This document shows positions 1-64,000 of a stretch of 64,000 bases of DNA, piece by piece. A model generated the notes under the pieces. It saw only the letters and a list, made by a program, of their open reading frames with translations. It was not told the DNA's origin and did no database searches. The translations under genes were made by a program, and so were the position numbers. This stretch comes from an uncultured Pluralibacter sp. (GTDB lineage Bacteria > Pseudomonadota > Gammaproteobacteria > Enterobacterales > Enterobacteriaceae). Position 1 is the first letter of the stretch, and each line of letters starts with the position of its first letter. The stretch spans positions 1 to 64,000 of the forward strand of contig NZ_CAJYMB010000059.1 in assembly GCF_913775985.1 (NCBI RefSeq), given 5' to 3'.

Positions 1-2
1 CA

Positions 3-275
3 GCCGACGGGGAAATCAGCGTGCTGCTGCACTATCAGAACGGCTGGCTGTCGGGCGAGGTGAGCGACGACGGCCCGGGGATTTCAGCCGAGCATATTGA
101 TGCTATCTTTGCCAAAGGCTTCTCGACGAAGGGCGAGAATCGCGGGGTGGGCCTGTTCCTCGCCAGCCAGCAGCTAAGCGAGCTGGGCGGCACCATTACC
201 GTTGAATCCGAGCCCGGCGTCTTTACCCAATTTTTTGTTCATCTCCCCTGGGACAGTGAAAGGAAACGTGCGTGA
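3..275 (+). CDS. Sensor histidine kinase, C-terminal ATPase end (partial, CitA/DcuS type)
   Basis: This is the 3' end of a gene cut by the left edge of the window; the frame is open from base 3. The visible 91 residues are the end of a GHKL ATP-binding domain: SDDGPGI is the G1/N-box type motif, followed by FSTKGENRGVGLFL, which is the G2 region typical of CitA/DcuS kinases. The kinase would autophosphorylate and pass phosphate to the regulator that starts inside its stop codon (GTGA overlap). The sensor domain is not visible, so the ligand cannot be read, but the neighbouring fumarate reductase, transporter and fumarase suggest a C4-dicarboxylate, tartrate or citrate. Confidence 0.85.
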   Translation, partial: ADGEISVLLHYQNGWLSGEVSDDGPGISAEHIDAIFAKGFSTKGENRGVGLFLASQQLSELGGTITVESEPGVFTQFFVHLPWDSERKRA

Positions 276-991
276 TAAATGTAGTCATTGTCGATGATGA
301 TGCGATGGTCGCTGAATTAAACCGAATGTATATCTCCCGGGTGCCGGGCTTTCGCTGCACCGCGGCGGCCTCGACCCTCGCCGAAGCGAAATCGCTGGTG
401 GAAGATCCCAATATTGATATCGATCTGGTGCTGCTGGACGTCTATATGCAGCAGGACAGCGGGCTCGATCTGCTGCCGGTTATCCGCGCCAGCGGCCGCG
501 CCATCGACGTGATCATGATAACCTCCGCCGCCGATGCCGACACGCTGCAAACCGCGATCCACTACGGCGTGGTGGACTATCTGATCAAGCCGTTCCAGTT
601 CCCGCGCTTTGAAGAGGCGCTCACCGCGTGGCAGCAGAAGAAAAAGCTGATGCAGACTCACGACTACTATCAGCAAGCGGAAGTGGACCAGCTGCTGCAC
701 GGCGGCACGCCGGAGGTGGCGGACAGCAAGAAACTGCCGAAGGGGCTTACCGCCCAGACGCTGCGCACGCTCTGCCAGTGGATTGACGCTCATCCCGATA
801 CCGAGTTTTCCACCGACGAGCTGGCCCAGGAGGTGAATATTTCCCGCGTGTCGTGCCGCAAATACCTTATCTGGCTGGCGCAGATCAACATCCTGTTCAC
901 CAGCATTCACTACGGCGCGACCGGACGCCCGGTGTACCGCTACCGGCTGGTAGCCGAACAGTACGGCCTGCTCAAGCAGTACAGTCAATAA
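272..991 (+). CDS. Response regulator, CitB/DcuR family
   Basis: A 239-residue two-component regulator. Residues 1-120 form a receiver domain with acidic pocket VDDD (8-10), phospho-acceptor Asp56 in LVLLDVY and the conserved Lys in YLIKPF. The C-terminal part (about 150-239) has the DNA-binding layout of CitB/DcuR regulators, including VNISRVSCRKYL. The GTG start overlaps the kinase stop by four bases, which suggests translational coupling. Its 3' end overlaps the convergent apbE gene by 20 bases. By position it probably controls the fumarate reductase and transporter genes to its right. The exact effector is unknown. Confidence 0.87.
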   Translation: MINVVIVDDDAMVAELNRMYISRVPGFRCTAAASTLAEAKSLVEDPNIDIDLVLLDVYMQQDSGLDLLPVIRASGRAIDVIMITSAADADTLQTAIHYGVVDYLIKPFQFPRFEEALTAWQQKKKLMQTHDYYQQAEVDQLLHGGTPEVADSKKLPKGLTAQTLRTLCQWIDAHPDTEFSTDELAQEVNISRVSCRKYLIWLAQINILFTSIHYGATGRPVYRYRLVAEQYGLLKQYSQ

Positions 992-1955
992 CCCGGTAGC
1001 TGTCGTCGAGCAGGGTAAAGCGGAAGTGGCGCCGGGACGAGAGAATAATCTCCCGGCTTTTGGTGACAAAAATGGCCTCGATGTCCGGGCGATCCGCCAG
1101 CCACGTCAGGCCGCGCTCCGGGCCCGCGCCGTACAGCAGCGTGGTCCAGATATCGCCGTCGAGAGAGTCCGTTGAAATCACGGTGACGCTGTCCAGCACG
1201 TTATCCAGCGGGTAGCCGGTGCGCGGATCGAGAATGTGGTGATAGCGGCGACCGTCCTGCTCGAAATAGCGCTCGTAAGTGCCGGAGGTCACCACCGATT
1301 TATTGGCCACTTCAATGGCGCCCGCCAGCGCGTCCGGCCCGGCAAACGGCTTTTTCAGGCCGATGCTCCAGCCGCCCCGCGGCGCGCCCAGGGTCTGTAC
1401 GTTGCCGCCGAGATTAATCAGCCCCTCCTCCACGCCCGACTGGCGCAGCAGATCCCGCACCCGATCGGCGATGTAGCCTTTGGCGATAGCGCCAAGATCG
1501 ATCTCCATTCCTTTACGGGCAAGGAACACGCTGCGGCGCGCGTCGTCGAGCTGCACATCCTGCGGCCGGGTGATGGTCAGCAGATCCTCGATCTCAGCGG
1601 CGGGCGGTACGCTGTCTCCCTGAAAGCCGATCCGCCAGCGCTTGACCAGCGGGCCTATGGTCAGGTTAAAGGCGCTGGCGGCAGGCAGGCTCGCCGCCAG
1701 CGCGCACTTGATCAGCTGATACACCGCCGGACTGACCGTTACCGGCTCGCGCCCCGCCGCACGGTTAACCCGCATCACTTCGGAGTCGGCGCGGTTGACG
1801 GTGAACAGATCTTCGTAGTGCTTGATCAGGTTGAAGACCCGCCCGGCGAGCGCTTCATCGCGCTGAAACAGCTTGAGCAGAATGGGCGAGCCCATCAGCA
1901 CCGCGGAGTAGCTGTAAACCGATTCATCTGCTGGCATCGCAGCGGCCCTCATCAT
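972..1955 (-). CDS. apbE: FAD:protein FMN transferase ApbE
   Basis: ApbE-family flavin transferase of 327 residues. It uses FAD to attach FMN through a phosphoester bond to a Thr of a target flavoprotein. Family motifs include DLGAIAKGYIADRV, INLGGNVQTLG and the late TSGTYERYF and HHILDPRTGYP segments. It lies 50 bases downstream of the fumarate reductase gene on the same strand, and that reductase carries the modification motif, so it is very likely the cognate substrate. No clear lipoprotein signal is present, which fits a cytoplasmic target. A start at 1937 (MPADES) has a better ribosome binding site (GAGGG) than 1955; the choice is uncertain. Confidence 0.92.
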   Translation of the reverse strand: MMRAAAMPADESVYSYSAVLMGSPILLKLFQRDEALAGRVFNLIKHYEDLFTVNRADSEVMRVNRAAGREPVTVSPAVYQLIKCALAASLPAASAFNLTIGPLVKRWRIGFQGDSVPPAAEIEDLLTITRPQDVQLDDARRSVFLARKGMEIDLGAIAKGYIADRVRDLLRQSGVEEGLINLGGNVQTLGAPRGGWSIGLKKPFAGPDALAGAIEVANKSVVTSGTYERYFEQDGRRYHHILDPRTGYPLDNVLDSVTVISTDSLDGDIWTTLLYGAGPERGLTWLADRPDIEAIFVTKSREIILSSRRHFRFTLLDDSYRVIDCTA

Positions 1956-2006
1956 GGGAAAGGTGATTGGCGACAGGCGCCGCCGCGCGGGCGGCGGCGC
2001 TGTGCG

Positions 2007-4781
2007 CTAGCTCCGGGCCCGCGCGGCGGCCTGGTGACCTGCAAGGGTACCAAAGATAATGATATCCGCCACCGCGTTTCCGCCGATGCGGTTGCCGCCG
2101 TGAATGCCGCCGACCACTTCACCGGCGGCAAACGCGCCGGGAATGACCTGCTGCTGCGCGTTCAGCACTTCGGTGCGGGTGTTGATGGTTACGCCGCCCA
2201 TGGTGTGGTGCACCCCCGGGGCGATGCGGATTGCGTGGAACGGCCCTTCGTTGATGGGCGCGCGCAGCGCAGTGGTGCGGCCAAAATCGTCGTCGTGCTG
2301 TTTTTCCACGAAGCCGTTATAGCGCGCAAGCGTGGCGAGGAACGCCGCCTCGTCGATGCCGAGGGCCCCGGCGAGCTGCTGCGGGGTGCTGGCGCTGGTG
2401 ACCAGCCCTTTGGCGATATACTCGTCCGCCGCTTTGTTTTTCGCCCGCACGTGCTCGTCAAAGACGATATACGCGGCGTGCTCCGGCAGCGCGATAATGG
2501 CAGCAGAGACTTTATCCCGGGTGGACATTTCGTTATAGAAGCGGCTGCCCTGCTGGCTCACCAGGATAGCGCCGCCGCCGCGAATGGACTCGGAAATCAG
2601 GTATGAGGTGCTCTGTTCCACGGTGGGGTGAATTTGAATTTCGCCCATGTCTACGGTGCCCGCGCCCACGCGCTCCAGCAGAGCGATGCCGCCGCCGGTG
2701 GCGCCTTTATGGTTAGTGGTGACAAAGCCCGCCAGTTCAGGACGGTATTTGACCACCATCGCGCTGTTGGCGCTGAAGCCGCCGGTGGCGACAATCACGC
2801 TTTTCGCCTGCACGGTCAGGCTCTCCTGCTCGTCGGTCAGCAGGCGCACGCCGCTCACTTCACCGCCCTCTGACAGGATCTCTTCCACCGAGGTATCCAG
2901 CATCACGTCGATACCGCGCTTCACCACGTTACGCAGCAGGCCGCCAATCAGATAGCCGCCGACGGCCGATCCGTCGCGCGGGCGGTGGGTGCGGTCAATG
3001 CTCATCCCGCCGGTGGTGGTGATGTCGTTCAGCATAATGCCGCGGCGGGCCAGCCACTCGATGGCTTCCGGTGCGTTTTCCACGAAGCGCTGGAGCAGCT
3101 CGGGGTTATTTTTATTGCCGCCGCCTTTTAAGGTTTCGGCGTAGAACAGCGCCTTGCTGTCCTCGATGCCCTTCACGCGCTGGAAGCGGGTTTCCGCCGC
3201 GTTCATCCCCGCCGACGCTTTTATGGTATTGCCGCCGATGGTCGGCATCTTCTCGACGATCAGCACGCTGGCACCCTCGTCGTGGGCCTGAATCGCCGCC
3301 GCCAGACCGGCGCCGCCGCTGCCCACCACCACCACGTCGTAGCTTTTCGGCGCCAGCACGTCGCCGCCCTCTTCTTCGATCCGCGCTTTGGTGGATTTAA
3401 GCATCGCTTTCGAGACCGCTTTTTTCACCGCTTCGCTCTGGCTGGTGGCGCCGGAGATGGCGTCCACGTGCGGGGTGTTGGCGTCGAGAATGCGGGTTTT
3501 GATCTCTTCAAAGGTGGTAACAAACTCCACCTGCTCCGGGCCGGAGACCATGTCGATGTCGGCAATGCGGTCGTTGTCGAGGCTGATGTTCAGCACCATC
3601 TCGCCGTCATCATCCTGCACGCTCTCGGTAAACACGCCGGGCTTGAACTTCGCATCGCCCATACTCATGTCGCGGATCATCGCCTCCACCAGCGAGAAGC
3701 GCCACAGGGGCTCGGGGATGTTCAGCGCTTCGCGGCAGGTGCTGTCGATGTACAGCTCCAGGGTATCGCCACGGGCGATGCGGTCGGTCCAGTCCGGGTA
3801 GGCGATGGTGGCCCGGCCAACGGCCATCAGGTCATAACCGTGCGCCAGACCCGCTTCGGCGTCCTCGATATTCACCACGCAGCCCACGCCCATCACCGGC
3901 ACGGCGGCCAGGGTTTCGGAGCGCAGGGCGCAGTATTTCTCAATCAGCGGCGTCGGATCCTGGGTGTCGTTTATCGACGGGCGCAGGCTGGTGCCCATTG
4001 AGAAGTGCAGATAGTCCAGCCCGCGCGCCGCCAGTTTCTCCAGCAGGTAGAGCGTGTCGTCAAAGCGGATGCCCGGCTCCTCCAGCTCTTCCGGCGAGAA
4101 GCGGTAGCCGATGATAAAGGCGTCATCCGCGTACTGGCGCGCCATCCGGTGCGTGATGTCGAGCACCGCCAGCGGGAACTGCGCGCGGTTATCCCGGCTG
4201 CCGCCCCACTTATCGTCGCGCTGGTTGGAGTTCGGGGAGTAGAACTGCTGAATGAGGTAGGTGTTGGCACCGTGGATTTCCACGCCGTCAAAGCCGGCCT
4301 GGATGGCGCGGCGCACGGCATCGCCAAACTGGGCGATGGTATTTTCGACTTCATCACCACTCAGGGCGCGGGGGGTAGCGGCACCGGGACGCGGCGCGGC
4401 CAGCGCGCTTGGCGCGACCGGGGTGCGTCCGCCAATGAGCAGCGGTTCTACCATCCGGCCGCCGTGGTAGATCTGCAGAATGGCTTTCGATCCTTCGGCC
4501 TGAATTGCGGCGGCAATTTTCGCCAGGCCATCAATTTTGGCATCGCTGTTGATACCGATAGCCCCCGGGAAGGCCAGGCCCAGATCGTCAATAAAGCAGC
4601 ATTCGACGATGATGGTACCGATGCTGCCCGCGCGCTGGCGGTAGTACTCCACCAGCTCGCCGGTAACCGAACCGTCAAAATAGCCGGAGCAGGTGGTCAT
4701 CGGCGCCATAAGCAGGCGATTTTTTAGCTCCGTGCCGTTGGGCAGTGTAAAGGGCTGCAGGACAGGTGATTGACTGGTCAT
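2007..4781 (-). CDS. Cytoplasmic fumarate reductase, OYE/FMN-binding/FAD fusion
   Basis: A 924-residue three-domain soluble flavoprotein. Residues 1 to about 370 are an old-yellow-enzyme NAD(P)H:flavin oxidoreductase barrel, expected to take electrons from NADH. Residues about 390-475 are an FMN_bind domain with the ApbE motif DAISGAT, in which Thr446 is the predicted FMN attachment site. The rest is a flavocytochrome-c-type fumarate reductase domain with GSGGAGLAAA, RGGGAILVSQ, HHTMGG and GNRIGGNAVAD. No haem domain or signal peptide is present. The architecture matches the NADH:fumarate reductase described in Klebsiella pneumoniae. The start at 4781 was chosen because GGAG precedes it at good spacing, although the frame is open upstream to 4865. 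Confidence 0.93.
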   Translation of the reverse strand: MTSQSPVLQPFTLPNGTELKNRLLMAPMTTCSGYFDGSVTGELVEYYRQRAGSIGTIIVECCFIDDLGLAFPGAIGINSDAKIDGLAKIAAAIQAEGSKAILQIYHGGRMVEPLLIGGRTPVAPSALAAPRPGAATPRALSGDEVENTIAQFGDAVRRAIQAGFDGVEIHGANTYLIQQFYSPNSNQRDDKWGGSRDNRAQFPLAVLDITHRMARQYADDAFIIGYRFSPEELEEPGIRFDDTLYLLEKLAARGLDYLHFSMGTSLRPSINDTQDPTPLIEKYCALRSETLAAVPVMGVGCVVNIEDAEAGLAHGYDLMAVGRATIAYPDWTDRIARGDTLELYIDSTCREALNIPEPLWRFSLVEAMIRDMSMGDAKFKPGVFTESVQDDDGEMVLNISLDNDRIADIDMVSGPEQVEFVTTFEEIKTRILDANTPHVDAISGATSQSEAVKKAVSKAMLKSTKARIEEEGGDVLAPKSYDVVVVGSGGAGLAAAIQAHDEGASVLIVEKMPTIGGNTIKASAGMNAAETRFQRVKGIEDSKALFYAETLKGGGNKNNPELLQRFVENAPEAIEWLARRGIMLNDITTTGGMSIDRTHRPRDGSAVGGYLIGGLLRNVVKRGIDVMLDTSVEEILSEGGEVSGVRLLTDEQESLTVQAKSVIVATGGFSANSAMVVKYRPELAGFVTTNHKGATGGGIALLERVGAGTVDMGEIQIHPTVEQSTSYLISESIRGGGAILVSQQGSRFYNEMSTRDKVSAAIIALPEHAAYIVFDEHVRAKNKAADEYIAKGLVTSASTPQQLAGALGIDEAAFLATLARYNGFVEKQHDDDFGRTTALRAPINEGPFHAIRIAPGVHHTMGGVTINTRTEVLNAQQQVIPGAFAAGEVVGGIHGGNRIGGNAVADIIIFGTLAGHQAAARARS

Positions 4782-5459
4782 AGTGGACTCCAGAAATTTA
4801 AAATTTAAAAATTGAGAATTCGCTGGCGAATGTATTTTGGTTATGTTTTTTGGGTCGCCGTTCATATTAATAATATAGTGCTATTTTTACTTACTAAAGT
4901 AATTACGTTAGTTAAAAAACTATTTAATACCCGCAAGCAATGGAATACCACCCAGGTATTAGATGAGTAATATTTCAATTTTACAAAATAACGACAAATT
5001 ACAACATAAAACGCTACAAAAGTTAAAATAATGAACATAGGTGCGACATACAAAAATCAATAAAATCAAACAATTAAACATAAATACGAATAAATAAAAG
5101 TCATATTAAAACATACTATTAACATTTTAATTAAAACAATAAGCAATAACCCATGCTACAATATGGTTATTATAAAAAAGTAAAAACAGCGGCGATTATT
5201 TCTGTTTTTTGATCGCGATCAATTGTAATCAATGCACAAAGCGCAATATATAAATTACCGGCTACATTTAATTTAACGAACGCCTTACGGCGATAAATTT
5301 CTGTCGCAGCACGCATCCTCTGATGCATATTTAATTAAAGAAACTAAAAAAACTAAAGTAATTGAATAATGCCGAAAATATAAACAGTGCTGCGGCCTGT
5401 ATACCCTCGCTCATGCGCGGCGGGTATATACCGAATTTTAAACTACTGGTGAACTCAAT
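4782..5459. other. AT-rich divergent promoter region
   Basis: About 680 bases between the divergent fumarate reductase and DASS transporter genes hold no convincing gene. The sequence is much richer in A and T than its surroundings. It carries one perfect FNR-type palindrome (5209-5222). Downstream of it on the + strand, AATATATAAA near 5245-5254 would place a -10 element so that the FNR site is centred about 41.5 bases before the start of transcription. This leaves long untranslated leaders for both genes. Confidence 0.7.
5209..5222. promoter_or_regulatory. FNR-binding site
   Basis: TTGATCGCGATCAA is a perfect 14-base palindrome matching the FNR consensus TTGAT-N4-ATCAA. It lies between the divergent fumarate reductase and carboxylate transporter genes, so oxygen-responsive activation of one or both is expected. 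The distance to a -10-like AATATA/TATATA at 5245-5252 fits a class II FNR promoter reading right. Confidence 0.85.
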
Positions 5460-6971
5460 ATGGAAAAGAAAATCGCAACTACCCCGCCTTCAGGCGCGGC
5501 GAACGTGAAAGGCGGCAGCAGTAAACGCCTTATCATGATGGCGCTGCCGGTGATTGTGGCCGTGCTGCTGTTGTTTGTGCCGGTGCCTGATGGCCTGCCG
5601 CCCTACGCCTGGCACTACTTTGCTATTTTCGTCGGCGTGATTGTCGGCCTTATCTTCGAACCGCTGCCGGGCGCGGTGATTGGCCTGACCGGCGTGGTGG
5701 TTATCGCGCTGGGCAGCCAGTGGCTGCTGTTCAGCCCCGAGCAGATGTCCGCCGCCACCTTCAAGCTCGCGGGCGCCTCCTTTAAATGGGCGGTGAGCGG
5801 CTTTGGCAACTCGACGGTGTGGCTTATCTTCGGCGCGTTTATGTTCGCCGCCGGCTACGATAAGACCCAGTTTGGCCGCCGGCTGGCGCTGATTCTGGTG
5901 AAGTATCTCGGCCGCCGCAGCCTGACGCTGGGCTACGCCATCACCTTCGCTGACCTGCTGCTGGCACCGTTTACCCCGTCCAACACCGCCCGCAGCGGCG
6001 GTACCATCTACCCGATTATCGCCAACCTGCCGCCGCTGTACGGCTCGAAGCCCAACGACCCAAGCTCGCGCCGCATCGGCTCGTACCTGATGTGGGTGGC
6101 GATTACCGCCGCCTGTATCACCAGCTCAATGTTCCTCTCGGCGCTGGCCCCCAACCTGCTGGCGCAGGCGCTGGTGAAAAGCATCGTCGGCACCGAAATC
6201 TCCTGGGGCTCGTGGTTTATGGCCTTCCTGCCGGTGGGCGTACTGCTGATTCTGGTGATGCCGCTGCTGGCCTACTGGCTCTATCCGCCGGAAGTCAAAA
6301 TTAACGACGAAGTGCCCCTGTGGGCCTCCCGCGAGCTGGAAAAACTCGGTAAGCTGTCGCGCAATGAGATCCTGCTGCTGGTATTCGTGTGCTGCGCGCT
6401 GGTGATGTGGATCTTCGCCGCCCAGTGGATTGAGCCGGCAATGGCCGCGCTGCTGATTATTGTCCTGATGCTGTGGACCGGGGTGCTGGAGTGGAACGAC
6501 ATCACCAGTAACAAACCGGCCTGGAACACGTTCGTATGGTTCGCCACTCTGGTGGCGCTGGCGGACGGCCTCTCTTCTACCGGCTTTATCAGCTGGCTGG
6601 GTAAAGAGGGCGGCGCGCTGATGAGCGGTATCTCGCCGGGCGTCGCCACCATCGTGCTGCTGCTGGCCTTCTACCTGCTGCACTACCTGTTTGCCAGCAC
6701 CACCGCGCACACCACCGCCCTGCTGCCGGCGATGCTGACCATCGGCGCCACCATCCCGGGCATTAACATGCCGGTGTTCTGCATGCTGCTGGTCACCTCG
6801 CTGGGGATCATGGGCATTATTACCCCGTACGGTACCGGCCCGAGCCCGATTTACTACGGCAGCGGCTACCTGCCGACCAAAGACTACTGGCGGCTCGGCA
6901 CCATTTTCGGGGCGATCTTCCTCGCCGCCCTGCTGCTGATTGGCTATCCGTGGATGCTGATGGTGTTCTGA
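5460..6971 (+). CDS. DASS-family anion:dicarboxylate transporter (CitT/TtdT-like)
   Basis: A 503-residue polytopic inner membrane protein of the divalent anion:sodium symporter family. It has about a dozen hydrophobic segments and the two paired family signatures, [14 protein letters not shown] in the first half and [12 protein letters not shown] in the second. Relatives exchange citrate or tartrate for succinate. Here it is followed by a class I fumarase and faces a fumarate reductase across an FNR site, so uptake of a C4-dicarboxylate (or tartrate or citrate) in exchange for succinate is the likely role. The exact substrate cannot be read from sequence. Confidence 0.88.
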
Positions 6972-6976
6972 TCCTT

Positions 6977-7008
6977 AACCGTCGAAGGGCAACCTTCGGC
7001 GGTTTTTT
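6977..7008 (+). terminator. Rho-independent terminator or attenuator between transporter and fumarase
   Basis: AACCGTCGAAGG, loop GCAA, then CCTTCGGCGGTT forms a 12-base stem with one G-U pair, followed by a run of T. It lies just after the transporter stop and only 20 bases before the fumarase start, so read-through would be partial and fumarase level could be set here. Confidence 0.75.
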
Positions 7009-7027
7009 CAATTTTATGGAGTGCGTT

Positions 7028-8677
7028 ATGTCAACCAAACCTTTTGTCTGGCAGCCCCCTTTCCCGCTGGCCGCCGATCAAACCGAATACTATCTGCTGA
7101 GCAAAGAGCATGTTTCCGTCAGCGAATTTAACGGCCAGGAAATCCTCAACGTCGAGCCGGAAGCCCTGACCCTGCTGGCAAAGCAGGCCTTCCACGACGC
7201 GGCATTTATGCTGCGCCCCTCTCACCAGAAGCAGGTAGCGGCTATCCTGCTGGACCCGCAGGCCAGCGATAACGATAAATACGTGGCTCTGCAGTTCCTG
7301 CGCAACTCGGAAATCGCAGCGAAGGGCGTGCTGCCGACCTGCCAGGACACCGGCACCGCCATCATCATGGGTAAAAAAGGCCAGAACGTCTGGACCGGCG
7401 GCGGTGATGAAGCGGCGCTGGCCCGCGGCGTGTACCAGACTTATACCGAAGACAACCTGCGCTACTCGCAGAACGCGCCGCTGGACATGTACAACGAGGT
7501 CAACACCGGCACCAACCTGCCGGCGCAGATCGACCTCTACAGCGTGGACGGCAGCGAATATAAATTCCTGTGCATGGCAAAAGGCGGCGGCTCGGCCAAC
7601 AAAACCTATCTGTATCAGGAAACGAAGGCGCTGATTACCCCGGCGAAGCTGAAAAACTACCTGGTGGAGAAGATGCGCACCCTCGGCACCGCCGCCTGCC
7701 CGCCGTACCATATCGCCTTTGTGATTGGCGGCACCTCGGCAGAAGCCACGCTGAAAACCGTCAAGCTGGCGTCGGCCCGCTACTATGACGAGCTGCCCAC
7801 CGAAGGCAACGCGCACGGCCAGGCATTCCGCGACGTGCAACTTGAGCAGGCGCTGATGGAAGAGGCGCAGAACCTCGGCCTCGGTGCCCAGTTCGGCGGC
7901 AAATACTTCGCCCACGACATCCGCGTAATTCGCCTGCCGCGCCACGGCGCGTCCTGCCCGATCGGCATGGGCGTCTCCTGCTCGGCGGACCGCAATATCA
8001 AGGCCAAAATCAACCGCGACGGCATCTGGATAGAGAAGCTGGAAGCCAATCCGGGCCAGTATATTCCGCAGGCGCTGCGCGAGCGCGGCGAGGGCGAAGT
8101 GGTGAACATCGACCTCAACCAGCCAATGAGCGAGATCCGCAGGCAGCTTTCCGCCCACCCGGTCTCCACGCGCCTGAACCTGAACGGCACCATTATCGTC
8201 GCCCGCGATATCGCCCACGCGAAACTTAAAGCGCTGCTCGACAGCGGCGAGCCGCTGCCGCAGTACGTTAAGGATCATCCCATTTACTACGCGGGCCCGG
8301 CGAAAACCCCGGAAGGCTACGCTTCCGGCTCCCTCGGCCCGACCACCGCAGGCCGGATGGACTCCTATGTGGATCTGTTCCAGTCCCACGGCGCGAGCCT
8401 GGTGATGCTGGCAAAAGGTAATCGCAGCCAGCAGGTGACCGATGCCTGCCGCCAGCACGGCGGCTTCTATCTGGGCAGCATCGGCGGCCCGGCGGCGGTA
8501 CTGGCGCAGCAGAGCATCAAGAGCCTGACCTGCGTGGCCTACCCGGAGCTGGGAATGGAGGCTATCTGGAAAATTGAGGTGGAGAACTTCCCGGCGTTTA
8601 TTCTGGTGGACGATAAGGGGAACGACTTTTTCCAGCAGATCCAGAATAAGCAGTGCGCGGGCTGCAGCCAGCGCTAA
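7028..8677 (+). CDS. Fumarate hydratase, class I (iron-sulfur)
   Basis: A 549-residue homodimeric [4Fe-4S] fumarase of the FumA/FumB type, interconverting malate and fumarate. The N-terminal domain carries [17 protein letters not shown], whose Cys is a cluster ligand, and [13 protein letters not shown]; the C-terminal domain has [15 protein letters not shown] and ends in the family-like CAGCSQR. The start at 7028 (MSTKPF) is preceded by GGAG at good spacing. In this context it would feed fumarate to the cytoplasmic reductase during fermentation. Whether it is orthologous to FumA or FumB was not resolved. Confidence 0.93.
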
Positions 8678-8714
8678 ACGCAAAAAGGGCGGCAGCGCCG
8701 CCCTGATAATTATC

Positions 8715-8750
8715 ACGCCGCCGGACAGCCTGCCCGGCGGCGTTTTTTTT
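8715..8750 (+). terminator. Rho-independent terminator after fumarase
   Basis: ACGCCGCCGG pairs with CCGGCGGCGT over ten bases with a nine-base loop and is followed by eight T. A second smaller hairpin, GGGCGGC-AGC-GCCGCCC at 8687-8703, precedes it. The T run overlaps the end of the convergent roxA gene. Confidence 0.88.
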
Positions 8751-9870
8751 ACTCGTCGAAGTACCAATAGCCCTGGTTGATCAGTCCGGCCAGCTCGGCG
8801 ATAAACGCCGGGTTATGCAGCGCGTCGCCCAGCATGTCATGGGTGACTTCGGTGTAGCGGCTGAGCACGTCGGCCGCGGCGGCATCCGCCGGGCGGTAAG
8901 CCTCGCCGTTAATAAAGAAGCTGCCGTCAACGTTCAGCACCCGCAGGCCGCTCAGGCGCACCAGCGTTTCACCGCCCGTTAGCGCGTCCAGCACCTCTTC
9001 CGGCGCATACGGCGGCTCGGCAGGGGCGACGTCCAGCTCGTGGCGCGGCGTGGAGACGAAGCGGCCAAACCACTGTTTGAAATCCTCCGGCTGGCGGAGC
9101 ATATCGATCATCATTTCCCGCGCCCGGTCCAGCTCGAAGCCTTCGACGCGGCCCGCGTGCTCGCGCACGGTGAGGTCGGGATCGGCGTAGTGAACGCCGC
9201 CGAGATCGTTTTCCAGCGCGTAGTCGGCAAAGCCGGAGAGGAAGTCCCGGCCGTTGGGGCCGCGGAAGCCGACGGAGTAGTTCAGGGTGTCTTCAAAGGT
9301 ATAGCCGTCGTGCGGGAATCCCGGCGGGATGTAGAGGATGTCGCCGGGCGCCATCTCTTCATCAATGATTGGCTCAAACGGATCCACGTGCAGCAGCGCC
9401 GGATGCGGGCAGAACTGGCGCATCGGCAGCGCGTCGCCTACCCGCCAGCGGCGGCGGCCCATACCCTGAATGATAAACACATCGTAGTTATCAATGTGCG
9501 GCCCGACGCCGCCGCCGGGCACCGAGTAGGAGATCATCAGATCGTCCAGCCGCCACTCCGGCAGCACGCGAAACGGACGCACCAGCTCCGCCGACGGCAT
9601 GTGCCAGTGGTTCACCGCCTGGCACAGAATCGACCAGCCGGTTTCGCCCAGATCGTCAAACTGCGTGAACGGGCCGTGGCTGGCCTGCCATTTGCCGTCA
9701 ACCTGGCTCACCAGGCGGCTGTCAACCTCCGGCTCCATCGCCAGCCCGGCCAGCTCGTCCGGGGTGATGGGATCCACAAAATTCGGGAACGCGTTTTTGA
9801 GGATGACCGGCTTTTTCTGCCAGTAGGTTTGCAGAAATTCCGGCCAGTTAATATTCAGTTGAAGCGCCAT
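8749..9870 (-). CDS. roxA: Ribosomal protein uL16 arginine 3-hydroxylase RoxA (YcfD)
   Basis: A 373-residue JmjC-type 2-oxoglutarate/Fe(II) oxygenase that hydroxylates an Arg of ribosomal protein L16. The jelly-roll core has the iron-binding triad in GPHIDNYDVF (His, Asp) and PPGFPHDGYT (distal His), with a C-terminal winged-helix-like region. Length and N-terminus (MALQLNINWPEF) agree with the E. coli protein. It is a single gene facing away from the neighbouring LacI regulator and is probably core genome. Confidence 0.95.
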   Translation of the reverse strand: MALQLNINWPEFLQTYWQKKPVILKNAFPNFVDPITPDELAGLAMEPEVDSRLVSQVDGKWQASHGPFTQFDDLGETGWSILCQAVNHWHMPSAELVRPFRVLPEWRLDDLMISYSVPGGGVGPHIDNYDVFIIQGMGRRRWRVGDALPMRQFCPHPALLHVDPFEPIIDEEMAPGDILYIPPGFPHDGYTFEDTLNYSVGFRGPNGRDFLSGFADYALENDLGGVHYADPDLTVREHAGRVEGFELDRAREMMIDMLRQPEDFKQWFGRFVSTPRHELDVAPAEPPYAPEEVLDALTGGETLVRLSGLRVLNVDGSFFINGEAYRPADAAAADVLSRYTEVTHDMLGDALHNPAFIAELAGLINQGYWYFDE

Positions 9871-10007
9871 AGTAATACCAGTGTAAGGAGAAACGGGCGT
9901 GATTATGCGCGCGGTTAACGGCGGCTGCTTTGTTGAGGGTCAAGGGATGGGGCGAAATACTGGATGCCACGACAGTGTACAACCGAGACACCCGCGCCTG
10001 TTGATTG

Positions 10008-10019
10008 ACAACGTTGTAA
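10008..10019. promoter_or_regulatory. Operator of the LacI-type regulator (autoregulatory site)
   Basis: ACAACGTTGT (10008-10017) is a perfect palindrome followed by AA, about 85 bases before the LacI-family start. The same core appears in two sites ahead of the divergent sugar operon at 17070-17152. The shared motif in both promoters of one locus supports it as the operator of the regulator encoded here. Confidence 0.72.
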
Positions 10020-10100
10020 ATGCCAATCATATTACTCTTTAGCGTCGCATAACGAATGCGCAGCGCGCATGCTACAACGCTGAATCCAGAGGAGATCAAC

Positions 10101-11159
10101 GTGCAGGACAAAAGCAGTGAAAGCAAGAAGGTCACTATCAAATCCATCGCTGAGGCGTTGAATATTTCGTTCTCGACGGTATCAAAGGCGCTAAATAATA
10201 ATCCGGTAATCAAATCCGATACCCGTCAATTAGTGATCGACAAGGCCCAGGAGATGGGATACACGCCAAATTCACTGGCTAAAGGGCTGCGCGGAAGTTC
10301 CACTAAAACCATTGCAATCATCTTTAATGACATTGAAAACCCGGTGCTGACCTACGTCTTTCGCGATATCTCAATCCGTATGGGTGAGCACGGCTATACG
10401 ACCATGATTTTTGACTCGCAGTTTAACGAGCAGACCGAGCGGGCCAACATCCTGACGGTGCTTTCGCGGGTGCCTGATTTCATTATTCTCGAGCCGGCGA
10501 CATTCAACAGCCCCAATCTGGACCTGCTGCAGAACATGGCCGACAGAGTCATCATCCAGGGTGCGCGCTCCCCCCATCTCAACAGCCACCATGTGCATGT
10601 GGACTATACCAACGGTGGATATATGGCTGCTGTTGAGCTGCTATCAAAGGGCCACAAAGAGTGCCTGGTGATCTCCGAAAGTCTCGATTTCCCTACCAGC
10701 CATGAGTTTGTACGCGGCGTGGAAAAGGCATTTGCCGACTATAACCTGACGCTGCGCCCTGAACAGATTGTCTCCAGCCATTCGTCTATCGCTAACGGCT
10801 TTCGTATCATGCAACAGCTGTGGGATAGCGAAGCGCAGCGCTGGGCATTCCCGCTGACCGGCGTGCTGACCTTTGATGATAATTTCGCCTTTGGCGTTTA
10901 TAAAGCGGCGGCCCACTTTAACCTCAAGATCCCCGACGATCTCAGCGTGATCGGCTTCGATGATAATCCGCTCTCGGCATTTTCGATGCCGCCGCTCACT
11001 ACTGTGCATTTACCCAAGGAGAAAATGGCAGAATATCATCTGAGTATTATTAATACTATTTTGCTCAAAAAACGGCGCGAGATTTGTATCTATTCCACCG
11101 ATCCAGTTCTGATCCCGCGAGGTTCAGTAAAAAACCTTATTGGTAGTCGGCACCCGTAA
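10101..11159 (+). CDS. LacI-family transcriptional regulator of the adjacent sugar cluster
   Basis: A 352-residue LacI/GalR repressor. The N-terminal helix-turn-helix and hinge are clear (TIKSIAEALNISFSTVSKAL, then an NSLAKGLRG hinge segment), followed by a periplasmic-binding-like sensor domain ending in IPDDLSVIGFDDNPLSAF. The GTG start at 10101 is chosen because AGAGGAG lies at 10088-10094; the frame is open to 10056 without such a site. It is followed by a sugar kinase on the same strand. The inducer is unknown but is probably the cluster's substrate or its phosphate. Confidence 0.88.
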   Translation: MQDKSSESKKVTIKSIAEALNISFSTVSKALNNNPVIKSDTRQLVIDKAQEMGYTPNSLAKGLRGSSTKTIAIIFNDIENPVLTYVFRDISIRMGEHGYTTMIFDSQFNEQTERANILTVLSRVPDFIILEPATFNSPNLDLLQNMADRVIIQGARSPHLNSHHVHVDYTNGGYMAAVELLSKGHKECLVISESLDFPTSHEFVRGVEKAFADYNLTLRPEQIVSSHSSIANGFRIMQQLWDSEAQRWAFPLTGVLTFDDNFAFGVYKAAAHFNLKIPDDLSVIGFDDNPLSAFSMPPLTTVHLPKEKMAEYHLSIINTILLKKRREICIYSTDPVLIPRGSVKNLIGSRHP

Positions 11160-11272
11160 TTATCCGGAGGGGCCGCCCCCTCCACTTCACTTTTAATCAA
11201 TATCCAGAACCACGCCGTATAATTATTAAAAAATAACATTGAAATACACCTTACATTAATTCGGAGAAATTG

Positions 11273-12769
11273 ATGAACATTCTTACTATCGATCTTGGCA
11301 CTACCAATATAAAAGTCTCGGTTTATGACCGGCAACTTTCACCGCTGGTCACTCTGTCCGAAGGGGTGAATTATCATCGCGCAGGCGATATCGTCGAGTT
11401 TGATCCCGAGCGCTATTTTACGACAATTACAGCGATGATGACCGCCGCTGCTGCACAGGCCCGGCGGACCAATGGCCGCGATATTGTTCAGGTGGTGCTC
11501 ACCGGCCAAGCCGAATCGCTGATTGTGCTCGACGGCAACGGACTGCCGCTTCGTCCGGCCATTTCATGGCTGGATATGCGATCCCGCGAAGAGTGCGCAG
11601 AGCTGTCGGATATTTTCGATGCGCAAAAAAGCTATCGTATCACCGGTCAACCAGAAATTATTCCCACCTGGCCAATAACAAAAATACTGTGGCTCAAGCG
11701 TCACGAAAAAGAGACTTTTGCGCGTGCAGCTCATTATCTATTGCTGAAAGACTATATTATTCTCAGACTTTCTGGACGTATCGTTGGTGATTACTCAATT
11801 TACAGCTTCTCTTATTATTTTAATATTACCGAAAAGCGCTACTGGCCAGAAATTCTCGACTACTGTGGTATTCACGATACTCAGCTCCCCGCCCTGCTGC
11901 CCCCCTGCACGATAGTCGGGCCGCTGGTGCCTGCACTGGTCGATCCAGCCTGCGGGCTGACGACCGCGACCAAAATCAACATCGGTACGCTCGACCACTT
12001 TGCCGGTATGATCGGCACCGGCAATATTCGCGAAGGTATCGTCAGCGAATCTGCCGGTACGGTGCTGTCGCTGGCGACGCTGGTAAAGGAGCCGGTGTTC
12101 AGTCAGGGCCGCCTGCCGCTCAATTGTGGTCCCTTCCCCGATAGCTACGTGCTGCTGCCGGTATGCGAAAGCGGTGGCTTTAGCCTTGAATGGTACAAGC
12201 AGACCTTTTTGCCCGATTGCAGCTTTGGCGACATCAACGCGGCCGCGGCGCAGCGAAACTCTGCTTCAATACCTATTTTTCTGCCCTACCTTACCGGTAT
12301 CAACGCCCCGGACTTCAACGAGCACGCGTCGGGCGTCTTCTTCGGCATTCGCGCCAGCCACACCCGCGATGATTTTTCTCTGTCGATCATGCAGGGAGTA
12401 GCCTGCCTGCTGCGAAAAAACATCGACTATATGGAACAGGCAGGAATTCAAATTGAAAAAATTATTTCCGTTGGCGGTGGCGCCCGCTCGGCGCTGTGGA
12501 CGCAGATAAAATCCGATCTCACCCAAAAAAGTGTCAGTGTCCCTGTGAACGAAGAAGCGGCCTGCTTTGGCGCAGCCATTATTGCCGCCGTTGACGAGGG
12601 CTATGTATCTTCTTACGCTGCGGCGGCCGAGGAGCATATCGTCCTCAAAAAGAGTTTCACCCCCGCTCCCCACGAGCACCATGAACATACTTATGCCGTA
12701 TTTAACTCACTCTACGAGGCTCTCGCGCCGGTATATGCCCTGAACGATAAAACCCGCCGTGGCGGGTAA
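11273..12769 (+). CDS. FGGY-family carbohydrate kinase
   Basis: A 498-residue sugar kinase of the FGGY superfamily (xylulokinase/glycerol kinase fold). The first ATPase lobe starts with LTIDLGTTNIKVSVYD; GTLDHFAGMIGTG gives the region with the catalytic Asp, and VGGGARSALWTQ is the second adenosine motif. GGAG precedes the ATG. It would phosphorylate a ketose or polyol delivered by the MFS permease of the facing operon. Given the TIM-like and xylose-isomerase-like partners, a tetrulose or similar short ketose is plausible, but this is inference. It is cotranscribed with the LacI regulator gene. Confidence 0.87.
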   Translation: MNILTIDLGTTNIKVSVYDRQLSPLVTLSEGVNYHRAGDIVEFDPERYFTTITAMMTAAAAQARRTNGRDIVQVVLTGQAESLIVLDGNGLPLRPAISWLDMRSREECAELSDIFDAQKSYRITGQPEIIPTWPITKILWLKRHEKETFARAAHYLLLKDYIILRLSGRIVGDYSIYSFSYYFNITEKRYWPEILDYCGIHDTQLPALLPPCTIVGPLVPALVDPACGLTTATKINIGTLDHFAGMIGTGNIREGIVSESAGTVLSLATLVKEPVFSQGRLPLNCGPFPDSYVLLPVCESGGFSLEWYKQTFLPDCSFGDINAAAAQRNSASIPIFLPYLTGINAPDFNEHASGVFFGIRASHTRDDFSLSIMQGVACLLRKNIDYMEQAGIQIEKIISVGGGARSALWTQIKSDLTQKSVSVPVNEEAACFGAAIIAAVDEGYVSSYAAAAEEHIVLKKSFTPAPHEHHEHTYAVFNSLYEALAPVYALNDKTRRGG

Positions 12770-12776
12770 ATGGTAA

Positions 12777-12804
12777 CGTTCCGCCGGCGAGTGCCGGCGG
12801 AACG
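12777..12804. terminator. Bidirectional hairpin between convergent kinase and permease genes
   Basis: CGTTCCGCCGGC and GCCGGCGGAACG form a perfect 12-base stem with a GAGT loop in the 46-base gap between the two convergent operons. There is no long T run, so it is a likely but not certain terminator for both directions. Confidence 0.65.
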
Positions 12805-12815
12805 ATTAAACAGGA

Positions 12816-14087
12816 CTAAAGCAAAGATGCAGACTGACTGGCTGGCGTGTTTTTCTCATATTCAGGCTCATCGAGCAGGTTAGTAATTAACGCACCGACG
12901 AGATAGATTGCGGCGATAATGATCGTTACCCCGCCGCCGCCCACGCTATTAATGAACAGACCAACAATCGCCGGTCCGAGAAAGACCGCCAGCCCGGTGC
13001 CTAAATTAAGTACCGACATTATCGCCCCCTTATCCTTTTCCACCAGGTTGGCGGACATAGCATCAAGCGGTATATAACCCGCGACGCCGGCGCCCCACGC
13101 CAGGCTAATGGCAAAGATAACGCCGTAATTAGCGCCGACAAACTGGGGGGCAAAATAGAGCATCAGCGATGCCACAGCAGTCAATACTCCCCCACACCAG
13201 ATAATCGTGCGTTTGTGGCCTATCTTATCCCCCACCACGCCCCACACCAGGTTAAAGATAATATTACTGATAAATGCTGCGCCCCAGATACTTAACCATT
13301 CCGGTGTAGTAAACCCCTGCGCAATCATATAGGCAGGAAGGTAAACCGGGAACGCGTACTGCGAAAGCGAGTTCACGATACGAAGAATGCAGGAGATTGA
13401 AAGCTTCGGATAGACGCGCAGTATAGTCAGACCGCGCAGCACCTCTTTAACACTTTGCGAAGCGCTGTGGTTGTGGGCTGGCTTAATATCATCGCGGTTC
13501 ACCACCAGCACTAAAACAGCCCCGAAAGCAAAAAAGATCAGCGTACTCCACAGAGTATTAACCTGGCCGAGGTTGTCCACTGCCAGGCTGGCATAAAAGT
13601 TAGCCAGCACCTGCATACCACCGGAAAAAACAAAATAGAACCAGCCATAGGCCGTACTCAGGCGATGTGCCGGGCTGCGGTAGGCTATCCACACAGAAAA
13701 GGCATAGGCAAACAGCGGATAGCCGAATCCTTTAAGCGCCTGCATCAGTAGCAGTACCGGATACGACATCTCTTTCAGGCCCAGCACGATAAATCCTACT
13801 GTGCCGGCAACGCAGAAAAGGGTACCCAGAAACATGGTTCGCTTCGCACCAAACGTTTCGAAAAAGACGCCGGCAAACCAGGACGAAAGCGCCACGGCGA
13901 TGCCGTAGACGCTAAACAACGTCGATATTTGCTGAATGCTCATCCCCCTCTCTTCGAGGAAAGGGCTCAGCCACCCCAGCTCTACACCGCAGCCGATCAT
14001 AAAGATCAGAACGCCAAGAAAACTCCATGACATGGTTCCCGGAATCCCTATCCTATCCAAAAAACCTTGCTGTACATGATTTGTCAT
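12816..14087 (-). CDS. MFS transporter, polyol/ribitol-type permease
   Basis: A 423-residue major facilitator protein with about twelve membrane segments. It contains the MFS loop motif in FETFGAKRTMFLG and GDKIGHKRTIIW. The N-terminal half resembles the RbtT/DalT ribitol and arabinitol permeases of Klebsiella in length and in the FMIGCGVELGWLSPFLEE region. It is the last gene of the five-gene operon running from 17050 and would import the substrate of the cluster. Substrate specificity is inferred from family resemblance and context only. Confidence 0.85.
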   Translation of the reverse strand: MTNHVQQGFLDRIGIPGTMSWSFLGVLIFMIGCGVELGWLSPFLEERGMSIQQISTLFSVYGIAVALSSWFAGVFFETFGAKRTMFLGTLFCVAGTVGFIVLGLKEMSYPVLLLMQALKGFGYPLFAYAFSVWIAYRSPAHRLSTAYGWFYFVFSGGMQVLANFYASLAVDNLGQVNTLWSTLIFFAFGAVLVLVVNRDDIKPAHNHSASQSVKEVLRGLTILRVYPKLSISCILRIVNSLSQYAFPVYLPAYMIAQGFTTPEWLSIWGAAFISNIIFNLVWGVVGDKIGHKRTIIWCGGVLTAVASLMLYFAPQFVGANYGVIFAISLAWGAGVAGYIPLDAMSANLVEKDKGAIMSVLNLGTGLAVFLGPAIVGLFINSVGGGGVTIIIAAIYLVGALITNLLDEPEYEKNTPASQSASLL

Positions 14088-14222
14088 CTTAAACCCTCAC
14101 TACGCTTATTCTGGATGCAGGTTATCGCCACCAGCCGAGGCTGGCAGATAAATAGATATATATTCAGGTGCGAGGCAAAGTGCGGCTATACGTCAATAGC
14201 CGCATTCGTCACGTTTATTTCA

Positions 14223-14999
14223 TTAGAAGCAGGTGTAGGCACCGTCCACGCGGAAATCCGCGCCGGTAGTATATGAACTCATATCACCCGCCAAATAGAC
14301 GGCAATCGCTTCCAGCTCTTCGGGTTTACCCATGCGCTTAACAGGAATTAGTTGTTCCCACTGATTTATAAGCGGTGCAAGACTGGGATCATTTAAGGTC
14401 ATTTCGGTCGCCATATAGCCGGGACTAATGGTGTTGACGCGCACATTTTTGTCAGCCCACTCTACTGCCATATTGCGCGACATTGCGATAACGCCCGCTT
14501 TTGACGCCGCGTAGGAGCACTCTTTCTGCGGGATATTAGTGATGTGTGCCGACATGGAGGCGGTATTAATGATGGAGCCGCCCCCCTGGCGAATCATAAC
14601 TCTACCAGCAGCCTGCGCCGTCAGGAACGTGCCGTTCAGGTTGACGTTAATAACTCGCGACCAGTCATCAAGATTGTCCTCCTCTACCGGTACCGTGTGG
14701 CCAATACCGGCATTGCAGAAAGCAATATCCAGCCTGCCGAAAGCGCCGAGAATGGTTTCCATCATGGCGTTAACCTGCTCGGGACGGGTAATATCGGTTT
14801 TGATTGCCAGGGTATTTACCCCGGTTGCGGCGGCGATTTCCCCCGCGGTCTTCTCTGCTTCGTCCAGATCTACGTCTACGATAGCCACATCAGCACCAGC
14901 TTCGGCAAGGGCAATCGCCAGACGTTTACCAATACCGCGTGCGCCGCCGGTGACAAAGCTCTTTTTACCGTCGAGTCTCATTTTTTCTAAAATACCCAT
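14223..14999 (-). CDS. SDR-family polyol/ketose oxidoreductase
   Basis: A 258-residue classical short-chain dehydrogenase. It shows the cofactor motif TGGARGIG, the NAGIG motif, active-site Ser in INTASMSAH and the YAASK catalytic pair. Asp residues after the second strand (VDVDLDE) favour NAD(H). It lies in the operon after yjbQ-like and before the permease gene. It probably oxidises the imported polyol to a ketose, as in sorbitol and arabinitol dehydrogenases, but substrate is unknown. Confidence 0.87.
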   Translation of the reverse strand: MGILEKMRLDGKKSFVTGGARGIGKRLAIALAEAGADVAIVDVDLDEAEKTAGEIAAATGVNTLAIKTDITRPEQVNAMMETILGAFGRLDIAFCNAGIGHTVPVEEDNLDDWSRVINVNLNGTFLTAQAAGRVMIRQGGGSIINTASMSAHITNIPQKECSYAASKAGVIAMSRNMAVEWADKNVRVNTISPGYMATEMTLNDPSLAPLINQWEQLIPVKRMGKPEELEAIAVYLAGDMSSYTTGADFRVDGAYTCF

Positions 15000-15020
15000 T
15001 GGGTTATCCTCTTATTCGTT

Positions 15021-15518
15021 TTATTGCCCAAGAATTTGAACGCGTACCGTGCGCGAACGCGCGCGGGTCTGGTCCATATCTGAAAAGTAGATACGTCCGA
15101 ATTCACCTAGCGTCATTTCGCCATTGACGACCGGAATAGTTTCAGAGCGCCCGAGAATCACCGAACGCAGATGACCGTCGGTATTAAGCATCCATTCGGA
15201 TTTCTCATCGCGCAGCGTCCTGGCTCGCTCGGTGTGAACCGGGCCCGGATGCAGGTACTGGCCTTCGTGCTGGCAAGTCGGGATGATCTTTTCCAGTACG
15301 TTAATGGTGTCTTGCAAAATCAGAGGGATGTTTCTGTAGGTCACATCCTCGGAGTCTTCCTGAATAAACACAGTGCAGCTGGTGTGCTGTGAGAAAACAG
15401 TCACAATGCCGTCTTTCACACCGGACTTGTGCAGAATCGCCTGTACCTGGTCAGTCACATCGTCAAAACTGATCGCGGCGCCGGTTTCCACACCGATGAT
15501 TTCATGTAAAATTTTCAT
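15021..15518 (-). CDS. YjbQ-family protein (UPF0047)
   Basis: A 165-residue YjbQ/UPF0047 protein with the family signatures VFSQHTSCTVFIQE, HPGPVHTERA, LNTDGHLRSVILG and YFSDMD. The conserved His, Asp and Glu residues suggest a metal site. The E. coli relative has weak thiamine-phosphate synthase activity in vitro, but its true role is unsettled. Here it starts three bases after the upstream TIM-like gene ends and sits inside a sugar-phosphate operon, which suggests a catalytic role on a sugar phosphate rather than thiamine. Confidence 0.85.
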   Translation of the reverse strand: MKILHEIIGVETGAAISFDDVTDQVQAILHKSGVKDGIVTVFSQHTSCTVFIQEDSEDVTYRNIPLILQDTINVLEKIIPTCQHEGQYLHPGPVHTERARTLRDEKSEWMLNTDGHLRSVILGRSETIPVVNGEMTLGEFGRIYFSDMDQTRARSRTVRVQILGQ

Positions 15519-15521
15519 GCC

Positions 15522-16241
15522 TTATTTATCCTTACAATATGTTCTTTCTCGCCATGCCTGCGCGGCAGCGGCGATCATCGCCTCCAGCATGACAAAGGCA
15601 TTTTCTGCCTGCAGAATGCCGCTGGTCGACCCCGTTGCTTCGGCCCCTGCTCTGATAATTTCATATACGTCGGCCTGATCTTTGATACCCGCGCCGTGCA
15701 GCACTCGCGCTGCGGGATTCACAGCATTTACCGCCGCATTAATGGCGACAATTTCTGCCGTGTCCTGCGGACCACGCTGACCTTTGCCAATCAGCGCCGG
15801 CGACTCCGCCAGGACAATATCGGTCCCCAGGCATGCGACCGCAGCGCTTTCACGGCTGTCTCCAGCACATACCAGCGTCATCAGTCCAACCTCTTTTGCC
15901 CGCCTGATGGTCTCGGCCAGAACCGCAAGCGACAGCTGCTTCTCAGCGTGGTTGAGCAATACGCCAACCGCGCCGGCATCCACGAGCGCCTCGGGCAAAA
16001 CCGCGCCAACACCTCGTCCCGGCGCAACGGGATCCATATGCTGAGCAAATACTTTGATGTGCCGCGTCGCCGCAGCAATGGGTGCGATATCGGTGTACTG
16101 CGCGGTAAAAATAATGTCGACGCCGTACAGGGCCGCCACACGGTCTGCCTCCAGTGCCAAATCCAGCACCTGCTGGCCGTAGAGATAGACCTTCGGCCCA
16201 ATCTCAAAAAAGGGTGTTGTTAGCATGACAGGCTGGTACAT
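15522..16241 (-). CDS. Triosephosphate-isomerase-like sugar-phosphate isomerase
   Basis: A 239-residue TIM-barrel protein of the triosephosphate isomerase family but clearly not the housekeeping enzyme. The usual catalytic set can be matched: Lys in FEIGPKVYLYGQQ, His in VLLNHAEKQLS and Glu in VLAESPALIGKG, where the canonical AYEPVWAIGTG motif is altered. The fit is to the LerI/EryH group, which converts L-erythrulose 1-phosphate to D-erythrulose 4-phosphate. ATG at 16241 has GGGTG upstream; a GTG at 16250 would overlap the preceding gene. The substrate is inferred. Confidence 0.82.
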   Translation of the reverse strand: MYQPVMLTTPFFEIGPKVYLYGQQVLDLALEADRVAALYGVDIIFTAQYTDIAPIAAATRHIKVFAQHMDPVAPGRGVGAVLPEALVDAGAVGVLLNHAEKQLSLAVLAETIRRAKEVGLMTLVCAGDSRESAAVACLGTDIVLAESPALIGKGQRGPQDTAEIVAINAAVNAVNPAARVLHGAGIKDQADVYEIIRAGAEATGSTSGILQAENAFVMLEAMIAAAAQAWRERTYCKDK

Positions 16242-16246
16242 ATCGA

Positions 16247-17050
16247 TCACCCAATCAGCTTTTTCAAGAATTCAGCCGTTTGCGGCAGCGTCTGGCGCGG
16301 ATCGCCACAGGTACTGCACTCAAGGCTGACAAAGCCGCTGTAGCCGATCGCTTTCAGGGCCTCAAAACCGGCCTGCCAGTCAATGGCACCGCGTCCAGGC
16401 AGCAGGCGGTTGTTGTCGCCCAGATGCACGTGTTTCACCGAATCAGCGACATAGCGCAGGCTCTCTGCAATATTCGCTTCTTCAATAGACATGTGGAAAA
16501 AGTCTGCCAGCACGCCCGCATTGCTGAAGGTCAACTTATCGGTTAGATCTTTGCACTGCTTAATGCTGTTGAGATAGGGACTTTCGTAGCGGTTGATGCC
16601 CTCCAGTAGCATATAGCCGCCAGTGCCGGAGAGCGGTTCAGTCACTTCCTGATACATCTCAATGAAGGCCGCTTCTTCCTGACCCGTCATTTCACGATAG
16701 GGATGAAAAAGCGGTAGCGGATCCTGGGCGCCGTAGGCAAACTCGAGTTCGGTAACAGCATTCAGCTCACCGGCGATACGGGCCGCCAGCTTGTACATTT
16801 CACGGCTCCTGCGGCGTAAATCTGGATCGGGGCTCATCAGGTGTCCGTAGATACCGTCTCCGAAGGCAAATTCGCAAGGCTTCACGCCGGTTTTATCTTC
16901 CAGCGACAGCACTTCTTCGTGCAATTCGTCATTCCACTCGCTGTAGTTCATAAACAGCGCGATACCGTCAAACCCCCACTGGCGCAATAGATGGGCTTTC
17001 TCAGTCAGGCTGCTTCCGGGCAACATAAGATTGGCACAAGAAATTTTCAT
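16247..17050 (-). CDS. Xylose-isomerase-like TIM-barrel sugar epimerase/isomerase
   Basis: A 267-residue AP-endonuclease-2/xylose-isomerase-like barrel. Metal-binding residues typical of tagatose-3-epimerase-type enzymes appear as Glu in MLLEGINRYE, Asp in VLADFFHM, His in KHVHLGDNN and Glu in VSLECS. It is the first gene of the operon; the ATG at 17050 follows GGAG, and the frame is also open to 17071. Two regulator palindromes precede it. It probably interconverts epimers of a ketose or ketose phosphate handled by the TIM-like partner; substrate unknown. Confidence 0.82.
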   Translation of the reverse strand: MKISCANLMLPGSSLTEKAHLLRQWGFDGIALFMNYSEWNDELHEEVLSLEDKTGVKPCEFAFGDGIYGHLMSPDPDLRRRSREMYKLAARIAGELNAVTELEFAYGAQDPLPLFHPYREMTGQEEAAFIEMYQEVTEPLSGTGGYMLLEGINRYESPYLNSIKQCKDLTDKLTFSNAGVLADFFHMSIEEANIAESLRYVADSVKHVHLGDNNRLLPGRGAIDWQAGFEALKAIGYSGFVSLECSTCGDPRQTLPQTAEFLKKLIG

Positions 17051-17069
17051 ACTAGTATCTCCGATTAAC

Positions 17070-17089
17070 AATTTACAACCTTGTAAATT
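17070..17089. promoter_or_regulatory. Operator 1 of the sugar operon
   Basis: AATTTACAA-CC-TTGTAAATT is an inverted repeat with nine-base arms, about 20 bases before the first gene of the operon. Its ACAA/TTGT core matches the site ahead of the LacI-type gene and the second operator at 17133-17152. Confidence 0.75.
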
Positions 17090-17132
17090 TTTATTATTGA
17101 AAAACCAGCTTAAAAGATGACGTTCAATTCAA

Positions 17133-17152
17133 TAATTACAACGTTGTAATTA
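17133..17152. promoter_or_regulatory. Operator 2 of the sugar operon
   Basis: TAATTACAACGTTGTAATTA is a perfect 20-base palindrome with the same TTACAACGTTGTAA core as the site before the LacI-type gene. Its centre is 63 bases from that of operator 1, about six helical turns, which would allow a repressor tetramer or two dimers to bind the same face. Confidence 0.78.
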
Positions 17153-17367
17153 GAATCTGCAAAAAATTTGTAATAGATATGTTTCTTCAGGCCTTTTTCG
17201 TCAAGAAAAATAATCACGAGAGAGACTTTTTAGATCTGTTTTGTGGCCTGAATCGAATTAGCTTCGGGATATCGGAGGGGAAAGGATTACTCAATCGCAC
17301 TTCCTTACGTAAAGCAGCACCCGTTTATAGCCAATAGATCAGCAGTGACGTAAGGCAGAAAGGGAAG

Positions 17368-17396
17368 AAGCGCGCTGCAAACCAGGCCGCGCGCTT
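17368..17396 (-). terminator. Terminator of araE
   Basis: On the minus strand AAGCGCGC pairs with GCGCGCTT around a 13-base loop, followed by CTTCCCTTTC. It lies 15 bases after the araE stop. The 338-base gap between 17050 and 17411 holds this hairpin and the two operators but no gene. Confidence 0.6.
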
Positions 17397-17410
17397 TATA
17401 TGAAACGGTC

Positions 17411-18832
17411 CTAGCTATTACCGAGGTCCCGCAGCTTCTTGCCGGCCATCAGGTTTTTCTCGATATGTTCCAGGGTGACGTTTTTGGTTTCCGGCACCAG
17501 ATAGATAGTGATGACGATAAACAGCAGGTTAAAGCCGGTGTACAGCCAGAAGGTTCCGGCGGCGCCGATGCTGCCCAGCAGCGACAGGAAGGTGGCGCCG
17601 ATGATCATGTTTGCCACCCAGTTGGTGGTGGTCGAGCAGGTAATGCCGAAGTCGCGGCACTTGAGCGGCTGGATCTCGGAGCACAGGATCCACACCACCG
17701 GCGCGGCGCTCATGGCGTAGCCGCCGATGCACAGCATGGTCATGCCGACAGATACCCAGGAAAGTCCGCTAGAAACGTCTCCTTCCCCGGCCTTCATCAG
17801 GCAGTAGCCCAGCACCAGCGTGGCGAAGGCCATCACCGAGAAGCCAATTTTGAGAATCGGTTTGCGCCCGGCTTTATCCACCGTGAAGACGGCGATAAAA
17901 GTGGCAAACATAAAGGTCAGGCCGACCACCACCGTGGCAATCATCTGCTGGTGGGTGCTGGCGAACCCGGCCATTTTGAAGATCTGCGGGGCGTAATACA
18001 TGATGATGTTCATCCCGGTAAACTGCTGCATCCCCTGCAGCAGCATGCCGAGGAACACCGCCCGGCGGACGTTCTTATTACGCTTGAACAGGGTAAAGCC
18101 GCCCTGCTTCATGCTCAGGCTTTCACGAATCTCGTTAAGCTCCTGGCGTGCTTTTTCCGAGGTATCGCGCAGCATCCGCAGCACCTCTTCCGCTTCAACA
18201 TGCAGCCCTTTTGCCGCCAGCCAGCGCGGGCTGTTGGGCAGGAAAATCACCATCAGGAACAGAATCACCGCCGGGATCGCCAGCACGCCAAGCATCGCCC
18301 GCCAGTTACCGCTGTAGCTAAACGCAGTATCCGAAAGAAAGGCCACCACGATGCCGAAGGTGATCATCAGCTGGTAGAGGCTGATCATTTTGCCGCGCAC
18401 GTCTTCCGTGGCCATTTCCGACAGATACAGCGGCGCGGTGTAAGAGGCAATGCCTACCGCCACGCCCAGCAGCACGCGGAACAGCAGCAGCAGATCGAGG
18501 CTGGTGGCGAAGGCCGATCCGAGCGAGCCGATAATAAACAGCACCGCGCCCGCCATCAGGCTGTACTTGCGGCCCAGCCGATGCGATACCCAGCCGTTGC
18601 ACACCGCGCCGAGGGCCGCACCGAGCATCATGCTGCTCACCACCCACTCCTGCTGGTGGCTGGTAAGGCTGAAATGATCGGTGATAAACGGCAGCGCGCC
18701 GGCGATGACGCCGATGTCGAGACCAAACAGCAGGCCCGCCAGCGCCGCTGAGACGGAGATAAACAGATTCATTTTCCGGGCTTTTTGCCGGTGCTGGTGG
18801 TTAATCTCCAGCGCGTTATTCACATGAGACAT
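17411..18832 (-). CDS. araE: L-arabinose:proton symporter AraE
   Basis: A 473-residue MFS sugar porter with twelve membrane segments. It aligns by eye over its full length with E. coli Ara[18 protein letters not shown] near the start, the sugar porter motifs GRKYSLMAG and [29 protein letters not shown] in helix 7, and the [12 protein letters not shown] end. It imports L-arabinose with protons. An AraC half-site and a CRP-like site precede it, as in E. coli. It is transcribed alone. Confidence 0.95.
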
Positions 18833-18920
18833 CGTTAATCCTGCCCGTTTGGTGATAGGTATTATTCACGCAGCATACAAAGCAACCTCTGCGGGGGATT
18901 AGCGCCTGTCCGCGCCCGGA

Positions 18921-18937
18921 TATGGATAATTTTGCTA
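18921..18937 (-). promoter_or_regulatory. AraC-binding half-site upstream of araE
   Basis: TATGGATAATTTTGCTA is the reverse complement of TAGCAAAATTATCCATA, a close match to the E. coli araI1 half-site (TAGC-N7-TCCATA). It is oriented towards araE and lies about 90 bases before its start, as expected for AraC activation. Confidence 0.82.
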
Positions 18938-18949
18938 CTCATTTCAGAG

Positions 18950-18965
18950 TGTGATAGCGATCGCG
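18950..18965. promoter_or_regulatory. CRP-like site upstream of araE
   Basis: TGTGA-TAGCGA-TCGCG keeps the strong left CRP half-site but only part of the right one (TCACA expected). It lies just upstream of the AraC half-site, in the same order as the E. coli araE promoter. The rest of the 549-base gap, to 19381, shows no further gene or motif that I can support. Confidence 0.55.
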
Positions 18966-19381
18966 TATTACTCAGACTATGCAGAATATGAAATGCGGCG
19001 CTCTTATGAAGTGAAATAAGATGAAATAGCGGGTAAAAAGCTAAATTTAACGAGAAACTTATAATACCTGCACAGGCAGACCGCTCTGTCCGCTCATTTT
19101 TGCGCATGAAAAATTCGCCTGCCCAGGCGTGCATAGCACGCGAGCAGAGGACAGATAAGCGAGTTGCCACGCCTCTTCAGCGTTGCGACCGCGTCAACGC
19201 AGGCTCAATCACCGCCGCAATGCTGCGCGTCGCCGCAATTGTTGAGAATCTATTTATCTCGCGATCCCTATACTCAGCAATGTACCGACGCATCTCTCCC
19301 TTCGCGCTTCAGGCGGCTGAACGTGAACGAGATGCGCACTCTTCGCCGTCCTAATCCCGGATAACACCGTAAGTAGACACC

Positions 19382-20113
19382 ATGACGAGACTACCGCCCC
19401 ACCTGTGGCAAAGCGCCTGGACCATTTTTTGCGATTTTGACGGCACCATCAGCGATCGGGACGTGACCGATACGCTGCTGGAGCATTTTGGCAGACCGGG
19501 CTGGGAGGAACTGGAAACGCGCTGGCTGAACGGCGAAATCGGCTCGCAGGCCTGCATGGCCGGCCAGGTCGCGCTGCTGGACATGTCCCGCCAGGAACTT
19601 GACGATCTGCTCAGCACCGTGCGCGTGGACGCCGACTTCCTGCGCTTCACCCAGCTGGTAGAACGCTACGGCATCCCGCTGCACGTGGTCAGCGACGGCA
19701 TGGACTATCCCATTTACTGGCTGCTGGCGCGCCAGGGCATCACCGATTTGCCAGTTGCCGCCAACGTGCTGGAGCAGACTGGCGAGCGCCGCTGGCAGCT
19801 GCGCTCGCCGTGGACCAACAGCGCCTGCAAAAAGGCCAGCGGCGTCTGCAAGTGCGCAGTGATGCGCCAGCGCGCCTGGGGGCCTTCCCTGCTGATTGGC
19901 GACGGGCGCTCGGATTTCTGCCTCGCCCACGAGGTAAATCACGTTTTTGCCCGGGGCAGCCTGCTGGAAGAGTGCCGGCAAAACGGCCTGCCGCACGATG
20001 CCGTCAGCAACTTTAGTGAAGCCTGCACCGCGCTGGAAGCGCTTATCGGAACGCCCCGGGATCGGATCCCGGTAGAGGTCTTCAATCCCCTCGCGCCGTG
20101 GAGGCAAAGATGA
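19382..20113 (+). CDS. MtnX-like HAD-IB family phosphatase
   Basis: A 243-residue haloacid dehalogenase phosphatase. The catalytic motif I is FCDFDGTISDRD (nucleophile and acid Asp), motif II is VVSDGMD and motif III is LIGDGRSDFCLA. It resembles MtnX of methionine salvage, but no other salvage gene is near. It is the first of five overlapping genes (phosphatase, hydrolase, two small transporters, aminotransferase), so it more probably dephosphorylates an intermediate of that unknown pathway. Confidence 0.82.
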   Translation: MTRLPPHLWQSAWTIFCDFDGTISDRDVTDTLLEHFGRPGWEELETRWLNGEIGSQACMAGQVALLDMSRQELDDLLSTVRVDADFLRFTQLVERYGIPLHVVSDGMDYPIYWLLARQGITDLPVAANVLEQTGERRWQLRSPWTNSACKKASGVCKCAVMRQRAWGPSLLIGDGRSDFCLAHEVNHVFARGSLLEECRQNGLPHDAVSNFSEACTALEALIGTPRDRIPVEVFNPLAPWRQR

Positions 20114-20976
20114 TTACTCAGAATGAAATACAGTTTGCGGGTAACCGCACCGGTGTGCTGCTGATCCACGGCCTGACGGGCACCCCGAGCGAAATGCGCG
20201 ATGTGGCCCGCGGGCTGAACAACGTTGGCTATACCGTCCACTGCGTGCAGCTGGCCGGGCACTGCGGCGACGTGGATGACCTGATTGCCACCGGCTGGCG
20301 CGACTGGTATCAGAGCGTGATAGACGCCGCCGAGCGCCTGCGCCGCGAAGTGGATCACCTGTTTATCGGCGGCCTGTCGATGGGCGCGGTGCTGTCGCTA
20401 AAATACGCCAGCGACTATCCGGTGGACGGCGTGCTGGTGTACGGCGCCACGTTTCACATCGACGGCTGGGTGGTGCCTGCCATTTCGCGGATTGCCGCTC
20501 CGCTCCTGCTGCCGCTGGCCTCCTGGCTGCGCATCGGCCGCCGGCGGATGATCAACGAAATCGAGCCTTACGGTATCCGCAATGAAACCCTGCGCCGGCG
20601 GATCGTCAAAATCATGCTCAGCGGCGACAGCGCCGGAGCCGGCCTGCCCGGCAACCCCTGGGCGTCGGTGAGCGAGATGATGCTGCTGTCGCGCAACGTG
20701 CGCCGCAACCTGTGGAAGGTGTCCGCGCCGTGCCTGATCCTGCACGCCGAAGACGACGACGTGGCGCACCACCGCAACGCCCTACTGGTGCGGGACAACA
20801 TTAGCGGCCCGGCGGAGCTGACGCTGCTGAAAAACAGCTACCACATGATTACCATCGATAACGATCGCGGCGAGCTGCTCTCCCTGAGCCTGAAATTTAT
20901 CGCCCGCCACAGCCACACCGCGCCGGTTCCGGCCCCGGCAATGAATCCGCAGACTGCCGGCGGCGCGCTGCTATGA
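20110..20976 (+). CDS. Alpha/beta hydrolase (carboxylesterase-like)
   Basis: A 288-residue alpha/beta hydrolase. HGLTGTPSEM forms the oxyanion region, the nucleophile elbow is GGLSMGA (Ser), the acid is in LHAEDDDVAH and the catalytic His in NSYHMITID. ATG at 20110 overlaps the preceding stop as ATGA and has GGAGG upstream. It resembles monoacylglycerol lipase/carboxylesterase Est30-type proteins. In this operon it may hydrolyse or transfer an acyl or ester group of the pathway product; this is inference. Confidence 0.82.
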   Translation: MITQNEIQFAGNRTGVLLIHGLTGTPSEMRDVARGLNNVGYTVHCVQLAGHCGDVDDLIATGWRDWYQSVIDAAERLRREVDHLFIGGLSMGAVLSLKYASDYPVDGVLVYGATFHIDGWVVPAISRIAAPLLLPLASWLRIGRRRMINEIEPYGIRNETLRRRIVKIMLSGDSAGAGLPGNPWASVSEMMLLSRNVRRNLWKVSAPCLILHAEDDDVAHHRNALLVRDNISGPAELTLLKNSYHMITIDNDRGELLSLSLKFIARHSHTAPVPAPAMNPQTAGGALL

Positions 20977-21329
20977 GCCAGCTTACCCTGCTGCTGTGGT
21001 TTCTCAACGTGGCGGTAGACACCGTCGGCCAGCTCTCCTTTAAGGCTGCGGCCCACGGCAGCGTGGAGTATTCCGGCCTGCGGCAGTGGCGGTTTATGCT
21101 GCGCCGCCCGTGGATCTGGCTGGGTGTTGGCTGCTACGTGGTGGAGTTCGTGCTGTGGCTGGCGTTTCTCGCGCTGGTGCCGCTGTCAGTGGGGGTGATG
21201 CTCGGCTCCATCAACGTGGTGGTGATTATGATTGCCGGCCGGCTGTGGTTTCACGAAAAGCTCAGCCGCTGGCGGGTCGCGGGTATTCTGCTGATCGCCG
21301 CCGGGGTTGGCGTAGTAGGAATAGGATAA
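20973..21329 (+). CDS. Small EamA/SMR-type membrane transporter subunit 1
   Basis: A 118-residue membrane protein with four predicted helices, in the size range of EmrE and of the ArnE/ArnF flippase subunits. It starts inside the stop codon of the hydrolase gene. Helix 1 contains DTVGQLSFKAA, which matches DTLAQVSFKYA in the next protein, so the two are paralogues. As with ArnE/ArnF or MdtI/MdtJ, they probably form a heterodimeric exporter or flippase. Confidence 0.75.
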   Translation: MSQLTLLLWFLNVAVDTVGQLSFKAAAHGSVEYSGLRQWRFMLRRPWIWLGVGCYVVEFVLWLAFLALVPLSVGVMLGSINVVVIMIAGRLWFHEKLSRWRVAGILLIAAGVGVVGIG

Positions 21330-21739
21330 TGAAGCGTTTTTATCTGCTGGGCTTTCTGGTGCTGATGGCCTTCGACACTCTGGCGCAGGTCAGCTTTAAA
21401 TACGCGTCTCTGCACGCCGGGGCGCTGACGCTGGATCTCGCCTGGCTGGCGCGGGTGTTCGGCCACGTCTGGATCTACGGCGCGTTTGTCGGCTACATCG
21501 GCGCGTTTTTTACCTGGATGACGCTGCTGAAGTACGCTCCGGTAGGCCCGGCGTTTGCCGCCTCGCACCTGGAAATTATCAGCGTGACCCTGCTCTCGGT
21601 CTGGCTGTTTGACGACGCGCTGACGGTGCCCAAGCTGGCAGGCGGGCTGCTGATCCTGGCCGGCGTGCTGTGCCTCGCCCGGGGCGAAGAGCAAGAGTCT
21701 CCCGAATCCGAGGCGCGTACCGAAACGGATCCGGCGTGA
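21329..21739 (+). CDS. Small EamA/SMR-type membrane transporter subunit 2
   Basis: A 136-residue four-helix membrane protein, paralogous to the preceding one, with an acidic polar tail (EEQESPESEARTETDPA). It overlaps the previous stop by one base (TAATG). The pair would export or flip the product of the flanking enzymes. The late segment AGGLLILAGVLCLARG is typical of EamA proteins. Confidence 0.75.
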   Translation: MKRFYLLGFLVLMAFDTLAQVSFKYASLHAGALTLDLAWLARVFGHVWIYGAFVGYIGAFFTWMTLLKYAPVGPAFAASHLEIISVTLLSVWLFDDALTVPKLAGGLLILAGVLCLARGEEQESPESEARTETDPA

Positions 21740-22947
21740 AGCGCGAGCTGCCGCCGACGGACGGACTGCCGCTGCGCGCCGCCGATCTCTTCGGCCGCCG
21801 CGCCGATCTGGGGCTTACCCTCTCGCGACAGCTCAACATTCCCACCCCCATTCTGACCTGCTCCGGCACCGCCGCACTGGTGGTGGCTCTGCGCGCCCTC
21901 AGGCGGCGGATGCCGCAGCGCTCGCGGGTAATTGTCGCCGCCTGGAGCTGCCCGCTGGTGCCGCTGGCGGCCAGCGCCTGCCCCGGCACCGAATTTGTAC
22001 TTTGCGATCTGGCGCCGGACAGCCTCGATCTCGATCCCGACCGGCTGGCGGCGCTGTGCGAAGGCCCGCCGCCGCTGGCGATTATCGTCACCCACCTCGC
22101 GGGACGGATCAGCGATACCGGCCCCGCGCTGGCGGCGGCCCGCCGCTGCGGCGCGGCGGTGATTGAAGATGCGGCGCAGGCGCTCGGCGCACGAGTCGAT
22201 GGCGACAGCGTCGGGCTGCGGGGCGATATCGGCTTTTTCAGCCTGGCATTCGGCAAAGGCCTGACCAGCGGCGAAGGCGGAGTGCTGTTCAGCCGGGACC
22301 CGATCCTGGCCACCGAGCTGGCACAGGAAGCCCGCGCCGCGCTGCCGTTTCGCCCCGGGATTGAGCTTCGCCGCTGCGCCGAATTGTTCGGCTACGCGGC
22401 GCTGTACAATCCCGTCGGCCTGCGCGGCGTTTACGGCCTGCCGCTGCGCCGGGCGCTGCGCAAAGGAGACGACGCGGCGGCGGTGGGCGACGACTTTACC
22501 GAGCATGATATTCCCCTGCACGCGCTGGGCCGCTGGCGGGAGAGTGTTGCCGCACGCGCGGCGGCGCGGCTGCCGGCATATTGGGCATCCGGACGCGAGC
22601 GCGCGGCGCGGCGCATCGCGCTGCTGCGCGCCCTGCCGGGCATCAGGGTATTCAGCGATCGCCCCGGCGAACAGGGCGTGTGGCCGTTTCTGCTGCTGCG
22701 CCTGCCGGACCGGGCAACGCGGGACGCGGTAATGGCCGAACTGTGGACCCGCGGCACCGGCGTTACCCGCCTGTTCGTGCGGGCGCTGGCGGACTACCCG
22801 GCAGTCGCGCCGTGGCTCGGCGATAATAAAGCGCTGGCGCAGGCCCGCCGCCTGGCAGACTGCACGCTGACCATCACCAATTCGCCGTGGCTGAGCGACG
22901 CAGATTTTGCGGCCATTGTGGAGTGCCTGCGGCGGAAGCTTGCTTAA
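21736..22947 (+). CDS. DegT/DnrJ/EryC1/StrS-family PLP aminotransferase
   Basis: A 403-residue PLP-dependent enzyme of the sugar aminotransferase family. The PLP-binding Lys is in FSLAFGKGLTSGEGG, and the aspartate pairing with the pyridine nitrogen is in VIEDAAQALGA. The N-terminal CSGTAALVVALRAL forms the phosphate-binding helix. The GTG start overlaps the preceding stop as GTGA. Composition is very Arg- and Ala-rich. Family members aminate keto-sugars or reduce them, but no nucleotide-sugar genes are near, so the substrate is open. It is the last gene of the rightward operon. Confidence 0.82.
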   Translation: MKRELPPTDGLPLRAADLFGRRADLGLTLSRQLNIPTPILTCSGTAALVVALRALRRRMPQRSRVIVAAWSCPLVPLAASACPGTEFVLCDLAPDSLDLDPDRLAALCEGPPPLAIIVTHLAGRISDTGPALAAARRCGAAVIEDAAQALGARVDGDSVGLRGDIGFFSLAFGKGLTSGEGGVLFSRDPILATELAQEARAALPFRPGIELRRCAELFGYAALYNPVGLRGVYGLPLRRALRKGDDAAAVGDDFTEHDIPLHALGRWRESVAARAAARLPAYWASGRERAARRIALLRALPGIRVFSDRPGEQGVWPFLLLRLPDRATRDAVMAELWTRGTGVTRLFVRALADYPAVAPWLGDNKALAQARRLADCTLTITNSPWLSDADFAAIVECLRRKLA

Positions 22948-23090
22948 TCTGCGGAGTATGGGCTGGGGCGGTGTTTGCGTTTTTGCGGTGGGGTGTTGGA
23001 TGGCTGGCGATAGAGGGCGTGTATTACTCGGGGTATATCAGCCTGCACAATGCGCTAGAGTGATGTACCCGCACTGTATTTTGAATCAAA

Positions 23091-23141
23091 AGACTTGTTA
23101 ACTGGTCTTTCAGGCGTGCAATCAGACCTGTTAAACGGTCT
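23091..23141 (+). promoter_or_regulatory. Operator repeats of the toxin-antitoxin operon
   Basis: Two 18-base direct repeats, AGACTTGTTAACTGGTCT (23091-23108) and AGACCTGTTAAACGGTCT (23124-23141), each have internal dyad symmetry (AGACC...GGTCT). They are 33 bases apart start to start, about three helical turns, and end ten bases before the antitoxin ATG. This is the layout of an autoregulated type II antitoxin operator. Confidence 0.72.
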
Positions 23142-23151
23142 TGAGGTGCTT

Positions 23152-23403
23152 ATGCCAAACATTATTTTATCGCAAACCACTGCCAGCGTGAGTGAGCTGA
23201 AAAGTAACCCGATGGCAACCGTCAAAGCAGGCGAAGGGTTAGCTGTTGCCATTCTCAACCGCAACAAGCCTGCTTTTTACTGCATTCCTCCAGAGCTTTA
23301 CGAGCGCATGCTGGATGCTTTGGACGATCAAGCGTTAGTCGCGATAGTTAAAGAGCGCGAGGGACAAAGCCTTGTTGACGTCGATCTGGACAAATACCTG
23401 TGA
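23152..23403 (+). CDS. Type II antitoxin, Phd/YefM (StbD-like) family
   Basis: An 83-residue antitoxin. The N-terminal half has the Phd/YefM fold signature SVSELKSNPMATV, followed by AVAILNRNKPAFYCIPPELYE, which is close to StbD proteins of the StbDE system; the acidic C-terminus (VDVDLDKYL) would wrap the toxin. ATG at 23152 follows GAGGT. It overlaps the toxin start by four bases. Confidence 0.88.
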   Translation: MPNIILSQTTASVSELKSNPMATVKAGEGLAVAILNRNKPAFYCIPPELYERMLDALDDQALVAIVKEREGQSLVDVDLDKYL

Positions 23404-23687
23404 GCTATAAATTAAAGTTCCGGGAAGAGGCGAAGAAAGAGTGGGAGGCACTGGATTCTACTATTCAGAGCCTCTTTGCTAAAAAACTAAAAAAAATCCT
23501 TGAAAACCCTCATATACCCAATTCGAAATTAAGTGGAATGCCCGACTGCTACAAAATTAAGCTACGGGCATCTGGATTCAGGCTCGTTTATCAGGTTAAA
23601 GATTCAGAGTTAATAGTAATCGTAGTAGCTGTAGGAAAACATGAATGCTCTAAAGTCTATAATGAAGCAAAAGGCAGACTGGTTTAA
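23400..23687 (+). CDS. RelE/ParE-family toxin (StbE-like)
   Basis: A 95-residue toxin of the RelE superfamily, probably a ribosome-dependent mRNA interferase. Typical features are the basic N-terminal helices (FREEAKKEWEALD, FAKKLKKILE), PNSKLSGMPDCYKIKLRASG and FRLVYQV near the core. The GTG start overlaps the antitoxin stop (GTGA), so the two are translationally coupled. Lower GC than the flanking operons marks it as acquired. Confidence 0.88.
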   Translation: MSYKLKFREEAKKEWEALDSTIQSLFAKKLKKILENPHIPNSKLSGMPDCYKIKLRASGFRLVYQVKDSELIVIVVAVGKHECSKVYNEAKGRLV

Positions 23688-23928
23688 ATTTTCTGTAGCT
23701 AAATCAAAGATACTGAAAGCATAGCTTTTATTAAACTTAAATTAAATTCACAACCCAATTTAAAAGTAAGTAGATGTCGACTACACGCCCTGAGTGAGTC
23801 AATGCCGGGAGGGGCGGGTATCAGGAAGACAGAATACAACAGCAAGCGACTTTATTTCAGTTAGCTGAATCTTGCTCTCCACCGCATTAAAATAAATGTA
23901 TGTAAAACAGTATCCATTGGTGGTTGTC

Positions 23929-24061
23929 ATGTTCACTCTCATTGATATCAACTCGTTCTATGCCTGTTATGAGAAGGTTTCATGAGTGGCCAGGCTAGCA
24001 GGCCTGTTGTCATTCTGAGTAACGATGATGCGTATGTGGTTGCGCAGAGTACCGGATATTG
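23929..24061 (+). pseudogene. umuC-like DNA polymerase V fragment
   Basis: From the ATG at 23929 the sequence reads MFTLIDINSFYACYEKV, then hits a stop. After a short gap, in another frame, RPVVILSNDDAYVVAQS (24000-24050) follows. Together these match the N-terminus of UmuC with an internal deletion and frame change. TGTATGTAAAACAG just upstream (23898-23911) looks like a LexA box that lost one base. The rest of the gene is gone. The remaining bases of 23688-24385 hold nothing else I can recognise. Confidence 0.68.
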
Positions 24062-24385
24062 AGGGTGTGAATGGATAGTACAGTAAATGCAGCCCTGCAT
24101 TTTGAATCTAATGAATGTTGATTTATTGATACAATATAAAGCCGCATTTATCACACTCCAGAATTACCATATATTATTTTTGAATAACTAAACAGCAACT
24201 TTAAATTTCGTCCAGGTTTAAATATAACAAAACTATATATATAATGATTAAAAAACATAATCCAAGTATTTATTAAATAGCACGTTTTGGCTCGAAATTT
24301 AACAAAATATGTTTATAACTTATGTGGTAGTTAGTATTTGAAATATTTTTTGCCTGTAAGTTGAATATAAACTAGGGAGAACATC

Positions 24386-24856
24386 ATGATTTTGAAAAAA
24401 AATTGTGTAAGATGGTTGTTTGTTCTGACTGCGTTTTTTTTATCAATTAATAGTTATGCTGTTGAAGAAACACCCACACCATTATCAATAACTTATTGGA
24501 CTAGTGAAGGGAATCTTTGTGCTCATTGGATAAAGCATAAGGATGAAGATCGAGAGTGGGCTGCGGATATAAACGCCTATGCTGCATCCGTTTTGGTGCC
24601 GAGGGATTTCACTACTGGTGTTGAGTCGTTCATGGGGGCTGATGGACTTAATTACAGATATTATGGTGAAGATAACATGTTAGCTATTTTCAATTCTGAT
24701 AATAGGGCTGTAACTGCATATCGGCCCAGTGGCGGAAGAGGATACTGGAACAGACTCCGCCAAAGACAAGAGCAATTGCCACAACCGGAGCTAGATACGA
24801 CTTCAACCGTAAGATGTGGGAGTTTTAGTGGTGATCCCAGCCATGGGGAATTTTAA
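24386..24856 (+). CDS. Secreted protein of unknown function
   Basis: A 156-residue protein with a clear Sec signal peptide (Lys-rich start, hydrophobic LFVLTAFFLSIN, likely cut near SYA-VEE). The mature part is about 130 residues with two Cys that could pair (in NLCAHW and VRCGSF). I do not recognise a family. GGGAGA precedes the ATG. The following zinc-ribbon gene starts at the base after its stop, so the two are one operon. The low GC suggests horizontal transfer. A toxin/immunity relationship is possible but not shown. Confidence 0.7.
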   Translation: MILKKNCVRWLFVLTAFFLSINSYAVEETPTPLSITYWTSEGNLCAHWIKHKDEDREWAADINAYAASVLVPRDFTTGVESFMGADGLNYRYYGEDNMLAIFNSDNRAVTAYRPSGGRGYWNRLRQRQEQLPQPELDTTSTVRCGSFSGDPSHGEF

Positions 24857-25048
24857 ATGTTTACCTGTCCTGTTTGTGATAATAAAAGTCTGAAACAACC
24901 ACCTGTCGATGCAGATGGTAATCCGTCATATGAAGTGTGCCTGAAGTGTGGTTTTGAGTTTGGTGTTGATGACTTAGACTACACTTACGACGAGTGGAGA
25001 AAACAGTGGAAAGAGAGAGGTGAGGTTCCGCCCTGGCATCGACACTGA
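24857..25048 (+). CDS. Small zinc-ribbon protein (CPCC-like)
   Basis: A 63-residue protein with two CxxC pairs (FTCPVCDN and VCLKCGFEFG), expected to bind one zinc ion, followed by an acidic stretch and DEWRKQWKERG. It resembles small cysteine-rich CPCC proteins often found next to polymorphic toxin and immunity genes. No signal peptide is present, so it is cytoplasmic, unlike its secreted partner. Function is unknown. Confidence 0.72.
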   Translation: MFTCPVCDNKSLKQPPVDADGNPSYEVCLKCGFEFGVDDLDYTYDEWRKQWKERGEVPPWHRH

Positions 25049-25057
25049 TCTTTATAG

Positions 25058-25076
25058 CCCCCGGTTTTGCCGGGGG
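25058..25076 (+). terminator. Hairpin terminator after the zinc-ribbon gene
   Basis: CCCCCGG-TTTTG-CCGGGGG forms a seven-base stem 10 bases after the stop codon, followed by TATTCT. The weak T tract lowers confidence. The rest of the gap to 25307 shows nothing recognisable. Confidence 0.6.
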
Positions 25077-25307
25077 TATTCTGACAGGATTTATATAGCA
25101 TCAACTTTAATGTGACCTGCTCCCCATTAATTAATACATAGTGATATCAACAACATCCACTTCTGGCACAAAGCCGCTTACCCATTCAGCCCCAGCCTCA
25201 CGCCCTGGCGATGTCAGGTTAAGCTTAACCCGGTACAACCAGAAGAACCGAAGCCACACATTACGCCAGCCGCCCCCAGCCCCGGCTGACCTAACGCCCT
25301 CTTCCCC

Positions 25308-26180
25308 TCACTCCAGCATCCACGCCCCATCCAGCGCCGCCAGCAGCCGCTGGTTAAGCGCCTGCTGGCGCTGCTGCCAGGCGTGAAGCTCTGCCGCGTC
25401 GGGTATCTGCTGGCCGTCCGCCTCGCTGAGCAGGCGCTTAAAGCGGCTGCGGTAGCGCCACAGAGAGACGTCGCCGGTAATGTCTGCGCCGGCGAGCCAG
25501 CCGCGGCAGCGGGCAATCAGCGTCAGCAGATCTTCCTCGCGAAAGGTGCCCTGATCCCAGTTGGTGTTGACCACCTCCGGGCTGAGCACGTCTTTATCAA
25601 TGGAGAGATAGACCGGCATCACGCCGACGTGCGCCGACAGCGCCTCCAGCAGCGATTCGGCGTCGGGGAAATCCCGGGCGGCGTCGCGGCGTCCGGTGAA
25701 GCGGGTCCAGCGGGCGGGCTGCTGCACGCTCCAGTAGGTGAGCTTGCCGCCGATCAGCGGCCGCCAGTGGTTTTCCCAGGCGTGACGCTCGCCGATGTCT
25801 GCAGAACTGATGCCGATAACGTGGATAGCGGCCACCTGCGGCAGGCGGCTGGCCCAGTAAACCCACGAGCCACAGTGGATGCCGAACGGGTAGCGCATGT
25901 TGTCCGGGTGGTTATCGCAGACAATCAGCTGCACCGGCTGCTGTTCAGGCAGGTGCCGCAGCAGCAGCCAGCTCAGATGGTGGTAGTCGCCGCTGCCGGT
26001 AAACACCACGCCGGGGCGCGCGGGCAGCTTCGGCGCCAGCCAGCGCTCGAAGCGGAGAAACTGCCGCCAGCTGCAGCCGAAGCGGATCTGCTCCTGAAAA
26101 CTCTGCAGCTGCAGCACGTCGGCATCGGCAAATTCGCCGGCGGCGTCGTCAAAATTGAGAATAAGCGTCCTGCGCGCCAT
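25308..26180 (-). CDS. Arginase/agmatinase-superfamily protein
   Basis: A 290-residue ureohydrolase-fold protein. The dimetal site motifs are present in altered form: GSGDYHHL (for GGDHS), CDNHPDNM (for DAHxD) and LSIDKDVLSPE (for SxDxDxxDP). The metal ligands are therefore largely kept, so a hydrolase acting on a guanidino or amide group is plausible, but it is too divergent to be called arginase. Its start overlaps the preceding GNAT stop (ATGG context at 26180). It is the last gene of the leftward three-gene operon. Confidence 0.78.
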   Translation of the reverse strand: MARRTLILNFDDAAGEFADADVLQLQSFQEQIRFGCSWRQFLRFERWLAPKLPARPGVVFTGSGDYHHLSWLLLRHLPEQQPVQLIVCDNHPDNMRYPFGIHCGSWVYWASRLPQVAAIHVIGISSADIGERHAWENHWRPLIGGKLTYWSVQQPARWTRFTGRRDAARDFPDAESLLEALSAHVGVMPVYLSIDKDVLSPEVVNTNWDQGTFREEDLLTLIARCRGWLAGADITGDVSLWRYRSRFKRLLSEADGQQIPDAAELHAWQQRQQALNQRLLAALDGAWMLE

Positions 26181-27244
26181 TATGCGCTGCCCTCCTGCAG
26201 TATCACCTCGCTGTCGCTCTCAAAGCGGTGCGAGAGGCGGCGAAACAGCAGCCGCAGCAGCGGGTTTCGCACCCACACCAGGTGGCGGGTTAGCGTAAAG
26301 CTGGCCCCGAGCTGGGCTTTGACTTCCGGATCGGTCCAGCCCGCGACGTAGTAGCGCAGGCCCTGCTCCAGAGCGTACTCCAGATTGACGAACCAGCTGA
26401 CAAAGTAGAGGTTAAAGCGCAGCGCCAGCGCGTAATCGAAGCCGATGTATTTGTCGATCAGGTTGTTGTTGTGCAGATAGCACAGGTTGAAGCCCACCAG
26501 CCGATCGCCGTGCCAGTAGCAGAACAGCCGCCCGCCGCTGTCGGCATCCTGCAGCAGGGCGTCGAAGAAGCCGGCGCTGAGTTTATCGAAGTGGATTTCG
26601 CTCTGTGCATAGACCGCCAGATAGTAGTCGTACAGCGTCTGCCGCCAGCCGGCATCGCGCAGGCGCGGATCGCCGGTGTTGACGATCTCCACCCGCAGCG
26701 CCTCGCGGCTGCGCAGCTTGCGGCGCAGGTTGCGCCTGCGGCTGTGGGAGAGCCTGGCAAGATACTCATCGATACTGTCAAAATGAATCGGCACGTAGGC
26801 CAGCGCCTGCCCGGCGACGCTGATAAATCCCTGCTGCTGCGCCTGCTCAAACAGCTGGCGGGCCGCGTGATTATCGGCGGCGGAGAGCAGCGGCGAGTCG
26901 CAGGGCAGATCCTTGATGATGGTCAGCGCGCAGGATGGCGCAAGCCCGCGGGCACCGCGCAGAAAGTCGCGGCCCTCAACCTGCGCGGGCTGCGGGGCAT
27001 ATTCACTCACCGTGGTGCCGACAAAGCAGGCGGGCCAGCGCAGCAGCCGCCGCCAGAAGCGAAAGCCCGGCCAGCGCCGAATCTTGTCGAGATCGCTTTT
27101 ATTCAGGGTGGTGAGCAGGTCAAAGCGGGTCGAAAACCAGGGCGTGCCGTTCTGAGACAGCCGGGCCGTAAATCCTTCGGGGGGATGTTTGAGGAAGGTA
27201 TCGATGAGTGCCTGGGGTTCCAGACGATAGTGGTAGGCAGCCAT
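26180..27244 (-). CDS. GNAT/FemAB-like acyltransferase
   Basis: A 354-residue protein. The C-terminal half (about 170-330) resembles the GNAT/FemAB-like Acetyltransf_6 fold: RRRNLRRKLRSRE, then RLFCYWHGDRLVGFNLCY, NLIDKYIGFDY and an EYALEQGLRYYVAG segment. The N-terminal half is less conserved. Such proteins transfer acyl or aminoacyl groups to amines. Its operon partners are a class III aminotransferase and an arginase-like hydrolase, so it may acylate the amine formed by the aminotransferase. Substrate unknown. Confidence 0.75.
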   Translation of the reverse strand: MAAYHYRLEPQALIDTFLKHPPEGFTARLSQNGTPWFSTRFDLLTTLNKSDLDKIRRWPGFRFWRRLLRWPACFVGTTVSEYAPQPAQVEGRDFLRGARGLAPSCALTIIKDLPCDSPLLSAADNHAARQLFEQAQQQGFISVAGQALAYVPIHFDSIDEYLARLSHSRRRNLRRKLRSREALRVEIVNTGDPRLRDAGWRQTLYDYYLAVYAQSEIHFDKLSAGFFDALLQDADSGGRLFCYWHGDRLVGFNLCYLHNNNLIDKYIGFDYALALRFNLYFVSWFVNLEYALEQGLRYYVAGWTDPEVKAQLGASFTLTRHLVWVRNPLLRLLFRRLSHRFESDSEVILQEGSA

Positions 27245-27269
27245 AGCAACACTCTCAGCACTGAATGAA

Positions 27270-27292
27270 GGCCGGCAGCAGATCTGCCGGCC
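27270..27292 (-). terminator. Intra-operon hairpin
   Basis: GGCCGGCAG-CAGAT-CTGCCGGCC is a perfect nine-base stem in the 61-base gap between the aminotransferase and GNAT genes. Without a T run it could be an attenuator or an mRNA-stability element rather than a full terminator. Confidence 0.5.
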
Positions 27293-27305
27293 CGTTATCG
27301 CTTGC

Positions 27306-28685
27306 TTACAGCTCGCGTTTGGCGCGCTTGATCAGCTGATCGAGCAGGGTAATGGCCTGGTCGATTTCACTGCGGCTAATCTCCAGCGACGGCGCGAAGG
27401 TAATGACGTTTTTATAGTAGCCGCCCACATCGAGCACCAGCCCGGTTTTCTGACCCTGATAGTCGAGGGTGCCGGACAGGCCGATATCGACCATTTTATC
27501 CAGCAGCGCCTTGTTCGGCGTGTAGCCGTCGGCTTCGCACAGCTCGGCGCGCAGCGCCAGGCCCAGACCGTCAACTTCGCCGATTTCAGGATGCTGGAGC
27601 TGAAGGGTTTTCAGTCCTTCCAGGAAGTAGGCGCCGCTCTCCATCACCTGTTTCTCGTAATCTTTTTCCGCCAGCATGTGCATCACTTCCAGCCCAACGG
27701 CGGTGCCGAGCGGGTTAGACGCAAAGGTGGAGTGAGTAGAGCCCACCGGGAAGGTAGTCGGGTTAATCATCTCTTCCCGCGCCCAGATCCCGGCCAGCGG
27801 GTTGAGGCCGTTGGTCAGCGCCTTGCCGAACACCAGCACGTCCGGGGTAATGCCGAAATGCTCAACCGACCACAGCTTGCCGGTGCGGTAGAAGCCCATC
27901 TGAATTTCATCGACCACCAGCAGGATGCCGTGATCGTCGAGGACTTTCTTCAGGCCTTTGTAGAAGTTGCGCGGCGGAATAACGTAGCCGCCGGTGCCCT
28001 GAATCGGCTCGATGTAGAATGCGGCAAATTCGGACTGGCGCACTTTCGGGTCCCACACGCCGTGGTATTCGTTTTCAAACAGGCGCGCAAAGTCGGCGAT
28101 CAGCTTGTCCGCATACTCTTCCGGGGTCATGCCTTTCTGGCGGCGGAACGGGTACGGGAACGGGATGAACTGGGCGCGCTCGCCGAAGTGGCCGAAGCGG
28201 CGACGGTAGCGGTAGCTGGAGGTGATGGAAGAAGCGCCGATGGTGCGCCCGTGGTAGCCGCCCTCAAAGGCGAACATCCGGCTTTTGCCGTTGCAGTAGT
28301 TGCGCACCAGCTTCAGGGAATCATCAATGGACTGGGAGCCGCCGACGTTGTAGTGCACGCGGCCCGGCAGGCCGAATTTACGCTCCATGTCCTGGGCAAT
28401 CACTTTGCTCAGCTCGATTTTGGTCGGGTGCAGGTACTGGCTCGCGACCTGGGGCAGCACGTCGATTTGCTTTTTCAGGGCGTTATCGAGGCGCGGGTTG
28501 GCGTAGCCAAAGTTCACCGCCGAATACCACATCTGCAAATCGAGATAGGGCGTTCCTTCTGCGTCAAACAGGTAGCTGCCCTGGCAGCTGTCAAAAATTT
28601 TGGGCGGGTTCACATAGTGAACGGTATCGCCGTGGGAGCAATATTTGGCTTCGTCAGCCAGAAGCTGTTCTTCATATGGAGTCAT
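27306..28685 (-). CDS. Class III PLP aminotransferase
   Basis: A 459-residue class III aminotransferase (ornithine, diaminobutyrate, GABA type). GGSQSIDDSLKL gives the PLP phosphate contact, VVDEIQMGFYRTG carries the Asp that binds the pyridine nitrogen, and the Schiff-base Lys is in VFGKALTNGLNPLAG. These enzymes transfer an amino group from the omega position of an amino acid or diamine. It heads the leftward operon with GNAT and arginase-like genes, which suggests a pathway around an omega-amino compound. The exact substrate is not readable. Confidence 0.87.
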   Translation of the reverse strand: MTPYEEQLLADEAKYCSHGDTVHYVNPPKIFDSCQGSYLFDAEGTPYLDLQMWYSAVNFGYANPRLDNALKKQIDVLPQVASQYLHPTKIELSKVIAQDMERKFGLPGRVHYNVGGSQSIDDSLKLVRNYCNGKSRMFAFEGGYHGRTIGASSITSSYRYRRRFGHFGERAQFIPFPYPFRRQKGMTPEEYADKLIADFARLFENEYHGVWDPKVRQSEFAAFYIEPIQGTGGYVIPPRNFYKGLKKVLDDHGILLVVDEIQMGFYRTGKLWSVEHFGITPDVLVFGKALTNGLNPLAGIWAREEMINPTTFPVGSTHSTFASNPLGTAVGLEVMHMLAEKDYEKQVMESGAYFLEGLKTLQLQHPEIGEVDGLGLALRAELCEADGYTPNKALLDKMVDIGLSGTLDYQGQKTGLVLDVGGYYKNVITFAPSLEISRSEIDQAITLLDQLIKRAKREL

Positions 28686-29040
28686 GGTATTCAGCCCAAT
28701 TGAGCCTGTCGCAGGCGTTTATGTGGAATTCGGCTGGAGTATATCAACCGGAATAAACAGTCTGCCTCGCCCATTGGCGGGTATTGATGCTGCGTTGAGG
28801 TTTATGCGGAGGATGTTTAATGTTCGTTTATTTTAAAATGTCGCAAAAGAGAAGTTTCAAACAAAAACTCATTTAAAAACATATGATTAATAAAAAACTA
28901 AGCAGCAAAATAACCGGGGATTTAAAAGAGGTTAAAAACAGAAAGGCACGCGCGTATTTCTTCACAGAAAATGCCATTGCCGCGGCAAAATAGCGCCATT
29001 TACCGCAGAAGGCACAAAAATAATAAAAACAACGGCAGGG
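28686..29040. other. Intergenic region, no gene seen
   Basis: The first half is AT-rich and should hold the promoter of the leftward aminotransferase operon. I see no coding sequence, repeat or recognisable operator. Confidence 0.5.
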
Positions 29041-29208
29041 TTATTTACGCTTATCGCCGCGCCTGCGGCGAATAAAACCGTCCCCGGCGGCGCAGTAGAT
29101 AATCTCCTCGTCATCGGGCGGCTTTTTATCGTCGCTGCCCGGCGGGCGGGGCCTTCCGCACCATCGGCGGCAAAAAAACGCCCGCAGGCGTTTATTGAAT
29201 GTATTCAC
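29041..29208 (-). CDS. Small basic hypothetical protein downstream of gbcB
   Basis: A 55-codon frame starting with GTG, 12 bases after the gbcB stop on the same strand. It reads as a short, strongly charged protein: an Arg/Cys-rich first third (RAFFCRRWCGRPRP), an acidic middle (DDKKPPDDEE) and a basic end (RRRRGDKRK). Translation initiation signals are weak. Position in the betaine cluster and a clean stop support it only moderately; it could be chance in GC-rich DNA. Confidence 0.4.
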   Translation of the reverse strand: MNTFNKRLRAFFCRRWCGRPRPPGSDDKKPPDDEEIIYCAAGDGFIRRRRGDKRK

Positions 29209-29220
29209 GACGCAGGCCCG

Positions 29221-30348
29221 CTAAAACTCAACCGTCACGCTGCCTTTCGGCACGCTGCAGCACGACAGAATATAGCCCTCTTCAATGTCCTCGTCGGTGA
29301 TGCCGCCGTTGTGGTTCATCTCCACTTCGCCCTCCAGGCGCTTCACCTTGCAGGTGCCGCAGATCCCCATCCCGCAGGCTTTCGGAATGTGCAGACCCAG
29401 CCGCGTCGCGGCGGTGTGAATGGTTTCACCCGGGGCTATCTGCACGCTTTTTCCGGCGTTGGCAAAGCACACTTCCAGCAGGTCCGCCGGCTGCAGCGCC
29501 TCGGCCATCTCTGCCGCCTGTTCGGCCTCCTGCACCACCTGCTCTTTGACCACTTCCGGCGTCGCGCCGAAGGACTCTTCATGGTAGTGCTTGAGGTCGA
29601 AGCCGGCCTCGCGCAGCATATGCTTCACCGCGTTCATGTAGGGCGTCGGGCCGCAGCAGTAGATCTCCCGGTCCATAAAGTCCGGGGCGATCATTTTCAG
29701 CTTGGCGCTGTCGAGAAAGCCGCGGTAGCCGCCCCAGAACTGGCCGGACTCGTAGTGTTCGCAAATCAGGCTGACTTTAAAATTGCCGATGCGCGAGACC
29801 ATATTTTCCAGGTCCTGCTTGAAGATGATATCCCGGGGGGTGCGGGCGCTGTGGACAAAAATCATGTCCACGTCGGAGTTGGTGTCGAAATACCAGCGCG
29901 CCATCGACATCATCGGCGTGATGCCGACGCCACCGGAGAGGAACAGCACTTTATCCCCCGGATAGTCGATACAGTTGAACTGCCCCACCGGGCCGTGCAC
30001 CGCCAGCTTCGCCCCTTCGGCCAGGTTATCGTGCAGCCAGTTGGAGATCTCCCCGCCCGGCACGCGCTTGACGGTTATCGAGAAACTGTAGGGCACCGAC
30101 GGCGAGCTGGAGATGGTGTAGGAGCGAAACACCGGCAGGCCTTCAATTTCCAGCTCAAGGGTGACGAACTGGCCCGGCTTGAAGAAGAACATTACCGGCT
30201 GCTCGGCCATAAAGCAGAAGGTTTTCACGTCCCACGTCTCCTGAATGACTTTAACGCAGCGCACCGCATGGCGGCCGTTGCTCCACGTCTGGGTCATGAC
30301 CGGCTCGAACGCGTCGCTATTCATTACCGTAATCGTCTGGTTGCTCAT
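29221..30348 (-). CDS. gbcB: Glycine betaine demethylase reductase subunit GbcB
   Basis: A 375-residue ferredoxin-NAD(P)H reductase. An FAD domain has FRSYTISSSP, the NAD domain has GGVGITPM and CGPTPYMN, and a C-terminal plant-type [2Fe-2S] domain has CGMGICGTC with a later Cys in LSCCSVP. A linker of about 45 residues, rich in Glu and Ala, separates the reductase and ferredoxin parts. It transfers electrons from NAD(P)H to the Rieske oxygenase GbcA, encoded divergently 300 bases away, the arrangement known from Pseudomonas. Confidence 0.92.
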   Translation of the reverse strand: MSNQTITVMNSDAFEPVMTQTWSNGRHAVRCVKVIQETWDVKTFCFMAEQPVMFFFKPGQFVTLELEIEGLPVFRSYTISSSPSVPYSFSITVKRVPGGEISNWLHDNLAEGAKLAVHGPVGQFNCIDYPGDKVLFLSGGVGITPMMSMARWYFDTNSDVDMIFVHSARTPRDIIFKQDLENMVSRIGNFKVSLICEHYESGQFWGGYRGFLDSAKLKMIAPDFMDREIYCCGPTPYMNAVKHMLREAGFDLKHYHEESFGATPEVVKEQVVQEAEQAAEMAEALQPADLLEVCFANAGKSVQIAPGETIHTAATRLGLHIPKACGMGICGTCKVKRLEGEVEMNHNGGITDEDIEEGYILSCCSVPKGSVTVEF

Positions 30349-30650
30349 ACGTACATTTCCTGTCAGGAGAGATGAAGCGATGAGCTGATTCTGGGCGTAA
30401 CGCCGCGCCGCTATTTATTTATTCACGACATCGAAATATCTGAAAAAACCACCCGCGCCAAAATTGGCCTGATAACGTCTTTTACAGGGGGGATCGATGT
30501 CGCAGCCAGAACAGTCGGCGCTGGTGAATACGGGCACATTCAGCACACAGTTACCCCTATCTACGCTATGGAATTTTGTCAACGCGGAAGAGGTTGCTAA
30601 CGGGGCGTGCCCGGTCGGGCACCCGATACACTGTGAACAGCGCGAGAAGA
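30349..30650. promoter_or_regulatory. Divergent gbcB-gbcA control region
   Basis: About 300 bases between the two divergent betaine demethylase genes, the expected place for GbdR activator sites. I could not identify the site by eye. A short upstream reading frame begins at 30497 after a GGGGGG stretch (MSQPEQSALVNTG...), runs in a different frame into gbcA and may be a leader or chance. Confidence 0.5.
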
Positions 30651-31919
30651 ATGATGAGCCACAACGATCTGCTGAATATAACCTGCGCGAACATCACCGA
30701 TGCCAGCCAGAAAATGACCGACCTGCTGCGGTCGCGCAAGCCCGACTACTCCCTGCCGCAGCCGCTGTATAACGATCCGGCGCTGTTCCGCATTGATATG
30801 GAAGAGATTTTCGAAAAAGAGTGGCTTTTTGTCGGGATGAGCAGCGAAATCCCGAAAAAAGGCGACTACTTCACCATCGAAATCGGCCAGAACCCGGTAC
30901 TGGTGGTGCGCGACGCTGAAGGCAATATCAACGCCTTTCATAACACCTGCCGCCACCGCGGCTCGCGGCTGTGCGCCGCCCAGCGCGGCAAGGTCGCCAA
31001 TCTGGTGTGCCCCTACCACCAGTGGACCTACGATCTAAAAGGCAATCTGCTGTTTGCCGGCACCGAAATGGGCCAGGAATTTGCGTTAAAAGATCACGGC
31101 CTGCAAAAGGCGCATTGTAAATCCGCCGGGGGATTTATCTTTGTCTGCCTGGCGAAAACCGCCCCCGACTCGGACATGGATGCCTTTCTGGCCACCCTTG
31201 ACGAGTATATGGCGCCCTACGATGTCGAAAACACCAAGCTGGCCGCCGAATCCCAGATGTACGAAAAGGCGAACTGGAAGCTGGTGATTGAAAACAACCG
31301 CGAATGCTACCACTGCGCCGCCAGCCATCCCGAGTTGCTGAACTCCCTGCTGGAGTGGGACGATACCGAAGACCCCCGCGCGCCGCAGTCGTTTCTCGAC
31401 TATTACCAGTCTCAGGCCGCGGCCTGGGATGAGCAGGGCGTGCCGCACCGCCACCAGAGCTTTGGCCTGCGCAACCGCATTGTGCGCATGCCGCTGAAAG
31501 AGGGTGCGAAAGTGATGACCATCGACGGCGGCGAAGGGTGCAGCAAACTGATGGGCAGCTTCACCAGCTATTTCCAGGGCTCGATGCGCATCCTGCACCT
31601 GCCCAACTCGTGGAACCACATGCAGAGCGATCACTTTATTGTCTTCCGGGTGCTGCCGATTTCGGCCCAGGAGACGATGGTGACCACCAAGTGGTTCGTG
31701 CACAAAGATGCGGTAGAGGGCGTGGACTACGATCCGGAGCGCCTGCGCCGGGTATGGGACGCCACCAACGATCAGGATCGGGTGCTGGGCGAAGAGAACC
31801 AGCGCGGCATTAACTCGGTGGGCTATCAGCCGGGCCCCTATTCGAAAACCTATGAATTTGGCGTCATCAACTTTATCGACTGGTACAGCGAGACGCTGCT
31901 GAAAAATCTCGCGCCCTAG
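30651..31919 (+). CDS. gbcA: Glycine betaine demethylase oxygenase subunit GbcA
   Basis: A 422-residue Rieske non-haem iron oxygenase that converts glycine betaine to dimethylglycine and formaldehyde. Rieske ligands are Cys100 and His102 in CRHRGSRLC and Cys120 and His123 in CPYHQW. The mononuclear iron site is in ENNRECYHCAASH (His221 and His226), with the bridging acidic residue preceding. Length and order agree with Pseudomonas GbcA. Start is at one of two adjacent ATG codons (30651 or 30654) after GAGAAG. Confidence 0.93.
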   Translation: MMSHNDLLNITCANITDASQKMTDLLRSRKPDYSLPQPLYNDPALFRIDMEEIFEKEWLFVGMSSEIPKKGDYFTIEIGQNPVLVVRDAEGNINAFHNTCRHRGSRLCAAQRGKVANLVCPYHQWTYDLKGNLLFAGTEMGQEFALKDHGLQKAHCKSAGGFIFVCLAKTAPDSDMDAFLATLDEYMAPYDVENTKLAAESQMYEKANWKLVIENNRECYHCAASHPELLNSLLEWDDTEDPRAPQSFLDYYQSQAAAWDEQGVPHRHQSFGLRNRIVRMPLKEGAKVMTIDGGEGCSKLMGSFTSYFQGSMRILHLPNSWNHMQSDHFIVFRVLPISAQETMVTTKWFVHKDAVEGVDYDPERLRRVWDATNDQDRVLGEENQRGINSVGYQPGPYSKTYEFGVINFIDWYSETLLKNLAP

Positions 31920-32071
31920 CCGCCGTGCCGGGCGGCGCGCTGCCCGGCTCCCCTCCCCCTCGCTTTGCCTTCCCTGAACGCTATTTCACCGCGCGCCTTG
32001 CGGGTAAAAATCCTCTATGCTGAAGCAGCAATATTTCCCTCTCCGTTCTGTTAATGAAAAGGTGCCTGCTG

Positions 32072-32806
32072 ATGTCAGATAAAAAAGTGGTTATTGTCTC
32101 CGGCGGCTCGCGCGGCCTGGGCCGTGAAATCGCGCTCTCCCTCGCCGCTGACGGCTATATTCCGATCATTACCTACATAAATAATCAGGATAAAGCCAAG
32201 CAGATCGTCCGGCAAATTACCGACGGCGGCGGCGAGGCGGAAGCCATTAAAGCGGACGTCGGGGATTTTGACGCCGTTGAACATCTGTTTCGTGATGTTA
32301 AAACACGCTTCGGGAGAATCGATGCGGTCATTAATACTGCGGCGATCGCCATATTAAAACCGCTGGCGGAATTTACTCCCGCGGAATTTGCCTCGGTGCT
32401 CGCCACCAATACTGCCGGCACATTCAATATATTGCAGATTGCGGCGAAATATCTCGATAAGGGCGGCCGGATATTAACCTTTTCCAGCAACGTGGTGGAC
32501 ACCCGCCCGGTAAACTACACCGTTTACGGCGCCTCGAAATCGGCGGTGGAAACCATGAGTAAAATTTTCGCCAAAGAGCTGCGCGGGCGGGAAATTACGG
32601 TCAACGTTATCTCGCCGGGCCCCACCAAAACCGAGATGTTCCTCGACGGAAAATCCCCCGAGTTTATCGCCCAGACCGCCAGCCTCTCGCCGTTTGGACG
32701 GCTGGGCGAGCCTGAAGATATCTACCCGGCAGTGGCATTTCTGCTAAGCCCGCAGGCCGCGTGGGTTAACGGCCAGGTGATTAAGGTGAATGGCGGGGCG
32801 AGCTGA
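32072..32806 (+). CDS. SDR-family oxidoreductase (FabG-like)
   Basis: A 244-residue short-chain dehydrogenase with cofactor motif SGGSRGLG, NTAAIAILKPL in place of the usual NNAG, active-site Ser in TFSSNVV and YGASKSAVE. The ATG at 32072 has AAGGTG upstream; the frame is also open to 32054. It lies after gbcA but with a 150-base gap, so it may not belong to the betaine pathway. The substrate is unknown; it resembles 3-oxoacyl-ACP reductases. Confidence 0.85.
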   Translation: MSDKKVVIVSGGSRGLGREIALSLAADGYIPIITYINNQDKAKQIVRQITDGGGEAEAIKADVGDFDAVEHLFRDVKTRFGRIDAVINTAAIAILKPLAEFTPAEFASVLATNTAGTFNILQIAAKYLDKGGRILTFSSNVVDTRPVNYTVYGASKSAVETMSKIFAKELRGREITVNVISPGPTKTEMFLDGKSPEFIAQTASLSPFGRLGEPEDIYPAVAFLLSPQAAWVNGQVIKVNGGAS

Positions 32807-32959
32807 GGGGCCGCAAAATAATACAGGATCATTGTTCCCGGGCCGGGGCACAGGCATACGCCTCCGGCCAACGAGCGTCACGGATACACAGGAAGACTGC
32901 ATATTGTCAAAAGACTCAATTAAGACCACATTTAATTCTTTTACTTGTGTAAGGTTGTT

Positions 32960-33187
32960 ATAAAAATTGAAACCATCAGCTACCTGAAAAAAAACGCCGT
33001 ATCACTCGATCGGGAAGATCCGATTCTGATTAATCAGAATAGCGTTCCGGCCTATGTTATTGAGTCCTGTGAGGCGCAGCAGGAGCGTCAAAATGCTATT
33101 GCGCTGCTGAAGTTACTTATTCTTTCAGAGCACGATAAGGCAGACAACAATGTCTTCAGCAAAGAGCAACTTCAGGCAGATCTGTAA
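32960..33187 (+). pseudogene. Phd-type antitoxin with ATA in place of ATG start
   Basis: The frame reads KIETISYLKKNAVSL and continues as a Phd/YefM-type antitoxin (PILINQNSVPAYVIES, then an Ile/Leu-rich C-terminal helix), ending in TAA. Where homologues begin with Met-Lys-Ile-Glu, this gene has ATA, with AAGG at the correct distance upstream. Only a TTG farther up (32945) could start it. With its toxin broken, I regard the pair as decayed; weak translation from ATA or TTG remains possible. Confidence 0.65.
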
Positions 33188-33264
33188 TAGCGCCGGCGTT
33201 TCGCGTCAAAACTTGCATTAATGATATTGCAAGCTGGTTATCTCGTATTAAGGCTCACTCATAA
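33187..33264 (+). pseudogene. Truncated ParE/RelE-type toxin fragment
   Basis: Immediately after the antitoxin, a frame beginning with ATA reads APAFRVKTCINDIASWL and stops after 25 residues. CINDIASxL is characteristic of the N-terminus of the toxin partner of such antitoxins, which normally has about 100 residues. The next 70 bases, to about 33330, may hold more degraded toxin sequence but cannot be aligned by eye. The toxin is not functional. Confidence 0.6.
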
Positions 33265-33399
33265 ATCAAAAACAGGCATCGTTGAATACGTTGAAGACAG
33301 ATCGGTCATTATCGATCTCACTCGCTAAACCGCACACTCAGCTATCAACCCGGCCGCCGTCCGGCGACCGGTCCATCCGGGCTCCCCATTTTACCCCCG

Positions 33400-34194
33400 C
33401 TACCGCACCACCCCCTCCTCCAGCAGCAAATCAAAAATCGCCTGCGCCATTTCGCTGACCGGCCGGTCGCGCAGCACTTTGCCGCCGGCGCTCTGGGATT
33501 TGGCGGTGGCGGCGCGAAAGCGGTCGGCGGCGGTTTTGCCTTTGGCCACCTTCAGGCGGCGCGGGCGCGGGCGGGCAGGCTCGGTCTGCCACGCCTGCCT
33601 GGCGAGGTCCGGCACCGCCAGCGCATCGTCTACCGCGTCAATGCGCGCGCGGCTGGCGGGGCCGAGCGCGTTTTGCCGCGGCGGCGGCGCGGCCATGTCG
33701 ACGCTGGCGATGAACGGCAGCGACACCCGCAGCGCGCGGCGCTGGCCGCGGGGCAGCGCCTGCAGCACGCTGGCTTCTTTATCGTTCAGGCTGACGATAT
33801 CGGCTACGCCGGTGACCACTGGGATACCCAGCGCCTCGCCGAGCAGAAACGGCAGCATCCCGGAAGACTCGCCGCTCTCCGCCCGCCCGCCGGTGAGGAT
33901 AATGTCCGGATCCTGCTGGCGCAGGTAGTGGCTGAGAGCCTGCACCGCATCGTCCTCTTCCGCCAGCGCCAGCACCCGCAGCCAGGGCACGCCCATTCCG
34001 GCATAGCTGCGCAGCGCCTCGGCACCGGGATCGCCGGCGTGCAGCACCTCCAGCCCGTAGCAGGAGAGCGCCATACCCATTTCCACCGCGCGGGCGTCCT
34101 GCTCGGCGCGGCGGGCGCGGCCGGACTCCGGGTGCCGGCCGATAGAGACCAGCGCCGCGACGCGGCAGGTCATGTTGTGATTGTCAGGCTGCAT
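33400..34194 (-). CDS. ETF beta-subunit-like protein of dimethylglycine catabolism
   Basis: A 264-residue electron-transfer-flavoprotein beta-like subunit, corresponding in order and kind to the gene after the ETF alpha homologue in the Pseudomonas dgc cluster (PA5401 position). Family-like segments are DIILTGGRAESGESSGMLP and LGIPVVTGVADI. The C-terminal 70 residues are rich in Arg, Ala and Lys. GAGGAG precedes the ATG at 34194. With the alpha partner it should carry electrons from the demethylating dehydrogenase to the membrane pool. It is the last gene of the operon. Confidence 0.8.
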   Translation of the reverse strand: MQPDNHNMTCRVAALVSIGRHPESGRARRAEQDARAVEMGMALSCYGLEVLHAGDPGAEALRSYAGMGVPWLRVLALAEEDDAVQALSHYLRQQDPDIILTGGRAESGESSGMLPFLLGEALGIPVVTGVADIVSLNDKEASVLQALPRGQRRALRVSLPFIASVDMAAPPPRQNALGPASRARIDAVDDALAVPDLARQAWQTEPARPRPRRLKVAKGKTAADRFRAATAKSQSAGGKVLRDRPVSEMAQAIFDLLLEEGVVR

Positions 34195-34372
34195 CGTAAA
34201 GCTCCTCGTTACGCCAAACCAGAATCCTGCCGCCGCCGGCAGCAATAGCCAGCGCCGCGCGTTTCACTTTGCTACAGCCGGTGCTGCGATGTTCAGGCTG
34301 CATCGTAAAACGCCCCATTACGCAAACCGGGATCTTGCCGCCGGTGCGGCAATGTTCAGGCCGCATCGTGCA
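34184..34372 (-). repeat. Degenerate tandem repeat across the etfA-etfB junction
   Basis: TCAGGCTGCATCGTAAA occurs at 34184 and again at 34293, and as TCAGGCCGCATCGTGCA at 34356, the third copy being the stop and last codons of the alpha gene. The spacing is 109 and 63 bases, and similarity extends to about 60 bases per unit (TTACGC...AAACC...GATCTTGCCGCC). The unit carries a TTGCCGC-CGGT-GCGGCAA hairpin. This looks like duplicated 3' gene end that now forms the intercistronic spacer. Confidence 0.7.
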
Positions 34373-35594
34373 GCGCCCCGCTACGCCGGGCCAGCACCAG
34401 CCGCTGAAGCTCGGCCAGGATCTCGCTGCTGTCGGCAATCACGCTCAGGGTGGCGCGCTTGACCATATCGCAGCCGGGATCGGTGTTGACGGCAATCACT
34501 TTGCCGCACTGGCCAATCCCCTGCAGGTGCTGAATGGCGCCAGAAATGCCCACCGCAATGTAGACCTGGGCGGTGACCCAGGTGCCGGTCGCCCCCACCT
34601 GCCGGGCGCGGGGCATGTGCCCGTCGTCCACCGCCACGCGGCTGGCGCCTTCGGTGGCGCCTAGCAGTTCGGCGGTGCGGTGAAACTGCGCCCAGTCGTG
34701 AATGCCGTTGCCGGCAGAAATAATAAAGGCCGCTTCCGCCAGCGGTACGGCGGCGGGATCGACATCTATCAGACCGCAGTCCTCAATGCGCCACGCCCGC
34801 TTGCGCACCCGGCCCAGCGCCATCGGCAGCGCCTCGTGGCGGGTTTCGTCCACCGGGGCGGCGCACTCCTCCGCCAGCAGCAGCACCCGCGGCGTCGGGC
34901 GGGTAATGTCCTGAGATCCCCCGGCGGCGCGACTGGTGCAGGTGGCGCTGTCGGCGCGCCAGACCTGGGTCGCCGGACGCTCGCCGATGCGCGCCGACAG
35001 GCGGCAGCCCAGCTCGAAGCCGGCGGCCACGCTGTCGGGGAACAGCCAGTAGCGCGGGGCTATCTCCTGCTCTATCTGCGCCAGCGCGCAGGTGCGCTGC
35101 TCCGGGGCATAGCCGAGATAGCGCTTGCCGCTGACTTCCAGCAGCCGATCCGCGCCGACGGTAGCAAAGCCGTCCTCGCGGTGTTCGCCGAAGACGATAA
35201 CCAGCACCGCGCCCGCGCCGCCGGCGTGGCGGATCAGGGCGTGGGCCTGGCCAATGGTATCTTTGTCGTGGCTGGTCAGGAGGCCGCCGATCATGTCCGG
35301 CACTACCGCCACGTAATAGTCCGGCTGCGCCACCTGGTGCAGCGGCAGCTCGACGGCGGCAGGCGCAGCAGATACCCGGCGCCCGGCAAGGCTGACCAGA
35401 TTACCAACGTCGAGCCGGTCGATGCGCCGAATGCCGTTAGGGCCGATAAAGCCCACCGCGTGGGGATTTTTGCGCAACAGGCCGCCCGGGCCGCGGCTCT
35501 CCCCCGCCGGCGAAACCAGCAGGGCGTGCTGCGGGTGCAGGCGGTTGCGCAGGATCCACTCCCGGCGCGGGTCGCGGCGAAAGATGTCGTTCAT
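34356..35594 (-). CDS. ETF alpha-subunit-like protein of dimethylglycine catabolism
   Basis: A 412-residue protein related to ETF alpha subunits, at the position of PA5400 in Pseudomonas. The C-terminal FAD-binding segment is recognisable (GATGTWVTAQVYIAVGISGA, then IQHLQGIGQCGKVIAVNTD). The N-terminus is longer than in housekeeping ETF alpha. ATG overlaps the dgcB stop as ATGA, so the two are coupled. It pairs with the following beta-like subunit to accept electrons from DgcAB. Confidence 0.88.
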   Translation of the reverse strand: MNDIFRRDPRREWILRNRLHPQHALLVSPAGESRGPGGLLRKNPHAVGFIGPNGIRRIDRLDVGNLVSLAGRRVSAAPAAVELPLHQVAQPDYYVAVVPDMIGGLLTSHDKDTIGQAHALIRHAGGAGAVLVIVFGEHREDGFATVGADRLLEVSGKRYLGYAPEQRTCALAQIEQEIAPRYWLFPDSVAAGFELGCRLSARIGERPATQVWRADSATCTSRAAGGSQDITRPTPRVLLLAEECAAPVDETRHEALPMALGRVRKRAWRIEDCGLIDVDPAAVPLAEAAFIISAGNGIHDWAQFHRTAELLGATEGASRVAVDDGHMPRARQVGATGTWVTAQVYIAVGISGAIQHLQGIGQCGKVIAVNTDPGCDMVKRATLSVIADSSEILAELQRLVLARRSGALHDAA

Positions 35595-37555
35595 CAGGCC
35601 TCCTCCGCGACGACGCGGCGCTGCGGTTGCTTATCCCCGCCGGTGGCTTCTGCCTCCACCAGCGCTTCCGCCACCAGCTCGGCGATATCTTTGACCGCCG
35701 GGCGCGGCTCTGGTACCCCTTCGAGCATCGCGGTGCACTGCTGGCAGCCTACCGCCACCAGCGCCGCGCCGGTGGCGCGGGCATCGTCCATCCGCATGTC
35801 GGCAATGCGCCGCTCGCCGGGCACGTCCACCACCGGCGCGCCGCCGCCGCCGCCGCAGCAGCGGGAGCGAAAGCCGGAGCGGTCCATCTCCTGCAGGGCG
35901 ATGCCCAGCGCCGCCAGCAGCTCGCGCGGCGCGGCGTACTCGCCGTTGTAGCGCCCGAGATAGCACGGATCGTGGTAGGTCACCTCGCCGCCCTTATAGC
36001 GGTCGAGCACCAGCCGGTGGGCCTTGACCAGCCCGTTTATAAAGGTGGTGTGATGCAGCACCTCGTACTCCGGGCACTGGCCTGCGGGATAGAAGTCGGG
36101 GTATTCGTTTTTCAGGCAGTGAAAGGCATGGGGATCGGTGGTGACAATCTGCTTAAAGCGATATTTGCTCAGGGTGGCGATATTGCTTTTTGCCAGCCGC
36201 TGGAAGGTGGCGTCGTCCCCGAGGCGGCGGGCGAGATCGCCGCTGTCCAGCTCCTCGTCGCCGAGCACCGCGAAGTTCACCCGCGCCGCGCGCAGCACTT
36301 TGACAAACGCCCGCAGAATGCGCTGGCTGCGCATGTCGAACGCGCCGTCGGAGACCCAGAACAGCACCTCCGCTTCCTGCACCTCTTTCATCAGCGGCAA
36401 GTTCTGATCCGCCGCCCAGTGGGTGCGGCTGCGGGGATTAAAGCCGTTGGGATTGTCGGTAAAAATCAGATTCTCCAGCACCTGCGCGCCCTTGCCGGGC
36501 GTCTTGCCCTTTTCGAGGGTCATGAAGCGCCGCATGTCGACGATGGCGTCCACGTGTTCAATCATCATCGGGCACTCTTCGACGCAGGCCCGGCAGGTGG
36601 TGCAGGACCAGAGGGTCTCTTCCCGCAGCAGGCCGCCGACAATAGGCTGGTGCGGCGCGCCTTTGGCTTCGCCCACCGGAATGCCGGGATAGGCGCTGCC
36701 GGCGTATCTGGCGTCGGTTCCCCCCGCCATGCCGACCACCATATCCTGAATCAGCTTTTTCGGATTGAGCGGCTGCCCGGCGGCGAAGGCCGGACACACC
36801 GCCTCGCACTTGCCGCACTGCACGCAGGCGTCAAAGCCCAGCAGCTGGTTCCAGGTGAAGTCGGCGGGCTTTTCAACCCCGAGCTTCGGTGCGGCAAGAT
36901 CGAGTCGCTTGAGCCCGGTAGAGCGCCCGCCGCCGAAGCGCCCCGGACGGCGGTGAAAGGCCAGGTGCAGCGTGCCGGCAAAGGCGTGCTTCATCGGCCC
37001 GCCCCAGCCCATCCCGAGCAGCAATCCGCACAGCCCCCAGATAATCCCCGCCAGCAGCAGCGCCGACAACAGCCACTGCCCGGCCTGATTCGGCACCAGC
37101 GAGGAGAGCGGCAGGGTGGTGAGAAAGAAAGTTCCGGCGAACGCCAGCAGGCTTTTCGGCAGCCGCATCCACGGGCCTTTCGACAGCCGGGTGGGCGGCT
37201 GCCGGCGGCGGCGCCAGACAAATACCGCGCCGGTCAGCATCAGCAGCAGCGCCGCGCCGAGCAGCAGGTTGATAAACCAGCCGCTGACGCCCACCACGTA
37301 AACCGCCAGCAGCAGGATCATCGACAGCACGAAGCCGCCGGCGGTGGCAACGTGGGTTTTTGACATCACCTTGTCGCGCTCCACCACGTGGTGCAGATCC
37401 ACCAGGTAGCGGCGCGGCATGGCCAGCAGGCCCGCCAGCAGCGCCACCTTGTCCGGGCGTCCCGCGCGCCACAGCCGCGCCCGCCGGAACATGCCCAGCA
37501 CCGCCAGCAGCAGCGCGCAGACCAGTAAAGCAGGAAGTAACCTGTCGAGTATCAT
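35594..37555 (-). CDS. dgcB: Dimethylglycine demethylation protein DgcB (iron-sulfur membrane subunit)
   Basis: A 653-residue membrane iron-sulfur protein. The first 200 residues hold about five to six hydrophobic helices. Two [4Fe-4S] motifs follow, CVQCGKCEAVCP (from residue 244) and CTTCRACVEECP, and then two CCG-type cysteine-rich domains (HDPCYLGRYNGEY and RSRCCGGGGGAP). The layout is that of heterodisulfide-reductase-D/GlpC-like subunits. It links DgcA and the ETF to the respiratory chain. It starts 24 bases after the dgcA stop. Confidence 0.92.
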   Translation of the reverse strand: MILDRLLPALLVCALLLAVLGMFRRARLWRAGRPDKVALLAGLLAMPRRYLVDLHHVVERDKVMSKTHVATAGGFVLSMILLLAVYVVGVSGWFINLLLGAALLLMLTGAVFVWRRRRQPPTRLSKGPWMRLPKSLLAFAGTFFLTTLPLSSLVPNQAGQWLLSALLLAGIIWGLCGLLLGMGWGGPMKHAFAGTLHLAFHRRPGRFGGGRSTGLKRLDLAAPKLGVEKPADFTWNQLLGFDACVQCGKCEAVCPAFAAGQPLNPKKLIQDMVVGMAGGTDARYAGSAYPGIPVGEAKGAPHQPIVGGLLREETLWSCTTCRACVEECPMMIEHVDAIVDMRRFMTLEKGKTPGKGAQVLENLIFTDNPNGFNPRSRTHWAADQNLPLMKEVQEAEVLFWVSDGAFDMRSQRILRAFVKVLRAARVNFAVLGDEELDSGDLARRLGDDATFQRLAKSNIATLSKYRFKQIVTTDPHAFHCLKNEYPDFYPAGQCPEYEVLHHTTFINGLVKAHRLVLDRYKGGEVTYHDPCYLGRYNGEYAAPRELLAALGIALQEMDRSGFRSRCCGGGGGAPVVDVPGERRIADMRMDDARATGAALVAVGCQQCTAMLEGVPEPRPAVKDIAELVAEALVEAEATGGDKQPQRRVVAEEA

Positions 37556-37579
37556 CAGGAGCCTCTTTGTCTCAGAGCG

Positions 37580-39643
37580 TTACAGGTCTTTGCACAGCCG
37601 CAGCGCGTCGAGGATTGCCGCGTGGGTGTTGCGCTGGGAAACGCAGTCCCCGAGCCGCCAGAGGATCATCCCCTCCTGCGGCGCGGTGAGTACCGGCTGC
37701 GGCTGCATGGCGAACAGCGTCTCGTTATCGATCTGCCCCCGGTTTACGGACTCCATTTTCAGGGCGTAGTAGAGGGATTCGTCCGGGCGGGTGCCGTTCT
37801 CCACCACCACCTGATCCACCACCCGCTCCTCTTTCTGGCCGGTATATTCGTTCTCCAGCACTGCCACCAGCGACTCGCCCTCGCGGTAGACCTTCTCCAG
37901 CGCCAGATCGGAGGTCATGATCACCGACTTCTCGTACAGGCTGCGGTAGTAGGTTGGAAAGGTGGTACCGCCGATGCCGACGCCGGGCTTGGTGTCGCCG
38001 GTCACCAGCTCCACCAGCGCGCCTTTCGCCGCCAGATAGTCGGCGACGGACATGCCGGTAAATTCGCAGATGCTGTCGTACACCAGCACGTTTTTACCCG
38101 GCGCCACCGCCCCGGTGAGAATGTCCCAGCTGGAGACCACCAGCCCTTCGGCGGCGCCCCACTCCGGAACCTGCTCAATGAACGGCTGGCCGCCGGTGGC
38201 GAGGATGCAGACGTCCGGACGCAGGTCGCGCACCGTTGCCGCGTCGGCATTTACGCCGAAGCTGACGGTCACCCCGAGCCGGTCCAGCTCCATCGCCAGC
38301 CAGCGGGTGATGCCCGCCATCTGATCCCGCTGCGGCGCTTTGGCGGCGATGGTGATCTGCCCGCCCAGCTCCGTGCCTTTTTCCAGCAGCGTGACCCGGT
38401 GTCCGCGCTCGGCGGCCACTCGCGCCGCCTCCATGCCGCCGGGGCCGCCGCCTACCACCACCACGTTGCGCACCGGCCCTGTGGTTTTTTCAATGATGTG
38501 CGGCAGGCCGAGATACTCCCGGGAGGTAGCCGCATTCTGAATGCACAGCACGTCGAGCCCCATGTACTGCCTGTCGATGCAGTAGTTCGCCCCGACGCAC
38601 TGGCGAATTTGATCCACCTGATTCATTTTGATCTTGGCGATAAGGTGCGGATCGGCGATGTGCGCCCGGGTCATGCCGACAAAATCAACGTAACCCGCCG
38701 CCAGAATGCGCTGGGCCTGGTTCGGATCTTTGATGTTCTGGGCGTGGATCACCGGGACGTTAACCACCTCTTTGATGCCCGCCGCCAGGTGCAGGAACGG
38801 CTCCGGCGGGTAGCTCATGTTTGGAATAACGTTGGCGAGCGTATTGTGGGTATCGCAGCCCGAGCCCACCACCCCGAAGTAGTCCACCATCCCGGTGGCG
38901 TCGTAGTAGGCGGCGATCTGGCACATGTCCTCGTGGCTGAGGCCGTCCGGATGGAACTCGTCGCCGGTGATGCGCATCCCGACCACAAAGTCCGGCCCTA
39001 CCGCCTCGCGCACCGCTTTGAGCACTTCCAGCCCGAAGCGCATGCGGTTTTCAAAGCTGCCGCCCCACTCGTCGGTGCGCTTGTTGACCCGCGGCGACCA
39101 GAACTGGTCAATCATGTGCTGGTGCACGGCGGAGAGCTCCACCCCGTCCAGCCCGCCCTCTTTGGCGCGCACCGCGGCTTTAGCGAAGTCGCCAATGATG
39201 CGCTGGATCTCTTCCACTTCAATGGTTTTACAAGTGGCGCGGTGCACCGGCTCGCGGATCCCCGAGGGCGACATCAGGTTCGGCCAGTTTTCGCCGTCCC
39301 AGCGGGAGCGGCGTCCCATGTGGCTTATCTGGATCATGATCCTGCCGCCGTGCTTGTGCACGGCGTCGGCCAGATTCTGAAAGTGCGGAATAATTCTGTC
39401 GGTGCTGAGGTTAACCGAGCTCCACCAGCTCTGGGGGCTGTCGATGGAAACCACGCTGGAGCCGCCGCAGATGCAGAGCCCGCAGCCGCCTTTGGCCTTC
39501 TCTTCGTAATATTTCACGTAGCGGTCGGTAGTCATCCCGCCGTCGGTGGCGTACACCTCCGCGTGGGCGGTACTGACGATGCGGTTGCGGATCGTCAGCT
39601 TATTAATGTTTAACGGCTGAAACAGGAGATCGAACTGAGACAT
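37580..39643 (-). CDS. dgcA: Dimethylglycine demethylase DgcA
   Basis: A 687-residue flavoenzyme of the trimethylamine dehydrogenase/2,4-dienoyl-CoA reductase family that demethylates dimethylglycine to sarcosine. An OYE barrel (1 to about 370) has AAVRAKEGGLDGVELSAVH. The iron-sulfur segment reads CVGANYCIDRQYMGLDVLC, with Ala in place of the second Cys of the usual four. The FAD/NAD domain starts VVVGGGPGGMEAARVA. It lies in the conserved order dipeptidase, DUF5943, dgcA, dgcB, ETF seen in Pseudomonas. Confidence 0.92.
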   Translation of the reverse strand: MSQFDLLFQPLNINKLTIRNRIVSTAHAEVYATDGGMTTDRYVKYYEEKAKGGCGLCICGGSSVVSIDSPQSWWSSVNLSTDRIIPHFQNLADAVHKHGGRIMIQISHMGRRSRWDGENWPNLMSPSGIREPVHRATCKTIEVEEIQRIIGDFAKAAVRAKEGGLDGVELSAVHQHMIDQFWSPRVNKRTDEWGGSFENRMRFGLEVLKAVREAVGPDFVVGMRITGDEFHPDGLSHEDMCQIAAYYDATGMVDYFGVVGSGCDTHNTLANVIPNMSYPPEPFLHLAAGIKEVVNVPVIHAQNIKDPNQAQRILAAGYVDFVGMTRAHIADPHLIAKIKMNQVDQIRQCVGANYCIDRQYMGLDVLCIQNAATSREYLGLPHIIEKTTGPVRNVVVVGGGPGGMEAARVAAERGHRVTLLEKGTELGGQITIAAKAPQRDQMAGITRWLAMELDRLGVTVSFGVNADAATVRDLRPDVCILATGGQPFIEQVPEWGAAEGLVVSSWDILTGAVAPGKNVLVYDSICEFTGMSVADYLAAKGALVELVTGDTKPGVGIGGTTFPTYYRSLYEKSVIMTSDLALEKVYREGESLVAVLENEYTGQKEERVVDQVVVENGTRPDESLYYALKMESVNRGQIDNETLFAMQPQPVLTAPQEGMILWRLGDCVSQRNTHAAILDALRLCKDL

Positions 39644-39669
39644 GGCTACACCTTACTGTTAAACGTCGT

Positions 39670-40200
39670 CTACAGCGGCGAGACGACGAAAAGACCGACA
39701 TCACATCCCTCTTCGGCGGCGCTCTGGGTCTGAATCGCCCGGGTTCTTACCGCATATCCAAGACTCTGCGCGATCTGGTCCATCGCGCCGGCAAACCAGC
39801 CGGTAAACATGTAGTCCACCTTGCGGCCCACTTTGCCGTACTGATACACAAACGCCGAGTTCTCCAGCCGGATGCGGGCGGTCCCCGCTTCCAGATCCAG
39901 CGCTTCAATAAAGAAGCGGCCCCAGCCGCGCTGGGAAATGCGCTTCATGTAGTGCTCAAATACCGCCGAGCCGCTGAGGTCGTGCAGTGCCGCCTCTTTT
40001 TCGCACCAGTGCCAGGCCGATTTGTAGCCGGCCTTGTAGAGGATCTCCGCATAGCGCTCGGGGCCGATTTCTTCCTCAATGCCGCGGTGGTTGTTGATAA
40101 AAAAGTGCCGGGGCACGTACAGCATCGGTAGCGCGTCGGTCACCCAGACGCCGGTTTCGTTATCGACGCTGATCGGCATTTCAGGGGCGTGTGTGCTCAT
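39670..40200 (-). CDS. DUF5943 protein of the dgc operon
   Basis: A 176-residue soluble protein matching, by position and size, the PA5397 protein of Pseudomonas (DUF5943, with similarity to V4R small-molecule-binding domains). Visible segments include VPRHFFINNHRGIEEEIGPER and a YMFTGWFAGAMDQIAQSLGY stretch in which V4R relatives bind ligands. Its function is unknown; the constant link to dgcAB suggests help with cofactor, substrate or formaldehyde handling. Confidence 0.82.
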   Translation of the reverse strand: MSTHAPEMPISVDNETGVWVTDALPMLYVPRHFFINNHRGIEEEIGPERYAEILYKAGYKSAWHWCEKEAALHDLSGSAVFEHYMKRISQRGWGRFFIEALDLEAGTARIRLENSAFVYQYGKVGRKVDYMFTGWFAGAMDQIAQSLGYAVRTRAIQTQSAAEEGCDVGLFVVSPL

Positions 40201-40227
40201 TGACTCTCTCCTGTGGCAGCGGGGACG

Positions 40228-41205
40228 CTATTCGCCCCACACCTCGGCCAGAACGTTTACCCAGTTTTCACCCATAAATTTGCGCACCTGCTTCTCGGTG
40301 AAGCCGTGTTTCAGCAGCGCTTCGGTGAGATTTGGAAACTCGCCGAGGGTGCGGATGCCTTTCGGGTTGATGATTTTGCCGAAGCTGGTCAGATGGCGGG
40401 CGTAGCCTTTGTCGTGGGTCAGCCACTCGAAGAAAGCCTGATCCTGGCCCTGGGTGAAGTCGGTGCCGATGCCGAGCTGGTCTTCACCCACCAGGTTGTA
40501 GATGTAGTCGATGGCCTCGACATAGTCTTCAATGGTGGAGTTGACGCCGTTTTTGAGGAACGGCGTAAACATGGTCACGCCGACGAAACCGCCGCGATCG
40601 GCGATAAACTTCAGCTCTTCGTCGGACTTGTTACGCGGGTGATCCTTCAGGCCGGAAGGCAGGCAGTGGGAGTAGCACACCGGTTTTTTCGAGGCCAGGA
40701 TCACTTCCTCGGAGGTTCTGGACCCGACGTGGGAGAGATCGCACATGATGCCGACGCGGTTCATCTCCTCCACCACTTCATGGCCGAAGCCCGACAGGCC
40801 GCCGTCGCGCTCGTAGCAGCCGGTGCCGACCAGGTTCTGGGTGTTGTAGGCCATCTGCACCACGCCGATCCCCAGCTCCTTGAAGATTTGCACGTAGCCG
40901 AGCTGGTCTTCAAAAGCGTGGGCGTTCTGAAAGCCCATCAGGACGCCGGTTTTGCCCTCCTGCTTGGCGCGGCGGATATCGGCGGTGGTGCGTACTTTGG
41001 TCACCAGATCGGCATTTTCCGCGATCAGGTTATTCATCGCCACGATATTGTTGACCGTGCTCTGAAAATCTTCCCATACGGAAACGGTGCAGTTGGCGGC
41101 GGTCAGTCCGCCCTTGCGCATGTCGAGGAACAGCTCCCTGTCCCAGCGGGCGATAACCAGCCCGTCGATAACGATGGCGTCGCGGTGTAGCTCTGCTGCA
41201 TTCAT
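40228..41205 (-). CDS. M19-family (renal-type) dipeptidase of the dgc operon
   Basis: A 325-residue metal-dependent hydrolase of the membrane dipeptidase family. Zinc-binding features are AIVIDGL at the start (a D-G in place of the usual HxD), a Glu/His pair in MGFQNAH, CDLSHVGSRT, YSHCLPSG and GIGTDFTQG. The normal HxD motif is altered, so activity may differ from dipeptide cleavage. It is the first gene of the dgc operon, as in Pseudomonas (PA5396), where its role is not settled. Confidence 0.87.
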   Translation of the reverse strand: MNAAELHRDAIVIDGLVIARWDRELFLDMRKGGLTAANCTVSVWEDFQSTVNNIVAMNNLIAENADLVTKVRTTADIRRAKQEGKTGVLMGFQNAHAFEDQLGYVQIFKELGIGVVQMAYNTQNLVGTGCYERDGGLSGFGHEVVEEMNRVGIMCDLSHVGSRTSEEVILASKKPVCYSHCLPSGLKDHPRNKSDEELKFIADRGGFVGVTMFTPFLKNGVNSTIEDYVEAIDYIYNLVGEDQLGIGTDFTQGQDQAFFEWLTHDKGYARHLTSFGKIINPKGIRTLGEFPNLTEALLKHGFTEKQVRKFMGENWVNVLAEVWGE

Positions 41206-41342
41206 AGCATCCCCTTATCCTGATTAACCGAAAGGTTGAGTGATGTAGCCAGCATAGAAGCAACGAAAATGGGGAATTGTTCTGAAAGCGTCACCCGCCT
41301 GACCGCCAGCGCTGCGGGGCACATTTTGTGGGGCCTGAAACG

Positions 41343-41372
41343 ACCGCTGCCGGCGAAATGGCCGGCAGCGGT
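41343..41372 (-). terminator. Terminator of gbdR
   Basis: ACCGCTGCCGGC and GCCGGCAGCGGT form a perfect 12-base stem with a six-base loop, just after the gbdR stop on the minus strand, followed by CGTTTC. It separates gbdR from the dgc operon. Confidence 0.68.
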
Positions 41373-41394
41373 GGTCAAATTTTACAGCAGTTCA

Positions 41395-42531
41395 TCAGTT
41401 GCCAGAGGTGAGCCTCACGGAGCCGTAGGTGGGTTCATAGCGCGCTTCGCTGAGCAGGCGCATGGAGAGGGATTCGGCAGGCGGACGGGCGCTCTGTTCG
41501 AAGGCGGGAAACTCGCTGACCCCGCGGCGAGACAGCACCGGGCTGCTGACGCCGCGGCGCTCTTCCCGGGGCGGAATGCCGAAGTGCTCGCGGTAGCACT
41601 TGCTGAAGTGCGGCGTGGAAACGAAGCCGCAGGCCACCGCAATCTCGATAATCGACCGCGAGGTTTGCTTGAGCAGCTGGCGGGCCCGGAACAGGCGCAG
41701 CTTCATGTAGTAGCGCGACGGCGAGCAGTGGAGATACTTCTGAAACAGGCGCTCCAGCTGGCGGCGCGAGAGGCCGACGTAGCCCGCCAGCTCGTCGAGC
41801 TCGATAGACTCTTCGATGTTGGCCTCCATCAGCGACACCGCCTCCACCAGGCTCGGCTGGGCGGTTCCCAGCACGTGGCGCAGCGGAATCCGCTGATAGT
41901 CGGACTCGTTGCGCACCCTGTCGCAAATAAACATCTCGGAGATCCCCGCCGTCAGCTGATAGCCGAAATCCCGCTGGATCATGGTGAGCATCATGTCCAT
42001 CGGTACGGTGCCGCCGCTGCTGGTCATCCGGTCGCGCTCGATAACAAACAGCTGATTGGTACAGATAACTTTCGGGTAGGCCTCCTGCATAGAGGCAATA
42101 CACTCCCAGTGGGCGCTGCAGTGGTAGCCGTCGAGCAGGCCCGCCTCCGCCAGCAGATAGGGGCCGGTACAGACGCCGCCGATCAGCATTTTTTTGCGCG
42201 CCAGGCTCTGCAGCCAGCTGACCTGGCGGGCGCTGTAGCTGCGGGTAATGTTGATCCCGCCCACCACGATCAGCACGTCCAGACCGGCGGCGTCGGCCAT
42301 CGCAACGTCCGGGGTGATGGCAATACCGTCACTGGCGACCGCCGGCTTGCCCCCTTCGGTAACGGTACACCAGTGATACAGCTCCCGACCGCTGAGCTGA
42401 TTCGCCATGCGCAGCGGCTCCACGGCGGTGGCCAGCGCAATCATGGTGAAATTATTGAGTAACAAAAAACCGACATTGCGAACCTTCTCTGGAGCGGTGT
42501 TTCCCTGGGCGACTACGCTGGTATCAGACAT
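41395..42531 (-). CDS. gbdR: GbdR, AraC-family activator of betaine catabolism
   Basis: A 378-residue GlxA-type regulator. Residues about 20-200 form a DJ-1/GATase1-like sensing domain (NVGFLLLNNFTMIALATAVE, IGGVCTGPYLLAEAGLLDG), and the C-terminal 100 residues carry two AraC helix-turn-helices (GLSRRQLERLFQKYL and SIIEIAVACGFVSTPHFSKCY). In Pseudomonas GbdR senses glycine betaine and dimethylglycine and activates gbcAB, dgcAB and sox genes. All of these targets are in this window. Confidence 0.92.
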   Translation of the reverse strand: MSDTSVVAQGNTAPEKVRNVGFLLLNNFTMIALATAVEPLRMANQLSGRELYHWCTVTEGGKPAVASDGIAITPDVAMADAAGLDVLIVVGGINITRSYSARQVSWLQSLARKKMLIGGVCTGPYLLAEAGLLDGYHCSAHWECIASMQEAYPKVICTNQLFVIERDRMTSSGGTVPMDMMLTMIQRDFGYQLTAGISEMFICDRVRNESDYQRIPLRHVLGTAQPSLVEAVSLMEANIEESIELDELAGYVGLSRRQLERLFQKYLHCSPSRYYMKLRLFRARQLLKQTSRSIIEIAVACGFVSTPHFSKCYREHFGIPPREERRGVSSPVLSRRGVSEFPAFEQSARPPAESLSMRLLSEARYEPTYGSVRLTSGN

Positions 42532-43222
42532 CTGCGCTTACCTCTAATTGTGTTGCACCGGAATATGTCAAAGTGGCCTGTTTACGACATTGCCCACCGT
42601 GGATAATAGATGAGCAACTACTGTGCCATTAGTTGGATGTTTAAGAGAGTTATTACCGTCACGAAACAAATAAAAAACATAAATTCAACATTGACGCGGT
42701 TATAACGCAGATTTAGCGCAAAATTACTGCCAACTGGTCAGATGTCGGAGCAGTTAACGGCGATCGCAAAAAGGTAAGTTTGGTCAAATAGTGCACTGTT
42801 TTGCGTCAGCGCTGCATTAGCGCGGAGCATCGGCTAAGCGGAAATCGACAGGCGCGGATCGGGGTCAGCGCCTGCCGCGCCATGTGAGCCCGATCGCAAT
42901 TGCCGATTTTTTCGCATTTCATGAAAAAACCGGCTGCTGCACGGCACCCATTCGCCCGGGTCAGACAGCAGGCAGATTATATTTCCAGTATCTATTAATT
43001 ATTCCTCCACACTTTATTTCTGATACCTGAATAAACGCGTTCGGAACGCTCAATTACAAATAATAACGTTAGTTAATCCTGTTATTTGTCATTATAAACA
43101 TATCCCTTTACGTATTTATATTAAGCCAACCACTCACGTTTTATTTTGCGAATATTCTTGCTATTCGCCGCAATATTTTCATTCCTATGATGGCGCCGGA
43201 TAAATAACAGGGAGCAAGCGAT
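42532..43222. other. Intergenic region upstream of gbdR
   Basis: About 690 bases without a supportable gene. The part next to gbdR holds GACATTGCCC at 42586-42595, which is repeated in the sda-glyA gap at 62019-62028. The right half turns AT-rich towards the effector locus, marking the edge between the betaine cluster and an accessory segment. Confidence 0.5.
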
Positions 43223-44143
43223 ATGGCTTATCACGGTCCGCACGTATATCGCATTACAGGGACCATCGGCGCCTGCGGAATTAATGCCGCCGATGACGTT
43301 AAAACCATGCAAATAATGATTAACGGCGCGGGCTATCGCGCCGCCACCGGCCGACAGGTGCCGGTAGACGGCCGCTGCGGGCCTGAAACCACTGCGGCGA
43401 TCCAGTGGTATCAGCGGCTGCTGCGTATGTCCCCCAACGGGCTGGTGCAGCCCACGGATACGCATTTTATCGCAGCAATGGCGCAGGCGTCGCAGGTGGA
43501 CCGCAGCCGGCCACGAACCGGCGGGCCGCTGGTCGTCTCTCAGGGTCAGGTAACTTTCGACGCGGAAGGCGTTGACTACCTCACCGCAGCGGTGCCCTTT
43601 CGCCAGACGCGCATGCCCTATTTCTCGCGGGTACTGCACTTTCCCGGAAGCTACTCCGGCGTGACGCTGGGGCGCGGCTACGACATGAAAATGCGCTCGC
43701 CGGGGCAAATTTTTGCCGCCCTGCGCGAAGCCGGCATTGAAGAATATAAGGCCGCCCTCGCCTCCAGAGCCGCTGGCCTGCAGGGCCGCCAGGCCGCGCA
43801 GTTCGTTGCGGTTTACGGCCCGCTGTTGGGTGAGATCACCCACGCCCAGCAAATACGGCTGTTTGAGCTGACCTACCGCGACATCGTTAACTATTCCCGC
43901 GGCGTCTATCAGCGCAAGACGCGCAGCGTGGCCTCGCCGCTCGCCTGGCACAGCATTGATCCGGCCATTAAAGAGGTTTTTATCGATACCCTTTTTCAGG
44001 GAAATAACACCGCCGGCACCCTGTCGCGCCTTATCGCCAATGGCGGCAGCCGGCGCGATGTGGCAAATTATTTAAAAACCGATCCCGGACAAAATAGCGA
44101 TCCCCGACGCACCGGTATCCGCCTGAGGAGACTTCAGCATTGA
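43223..44143 (+). CDS. Peptidoglycan-targeting effector: PG-binding domain plus pesticin-like lysozyme domain
   Basis: A 306-residue protein without signal peptide. Residues about 20-95 resemble a peptidoglycan-binding domain (DVKTMQIMINGAG, VDGRCGPETTAAIQWYQ). From about 105 it resembles the T4-lysozyme-like pesticin domain: candidate catalytic Glu in FDAEGVDYL, then SGVTLGRGYDMKM with the active-site Thr, and an NYLKTDPGQN...RR end. It would cleave the glycan strands of rival cells. The next gene overlaps it and looks like a lysozyme inhibitor, so the pair fits a type VI secretion effector and immunity set, although no secretion gene is in the window. Confidence 0.75.
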   Translation: MAYHGPHVYRITGTIGACGINAADDVKTMQIMINGAGYRAATGRQVPVDGRCGPETTAAIQWYQRLLRMSPNGLVQPTDTHFIAAMAQASQVDRSRPRTGGPLVVSQGQVTFDAEGVDYLTAAVPFRQTRMPYFSRVLHFPGSYSGVTLGRGYDMKMRSPGQIFAALREAGIEEYKAALASRAAGLQGRQAAQFVAVYGPLLGEITHAQQIRLFELTYRDIVNYSRGVYQRKTRSVASPLAWHSIDPAIKEVFIDTLFQGNNTAGTLSRLIANGGSRRDVANYLKTDPGQNSDPRRTGIRLRRLQH

Positions 44144-44595
44144 GAACGTTATGCCTGGTAGCGGCCACCCTCGCGCTGCTCTCTCTGCCCGCCGCGGCGC
44201 AGGAGCCGCGCAGCGCCATCTTAAATCCCGCCGTCGGCGCGTGCCTGAAGCAGTATGGCGATCTCAATGCCGAGTGCCTGATGGACGCCCGGGAGAAATC
44301 TGACGAAGACGTTGAGCGAGTCTATAAAAACAAGCTTAGCGAACTGACGGTCTTTGATAATTCGACGTGGTGGATGGCGAGCAAAGCGCAGCAGTCGGCA
44401 ATGATTAGCGCATTCAAAGAGAGCCAGGGACTGTGGCTTACATATCGCGACAGCTACTGCCGCGCCGCCACAACGCCCGTCGCAGAGACCAAAAGCCTCG
44501 GCGCCGCGCTGGCGGGCTGCGTTATCAACATGAACCAGCAGCGCGAGCAGGAGATCCTGCGGGTGAAGGCGGATTTGACGTTTGAGGATTATTGA
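44140..44595 (+). CDS. LprI-like (DUF1311) periplasmic lysozyme inhibitor, probable immunity protein
   Basis: A 151-residue secreted protein with a signal peptide (LCLVAATLALLSLPAAAQ) and the DUF1311/LprI pattern of spaced Cys (ACLKQ, ECLMDAREK, SYCRAA, GCVINM) and LSEL...SQGLWLTYRDSYC. LprI-type proteins inhibit lysozymes. It begins with TTG overlapping the stop of the lysozyme-like gene (TTGA) after GAGGAG, so the two are tightly coupled. A periplasmic inhibitor is what a cell needs against a wall-degrading effector. Confidence 0.8.
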   Translation: MRTLCLVAATLALLSLPAAAQEPRSAILNPAVGACLKQYGDLNAECLMDAREKSDEDVERVYKNKLSELTVFDNSTWWMASKAQQSAMISAFKESQGLWLTYRDSYCRAATTPVAETKSLGAALAGCVINMNQQREQEILRVKADLTFEDY

Positions 44596-44774
44596 ACGTC
44601 TTAAGCTGAGCGGCTCCAGCGCGATTTTGCGGGCTCCTTTTTTTGCCTGGCTAAATACACGGCAACATCGCCGATTGAGCTTCCGACTTGACTGCGCCAG
44701 AAACACGGCACATGCTATTACAAATTATTAACATAAGAACTAACAGTACCTGTGGAAAAAGGTGTATTTAAATC

Positions 44775-46256
44775 ATGCATGTGGATTTAAAGTTGATATA
44801 TGTTTTCGATGACAACCTATACCCCGATGATTTCCCAAGAATCGTTAGTCATCAAATTGCGATAAGTCGCCTTAGCACGCTCTCTGAACGAGAGCTAATT
44901 TTGCTATTTTATGGATTTTCCGGGCGTGACAAAATCATGCTCAACGCCGGGGTGAGCCATAAAGGAACAGGCTCAAACTTACGTGGCAAAGTATTTGGTG
45001 CCTTAGAGCGGGGCGAGATCGTCGCTGTGGAAACTTTTCCTGGCCAGCTGGCAACGATAGGGCCTTTTTACGCAGACGAGAAAGGTTCTCTCCAACCCTA
45101 CCAACAGCAGGGTCCCGGCTATCCCATCGACAGAATCATACGCCGCTATGAACAAATGGTCGAAAATTATGGATATCGGGCAAGACCCACCATTTTTCCA
45201 GCTCAAAGACAACAACAGCCATCAATTGTACAAGATATATCTACAACGGCTTCTGGAACAGTAAATCAGAAAAGTGAAATACCCGAGAATTTAACTAAGG
45301 CTCAGCGCTGGCAGCAGCGGAAATATCTTATCGGTCGCGGAGAACGAAGCGTTTATCCCGATGCACAAATTGCGGCAAAGCGCCTGGCGGAAAATAATAT
45401 TGCTGTCGAAAAGGCAAAGCTTGCGCAGAATATTTACGGCGATGGTCAGATAACGAATGCGCTGAAGCCGATGCCGAATGTGCCTGAAGGGTGGCGGGAT
45501 GTGAGTAATGACGAAGGGGTGTTAAAAAGTTTGAATTTGGATAAAGATGTGCTTTTTGATAGACAGGTCGATCCAGATTTTTTAGCTCGAATTTATCAAC
45601 CGGAGAAGGCTGTTTTCGGAGATGACATGAACACAACTCTCGTTTTTAGAGGATCTCGAGCACCAGAACTTACAGAAGGAGTTGGTACTACATTAAATGA
45701 TGTACTTATAAAAGGTGATTTATCTAGAATAAAAAACGTCAATGATTGGTCTAACAACTTTTCGCAAGGAATTGGCGCTGATTCTCCATATTATAAAAAT
45801 GCTGTTTTACTTGGCAGAAGACTACAAAGAGCATCCAATATTGATATTTCTGGTCACTCATTAGGTGGTGGAATGGCGTCAGCAGCATCATTATCAAGCG
45901 GTAAACCAGCCTGGACATTCAATGCTGCCGGATTAAATTCAGGAACTGTAGAAAAGTACGGGGCAAAAATTATTGGCTCGACGGATAACATACAGGCGTA
46001 CCGCGTACAAGGCGAACTTCTCACAAAAATACAGGAAGGTAACACTATTGATGACGTCATTAAAGCTAAAGGCGACATAACTAGCCTAATATTTAAAGAG
46101 GAGCTTTCTATGGCGATCCCCGACGCTGCAGGTATAAAACACACGCTTCCAGGCGGAACCGGTACGATGCTCGACAGACATGGTATAGACCAGACAATAC
46201 AATGTATTGAAGATCAAAAGGATGACGATATTGCCATCATACGGAGTCGTACATGA
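44775..46256 (+). CDS. Lipase/phospholipase effector (class 3 lipase fold)
   Basis: A 493-residue protein without signal peptide. Residues about 280-440 form a class 3 lipase-like alpha/beta hydrolase: TTLVFRGSRAPE (oxyanion strand) and DISGHSLGGGMASAAS, with nucleophile Ser362; an Asp in GSTDN and a late His (IKHTLPGG or DRHGID) could complete the triad. The N-terminal 200 residues are unlike known domains and may serve delivery. The next gene overlaps it and encodes an ankyrin lipoprotein like the Tli immunity proteins of Tle phospholipase effectors. The locus is lower in GC than the neighbours. Confidence 0.8.
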   Translation: MHVDLKLIYVFDDNLYPDDFPRIVSHQIAISRLSTLSERELILLFYGFSGRDKIMLNAGVSHKGTGSNLRGKVFGALERGEIVAVETFPGQLATIGPFYADEKGSLQPYQQQGPGYPIDRIIRRYEQMVENYGYRARPTIFPAQRQQQPSIVQDISTTASGTVNQKSEIPENLTKAQRWQQRKYLIGRGERSVYPDAQIAAKRLAENNIAVEKAKLAQNIYGDGQITNALKPMPNVPEGWRDVSNDEGVLKSLNLDKDVLFDRQVDPDFLARIYQPEKAVFGDDMNTTLVFRGSRAPELTEGVGTTLNDVLIKGDLSRIKNVNDWSNNFSQGIGADSPYYKNAVLLGRRLQRASNIDISGHSLGGGMASAASLSSGKPAWTFNAAGLNSGTVEKYGAKIIGSTDNIQAYRVQGELLTKIQEGNTIDDVIKAKGDITSLIFKEELSMAIPDAAGIKHTLPGGTGTMLDRHGIDQTIQCIEDQKDDDIAIIRSRT

Positions 46257-47026
46257 AGAGTATCATACTGGCAACAGTGATCCTTATATCGGCATTTTTT
46301 CTACATGGGTGCAAAAAAAATATGGATTATGAACCAAGTGACTTTTTTGAAGGAAAGCAGCTTAAAATCGCTGAAGCGATCTATGATGGTAATGAAGAAG
46401 ACCTACGAAAAAGCCTTCCTTTAATCAGCAAGGACGAGCTAAATAGACCAGCTAAAGCAGAGATGACGCTGCTTTTTTGGTCTATGATGGCAACTTTTAA
46501 CGATAATGCCACTCCTAACAGACTACATATAATAACTGACCTTATACAGGCAGGAGCGGACCCATTACAGCCACAACCTAAGGTCCCCGGGAGTCCGGCC
46601 GAGTTTGCGATGAAAAGCGACAAGGATATATGGATAAAAGCTATGTTAGAGGGTGGATTATCTCCCGATTCGAGAGATAAAATACATCATAAGCCTATAA
46701 TTTTTAGAAGTATTATGGCTAAAAACACTCAAACACTAAAAACTGTTCTTGATTATGGTGCAAATATTAATATTCAGGATCCATTAGGTGATACCGTATT
46801 AATTGACGCAATGTATGCTCAGTCGTATGACCACGTTATTTTACTTTTACAAAGAGGTGCCGACAGCAGTATTGCAGGTAACCTCGGTTGGACTATGGGT
46901 AATCAGCTACAGCGCGATCTTGATGAGGGTATCGGCAACAGCGAGGATCGTAAAAAGCTCGAGACCATCAAAACACTATTGATAAAAAACGGCGGTGAGT
47001 GGCCACCAAAACCAGTCAGAAAATAG
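46253..47026 (+). CDS. Ankyrin-repeat lipoprotein, Tli-type immunity protein (copy 1)
   Basis: A 257-residue lipoprotein: hydrophobic signal followed by lipobox LHGC (Cys20). The mature protein has several ankyrin repeats (for example ITDLIQAGADPL, LKTVLDYGANINIQD and VILLLQRGADSS). It overlaps the lipase stop by four bases (ATGA). Ankyrin lipoproteins called Tli protect Enterobacter cells from the Tle phospholipase. An internal Met just after the lipobox (KKNMDYEP) could yield a cytosolic form as reported for Tli, but this is inference. Confidence 0.82.
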   Translation: MKSIILATVILISAFFLHGCKKNMDYEPSDFFEGKQLKIAEAIYDGNEEDLRKSLPLISKDELNRPAKAEMTLLFWSMMATFNDNATPNRLHIITDLIQAGADPLQPQPKVPGSPAEFAMKSDKDIWIKAMLEGGLSPDSRDKIHHKPIIFRSIMAKNTQTLKTVLDYGANINIQDPLGDTVLIDAMYAQSYDHVILLLQRGADSSIAGNLGWTMGNQLQRDLDEGIGNSEDRKKLETIKTLLIKNGGEWPPKPVRK

Positions 47027-47170
47027 TGTTCACGCCGGGATCATAGCTCTCCGGCGCTACGAACAAAACTATTTTATAAAAAGCACTTAGTACTCACTCC
47101 AACTATAATTCAATCAACAGCAATAGCCGCCAGGAAATGATGATAATTCCACCGCCACTGAGATTAAAGT

Positions 47171-47944
47171 ATGAGTAGTTCAATCACTAAAGTAGTCATC
47201 ATCATGGTGATTTTTATTCTCTTTGGCTGCAAAAAGAACATGGATTATGAACCTGAAGATTTTTTCGAAGGTAGACAGCTTGAAATTGCCAAAGCCATAT
47301 ACGAGGGTGACGAAAAAAATTTATTAAAAATACTGCCTCTAATTCGTAAAGAGGAACTCAATAAACCCGCAAAAGCCGAGATGACGCTGCTTTTTTGGGC
47401 AATGATGGCGGCCTCGGGTGATGAAGTTCCTCCTGTAAGGGCGCATATAATAACCGATCTGGTACAAGCGGGGGCCGATCCACTTCAGCCTCAACCCAAT
47501 ACTCCCGGAAGCCCGGCTGAGATTGCTGTAAAAAATGATAACGCTATATGGATTAAAGCTATGTTAGAGGGCGGTCTGTCGCCAGATGCCAGAGACAAGA
47601 GGCACAATGAAGCCATTATATTTAAAAGCGTATTTGCAAAAAATATGGACACCCTGAAAACACTCCTTGATTACGGTGCCGATATCAATGTCAGAGACGC
47701 TTTAGGAGAAACCGTTTTGATCAGCGCGCTGGATGCTCAGTCCTACGATCATGTCATATTACTTTTACAGCGCGGGGCCGACAGCAGTATAAAAGGCAAT
47801 CTCGGCTGGACGATGGGCAATCAGCTGCAGCGCGATCTCGATCAAAGCACTGGCGACGGCGACGATCGGAAAAAACTGGCGTTGATAAAAGCGCTGTTAA
47901 TCAAAAACGGCGGCGAGTGGCCGCCGCGGCCGGTGAAAAAATAG
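47171..47944 (+). CDS. Ankyrin-repeat lipoprotein, immunity paralogue (copy 2)
   Basis: A 257-residue paralogue of the preceding gene, equal in length and identical over long stretches (KKNMDYEP, SYDHVILLLQRGADSS, LGWTMGNQLQRDLD), with lipobox LFGC. The N-terminal signal and several repeat surfaces differ. It has no lipase gene of its own, so it is an orphan immunity gene, either from duplication or from an exchanged effector, and may cover a different lipase variant. GC is higher than in copy 1. Confidence 0.8.
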   Translation: MSSSITKVVIIMVIFILFGCKKNMDYEPEDFFEGRQLEIAKAIYEGDEKNLLKILPLIRKEELNKPAKAEMTLLFWAMMAASGDEVPPVRAHIITDLVQAGADPLQPQPNTPGSPAEIAVKNDNAIWIKAMLEGGLSPDARDKRHNEAIIFKSVFAKNMDTLKTLLDYGADINVRDALGETVLISALDAQSYDHVILLLQRGADSSIKGNLGWTMGNQLQRDLDQSTGDGDDRKKLALIKALLIKNGGEWPPRPVKK

Positions 47945-48008
47945 CGCGGCGCTTTTACGCTAGGGAAAATTGAACGTAATGCCGTGAACCTTCTATCCCG
48001 CACAACAA

Positions 48009-48033
48009 AAAACCGACGTCCTCCGTCGGTTTT
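48009..48033. terminator. Bidirectional terminator
   Basis: AAAACCGACG-TCCTC-CGTCGGTTTT forms a ten-base stem with A and T flanks on the two sides. It lies between the convergent immunity gene and cold-shock-domain gene and can stop transcription in both directions. Confidence 0.88.
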
Positions 48034-48098
48034 CGCTTATGCGCAGCTCAATAACTGCTTAGAAGCAGGCAGCATCGCCGTTTCGCGGCCTCGCTAAA

Positions 48099-48575
48099 TC
48101 ACACCTTCAGCAGCTTCACCGTCGCATCAATATCTATCTCGTCGGCGGTGAAAATATGCGTCGTGCCGTGAAAAGTGGTTACCGCCAGCTTTCTCAGCGT
48201 GCGCGTTGCTTGCGGCTCGGAGGAAGCCTTCGGCTTGATGCTGTTCATCAGCAGCCCTACGGAGAGCACCGTGTTCTCTTTATCAATATGGCTATCGGCG
48301 GGAACGTCTTCGCTGTAGACCACGTAAGATTTGATGGCGGTGAGCTTCAGGCGCTCGCCCGCGATGTAGAGATACTTGCTCTCGGGGATAACCTTCACCG
48401 CATAGGCCGACAGGCCTTTGGTGTTGGTAGTGGGTTCAAAGGTCACGGCAGCATCTTTCTTGATGAGATCGGGATTGGCGACCTTGATGACGTGAAAATA
48501 GCGATTGTCGCCGTTTTCATCTTTGATGAAGCCAAACCCTTTTTCCTGAAACCACGTGACGATCGTACCGTTCAT
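48099..48575 (-). CDS. Cold-shock-domain protein with C-terminal extension
   Basis: A 158-residue protein. The first 65 residues are a cold-shock OB domain (GTIVTWFQEKGFGFIKDENG and RYFHVIKV for RNP1 and RNP2). The rest is an uncharacterised beta-rich extension (YLYIAGERLKLTAIKSY, TTFHGTTHIFTADEID). Binding to single-stranded RNA or DNA is likely; its target is unknown. It is transcribed alone. Confidence 0.85.
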   Translation of the reverse strand: MNGTIVTWFQEKGFGFIKDENGDNRYFHVIKVANPDLIKKDAAVTFEPTTNTKGLSAYAVKVIPESKYLYIAGERLKLTAIKSYVVYSEDVPADSHIDKENTVLSVGLLMNSIKPKASSEPQATRTLRKLAVTTFHGTTHIFTADEIDIDATVKLLKV

Positions 48576-48776
48576 TGCTTTTACCGTTTGATTAAATATT
48601 GCACAGATTGCTTTTTGCAGGGGGAGTGTAATGCAGAACGCGGCAGAAGGCTATGCGTTTGGGCGCTGGCGTAGCGAGCGCGCCCACAAACCTTAAGGTG
48701 CAGGCTCACTCCGGACGCGGTTATGCGGTATATTAGCGCTATCTCGTTCCTCATTTCGTAACAGGTAATACCAACC

Positions 48777-49124
48777 ATGGCTCTGATCCCTAAAAACTAT
48801 GCCCGCCTTGAAAGCGGCTACCGCGAAAAAGCCCTCAAGATTTATCCGTGGGTCTGCGGACGCTGCTCGCGCGAGTTTGTCTATTCCAACCTGCGCGAAC
48901 TGACTGTTCACCACATCGATCACGACCACACCAACAATCCGGAAGACGGCAGCAACTGGGAACTTCTTTGCCTGTACTGTCACGATCACGAACACTCCAA
49001 ATACACCGAAGCCGATCAGTACGGCACCCGGGTGGTTGCCGGGGAAGATGCGCAGAAAGATGTCGGCGAAGCGACCTATAACCCGTTTGCCGATTTGAAG
49101 GCGATGCTGAATAAGAAGAAGTAG
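48777..49124 (+). CDS. yajD: HNH nuclease-family protein YajD
   Basis: A 115-residue HNH protein almost identical to E. coli YajD (IPKNYARLESGYREKALKIY start). Two CxxC pairs (CGRC and CLYC) bind zinc and the HNH motif is LTVHHIDHDHTNNP...CHDHEH. A nuclease activity is expected from the fold, but the cellular role is not established. It is a single gene and probably core genome. Confidence 0.95.
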   Translation: MALIPKNYARLESGYREKALKIYPWVCGRCSREFVYSNLRELTVHHIDHDHTNNPEDGSNWELLCLYCHDHEHSKYTEADQYGTRVVAGEDAQKDVGEATYNPFADLKAMLNKKK

Positions 49125-49163
49125 CGGCAATTATTTTTTTCCCGGCACAGGGAATGCTAAAGG

Positions 49164-49184
49164 TGTCGCTCAGTCTGAGCGACA
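49164..49184. terminator. Inverted repeat after yajD
   Basis: TGTCGCTCAG-T-CTGAGCGACA is a near-perfect inverted repeat 40 bases after the yajD stop. Without a T run it is only a possible terminator. Confidence 0.45.
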
Positions 49185-49245
49185 TTACAGTGTAATTTAG
49201 AATTAATATAAAGAGCATCCTTCACTTTAACAGGGGTAATACCAT

Positions 49246-49482
49246 ATGAAAGTCGTTCGTCACCTTTTGTATTTTATCCTGGTAATAACTATTTTAATAC
49301 CTACCCTTCCGGATAAATTAATTACGGCTATCATTAATAACATCGAAATTCACGGTGATGGAGAAGACGCCTTAAACAAATTTGAATTTATAAGCCTGCT
49401 TATAAAGTTATGCCTCTCAGCACTCATGTCATTGACAGTCCTTTATTTGATAAATCGACATCGCCGTAACAAAAGAAAATGA
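49246..49482 (+). CDS. Small membrane protein of unknown function
   Basis: A 78-residue protein with two hydrophobic helices (LLYFILVITILIP and LLIKLCLSALMSLTVLYLI) around a short acidic loop, and a basic tail (NRHRRNKRK) that places the C-terminus in the cytoplasm. CAGGGG precedes the ATG. No family is recognised. It is AT-rich compared with the neighbours. Confidence 0.65.
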   Translation: MKVVRHLLYFILVITILIPTLPDKLITAIINNIEIHGDGEDALNKFEFISLLIKLCLSALMSLTVLYLINRHRRNKRK

Positions 49483-49622
49483 GATCGTAGATTCAGACAG
49501 AGGCAAACGCCCTTCTCCAGATAACGCTTAATACCACACGGGGCAAGCTTTACCCCATGTCTCGTCTCAGCGGCCCGCCCTCCCCGCAGGCCGCCCAACA
49601 TCACCTTTTCCTGATACAGCGC

Positions 49623-51410
49623 CTATGCGCCAATCCCGTCCAGCCACTTCGCCAGTTCTTCAACGCTCTGCCCAACCGAGGCGCGAGCGACCGGACGGGC
49701 GTTTTCGATAACCAGCAGCGCCGGCAGGCCGCGTACGCCGAGCGATGTTGCCAGCTCCTGATTGTGGTCCGCATCGAGATAGCGGGTGTCGAGTTCCGCC
49801 GTTCTGGCGCTAATCTCGTCAAGCGACAGCTGCTGCCAGAGTCTGCGGCAGTGTATGCAGCGCTCCGCCCCCACGAACAGCAGGATCGGACGCTCGCTGA
49901 CCAGCTCGCCCTCCTTGCTCAGGGTGCGAAAGCCGCTCTCCGCTACCCGAAACAGCTTCGGACTGCGCAGCAGGGTGTCATTGTCGGTGGCCACGCACAG
50001 CGCATCGAGGCTGACGGCGTAGGGCTGCACCCCCGCCACCCGCACCACGCTCTGCGCCGGGGCCAAAGGCGCGGCGCCGGGCTGGCGCAGGGTCCGCACG
50101 TCCACCGGCACGACCGGCGTCTCCTGCGGCTGCGGCAGCTGGGGGATCCAGCCATAGGGAACGCGGTAGGCGCGGTACACCAAATTGGTGTTGAGCGACG
50201 CGCCCCAGAACGGGGAAATATACTCCCAGACGATCTCGTGATCCCGGGTGACCTCAAACACGCGGCCGTTCGAACCTTCGTTAATCAGGGTGTTGCCGTT
50301 CTCCAGCCGCTGGGCGTTGCTGATATAGGGGCTGTAAAAGCGATAGGAGTCAGTGGGCTGCGGCACGTTGGCCTCGTAAGGCGAATAGCGCCACTCAATA
50401 TCGAGGGTCAGCGGGTTGATCTCCAGGATCCGCGAATAATCCCGCCAGGCGTTTTTCACCCCGTCCGGGGATGCCGGATTGGGCGCGCCGTAGCCGGCCC
50501 AGCCGCCGTTATCGAAAATCAGAATATTGCCCGCGCCGGGCAGGCCCTGGGGGATCATGTGCGCGTGATGCTGGCCGATGATCCAACCGATGTGTTTTAG
50601 CTCCGGCTTGCTGTAGTCCGGGCCCAGCTGCCAGACGATGTTGCCGCTGCGCTTGTCGATAATGGCGATGATGTTCGACTCGCGCGCGTCCCAGATAATG
50701 TTATCGGGATGGAAGCGCTGGTCGCCGGCGTCGTACCATTTATTGGGCCCGAGCGCCGACATCGAATTGATGTGCATCCAGTCGCCCATGCCGCCGCCGC
50801 TGGCGCGCAGGTTGGGGTTGTTGTGCAGCGCCGTGCGGGCCGCGTCGTCAAAACCGAGTTCGTGGAAATGATCGCTGCAGCGCCACTCCCACACCACGTT
50901 GCCCTGCCAGTCGACTTCAATAATGGTGTCGTCCAGCAGCAGCTTGTCGGAGATGGCCTCGTTAACCAGATTCGCGTGGGCGAGGATCAGCGTATTGCCG
51001 CCCTCCACCTGCGGTTCAAGGCCCGGGGCATAGTAGCCCACCGGGTTACCGGCGCGCTGGTAATCGTGGTGCGCGCGGGCCATCCAGCGGGTTTCGTATC
51101 CCGGATCGCTGACCTGCTCGTAGCGGTCAAATTTCCAGGTCACGTTGCCCTCCCAGTCCACCTGAATCAGGTCGAGCATGTCCTGCATGCCGTAGCGCGG
51201 ATCCCGCTGGCCGCTGTGGCCGAGGATCGATCCGCCGGGCAATATTTTATTGGGAAAGCCGTGCAGTTCGGGCCATTCGCGCACAACATTGCCGTTCATG
51301 TCGACCAGCACGGCGCCGCGCTCCACGGCCTGAAAAAGGGTGTAACCGCTCCACGCGCGCGCGGGATCGTAAAGCGTGGTGCCGGTTGGATAGACGGAAG
51401 GATGTCCCAT
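49623..51410 (-). CDS. Arylsulfotransferase-like protein fused to a thioredoxin domain
   Basis: A 595-residue protein. Residues 1 to about 430 form a beta-propeller of the arylsulfate sulfotransferase (ASST) type, with repeated blade motifs (WEGNVTWKF, WQGNVVWEW, SGNIVWQLG) and His-rich segments (ARAHHDY, MHINSM, GQHHAHMIP) where ASST has its catalytic His. Residues about 490-595 form a thioredoxin domain with CIHC as the redox motif. There is no signal peptide, although ASST enzymes are usually periplasmic. It ends an operon with a sulfonate-type ABC importer, so it probably handles imported aryl sulfate esters. Confidence 0.83.
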   Translation of the reverse strand: MGHPSVYPTGTTLYDPARAWSGYTLFQAVERGAVLVDMNGNVVREWPELHGFPNKILPGGSILGHSGQRDPRYGMQDMLDLIQVDWEGNVTWKFDRYEQVSDPGYETRWMARAHHDYQRAGNPVGYYAPGLEPQVEGGNTLILAHANLVNEAISDKLLLDDTIIEVDWQGNVVWEWRCSDHFHELGFDDAARTALHNNPNLRASGGGMGDWMHINSMSALGPNKWYDAGDQRFHPDNIIWDARESNIIAIIDKRSGNIVWQLGPDYSKPELKHIGWIIGQHHAHMIPQGLPGAGNILIFDNGGWAGYGAPNPASPDGVKNAWRDYSRILEINPLTLDIEWRYSPYEANVPQPTDSYRFYSPYISNAQRLENGNTLINEGSNGRVFEVTRDHEIVWEYISPFWGASLNTNLVYRAYRVPYGWIPQLPQPQETPVVPVDVRTLRQPGAAPLAPAQSVVRVAGVQPYAVSLDALCVATDNDTLLRSPKLFRVAESGFRTLSKEGELVSERPILLFVGAERCIHCRRLWQQLSLDEISARTAELDTRYLDADHNQELATSLGVRGLPALLVIENARPVARASVGQSVEELAKWLDGIGA

Positions 51411-51434
51411 CGTATTGCTCCTGTAATGAAAGAA

Positions 51435-52178
51435 TCAGAATGTGGTAATCAGGTCGCGAATGTGGCGGCAGGCCGCGGTAAATGCGGCATCGTCGCGCTG
51501 GCGCGGATGGGGAAGCGCGAGGCTCACCACGTCGCGTATCTGCCCGGGCCGCGGTGAGAGCACCACCACCCGGTCGGCCAGCGCCACCGCCTCTTCGACA
51601 TCGTGGGTCACCAGCAGGGTGGTGGTGCCCTCATGCTGGTGAATGTGCAGCAGCGCCTGCTGCAGGGTATGGCGCGTCAGGGCGTCCAGCGCGCCGAAGG
51701 GCTCGTCCAGCATCAGGATTTGCGGGCGGGCGACGAGGCTTCGGGCAATCGCCACCCGCTGGGCCATGCCGCCGGAGAGCTGCGCGGGCAGCGCGTCGGC
51801 AAAGCCCGCCAGCTGTACGCGATCCAGCATCGACCGCGCCCGCTGGCGCTTCTCCGCCCGGCCGAGGGGCGAATTGGCCAGCCCAAGAATCACGTTGTCG
51901 ATAACCCTGAGCCACGGAAACAGACGCGGCTCCTGAAAGACCATGCCGCTGGCCTGGCCCACGCCGGTCACCGGCTCGCCGTTGATCAAAATCTCGCCGC
52001 GGGTGGGCGACTCCAGGCCGGCGAGCATCCGCAGCAGCGTCGATTTACCGCATCCGCTGCTGCCCACCAGCGCCACCAGCTCGCCGGTGGCAATATCCAG
52101 ACTGAAATTTTGCAGGGCCGTCACCTGCTGCCAGGTTTTACGCACCTGCTGAAAAGAGACCCGTGGGGAAGAGATCAT
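51435..52178 (-). CDS. ABC transporter ATP-binding protein (SsuB/TauB type)
   Basis: A 247-residue ATPase with Walker A GSSGCGKST, signature LSGGMAQR, Walker B LMLDEPFGALD and the His switch in VTHDVEEA. The type fits importers of nitrate, taurine and sulfonates. It overlaps the permease stop by four bases. With the permease and the separate binding protein it forms an importer, probably for sulfonates or sulfate esters. Confidence 0.9.
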   Translation of the reverse strand: MISSPRVSFQQVRKTWQQVTALQNFSLDIATGELVALVGSSGCGKSTLLRMLAGLESPTRGEILINGEPVTGVGQASGMVFQEPRLFPWLRVIDNVILGLANSPLGRAEKRQRARSMLDRVQLAGFADALPAQLSGGMAQRVAIARSLVARPQILMLDEPFGALDALTRHTLQQALLHIHQHEGTTTLLVTHDVEEAVALADRVVVLSPRPGQIRDVVSLALPHPRQRDDAAFTAACRHIRDLITTF

Positions 52179-53743
52179 GATGGCTCCTGATAGCGCCAGC
52201 GGGTGGCGCGGATTTCCAGTAAACGTCCGGCCTTATCCAGCGCGGCACCGGTGATGCCGACCAGCACCATCCCGCACAGAATGGTGGGCATATCCAGCAG
52301 CTGCTGGGCGTTGATCATCAGGCTGCCGATCCCCGTCCCGGAGGCCATAAAATATTCCGCGCCGATATTGCCCAGCCACGCGTAAATCAGCGCCAGCCGC
52401 AGCCCGGCAAAAATGCCCGGCGCGGCCCCGGGCAGAATAAGCCTGCGCAGCCGCGTCAGGCCGCGCAGGCGCAGCACGCTGGCGACTTCATCAAGCTGCG
52501 GGCTGCGCTGGTGAACCGCCTGCAGCGTGCTGAAAAACATCGGGAACCAGGCCGCGAGGGCGATAAACACTATCTTGCCGCCGCTGTCGTTGCCGACCCA
52601 CGCGGTGAGCAGCGGCAGCCAGGCAAACAGCGCAATGTGGCGCAGCACGTTGAGCGTCGGCGTGAAGATCTGCCCGGCGCGGGGCCGCAGGGCCAGCAGC
52701 AGGCCGCCGATCAGGCCGGCGATAATGCCCGCCGCGCCGCCAACGGCGGTTCGCCCCAGGCTCGCCAGCATGGCGACGGTCAGCTCGCCGCTCATTACGC
52801 CGTCGACGGTGCGCCGGGCTACCGCCAGCGGGGAGGAGAACAGCGCCGGGTCGATCCAGCCCCGATAGCTGGCGAGCTGCCACAGCCCCAGCAGCAGTGC
52901 CGGCAGCACCAGCCCCTGCCAGCCGGCACGCGCTAGCGCGGGCAGCCGTCCGGCGACGGGCTGTGGCCAGTAAACCAGCCGGGAATACGCCTGACCGGCG
53001 GCCCACTCCATCACCATGCCGCTGACGCCCACTACCGCAATGGTGACGAAGACAATATCCAGCTGGAACAGCTGGCGGCCCCAGACCATCAGGTAGCCAA
53101 TCCCCTGCGAGGAAGCCAGCAGCTCGACCACGATCAGCGACACCCACGCCTGGGACAGCGCCAGCCGCAGGCCGGTAAACCAGTGCGGCAGGCCCGCGGG
53201 AATGGTCAGCCAGCGCAGCCGCTGCCAGCGGGAGAAGCGCATCACCTGCCCCACCTCGCCCAGCGCGGGCGGCACGCTGGCCACCGCCAGCTGGGTATTA
53301 AGCGTGACCGGTACGAGAGTAGTTTTGACAATAACCGCCAGCTTCAGGCCGTCATCAATGCCGAAAATCACCATAAACAGCGGGATCCAGCCCAGGGTTG
53401 GGATCTGCGCCAGCGCGTAAAACAGCGGCTCTGCCCGCCGGGCGGCGCCCGGCATCAGGCCGAACAGCGCGCCGAGCAGCGTGCCGGCGGTTGCTCCCAG
53501 CAGCAAACCCGGCAGCAGGTGCCCGAGGCTGTACAGCCACTGATCGATCAGATCGCCGTGAAGCAGGGAGAGTGCGGTGCGCGCCACCCGGGACGGCGCC
53601 GGCAGGATTTGCGCCGGCATCCACCCGGCGCGGGCGGCGATGTACCACAGCACCAGCAGCAGCGAGGGCAGCAGCCACGGCCAGCCGTAAAGCGGCCGTC
53701 GGGGCCTGGGCGAAAGGGGCATATTCAAAATCGTCTGCGACAT
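52175..53743 (-). CDS. ABC transporter permease, tandem duplicated (double-length)
   Basis: A 522-residue membrane protein made of two SsuC/TauC-type permease halves. Each half has the EAA-loop type segment: GEVGQVMRFSRWQRLRWLTIP in the first and VASVLRLRGLTRLRRLILPG in the second. Normal SsuC has about 260 residues, so this is an intragenic fusion that supplies both transmembrane partners. AtsB of the Pseudomonas sulfate-ester importer is, as I recall, of similar double size. It is the first gene of the leftward operon. Confidence 0.85.
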   Translation of the reverse strand: MSQTILNMPLSPRPRRPLYGWPWLLPSLLLVLWYIAARAGWMPAQILPAPSRVARTALSLLHGDLIDQWLYSLGHLLPGLLLGATAGTLLGALFGLMPGAARRAEPLFYALAQIPTLGWIPLFMVIFGIDDGLKLAVIVKTTLVPVTLNTQLAVASVPPALGEVGQVMRFSRWQRLRWLTIPAGLPHWFTGLRLALSQAWVSLIVVELLASSQGIGYLMVWGRQLFQLDIVFVTIAVVGVSGMVMEWAAGQAYSRLVYWPQPVAGRLPALARAGWQGLVLPALLLGLWQLASYRGWIDPALFSSPLAVARRTVDGVMSGELTVAMLASLGRTAVGGAAGIIAGLIGGLLLALRPRAGQIFTPTLNVLRHIALFAWLPLLTAWVGNDSGGKIVFIALAAWFPMFFSTLQAVHQRSPQLDEVASVLRLRGLTRLRRLILPGAAPGIFAGLRLALIYAWLGNIGAEYFMASGTGIGSLMINAQQLLDMPTILCGMVLVGITGAALDKAGRLLEIRATRWRYQEPS

Positions 53744-53965
53744 AGCGGCTCACATTCGGGGAACTGTGTCGCTATCAAACCCCGCCTTTGCCCTCGCCGC
53801 CATTGCGTTGGAGGAATAATCCCGATGCAGAAAATGCATTCGGGCCCGCTGCGGCTGCGGGCTCTGATTTAGCTTTTTTTCAATTTTGCTTCGCCAATAA
53901 AAGCATTTAACAGCCGGTCCGGACGCTGATTAGGGTGAGGAAAAAACTCAGTGGAGCAGTCAGTT

Positions 53966-55051
53966 ATGTTGAAACTCATTTTTAAACGCCTGTTGGCCGG
54001 GCTGATAGCCGTCGCGGCGCTGGCAGCCAGCGTTCATGCCGACGCCCTGCGCACCATCCGCATCGGCGTGCCGGATCAGAGCGCGGGCAGCCAGCCGTTT
54101 ATTGCCGGGCCGGTGGGAATGGCCTTTATGCGCCACCAGCTGGAGGCGGCATTCAAACCTCAGGGTGTGGAAATAAAGTGGCAGTTCTTTAAGGGCGCAG
54201 GCCCTGCGGTGAATGAGGCGCTGGCCAACCGGCAGCTGGATTTTGTCTATCTTGGCGATCTGGCGGCGATTATCGGCAGGGCCAGCGGGCTTTCGACGCG
54301 CCTGCTGCTGGGCAGCCGGGGGTCGGAATCTTATCTGGCCGCCACCCGGGCATCGGGCATCAAGACGCTGGCGGATCTGAAGGGCAAGCGGGTGGCGGTA
54401 TACCGCGGCACGGCGGATCAGCTGGCGTTTGACCGCGCCCTGCAGTCGGTGGGGCTTAACGAGCGCGCAGTGCGGGTGATTAATCTGGACTGGAATGCGG
54501 GAAAAGCGGCCCTGGCGGCGGGCCGTATCGACGCGGTGTGGGGCGGCGTCTCGCTGCTGGCCCTGCGCGGGGATAAAATTGCGGTCGTGGCCAAAAGCGG
54601 CGATTCCGGACGCCAGAACACCACCCAGGCCGGATTTCTCGGCACGAGCGAATTCATCAACACCTGGCCGCAGGCCACACGGCAAATTATCGCGGTACTG
54701 GTCAGAAACGCCGCTGAAATCAGCGATCCGGCCCGTCGCGACGCCTGGGCAACTGAGATGGCCCGCCAGAGCCAGCTTCCCCGGGAACTGCTGCTTGAAG
54801 GGCTGGCGCCGCAGGATCTCAACTTCGATAACTCGCCGCGCGTTGACGCGTTCCTGATCGACAGCTTCAGCCACAGCGTTGAACAGGCCAAAGCGAGCGG
54901 CCTTATTCGCGACGGTTTTGACGTCAGGCAGTGGGCGGACGGCACCTTTGTCGAACAGGCCCTGAAAGCCCAGCCGTACGAACATCTCTGGCCGCAGTAC
55001 GACAGCGCCGGAAAGGCGGCTACCTCCCCTGCTCCGGCGGCATCCCACTGA
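53966..55051 (+). CDS. Periplasmic substrate-binding protein (SsuA-like)
   Basis: A 361-residue binding protein with a Sec signal peptide (LLAGLIAVAALAASVHA). The mature part has the NMT1/SsuA pattern: IRIGVPDQSAGSQPF, then LDFVYLGDLAAIIGRASG and LKGKRVAVYRGTADQLAF. ATG at 53966 has GGAG upstream; a GTG at 53951 is also in frame. It faces away from the permease operon but should serve it, delivering a sulfonate or sulfate ester. Its 3' end overlaps the convergent LysR gene by 32 bases. Confidence 0.87.
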   Translation: MLKLIFKRLLAGLIAVAALAASVHADALRTIRIGVPDQSAGSQPFIAGPVGMAFMRHQLEAAFKPQGVEIKWQFFKGAGPAVNEALANRQLDFVYLGDLAAIIGRASGLSTRLLLGSRGSESYLAATRASGIKTLADLKGKRVAVYRGTADQLAFDRALQSVGLNERAVRVINLDWNAGKAALAAGRIDAVWGGVSLLALRGDKIAVVAKSGDSGRQNTTQAGFLGTSEFINTWPQATRQIIAVLVRNAAEISDPARRDAWATEMARQSQLPRELLLEGLAPQDLNFDNSPRVDAFLIDSFSHSVEQAKASGLIRDGFDVRQWADGTFVEQALKAQPYEHLWPQYDSAGKAATSPAPAASH

Positions 55052-55964
55052 GGGCGTGCAGGCCGTCGAGGTGCAGAATAATGTCGATCATTTTCTGCGC
55101 CAGCTGCGGCATCATCGCGTGTACCGGCGAGATAATGGCGAAACGGGTCTGCATCAGCCGCCACTCTTCCGGCTCATCGGTCAGCGCCAGCTTGACCAGA
55201 CGGTGGCTGTGCTGGCACAGGGCGAAGCCGTCCTCGCTGGCGAAACTGATGGCATCGGTGTGCGCCAGGGTCGACAGCAGCGCGTAGATGTGGTCGCACT
55301 GGATAGCCGGGATAAAGTCCTGCTGCTGGCTGAGGGTGGCGAGCACTTTGCGCACGCCGGGCGGCAGATAGGGCGCCGCGAAGGGATAGCGCAGCATTGC
55401 CTGAATCGATACCGGCCCCTGCTGCGCCAGGGGATGATCCGCGTGGCAGATAAAAAAGCAGGGCTGGGCGCTGAGCGGCTGAACCCGCAGTTGCGGATCC
55501 AGCTCCGCCTGCCAGCTGTCGGCCACCACGAACGGGTACTGGCGAATGGTCAGGGCGTGATGCAGGGCGTGCCAGTTATCAATATGAAAACGCACCCGGG
55601 CCTGCGGCAGGCCGCGGTTAAACTCGCCCACCGCCGCCGGGATCAGGCGAAAGCCCGGGGCCTGGCCGCAGCCGAAAGCCAGCTCGCCGCGCTGGGCTTC
55701 GTCCGCCTCCCGCAGCTGGCCGCTCAGTTCCAGGTTCAGCGCCTGAAAGCGCCGCGCGTAGGGCAGCAGCGTATGCCCGTGCAGGGTCAGCACCGGCAGC
55801 TTGCTCTGGCGGTCAAACAGCGGATGCCCGACGCTCTGTTCGAGCGCCTGAATGCTGCGGCTGAACGCCGACTGCGACAGGCACACTGCTTCCGCCGCGC
55901 GGTTAAAGCTGCCGTATTCTACCAGCGCAACAAAGTTGCGCAGTTGCCGAAAGTCCAGGTGCAT
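55020..55964 (-). CDS. LysR-family regulator
   Basis: A 314-residue LysR-type regulator. The N-terminal helix-turn-helix is FVALVEYGSFNRAAEAVCLS followed by QSAFSRSIQALE; the rest is the effector-binding domain. The gene runs convergent to and overlaps the binding-protein gene, so it probably regulates the sulfur-ester locus. Its own start is at the outer end, facing the IclR and efflux operon. The inducer is unknown. Confidence 0.87.
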   Translation of the reverse strand: MHLDFRQLRNFVALVEYGSFNRAAEAVCLSQSAFSRSIQALEQSVGHPLFDRQSKLPVLTLHGHTLLPYARRFQALNLELSGQLREADEAQRGELAFGCGQAPGFRLIPAAVGEFNRGLPQARVRFHIDNWHALHHALTIRQYPFVVADSWQAELDPQLRVQPLSAQPCFFICHADHPLAQQGPVSIQAMLRYPFAAPYLPPGVRKVLATLSQQQDFIPAIQCDHIYALLSTLAHTDAISFASEDGFALCQHSHRLVKLALTDEPEEWRLMQTRFAIISPVHAMMPQLAQKMIDIILHLDGLHALSGMPPEQGR

Positions 55965-56138
55965 AGGTTTGCATCATCCTCACTGTAATAAAGTCACATT
56001 ACTGGATGAACGGCTGCGGGCGCAATATTAGGGAAGTGCGGCGCGAATGAAGAGGAACGAGGATTGGTCGGGCAAGCGCGACGATATTTACGCCTGCACG
56101 TTAATCAGAATGCGATTCACTTTTTCAAGCTGTTACAA

Positions 56139-56861
56139 CTACTTTTCCATCTTCTCTTTGATCAAAACGAGATTTTTTAATATTGCATCCCGCTCGTTCT
56201 GAACCCTGACTGACGGCGCCAGTACCGTTATTGAATAGACGCCAAACGCCGTTTTAATCAAAACCGAAAAAGAGGTAACACCTGCAATATAAATGTTTTC
56301 ATCAATGCTGAATCCATTCTCGCGGGCGGCTTTCACATCTTCGATAAGAGAAGCGCGATCGATACTCTCCCCTTCACTGTTTACTGTTTGTTGCGGCACG
56401 GCAAGTTCAAGAAAATCGTCTGATAAATCTGACAGCAGCATTTTTCCCGCCGCCGTTGCGTAGCATGGCGACTCCAGGCCAACCGGAAAAGAGACTCTCA
56501 AATCCTTTTCGTAAATAATACAATCAATGACGTGAAGCTTATTTTGATGCAGCGTGCTTAATGACACCGACTCTTTAACGGTTGAAGAGAGCTCTTTTAA
56601 AAAGGGATTAAAATAAGACAGCGCGGTCATGTTTGTATTTTGCAGCATCAGGAAAAAACCATTTCCCAGCTTGAGCTTGCCGTTAACATGGGAAATAAAA
56701 CCCTGAGATTCCAGCGTCGATATAATTCGATGAACCGTGGTTCTCGGCAGATTCAAATTCTGTGATATTTCAGCCAGTAAAAGGCCATTTATATTCTTAC
56801 TGAGCATTTTCAGTATATCAATGGCTTTAATAATAACTTTAATACTGCTGTCTCTTTCCAT
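56139..56861 (-). CDS. IclR-family regulator of the adjacent efflux operon
   Basis: A 240-residue IclR-type regulator: winged helix (KAIDILKMLSKN, LAEISQNLNLPRTTVHRIIS) and a C-terminal effector domain with CYATAAGKMLLSDL and ENGFSIDENIY. The ATG at 56861 follows GGGAG at good spacing. It is the last gene of the AaeXAB-like operon, 30 bases after the pump gene. Such regulators often sense aromatic acids, which matches the type of pump. It is AT-richer than the flanks. Confidence 0.87.
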   Translation of the reverse strand: MERDSSIKVIIKAIDILKMLSKNINGLLLAEISQNLNLPRTTVHRIISTLESQGFISHVNGKLKLGNGFFLMLQNTNMTALSYFNPFLKELSSTVKESVSLSTLHQNKLHVIDCIIYEKDLRVSFPVGLESPCYATAAGKMLLSDLSDDFLELAVPQQTVNSEGESIDRASLIEDVKAARENGFSIDENIYIAGVTSFSVLIKTAFGVYSITVLAPSVRVQNERDAILKNLVLIKEKMEK

Positions 56862-56890
56862 TATTGACTCCCACACGCGCCATAAGCATC

Positions 56891-58846
56891 TTAACTAACA
56901 ACTTTTAAATATCTATTAATAATGCTTCTTAAAATATCACTATACCTGATAGCAAAGTCATATTCAACGTCATACTTTCGAACGTAATAGCGTATAAACT
57001 GCGCTGTACTATCCACTTCTGAAGTTACCGGGAATATTTTTTTACTGTCTGGTTTAGCATGACGCAGCGTGGGTTTATCACCCGTAATAATTTTATAAAA
57101 AAGATTAACGCGCGCTTCAGCATTATTGACTAAATCATTCACCATGGATAACGAGAGGATCATTGTTGGAACAGTGCTGGTATACGCTGCATTCGCCGAA
57201 TGAAAAGCATCTGTAAGAGCCTTATAGTTCTCAGAGCCATCGCGATCGCTTCGGAAGTTTTTCACCTTGATGATGTTGTTAACAAAGTAAGCAACCGTAT
57301 TTTTTAAATCGCTGTCATGATTAATTTTAGGAACAACGGGTATCAGCTTAAAGAGGATCCTGAGTATAAATGCTCCAATGAGGACCGACGTTCCCCTCAG
57401 CACCAGGAAAGGGATATCAGCGGTATAATCAAAATTATTTTCAGGAAGAACCGTAACCATATAGCCGATATTAAATCCTATCGAATACGCAAGGGTTTTC
57501 AGACTGGATAACCCCATAAAGCCAAAGAAGACAGGCACCCCGGCAATCAATATATAAATCTCGATAGCACCCGGGAGCTGCGCGGTGATGATATAGATAA
57601 GCGAACCAAGCACGACAGCGATTATCAGCCCCCGCACAGCCATCCCGGTAATCACTTCCGGATGCGGAAGCCGACTAAACATCACGCTGAATACCACGGG
57701 TACAATACACATCAAAAACATTTCAGGCCAGGAAGAGACATACCAGATGTAATAAGTGACCAAAAACAGCAAGGCCGTTCTGGCTCCGTTCCTGTAAAAG
57801 TTGGAAAAATCAAACGGCTTGAGGAATTTATATTTTAAAGAGGGATAGTGGGTTTTCTTGACTTTCTTTCTGTAGATATCAGTCAATTCATTTATTTTTA
57901 CGAGAGCACTTAAGAAATGGCTATAATAAAAGGCATATTCGTCCTGGCGATGCGCATCCTCATTACCCACAGCATAATTCGCGCCACACTGCTGGTATTG
58001 CTCAATATCAAAATCAGCGTTGGCCCTTCCGTTGTTGGATACTTGATGATGATAGAAGTCCGAAATTTCTGACAGCAACGCCGGCGCATTTTCGGAAACA
58101 ATCTTCAGCATCATGAACAGCTCGGCGATACGGTTGCAAATCTCACGCGCATAATTACAGTACTTTCTGGAGTATGAGCTTTCCCACTCGCTATTATTTG
58201 CCAGATCGTGAATAAACGAGATTTTTTTATTCAACTCAGTAAAAGCCGCATCGCTAAAGTTATGGGCTTGGATTAAATCCGCGAAAAAAGCCTTCAGGTT
58301 ATTTAACTCGAACTGCATAATATTTTTAGATGATACGGGAAACACCAGTGAACAGACCAGTGCAACCCACAGAACACCGAAAACTACGGTGCCAATCCTG
58401 TCGACAAAAACAGTAATTAACGCTTCCCCGGTCCCGCCTGAGATAACGGGTATCAACGTCATGATACATAACGTCACAGAGCTAAAAGCGAACAGGAAGG
58501 TTACGTTCATATCGCGGGTATTCGTCGCTACGCCCGACAGAATAAAGATGATTATAGCCGTACAAATAACCGCGGCCAGCGGGCTGTCCATGGTAAAGGC
58601 CATGACCACTAAGCCTATAACTCCTCCTGACACGGTCGCCAGAAGCTGCGCTAAACACTTCTTGAGCACCTGGCCATTATCATTGCCAAAAAATGAGATC
58701 ACGCCGGTTATCATTACCCACACCGGATGTTCAAAATTCATCAATAGCGCGATAATCAGCCCGCCCCAGACTGAAATACTGACTTTAATACCCAGTTTTA
58801 CGGCATTTTTGTTGGTCAGTGAAAATACAGCGATAATGTCTCTCAT
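56891..58846 (-). CDS. FUSC-family efflux pump, AaeB-like
   Basis: A 651-residue inner membrane protein of the aromatic acid exporter family. It has two blocks of about five to six hydrophobic helices (residues about 10-170 and 350-500), each followed by a cytoplasmic stretch, as in AaeB. With the HlyD-type adaptor and the small DUF1656 protein upstream it forms an AaeXAB-like tripartite exporter, probably for aromatic carboxylic acids. Start chosen at ATG 58846; GTG at 58858 is also possible. Confidence 0.85.
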   Translation of the reverse strand: MRDIIAVFSLTNKNAVKLGIKVSISVWGGLIIALLMNFEHPVWVMITGVISFFGNDNGQVLKKCLAQLLATVSGGVIGLVVMAFTMDSPLAAVICTAIIIFILSGVATNTRDMNVTFLFAFSSVTLCIMTLIPVISGGTGEALITVFVDRIGTVVFGVLWVALVCSLVFPVSSKNIMQFELNNLKAFFADLIQAHNFSDAAFTELNKKISFIHDLANNSEWESSYSRKYCNYAREICNRIAELFMMLKIVSENAPALLSEISDFYHHQVSNNGRANADFDIEQYQQCGANYAVGNEDAHRQDEYAFYYSHFLSALVKINELTDIYRKKVKKTHYPSLKYKFLKPFDFSNFYRNGARTALLFLVTYYIWYVSSWPEMFLMCIVPVVFSVMFSRLPHPEVITGMAVRGLIIAVVLGSLIYIITAQLPGAIEIYILIAGVPVFFGFMGLSSLKTLAYSIGFNIGYMVTVLPENNFDYTADIPFLVLRGTSVLIGAFILRILFKLIPVVPKINHDSDLKNTVAYFVNNIIKVKNFRSDRDGSENYKALTDAFHSANAAYTSTVPTMILSLSMVNDLVNNAEARVNLFYKIITGDKPTLRHAKPDSKKIFPVTSEVDSTAQFIRYYVRKYDVEYDFAIRYSDILRSIINRYLKVVS

Positions 58847-58860
58847 AATGATTACCACAC

Positions 58861-59784
58861 CTACTCTAAAACAGAGAGTAAGTCAGTCAATATCGCTCTG
58901 ACGCCACTTGATTTAGTATCACTGCCCTCTTTTCTCACTTTAATCGTGGCAGTCATACCCGATGACAGGTTTATGTCGTTTGGAATTGAATCAATAGTAA
59001 TATTCACCGGTATCCTTTCCGCCAGGCGGATCCAGCTGTATCCGGCTTCAACATCAGGAAGCATCTGATTCCCGGCGGTAATATTTTCGTTAGAGATACC
59101 GGCATCGATAGACGATACGTGGCCTTTCAGGTAAATCTGACCTGACATCAGCCAAATATCTACCGGCTCGCCGACTTTGATATTTTGCAGTTTCGTTTCC
59201 TCAAAATATCCGGTGATATAATAACTGGAGTTAACCGTCAGAGCTAATTTATTGATACCTTTGTTGACATAATCACCTTTCGCCAGATCGAGGTTGGTAA
59301 TTTTTCCATCCTCCGGTGCATAGTAGACTGTTCTGTTTAAATCAATTAACGCTGCACGGGTTTTAGCTTTCGCCAGCTGATAATCTGCCAAAGCTGATGC
59401 CGCATCAAGTCTTGAGTTATCGATATCCTCCGAGCTTAATGCGTTGGTCAACCCCGCTCTGCGATTAGCATTTCGTTGCGCCCTTTGCCAGACTATTTTG
59501 GCCCGCTCCTCGTCCGCCATCGCCTGCTCATACACGTTGGTATATCTTTCCTTATCAATGGTAAATAAAACGCTGCCTTTTTTTACTATTTCAGAGTTCT
59601 TAGCCTCAACAGAGGTTAGCCATCCTGACACATCAGGCGAGATATTTATAACTTCGGCTCTGACACGCGCATTCCTTGTCCAGGGCGTATACATATATTT
59701 ATCCCATATCATTACCCCAATCGTCAGCAGCGCCATTATAATAAGAATGTGCAGGATGACTCTAAAATACCATTTCGCCTTCAT
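58861..59784 (-). CDS. HlyD-family membrane fusion protein, AaeA-like
   Basis: A 307-residue periplasmic adaptor. One N-terminal membrane anchor (ILHILIIMALLTIGVMIWDKY) is followed by TPWTRNARVRAEVINISPDVSGW, which is characteristic of AaeA/EmrA adaptors, a short alpha-hairpin and a beta-barrel (YAPEDGKITNLDLAKGDYV). It connects the FUSC pump to an outer membrane channel. Its start overlaps the upstream small gene by four bases. Confidence 0.88.
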   Translation of the reverse strand: MKAKWYFRVILHILIIMALLTIGVMIWDKYMYTPWTRNARVRAEVINISPDVSGWLTSVEAKNSEIVKKGSVLFTIDKERYTNVYEQAMADEERAKIVWQRAQRNANRRAGLTNALSSEDIDNSRLDAASALADYQLAKAKTRAALIDLNRTVYYAPEDGKITNLDLAKGDYVNKGINKLALTVNSSYYITGYFEETKLQNIKVGEPVDIWLMSGQIYLKGHVSSIDAGISNENITAGNQMLPDVEAGYSWIRLAERIPVNITIDSIPNDINLSSGMTATIKVRKEGSDTKSSGVRAILTDLLSVLE

Positions 59785-59978
59785 TTAAAATTCTCCGTAA
59801 CAAGTATCAGTAACGTAATAAAAAACACCAGGATATTTAAAACCATCTCCATACTTGAAAGGAATTCCGGCAAAAAACGGATCAACAGTTTATTGACCAG
59901 TGCAGTTATCAAAAATGACAACAGGCACCAATAAACCATAGGACTCCATAACAGATCTAAAAATGTTCTCTCGTACAT
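59781..59978 (-). CDS. DUF1656 small membrane protein, AaeX-like
   Basis: A 65-residue protein with two hydrophobic helices (VYWCLLSFLITALVNKLLI and MVLNILVFFITLLILV). Size, position and topology are those of AaeX, the small first gene of aaeXAB operons. The ATG at 59978 was chosen to match the family length (AaeX has 67 residues); the frame extends to 60080 with a Cys-rich segment that is probably not translated. Confidence 0.75.
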   Translation of the reverse strand: MYERTFLDLLWSPMVYWCLLSFLITALVNKLLIRFLPEFLSSMEMVLNILVFFITLLILVTENFK

Positions 59979-60206
59979 GCGATGCATTCCACAATGCGGA
60001 CAGTTGACCGAATGATGCACGATTATTAAAAAATCACATTGGCATTTTATGCTCATAAAATATTGCAATTTAAAAAACAAGTTATTTCAGAGGGTTACTT
60101 GTCATTGAAATAACATTGAATATTATGGGGTTTATTAAGGTGGCGAAGGGTTCAGCAATAGGGGAAAGACGATACGATTTATATAGCCCGCCAAAAGGTC
60201 AATTGC

Positions 60207-60377
60207 ATGACAAATGAAGAAATCATCAGCAGCGCGTGTCTGAATCAACAATGGACGGCCCGCGCGCAGCAGAGGCTGGCCGTATGGCAGGATTGTTATC
60301 GTTCTCATATGCGGTGGCGATCCACCGGAGTGGTTCCGCTGTCTGAGATCGGTTATGGGGGCAATTCCGGGAGTTAA
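60207..60377 (+). CDS. Small hypothetical protein
   Basis: A 56-residue frame with AAAAGGTC six bases before the ATG and a clean stop. The protein is soluble and rich in Trp, Gln and Arg (QQWTARAQQRLAVWQDCYRS, then RWRSTGVVPLSEIGYGG). Good initiation signal and unbiased composition suggest it is real. No function is recognised. Confidence 0.55.
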   Translation: MTNEEIISSACLNQQWTARAQQRLAVWQDCYRSHMRWRSTGVVPLSEIGYGGNSGS

Positions 60378-60499
60378 CGTATTGAAAAATTGGATTTTAC
60401 AGGTAACGGTACGCTAAAGAAATCGTAAGTCAGCCCGCACAGGACGGTGCCGTCCGGCCCGCGCATTTACTCGCGGGCCATGACAAACAGTTCTTCCCC

Positions 60500-61882
60500 T
60501 CAGCACTCCACCCCATTCACCGCCAGCCCGCCTTTCGACGTCTCTTTATATTTATCCTGCATATCTTTCCCGGTTTCGCGCATGGTGCGGATCACTTTAT
60601 CCAGCGAAACGAAGTGCTGCCCGTCACCGCGCAGCGCCATCTGGGCGGCGTTGATGGCTTTGACCGCGGCGATGGCGTTGCGCTCGATGCAGGGCACCTG
60701 CACCAGGCCGCCGATGGGATCGCAGGTCAGGCCGAGGTTGTGTTCCAGCGCGATTTCGGCGGCGTTCTCCACCTGTTCCGGGGTGCCCCCGAGCACTTCG
60801 GTCAGGCCGGCGGCGGCCATGGCGCAGGCGGAGCCGACTTCGCCCTGGCAGCCCACTTCAGCGCCGGAGATAGAGGCATTCTTCTTGCACAGCGTGCCAA
60901 CGGCGGCGGCGGCCAGCAGGAAATCGACCACGTCCTCCGGGCGGCTGGTGGGCTGAAACTGCATGTAGTACATCAGCACCGCCGGAACGATGCCCGCCGC
61001 GCCGTTGGTGGGAGCGGTGACCATCCGGCCGCCGGCGGCGTTCTCTTCGTTAACCGCCAGCGCGTAAAGGTTGATCCAGTCCATCGCCGACAGGGTGGAG
61101 CTGATAACGTTAGCCGCGGTGGCGGTGAGCAGGGAGCGGTACAGGGCGGGCGCCCGGCGGCGGACGTTGAGGCCGCCGGGCAGCACGCCTTCGTTGCGCA
61201 GGCCGCTGGCGATGCACGCCTGCATGACCTCCCAGATGCGGGCAAGCCCGGCGCGGATCTCCGCTTCGCTGCGCCACATCTTCTCGTTTTCCATCATCAG
61301 CTGGCTGATGCGCAGGCCGCTGCTGCGGCAGCTCGCCAGCAGCTCGCGGGCACTGTTGAAGTCGTGGGGCAGCGTGACATCCGGGAAAGGCGACTGCGCG
61401 GCGCTGGCTTCGAACTCGTCAACCACAAAACCGCCGCCCACCGAATAGTAGATGCAGGAGAAAATCGCCCCCGCCGGGCCGGAGGCGGTCAGGCGCATGG
61501 CGTTAGGATGGTAGGCCAGGGTGTCTTCGCTGAAAATCATGTCCCGGTTCCACTCGAACTCGATATTGGCCTGCCAGGGCAGTGTCAACGAGGAGGTTTC
61601 GCACACCGCGCGGATCGCCGGATCGATAATCTGCGGATCCACCGTGTCCGGCGACTCGCCCATCAGCCCCAGCAGCACCGCTTTGTCGGTACCGTGACCG
61701 ACGCCGGTGGCGCTCAGGGAGCCGAACAGCTCCACCCGCAGGTTGCTCACCTTATCGCGGTCCGCCATGGCAGCGAGCTGCTCTGCGAAGCGCTGCGCCG
61801 CGCGCATCGGCCCGACGGTGTGCGAGCTGGAAGGCCCAATCCCGACTTTGAATAAATCGAACACGCTGATGCTGATGCTCAT
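60500..61882 (-). CDS. L-serine ammonia-lyase (iron-sulfur, single chain)
   Basis: A 460-residue one-subunit [4Fe-4S] L-serine dehydratase that makes pyruvate and ammonia. The beta-type domain begins with [22 protein letters not shown]; the alpha-type domain has the cluster Cys in [33 protein letters not shown] and [15 protein letters not shown]. It faces glyA-soxB divergently. It would complete betaine breakdown by converting serine formed by GlyA to pyruvate. Confidence 0.93.
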
Positions 61883-62167
61883 GCTGCTCTCCCGGCTTTA
61901 CGCCACGCGATAAAGCCGCATTATCGCCCCTGTCATCCGGTGGCAGATGCCGGATAACGACGCCCGCATACGCCCGGTCGACGCGCTGCTGGCCGCCGTT
62001 TCGGGGATGTCGCAAATGGACATTGCCCCGGCGTTACCAAACATTATGCCCGCCTTGCCTGTGGATATTATCCCTCGTAGATACCCGCCCTGTTGCAAAC
62101 GGCAGGCGCGCTGGCGCTGTCGGGTATCTATCCCGCAGCGGTTCGGCATTGATGGAGAACAAAAACG
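61883..62167. promoter_or_regulatory. Divergent control region between serine dehydratase and glyA
   Basis: This 285-base gap should hold promoters for both directions. GACATTGCCC at 62019-62028 repeats a motif from upstream of gbdR. A GCAGATGCCGGATAACGACG stretch resembles nothing known to me. No gene is supported here. Confidence 0.5.
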
Positions 62168-63433
62168 ATGTTTGCAAAGAGCGATGATATCCAGAGCTTT
62201 GACGGTGAACTCTGGCAGGCAATTGAGAACGAAACGGCGCGTCAGGAGGATCATATTGAGCTGATTGCCTCCGAGAACTACACCAGCCCGCGGGTCATGC
62301 AGGCGCAGGGTACCGCGCTCACCAACAAATATGCCGAAGGTTATCCCGGAAAGCGCTACTACGGCGGCTGCGAATATGTCGACGTGGTGGAACGGCTCGC
62401 TATCGAGCGCGCCTGCGCCCTGTTCGGCGCGGACTATGCCAACGTCCAGCCGCACTCCGGCTCCCAGGCAAACGCCGCGGTGTATATGGCGCTGTGCCAG
62501 CCGGGCGACACGGTGCTGGGGATGAGCCTCGCCCACGGCGGCCACCTGACCCACGGCGCGTCGGTCAGCTTCTCCGGCAAAATCTACCGCGCGGTGCAGT
62601 ACGGCCTGAGCAAAGAGACCGGCCAGATTGATTACGACCAGGTGGAAGCCCTGGCGCTGGAGCACCGCCCCAAAATGATCGTCGCCGGGTTCTCTGCCTA
62701 CTCGCGGGTTGTGGACTGGGCGCGCTTTCGCGCCATCGCCGATAAAGTCGGCGCCTGGCTGTTCGTGGATATGGCCCACGTCGCCGGGCTGGTGGCGGCG
62801 GGCGTGTACGACAGCCCCCTGCCCTGGGCCGACGTGGTGACCACCACCACCCACAAAACCCTGCGCGGCCCGCGCGGCGGGCTGATTCTGGCGAAAGCCA
62901 ATCCCGATCTGGAGAAAAAGCTCAACGCCGCGGTGTTCCCCGGCGGCCAGGGCGGCCCGCTGATGCACGTCATCGCCGCCAAGGCGGTGGCCTTTAAAGA
63001 AGCCATGCAGCCGGAATACGTCACCTACCAGCAGCAAGTGGTCAAAAACGCCCGGGCGATGGCGGAAGTGTTTATCGACCGCGGCTACGACGTGGTGTCC
63101 GGCGGCACCGATAATCACCTGTTCCTGCTGAGCCTGATCAAACAGGGCCTGACCGGCAAGGCGGCCGACGCGGCGCTGGGCCGGGCCAATATCACGGTCA
63201 ACAAGAACGCCGTGCCGGACGATCCCCAGTCGCCGTTTGTCACCTCGGGACTGCGCATTGGCTCGCCGGTGGTCACCACCCGCGGCTTTGACGAGCACAG
63301 CTGCCGCCGCCTGGCGGGCTGGATCGCCGACATTCTCGACGTGCTGTCCGACGAGGCGAAGCTGGAAACGGCCATCGCCAACGTAAAGCAGCAGGTGCTC
63401 GGCCTGTGCGCCGACTATCCCGCCTACCGCTAA
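62168..63433 (+). CDS. glyA: Serine hydroxymethyltransferase of the sarcosine operon
   Basis: A 421-residue PLP enzyme that joins glycine and methylene-tetrahydrofolate to give serine. The PLP Lys is in [14 protein letters not shown]; other signatures are [29 protein letters not shown] and [12 protein letters not shown]. It is followed after 12 bases by soxB, as in the glyA1-soxBDAG operon of Pseudomonas, so it is probably a second, catabolic copy next to the housekeeping glyA. It uses one-carbon units released by sarcosine oxidase. Confidence 0.94.
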
Positions 63434-63445
63434 AGGAGCTGAGCC

Positions 63446-64000
63446 ATGCAACGTTATTCCGGATTTGGCCTGCTGAAACACAGCCTCAGCTTTCACGAGA
63501 ACTGGCAGCGGGTGTGGCGTAATCCCACGCCGAAGAAAAAGTACGACGTCATCATTATCGGCGGCGGCGGGCACGGGCTCGCCACCGCCTACTACCTTGC
63601 GAAAGAGCACGGGGTGACCAACATCGCCGTGCTGGAGAAGGGGCACCTGGGCGGCGGCAATATCTGCCGCAATACCACCATCGTGCGCTCCAACTACCTG
63701 TGGGACGAGTCCGCCGCCCTGTACGAGCACTCCATGAAGCTGTGGGAAGGACTGTCGCAGGATCTCAACTACAACCAGATGTTCTCCCAGCGCGGGGTGT
63801 ATCACACCTGCCACACGCTGCAGGATCTGCGCTCCAACGAGCGGCTGGTGCACGCCAACCGCCTGCAGGGCGTAGATAACGAGATGGTCTATGGCGACCA
63901 GCTGCAAAAAGAGATCCCGGCGCTGGACTGCTCGCCGGACGCCCGCTATCCGATCCTCGGCGCCTCGGTGCAGCGCCGGGGCGGCAACGCCCGCCACGAT
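63446..64000 (+). CDS. soxB: Sarcosine oxidase beta subunit SoxB (partial)
   Basis: The first 185 residues of the heterotetrameric sarcosine oxidase beta subunit; the gene runs off the right edge. The FAD-binding motif is DVIIIGGGGHGLATAYYLA, followed by the family segment GGGNICRNTTIVRSNYLWDES. The start MQRYSGFGLLKHSL and the position after glyA agree with soxB of Pseudomonas. The remaining sox genes (soxD, soxA, soxG) are expected to the right. It oxidises sarcosine to glycine. Confidence 0.94.
   Translation, partial: MQRYSGFGLLKHSLSFHENWQRVWRNPTPKKKYDVIIIGGGGHGLATAYYLAKEHGVTNIAVLEKGHLGGGNICRNTTIVRSNYLWDESAALYEHSMKLWEGLSQDLNYNQMFSQRGVYHTCHTLQDLRSNERLVHANRLQGVDNEMVYGDQLQKEIPALDCSPDARYPILGASVQRRGGNARHD

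Follow-up and report, generated by a model that had tools for sequence, protein, structure and literature searches.

Introduction

The erythritol pathway of Brucella and rhizobia (EryABC-EryH-EryI) employs an FGGY kinase, a dehydrogenase, an AP2-type 3-epimerase, a TIM-family isomerase and one more isomerase, the RpiB-like EryI, under a SorC-type regulator, and ends at erythrose-4-phosphate. In the Agrobacterium routes for galactitol and D-altritol, as reportedly worked out by Wichelecki in 2015, an SDR polyol dehydrogenase is followed by a D-tagatose-3-epimerase-type barrel acting on the free ketose, and these routes are said to have neither a TIM-like nor a YjbQ step. According to PMC10733421, the threitol/erythritol pathway of Mycolicibacterium (EltD, LerK, LerI and DerI) carries out two consecutive tetrulose-phosphate isomerisations after the kinase and dehydrogenase; the same paper provides a precedent for the roles considered below, in which a dehydrogenase, a kinase, the 3-epimerase EryC, LerI and DerI lead to erythrose-4-phosphate.

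We know of no settled function for the UPF0047/YjbQ family ("secondary thiamine-phosphate synthase"), and the only activity claims known to us are a weak thiamine-phosphate synthase activity and a pdxB bypass. According to PMC7954711, overexpression of Escherichia coli yjbQ relieves a pdxB lesion, and an entry to the B6 pathway upstream of SerC was suggested. Here we describe a sugar gene set in which a distinct branch of this family accompanies a TIM-like isomerase.

Results and discussion

Gene content and predicted regulon

The whole stretch of DNA analysed here (the window) comprises 64,000 nt of contig NZ_CAJYMB010000059.1 from an uncultured Pluralibacter sp. Positions 10005-17150 constitute a single predicted LacI-controlled regulon, which encodes a LacI regulator, an FGGY kinase, an RbtT-type permease, an SDR, a UPF0047/YjbQ protein, a TIM-like isomerase and a ketose-3-epimerase-like barrel (Table 1). 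The five enzyme and transport classes named in the original prediction were all found in place as intact ORFs and confirmed by Pfam and NCBIfam models, but the YjbQ gene, located between the SDR and TIM-like genes with all three on the minus strand, had been overlooked. This gene is the most informative member of the set.

Table 1. Predicted genes and operators of the regulon
Feature	Position	Strand	Evidence and remarks
LacI-type operator TTGACAACGTTGTAAA, palindrome	10005..10020	.	upstream of lacI-kinase
LacI-family regulator	10056..11159	+	PF00356 39.6 bits, PF13377 79 bits; alternative start 10101
FGGY carbohydrate kinase, predicted ketose kinase	11270..12769	+	PF00370/PF02782
RbtT/DalT/CsbX-family MFS polyol permease	12816..14087	-	TIGR00897 470.4 bits, cut-off 375
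SDR, predicted polyol dehydrogenase	14223..14999	-	PF13561 219.8 bits
YjbQ/UPF0047, sugar-cluster subfamily, predicted sugar-phosphate isomerase	15021..15518	-	PF01894 99.5 bits, cut-off 27
Archaeal-type TIM-like sugar-phosphate isomerase, Asn11 to Gly	15522..16250	-	NF003302 166.7 bits, cut-off 132
Ketose 3-epimerase-like TIM barrel, AP_endonuc_2	16247..17071	-	PF01261 104.3 bits; likely ATG 17050
LacI-type operator TTTACAACCTTGTAAA	17072..17087	.	upstream of epimerase operon
LacI-type operator ATTACAACGTTGTAAT, perfect palindrome	17135..17150	.	upstream of epimerase operon

The predicted operator TTACAACGTTGTAA is present at both cluster promoters. With up to two mismatches, the window contains three such sites, only at these two promoters, and none of 100 shuffles contained as many. 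Scanning five whole cluster-bearing genomes with up to one mismatch produced 3, 3, 2, 2 and 3 sites, all 13 of them at the cluster; thus, in these genomes the operator did not lead to any additional enzyme. The operator of the lacI-kinase spacer is also found in the equivalent spacer of the clusters from Paenibacillus, Lachnoclostridium, Clostridiales and Providencia, and was absent from the stretches checked in the Shinella and Pararhizobium clusters (L007 and L009).

The gene set recurs in nine clusters (the window and eight of the ten loci compared) from two phyla and four classes, with relatives in Paenibacillus, Clostridia, Providencia, Shinella and Pararhizobium. Because of this recurrence and the restriction of the operator to the cluster in five genomes, the gene grouping is not due to chance. 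Homologues of the SDR (72-88% identical) and the kinase (52-65%) occur in the eight other clusters and those of LacI (60-66%) in five, while the permease is found in four of the nine window-type clusters (73-74%). A megablast search of E. coli genomes gave no match to positions 9900-17400. Among plasmids, the cluster had only partial matches (10 records, the best in Shinella), and a plasmid protein search with the TIM-like protein returned 16 records. The regulon has probably spread horizontally, and is probably a self-contained catabolic unit for a short polyol. Among the open-licence titles and abstract openings inspected, none described the cluster or a role for YjbQ in sugar metabolism, which is weak evidence of absence.

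Kinase, dehydrogenase, permease and barrel

The permease passes the subfamily cut-off of TIGR00897 (RbtT/DalT/CsbX), a pentitol family. None of the kinase, SDR and barrel reaches an equivalog cut-off of NCBIfam among the matches listed (for the SDR, 25 of 233 families), so we can only infer the substrate. For example, the kinase scores 293.8 bits against the XylB model TIGR01312 (cut-off 380.25), and the barrel 122.2 and 93.1 bits against IolO and psicose 3-epimerase (cut-off 300 for both). The best solved relative of the barrel is TM_0416, to which it was aligned. The residues E157, D190, H193, H216, R222 and E251 of the barrel are invariant in eight sequences. We take E157, D190, H216 and E251 to be the Glu-Asp-His-Glu metal ligands, and H193 and R222 to belong to the active site, as in solved 3-epimerases; with these roles, the barrel keeps the metal and catalytic residues of a ketose 3-epimerase.

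No characterised close homologue was found for any enzyme of the set. This lack of close homologues would also fit an unusual polyol, such as a sugar alcohol of the branched or deoxy kind, in place of a straight-chain C4 or C5 substrate. Four related TIM-like loci contain a DRL-type oxidoreductase, a family linked to branched-sugar chemistry; however, this group was not seen in the seven window-type loci compared and the permease belongs to the pentitol family, and we regard such a substrate as improbable.

The TIM-like enzyme belongs to the archaeal-type branch

In canonical TIM, the catalytic residues are numbered Asn11, Lys13, His95 and Glu165. The TIM-like protein exceeds the curated cut-off of NF003302/PRK04302, yet it lacks the catalytic Asn11 (Gly in clade a), and its K20, H101 and E149 are invariant in 10 sequences. 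This bears out the altered active-site loop noticed originally: Lys, His and Glu are kept, and the loop-1 Asn is replaced by Gly. The assignment of this enzyme to the LerI/EryH type did not hold. By both sequence and fold (AF2 model, pLDDT 88.5), its best relatives are archaeal TIMs (1hg3: E 2.9e-40, Z 29.3, 41% identity), whereas 11ef, a solved L-erythrulose-1-phosphate isomerase, matches no better than ordinary TIMs do (E 0.0044, Z 22.5, 16% identity). The 50 matches listed in the fold comparison are all TIMs or L-erythrulose-1-phosphate isomerase. In a tree of 40 of 75 rows (the truncated row L120 was dropped beforehand, and clade labels were assigned from motifs before tree building), EryH-like proteins group with canonical TIM and are separated from all TIM-like rows, with a SH-aLRT of 100. 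Thus, the enzyme falls within the archaeal-type TIM branch, and its membership in LerI/EryH is rejected on the basis of sequence, fold comparison, tree and EryH alignment. It shares sequence family and fold with archaeal-type TIM (PRK04302; Pyrococcus woesei 1hg3), but differs from it by the Asn11 to Gly change, altered loops 6 and 8, its location in sugar clusters and the presence of a canonical TIM elsewhere in the genome.

Taken literally, the original lead would make the enzyme a LerI/EryH that has diverged, and the cluster simply an erythritol/threitol operon whose parts are poorly conserved. The roles do match one by one (kinase, dehydrogenase, AP2 epimerase and TIM-family isomerase), and Asn11 is absent from both TIM-like and EryH proteins. 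Nevertheless, the homology it requires is contradicted by the tree, fold and sequence comparisons, with only about 30% local identity between the TIM-like protein and EryH over 72-116 residues. The kinase is 25% identical to EryA, the barrel has only its superfamily in common with EryC (24-26% local identity, E 2e-5 to 4e-5) and is not orthologous to it, and neither the SDR nor YjbQ significantly matches EryB or EryI. Moreover, in one Shinella genome a window-type cluster coexists with an ery-type locus that includes EryH- and EryI-like genes (ery gene names were assigned here, EryB by eye). The set therefore differs from the erythritol and threitol operons, as had been proposed, and we consider the divergent-operon reading very improbable as to homology; its chemistry is part of our main explanation. 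The position of Asn11 is occupied by Ser in EryH-like proteins and by Gly in the window protein, and since EryH-like proteins also lack Asn11, a tetrulose-phosphate-like chemistry of the TIM-like enzyme is plausible by analogy.

All eight genomes tested also carry a full-length canonical TIM, and the TIM-like enzyme is thus an extra TIM-family gene. A search of 60 relatives, with its own genome included, matched 22 of them at E<=0.001; its own gene scored 510 bits and all other matches 18-36 bits, as expected of ordinary TIMs. If it were simply a second ordinary TIM, with YjbQ aldolase-like or auxiliary, a ketose-1-phosphate made by the kinase would be cleaved to DHAP and an aldehyde, and the TIM would drain DHAP to GAP. 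The intact Lys/His/Glu set and the true archaeal TIMs as closest solved relatives are compatible with this, as is clade d, which retains Asn11 and where the pair adjoins a class II aldolase. By contrast, Asn11 is lost in clades a-c, no aldolase family was detected among the eight proteins scanned, the five genomes have no further operator site, and a canonical TIM is already present; the joint presence of YjbQ and a class II aldolase at clade-d loci also speaks against YjbQ as the aldolase. This cleavage route appears rather unlikely.

A distinct YjbQ subfamily is the regular partner of the TIM-like enzyme

The window YjbQ is a member of PF01894 and TIGR00149 (90.1 bits, cut-off 67.75 for the latter) like the rest of its family, from which the window type differs by extra stretches and by its ties to sugar clusters. 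Compared with four ordinary YjbQs, sugar-cluster YjbQs have two extra stretches of about 7 and about 15-20 residues; the second holds QYLHPGxxH, absent from the four, and in the window type its Cys, Glu, Gln, Tyr, His, Pro, Gly and His are invariant. The polar residues of the extra stretch do not vary among 11 sequences, and this points to a part in catalysis or the binding of a ligand, not only in scaffolding. An AF2 model built from 11 sequences (pLDDT 60.7) was too poor for a fold search. The YjbQ family as a whole is widespread; it occurs in 10 of 14 control genomes and matched nine distinct solved sequences, and six of seven genomes tested carry an ordinary YjbQ as well.

YjbQ was present in the fetched stretch of 62 of 70 TIM-like genes, adjacent and co-directional in 48, and absent from that of the other 8 (the near-duplicates L004 and L012 and the two split matches of G315 are left out). 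Among 391 Clostridia genomes, counted as independent with shared ancestry uncorrected, 47 have both the TIM-like enzyme and the YjbQ subfamily, one the isomerase alone, none YjbQ alone and 343 neither. The distinct YjbQ subfamily is therefore a regular partner of the TIM-like enzyme.

The original prediction noted that the cluster lacks an RpiB-like DerI; indeed, none of the eight proteins scanned has PF02502 (DerI/EryI), and tblastn (E<=1) detected an EryI homologue in only one of 71 TIM-like loci (L088) and none at the window. Since a clear RpiB-family enzyme is encoded elsewhere in five of seven genomes, the last step need not be performed by YjbQ, which could instead be a mutarotase, a phosphatase or an assembly partner of the TIM-like enzyme in the same pathway, with housekeeping RpiA/RpiB completing the isomerisation. 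The presence/absence statistics fit a sequential enzyme and a partner subunit alike. Against this stand the invariant polar residues in the extra stretch and the RpiB-family comparison (RpiA lies outside it), which gave no match in the Pararhizobium assembly searched (G065), where the cluster is present, and only a weak partial one of 65 bits in genome G000. We judge a non-isomerase YjbQ unlikely.

Proposed pathway

The originally proposed sequence from polyol to ketose, ketose phosphate and an isomer is supported by the gene set, with the reactions themselves predicted. The permease would import the polyol, the SDR would oxidise it to a ketose, the barrel would epimerise the ketose at C3, and the FGGY kinase would phosphorylate the 3-epimer. 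The TIM-like enzyme and then YjbQ, in the slot of the RpiB-like EryI/DerI, would perform two successive carbonyl shifts to yield a sugar phosphate of central metabolism. We give this full scheme, including its reactions, order and substrate, slightly less than an even chance. A C4 tetritol is slightly favoured over a C5 pentitol as the putative substrate. In the C4 case, the TIM-like enzyme would convert L-erythrulose-1-phosphate to D-erythrulose-4-phosphate and YjbQ the latter to D-erythrose-4-phosphate, the end point of the Brucella/rhizobial pathway; in the C5 case, a ketopentose-1-phosphate would be walked to a D-ketopentose-5-phosphate. The TIM-like/YjbQ pair is also found with class II aldolase and PTS genes, where this two-shift scheme is less obvious.

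Relative to the erythritol pathway, the SDR replaces EryB, the archaeal-type TIM-like enzyme EryH, YjbQ the RpiB-like EryI, and LacI the SorC-type regulator. Relative to Mycolicibacterium, an FGGY kinase is used instead of LerK, which is a DAK-type kinase, the cluster has no DerI/RpiB, and the TIM-like enzyme differs in type from the solved L-erythrulose-1-phosphate isomerase. Most likely, the pathway logic resembles that of the erythritol/threitol routes but relies on enzymes that are not orthologous, with YjbQ in the RpiB-like position.

More broadly, sugar-cluster YjbQs could represent a new sugar-phosphate isomerase class within a modular "carbonyl-walking" system with TIM-like paralogues (plus a KpsF-type SIS protein in Clostridia), a proposal that we advance tentatively and hold to be doubtful. 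In it, a ketose would be phosphorylated at C1 and its carbonyl moved stepwise along the chain until the molecule, numbered from its opposite end, amounts to an ordinary D-ketose phosphate or to erythrose-4-phosphate. One SIS representative, considered as a 6-phospho-3-hexuloisomerase, proved nearer to the KpsF/GutQ/KdsD arabinose-5-phosphate isomerases in NCBIfam (118 versus 48 bits), which weakens the hexose form of the carbonyl walk.

Significance

The function of the YjbQ protein, whose family has no settled job, becomes testable because it is paired with a TIM-like isomerase in a sugar gene set. The near-perfect tie between the two in sugar operons with defined neighbours provides a tight hypothesis for one branch of the family, and the window-type cluster offers the smallest and cleanest test case found, as it comprises five enzymes and one operator. 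The cluster also suggests that tetritol catabolism may have acquired its two-isomerase logic on at least two occasions, from different parts. If true, carbonyl-walking would be a general route by which bacteria bring rare or L-configured polyols and sugars into their central metabolism.

Gene content and regulation of the cluster

Eight intact ORFs were found between 10056 and 18832 of the window. Pfam and NCBIfam confirmed all five classes named in the original prediction (FGGY kinase, permease, SDR, TIM-like isomerase and epimerase-like barrel), but the YjbQ gene among them had been overlooked. GC content is 0.48-0.55 across 10-18 kb and 0.60-0.63 (6-10 kb) and 0.58-0.70 (18-23 kb) in the flanks, a dip that fits acquisition of the cluster from elsewhere without proving it; low values also occur at 5-6 kb (0.48) and 23-24 kb (0.43).

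Genes and operator-like sites in and next to the cluster in the window
Feature	Position	Strand	Basis or location
LacI	10056-11159	+	Pfam, NCBIfam
FGGY kinase	11270-12769	+	Pfam, NCBIfam
RbtT/DalT/CsbX permease	12816-14087	-	Pfam, NCBIfam
SDR	14223-14999	-	Pfam, NCBIfam
UPF0047/YjbQ	15021-15518	-	Pfam, NCBIfam
TIM-like	15522-16250	-	Pfam, NCBIfam
AP_endonuc_2 (AP2) barrel	16247-17071	-	Pfam, NCBIfam
Sugar-porter MFS	17411-18832	-	Pfam, NCBIfam
Palindrome TTACAACGTTGTAA	within 10005-10020		upstream of lacI-kinase
Palindromes TTACAACGTTGTAA	within 17072-17087 and 17135-17150		upstream of epimerase operon

The 14-bp operator-like palindrome TTACAACGTTGTAA occurs at only three places in the 64-kb window (up to two mismatches), a count equalled by none of 100 shuffles. 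Among the related clusters L003-L009, the element is present in the corresponding spacer of L003, L004, L005, L006 and L008; no copy was seen in front of L007 and L009, the clusters of Shinella and Pararhizobium. When five whole genomes (G000, G060, G061, G062 and G064; ~25 Mb) were scanned with up to one mismatch, 3, 3, 2, 2 and 3 sites were obtained, respectively, and control scans with the pattern reversed returned 0, 0, 0, 1 and 0. Because none of the operator sites in these five genomes lies away from the cluster, the regulon looks closed, and the product of its enzymes should therefore be usable by ordinary metabolism. The sugar porter just beyond has no operator at its start, was not counted as a member and is probably unrelated to the regulon. 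The stretch L003:12684-13090 of Paenibacillus tianmuensis has an additional operator-like site (one mismatch) and, after it, remnants of a second SDR copy whose pieces are 90-92% identical, a decayed duplication at the regulon edge.

Distribution of the cluster

Scanning genome contigs with the TIM-like protein yielded 10 loci. The window-type set is present at eight of them and, counting the window, in nine clusters from two phyla and four classes; at the other two (L010, L011) the gene lies amid other neighbours. The eight hosts are two Paenibacillus, a Lachnoclostridium MAG, a Clostridiales bacterium, two Shinella, Providencia vermicola and Pararhizobium arenae. Identity to the window is 72-88% for SDR, 64-74% for YjbQ, 52-70% for the AP2 barrel, 62-69% for the TIM-like protein and 52-65% for the kinase; LacI is present in six of the nine clusters and the permease in four.

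The TIM-like gene was detected (E<=1e-40) in 3 of 394 genomes of the window's order, its own included, and in the other two it accompanies a class II aldolase, a Gat-type PTS and YjbQ. It was found in 1/297 genomes of the order of Shinella G063 (G063 itself), 4/398 of the class of Paenibacillus G060 and 48/391 Clostridia, the class of G061, with G060 and G061 counted. A DAK-type kinase (Dak1/Dak2) and a sugar ABC transporter (L031:2807-8082) lie upstream of the Shinella sumterensis window-type cluster, at a distance of a few kilobases and on the opposite strand; the kinase might be of the erythrulose type.

The TIM-like enzyme

The TIM-like protein scores 166.7 bits with the archaeal-type TIM model, above the cut-off of 132, and the solved proteins most closely related to it are archaeal TIMs. 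Its AF2 model (10 sequences, pLDDT 88.5) matches 1hg3 with Z 29.3 (rmsd 2.2 over 220 residues) and the L-erythrulose-1-phosphate isomerase 11ef with Z 22.5 (rmsd 2.2 over 212), the latter level with ordinary TIMs; by sequence, 11ef reaches only E 0.0044. In a 40-row tree (quick search, SH-aLRT support only), clades a (97), b (100) and d (98) each form one group, c is not one clade, and EryH groups with canonical TIM. The original assignment of the enzyme to the LerI/EryH type is thus not upheld.

Across 10 sequences, Lys20, His101 and Glu149 do not vary. In an alignment of 70 TIM-like genes, L141/L142 and four references, clade d keeps the loop-1 Asn of TIM, clades a-c have Gly in its place (Ser in two), and the EryH-like proteins from two Shinella loci have Ser. 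A full-length canonical TIM is also encoded in all eight genomes tested (277-332 bits), and in the window's own genome. Shinella sp. H4-D48 (G063; plasmid p1, L143, L144, L145) has five TIM-family genes, two of them EryH-like with EryC-like neighbours, one in an ery-type locus that coexists with a window-type cluster.

Association with a YjbQ subfamily

Neighbourhoods were compared in 69 loci with 70 TIM-like genes: 54 regions from 58 Clostridia matches (minus G061, which is L005, and a split G315 pair), three Bacilli, the window and 11 named loci. Of the 70, 62 have a YjbQ-family gene in the fetched stretch, 60 have one no further than 1.5 kb away, and 48 directly adjoin one on the same strand. 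Four recurring contexts were distinguished, with family names taken from scanned representatives and annotations: (a) the window type, AP2+SDR+FGGY; (b) FGGY with an AraA-like isomerase and an amidohydrolase; (c) FGGY with a fucose-isomerase-like protein and a KpsF-like SIS isomerase, in many cases also an FSA-type aldolase; and (d) a class II aldolase together with PTS or SorC genes.

Independently of distance, a short-YjbQ profile (A2, E<=1e-20) matched 47 of 391 Clostridia genomes, each among the 48 with the TIM-like gene (the two sets of 391 were taken as the same genomes; listed handles agree). Only G399 has the isomerase without short YjbQ; it accounts for one of the eight loci lacking YjbQ in the fetched stretch, and the other seven loci belong to genomes that carry such a YjbQ elsewhere. 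Fisher's test gave p 3e-60, with shared ancestry ignored and both E-value limits chosen by hand. Relative to four ordinary YjbQs of the same genomes, all 18 aligned cluster YjbQs have extra stretches, including Y-x-[HY]-P-G, which reads QYLHPGxxH in the window type and varies in clades b and d; an ordinary YjbQ is also present in 6/7 genomes tested. It is strongly supported that the archaeal-type TIM paralogue and this YjbQ subfamily are partners.

A longer YjbQ (200 aa or more) adjoins SIS in 17 adjacencies. Twelve Clostridia loci (L095, L096, L099, L101, L102, L104, L109, L111, L112, L113, L115 and L118) have two YjbQ genes, one short (about 165-180 aa) and one long (about 206 aa or more) in 11, both short in L102; the long one frequently neighbours a KpsF-like SIS isomerase, as would be the case if every isomerase were paired with a YjbQ of its own. 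On Enterococcus and Lacticaseibacillus plasmids (L028, L029, L030), TIM-like and YjbQ genes occur together with a class II aldolase gene, with PTS IIA/IIB/IIC genes alongside in two of the three, both typed conjugative. Four TIM-like loci (L105, L114, L119, L121) have a DRL-type oxidoreductase (representative L119:10272-11570; PF21135, 210 bits); three include a class II aldolase, and some have neighbours that by eye resemble glucitol PTS subunits. We would guess that they possibly handle a branched polyol, such as methylerythritol or apiitol. A 497-aa protein (L091:8558-10048 and eight other loci, cluster c11) beside fucose-isomerase, FGGY, SIS, TIM-like and YjbQ genes had no match in Pfam (1e-5) or NCBIfam (1e-10).

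Proposed pathway

We infer all reactions proposed here. In the AP2 barrel, the residues that bind the metal and form the active site in ketose 3-epimerases are kept, and the solved proteins nearest to it are sugar 3-/4-epimerases and TM_0416 (IolO). Taken together with the SDR, the XylB-like kinase and the pentitol-family permease, this would have the early steps run from polyol to ketose, 3-epimer and ketose phosphate. As the operator was found at no other gene, the TIM-like enzyme and YjbQ should take the ketose phosphate on to a central metabolite. The permease and kinase point to a C5 substrate; the Asn11 loss shared with EryH-like proteins and the two-isomerase precedent point to C4.

The closest precedent is the erythritol/threitol route, with two isomerisations after the kinase, and the window cluster has a candidate for each role. 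In PMC10733421, LerI converts L-erythrulose-1-P to D-erythrulose-4-P by a carbonyl shift, DerI makes erythrose-4-P and EryC is a 3-epimerase. YjbQ may occupy the DerI/EryI role, the one without a familiar homologue here: one EryI query found a homologue in only 1 of 71 TIM-like loci, and no RpiB-family match was present in the searched sequence of G065, a genome with the cluster. PMC7954711 reports that a pdxB lesion is relieved by multicopy E. coli yjbQ and suggests B6-pathway entry above SerC, a hint that would place YjbQ near four-carbon phosphates. Against the pathway count the TIM-like/YjbQ pairs beside class II aldolases and PTS genes, and a clear RpiB elsewhere in 5/7 genomes. The one SIS representative scanned is nearer arabinose-5-phosphate isomerases than 6-phospho-3-hexuloisomerase, which weakens the hexose form of the carbonyl-walk idea.

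The window cluster is a real, conserved and apparently self-contained polyol regulon, which works like the erythritol/threitol pathways but is not a member of them. Its main interest lies in the partnership of an archaeal-type TIM paralogue with a YjbQ subfamily.
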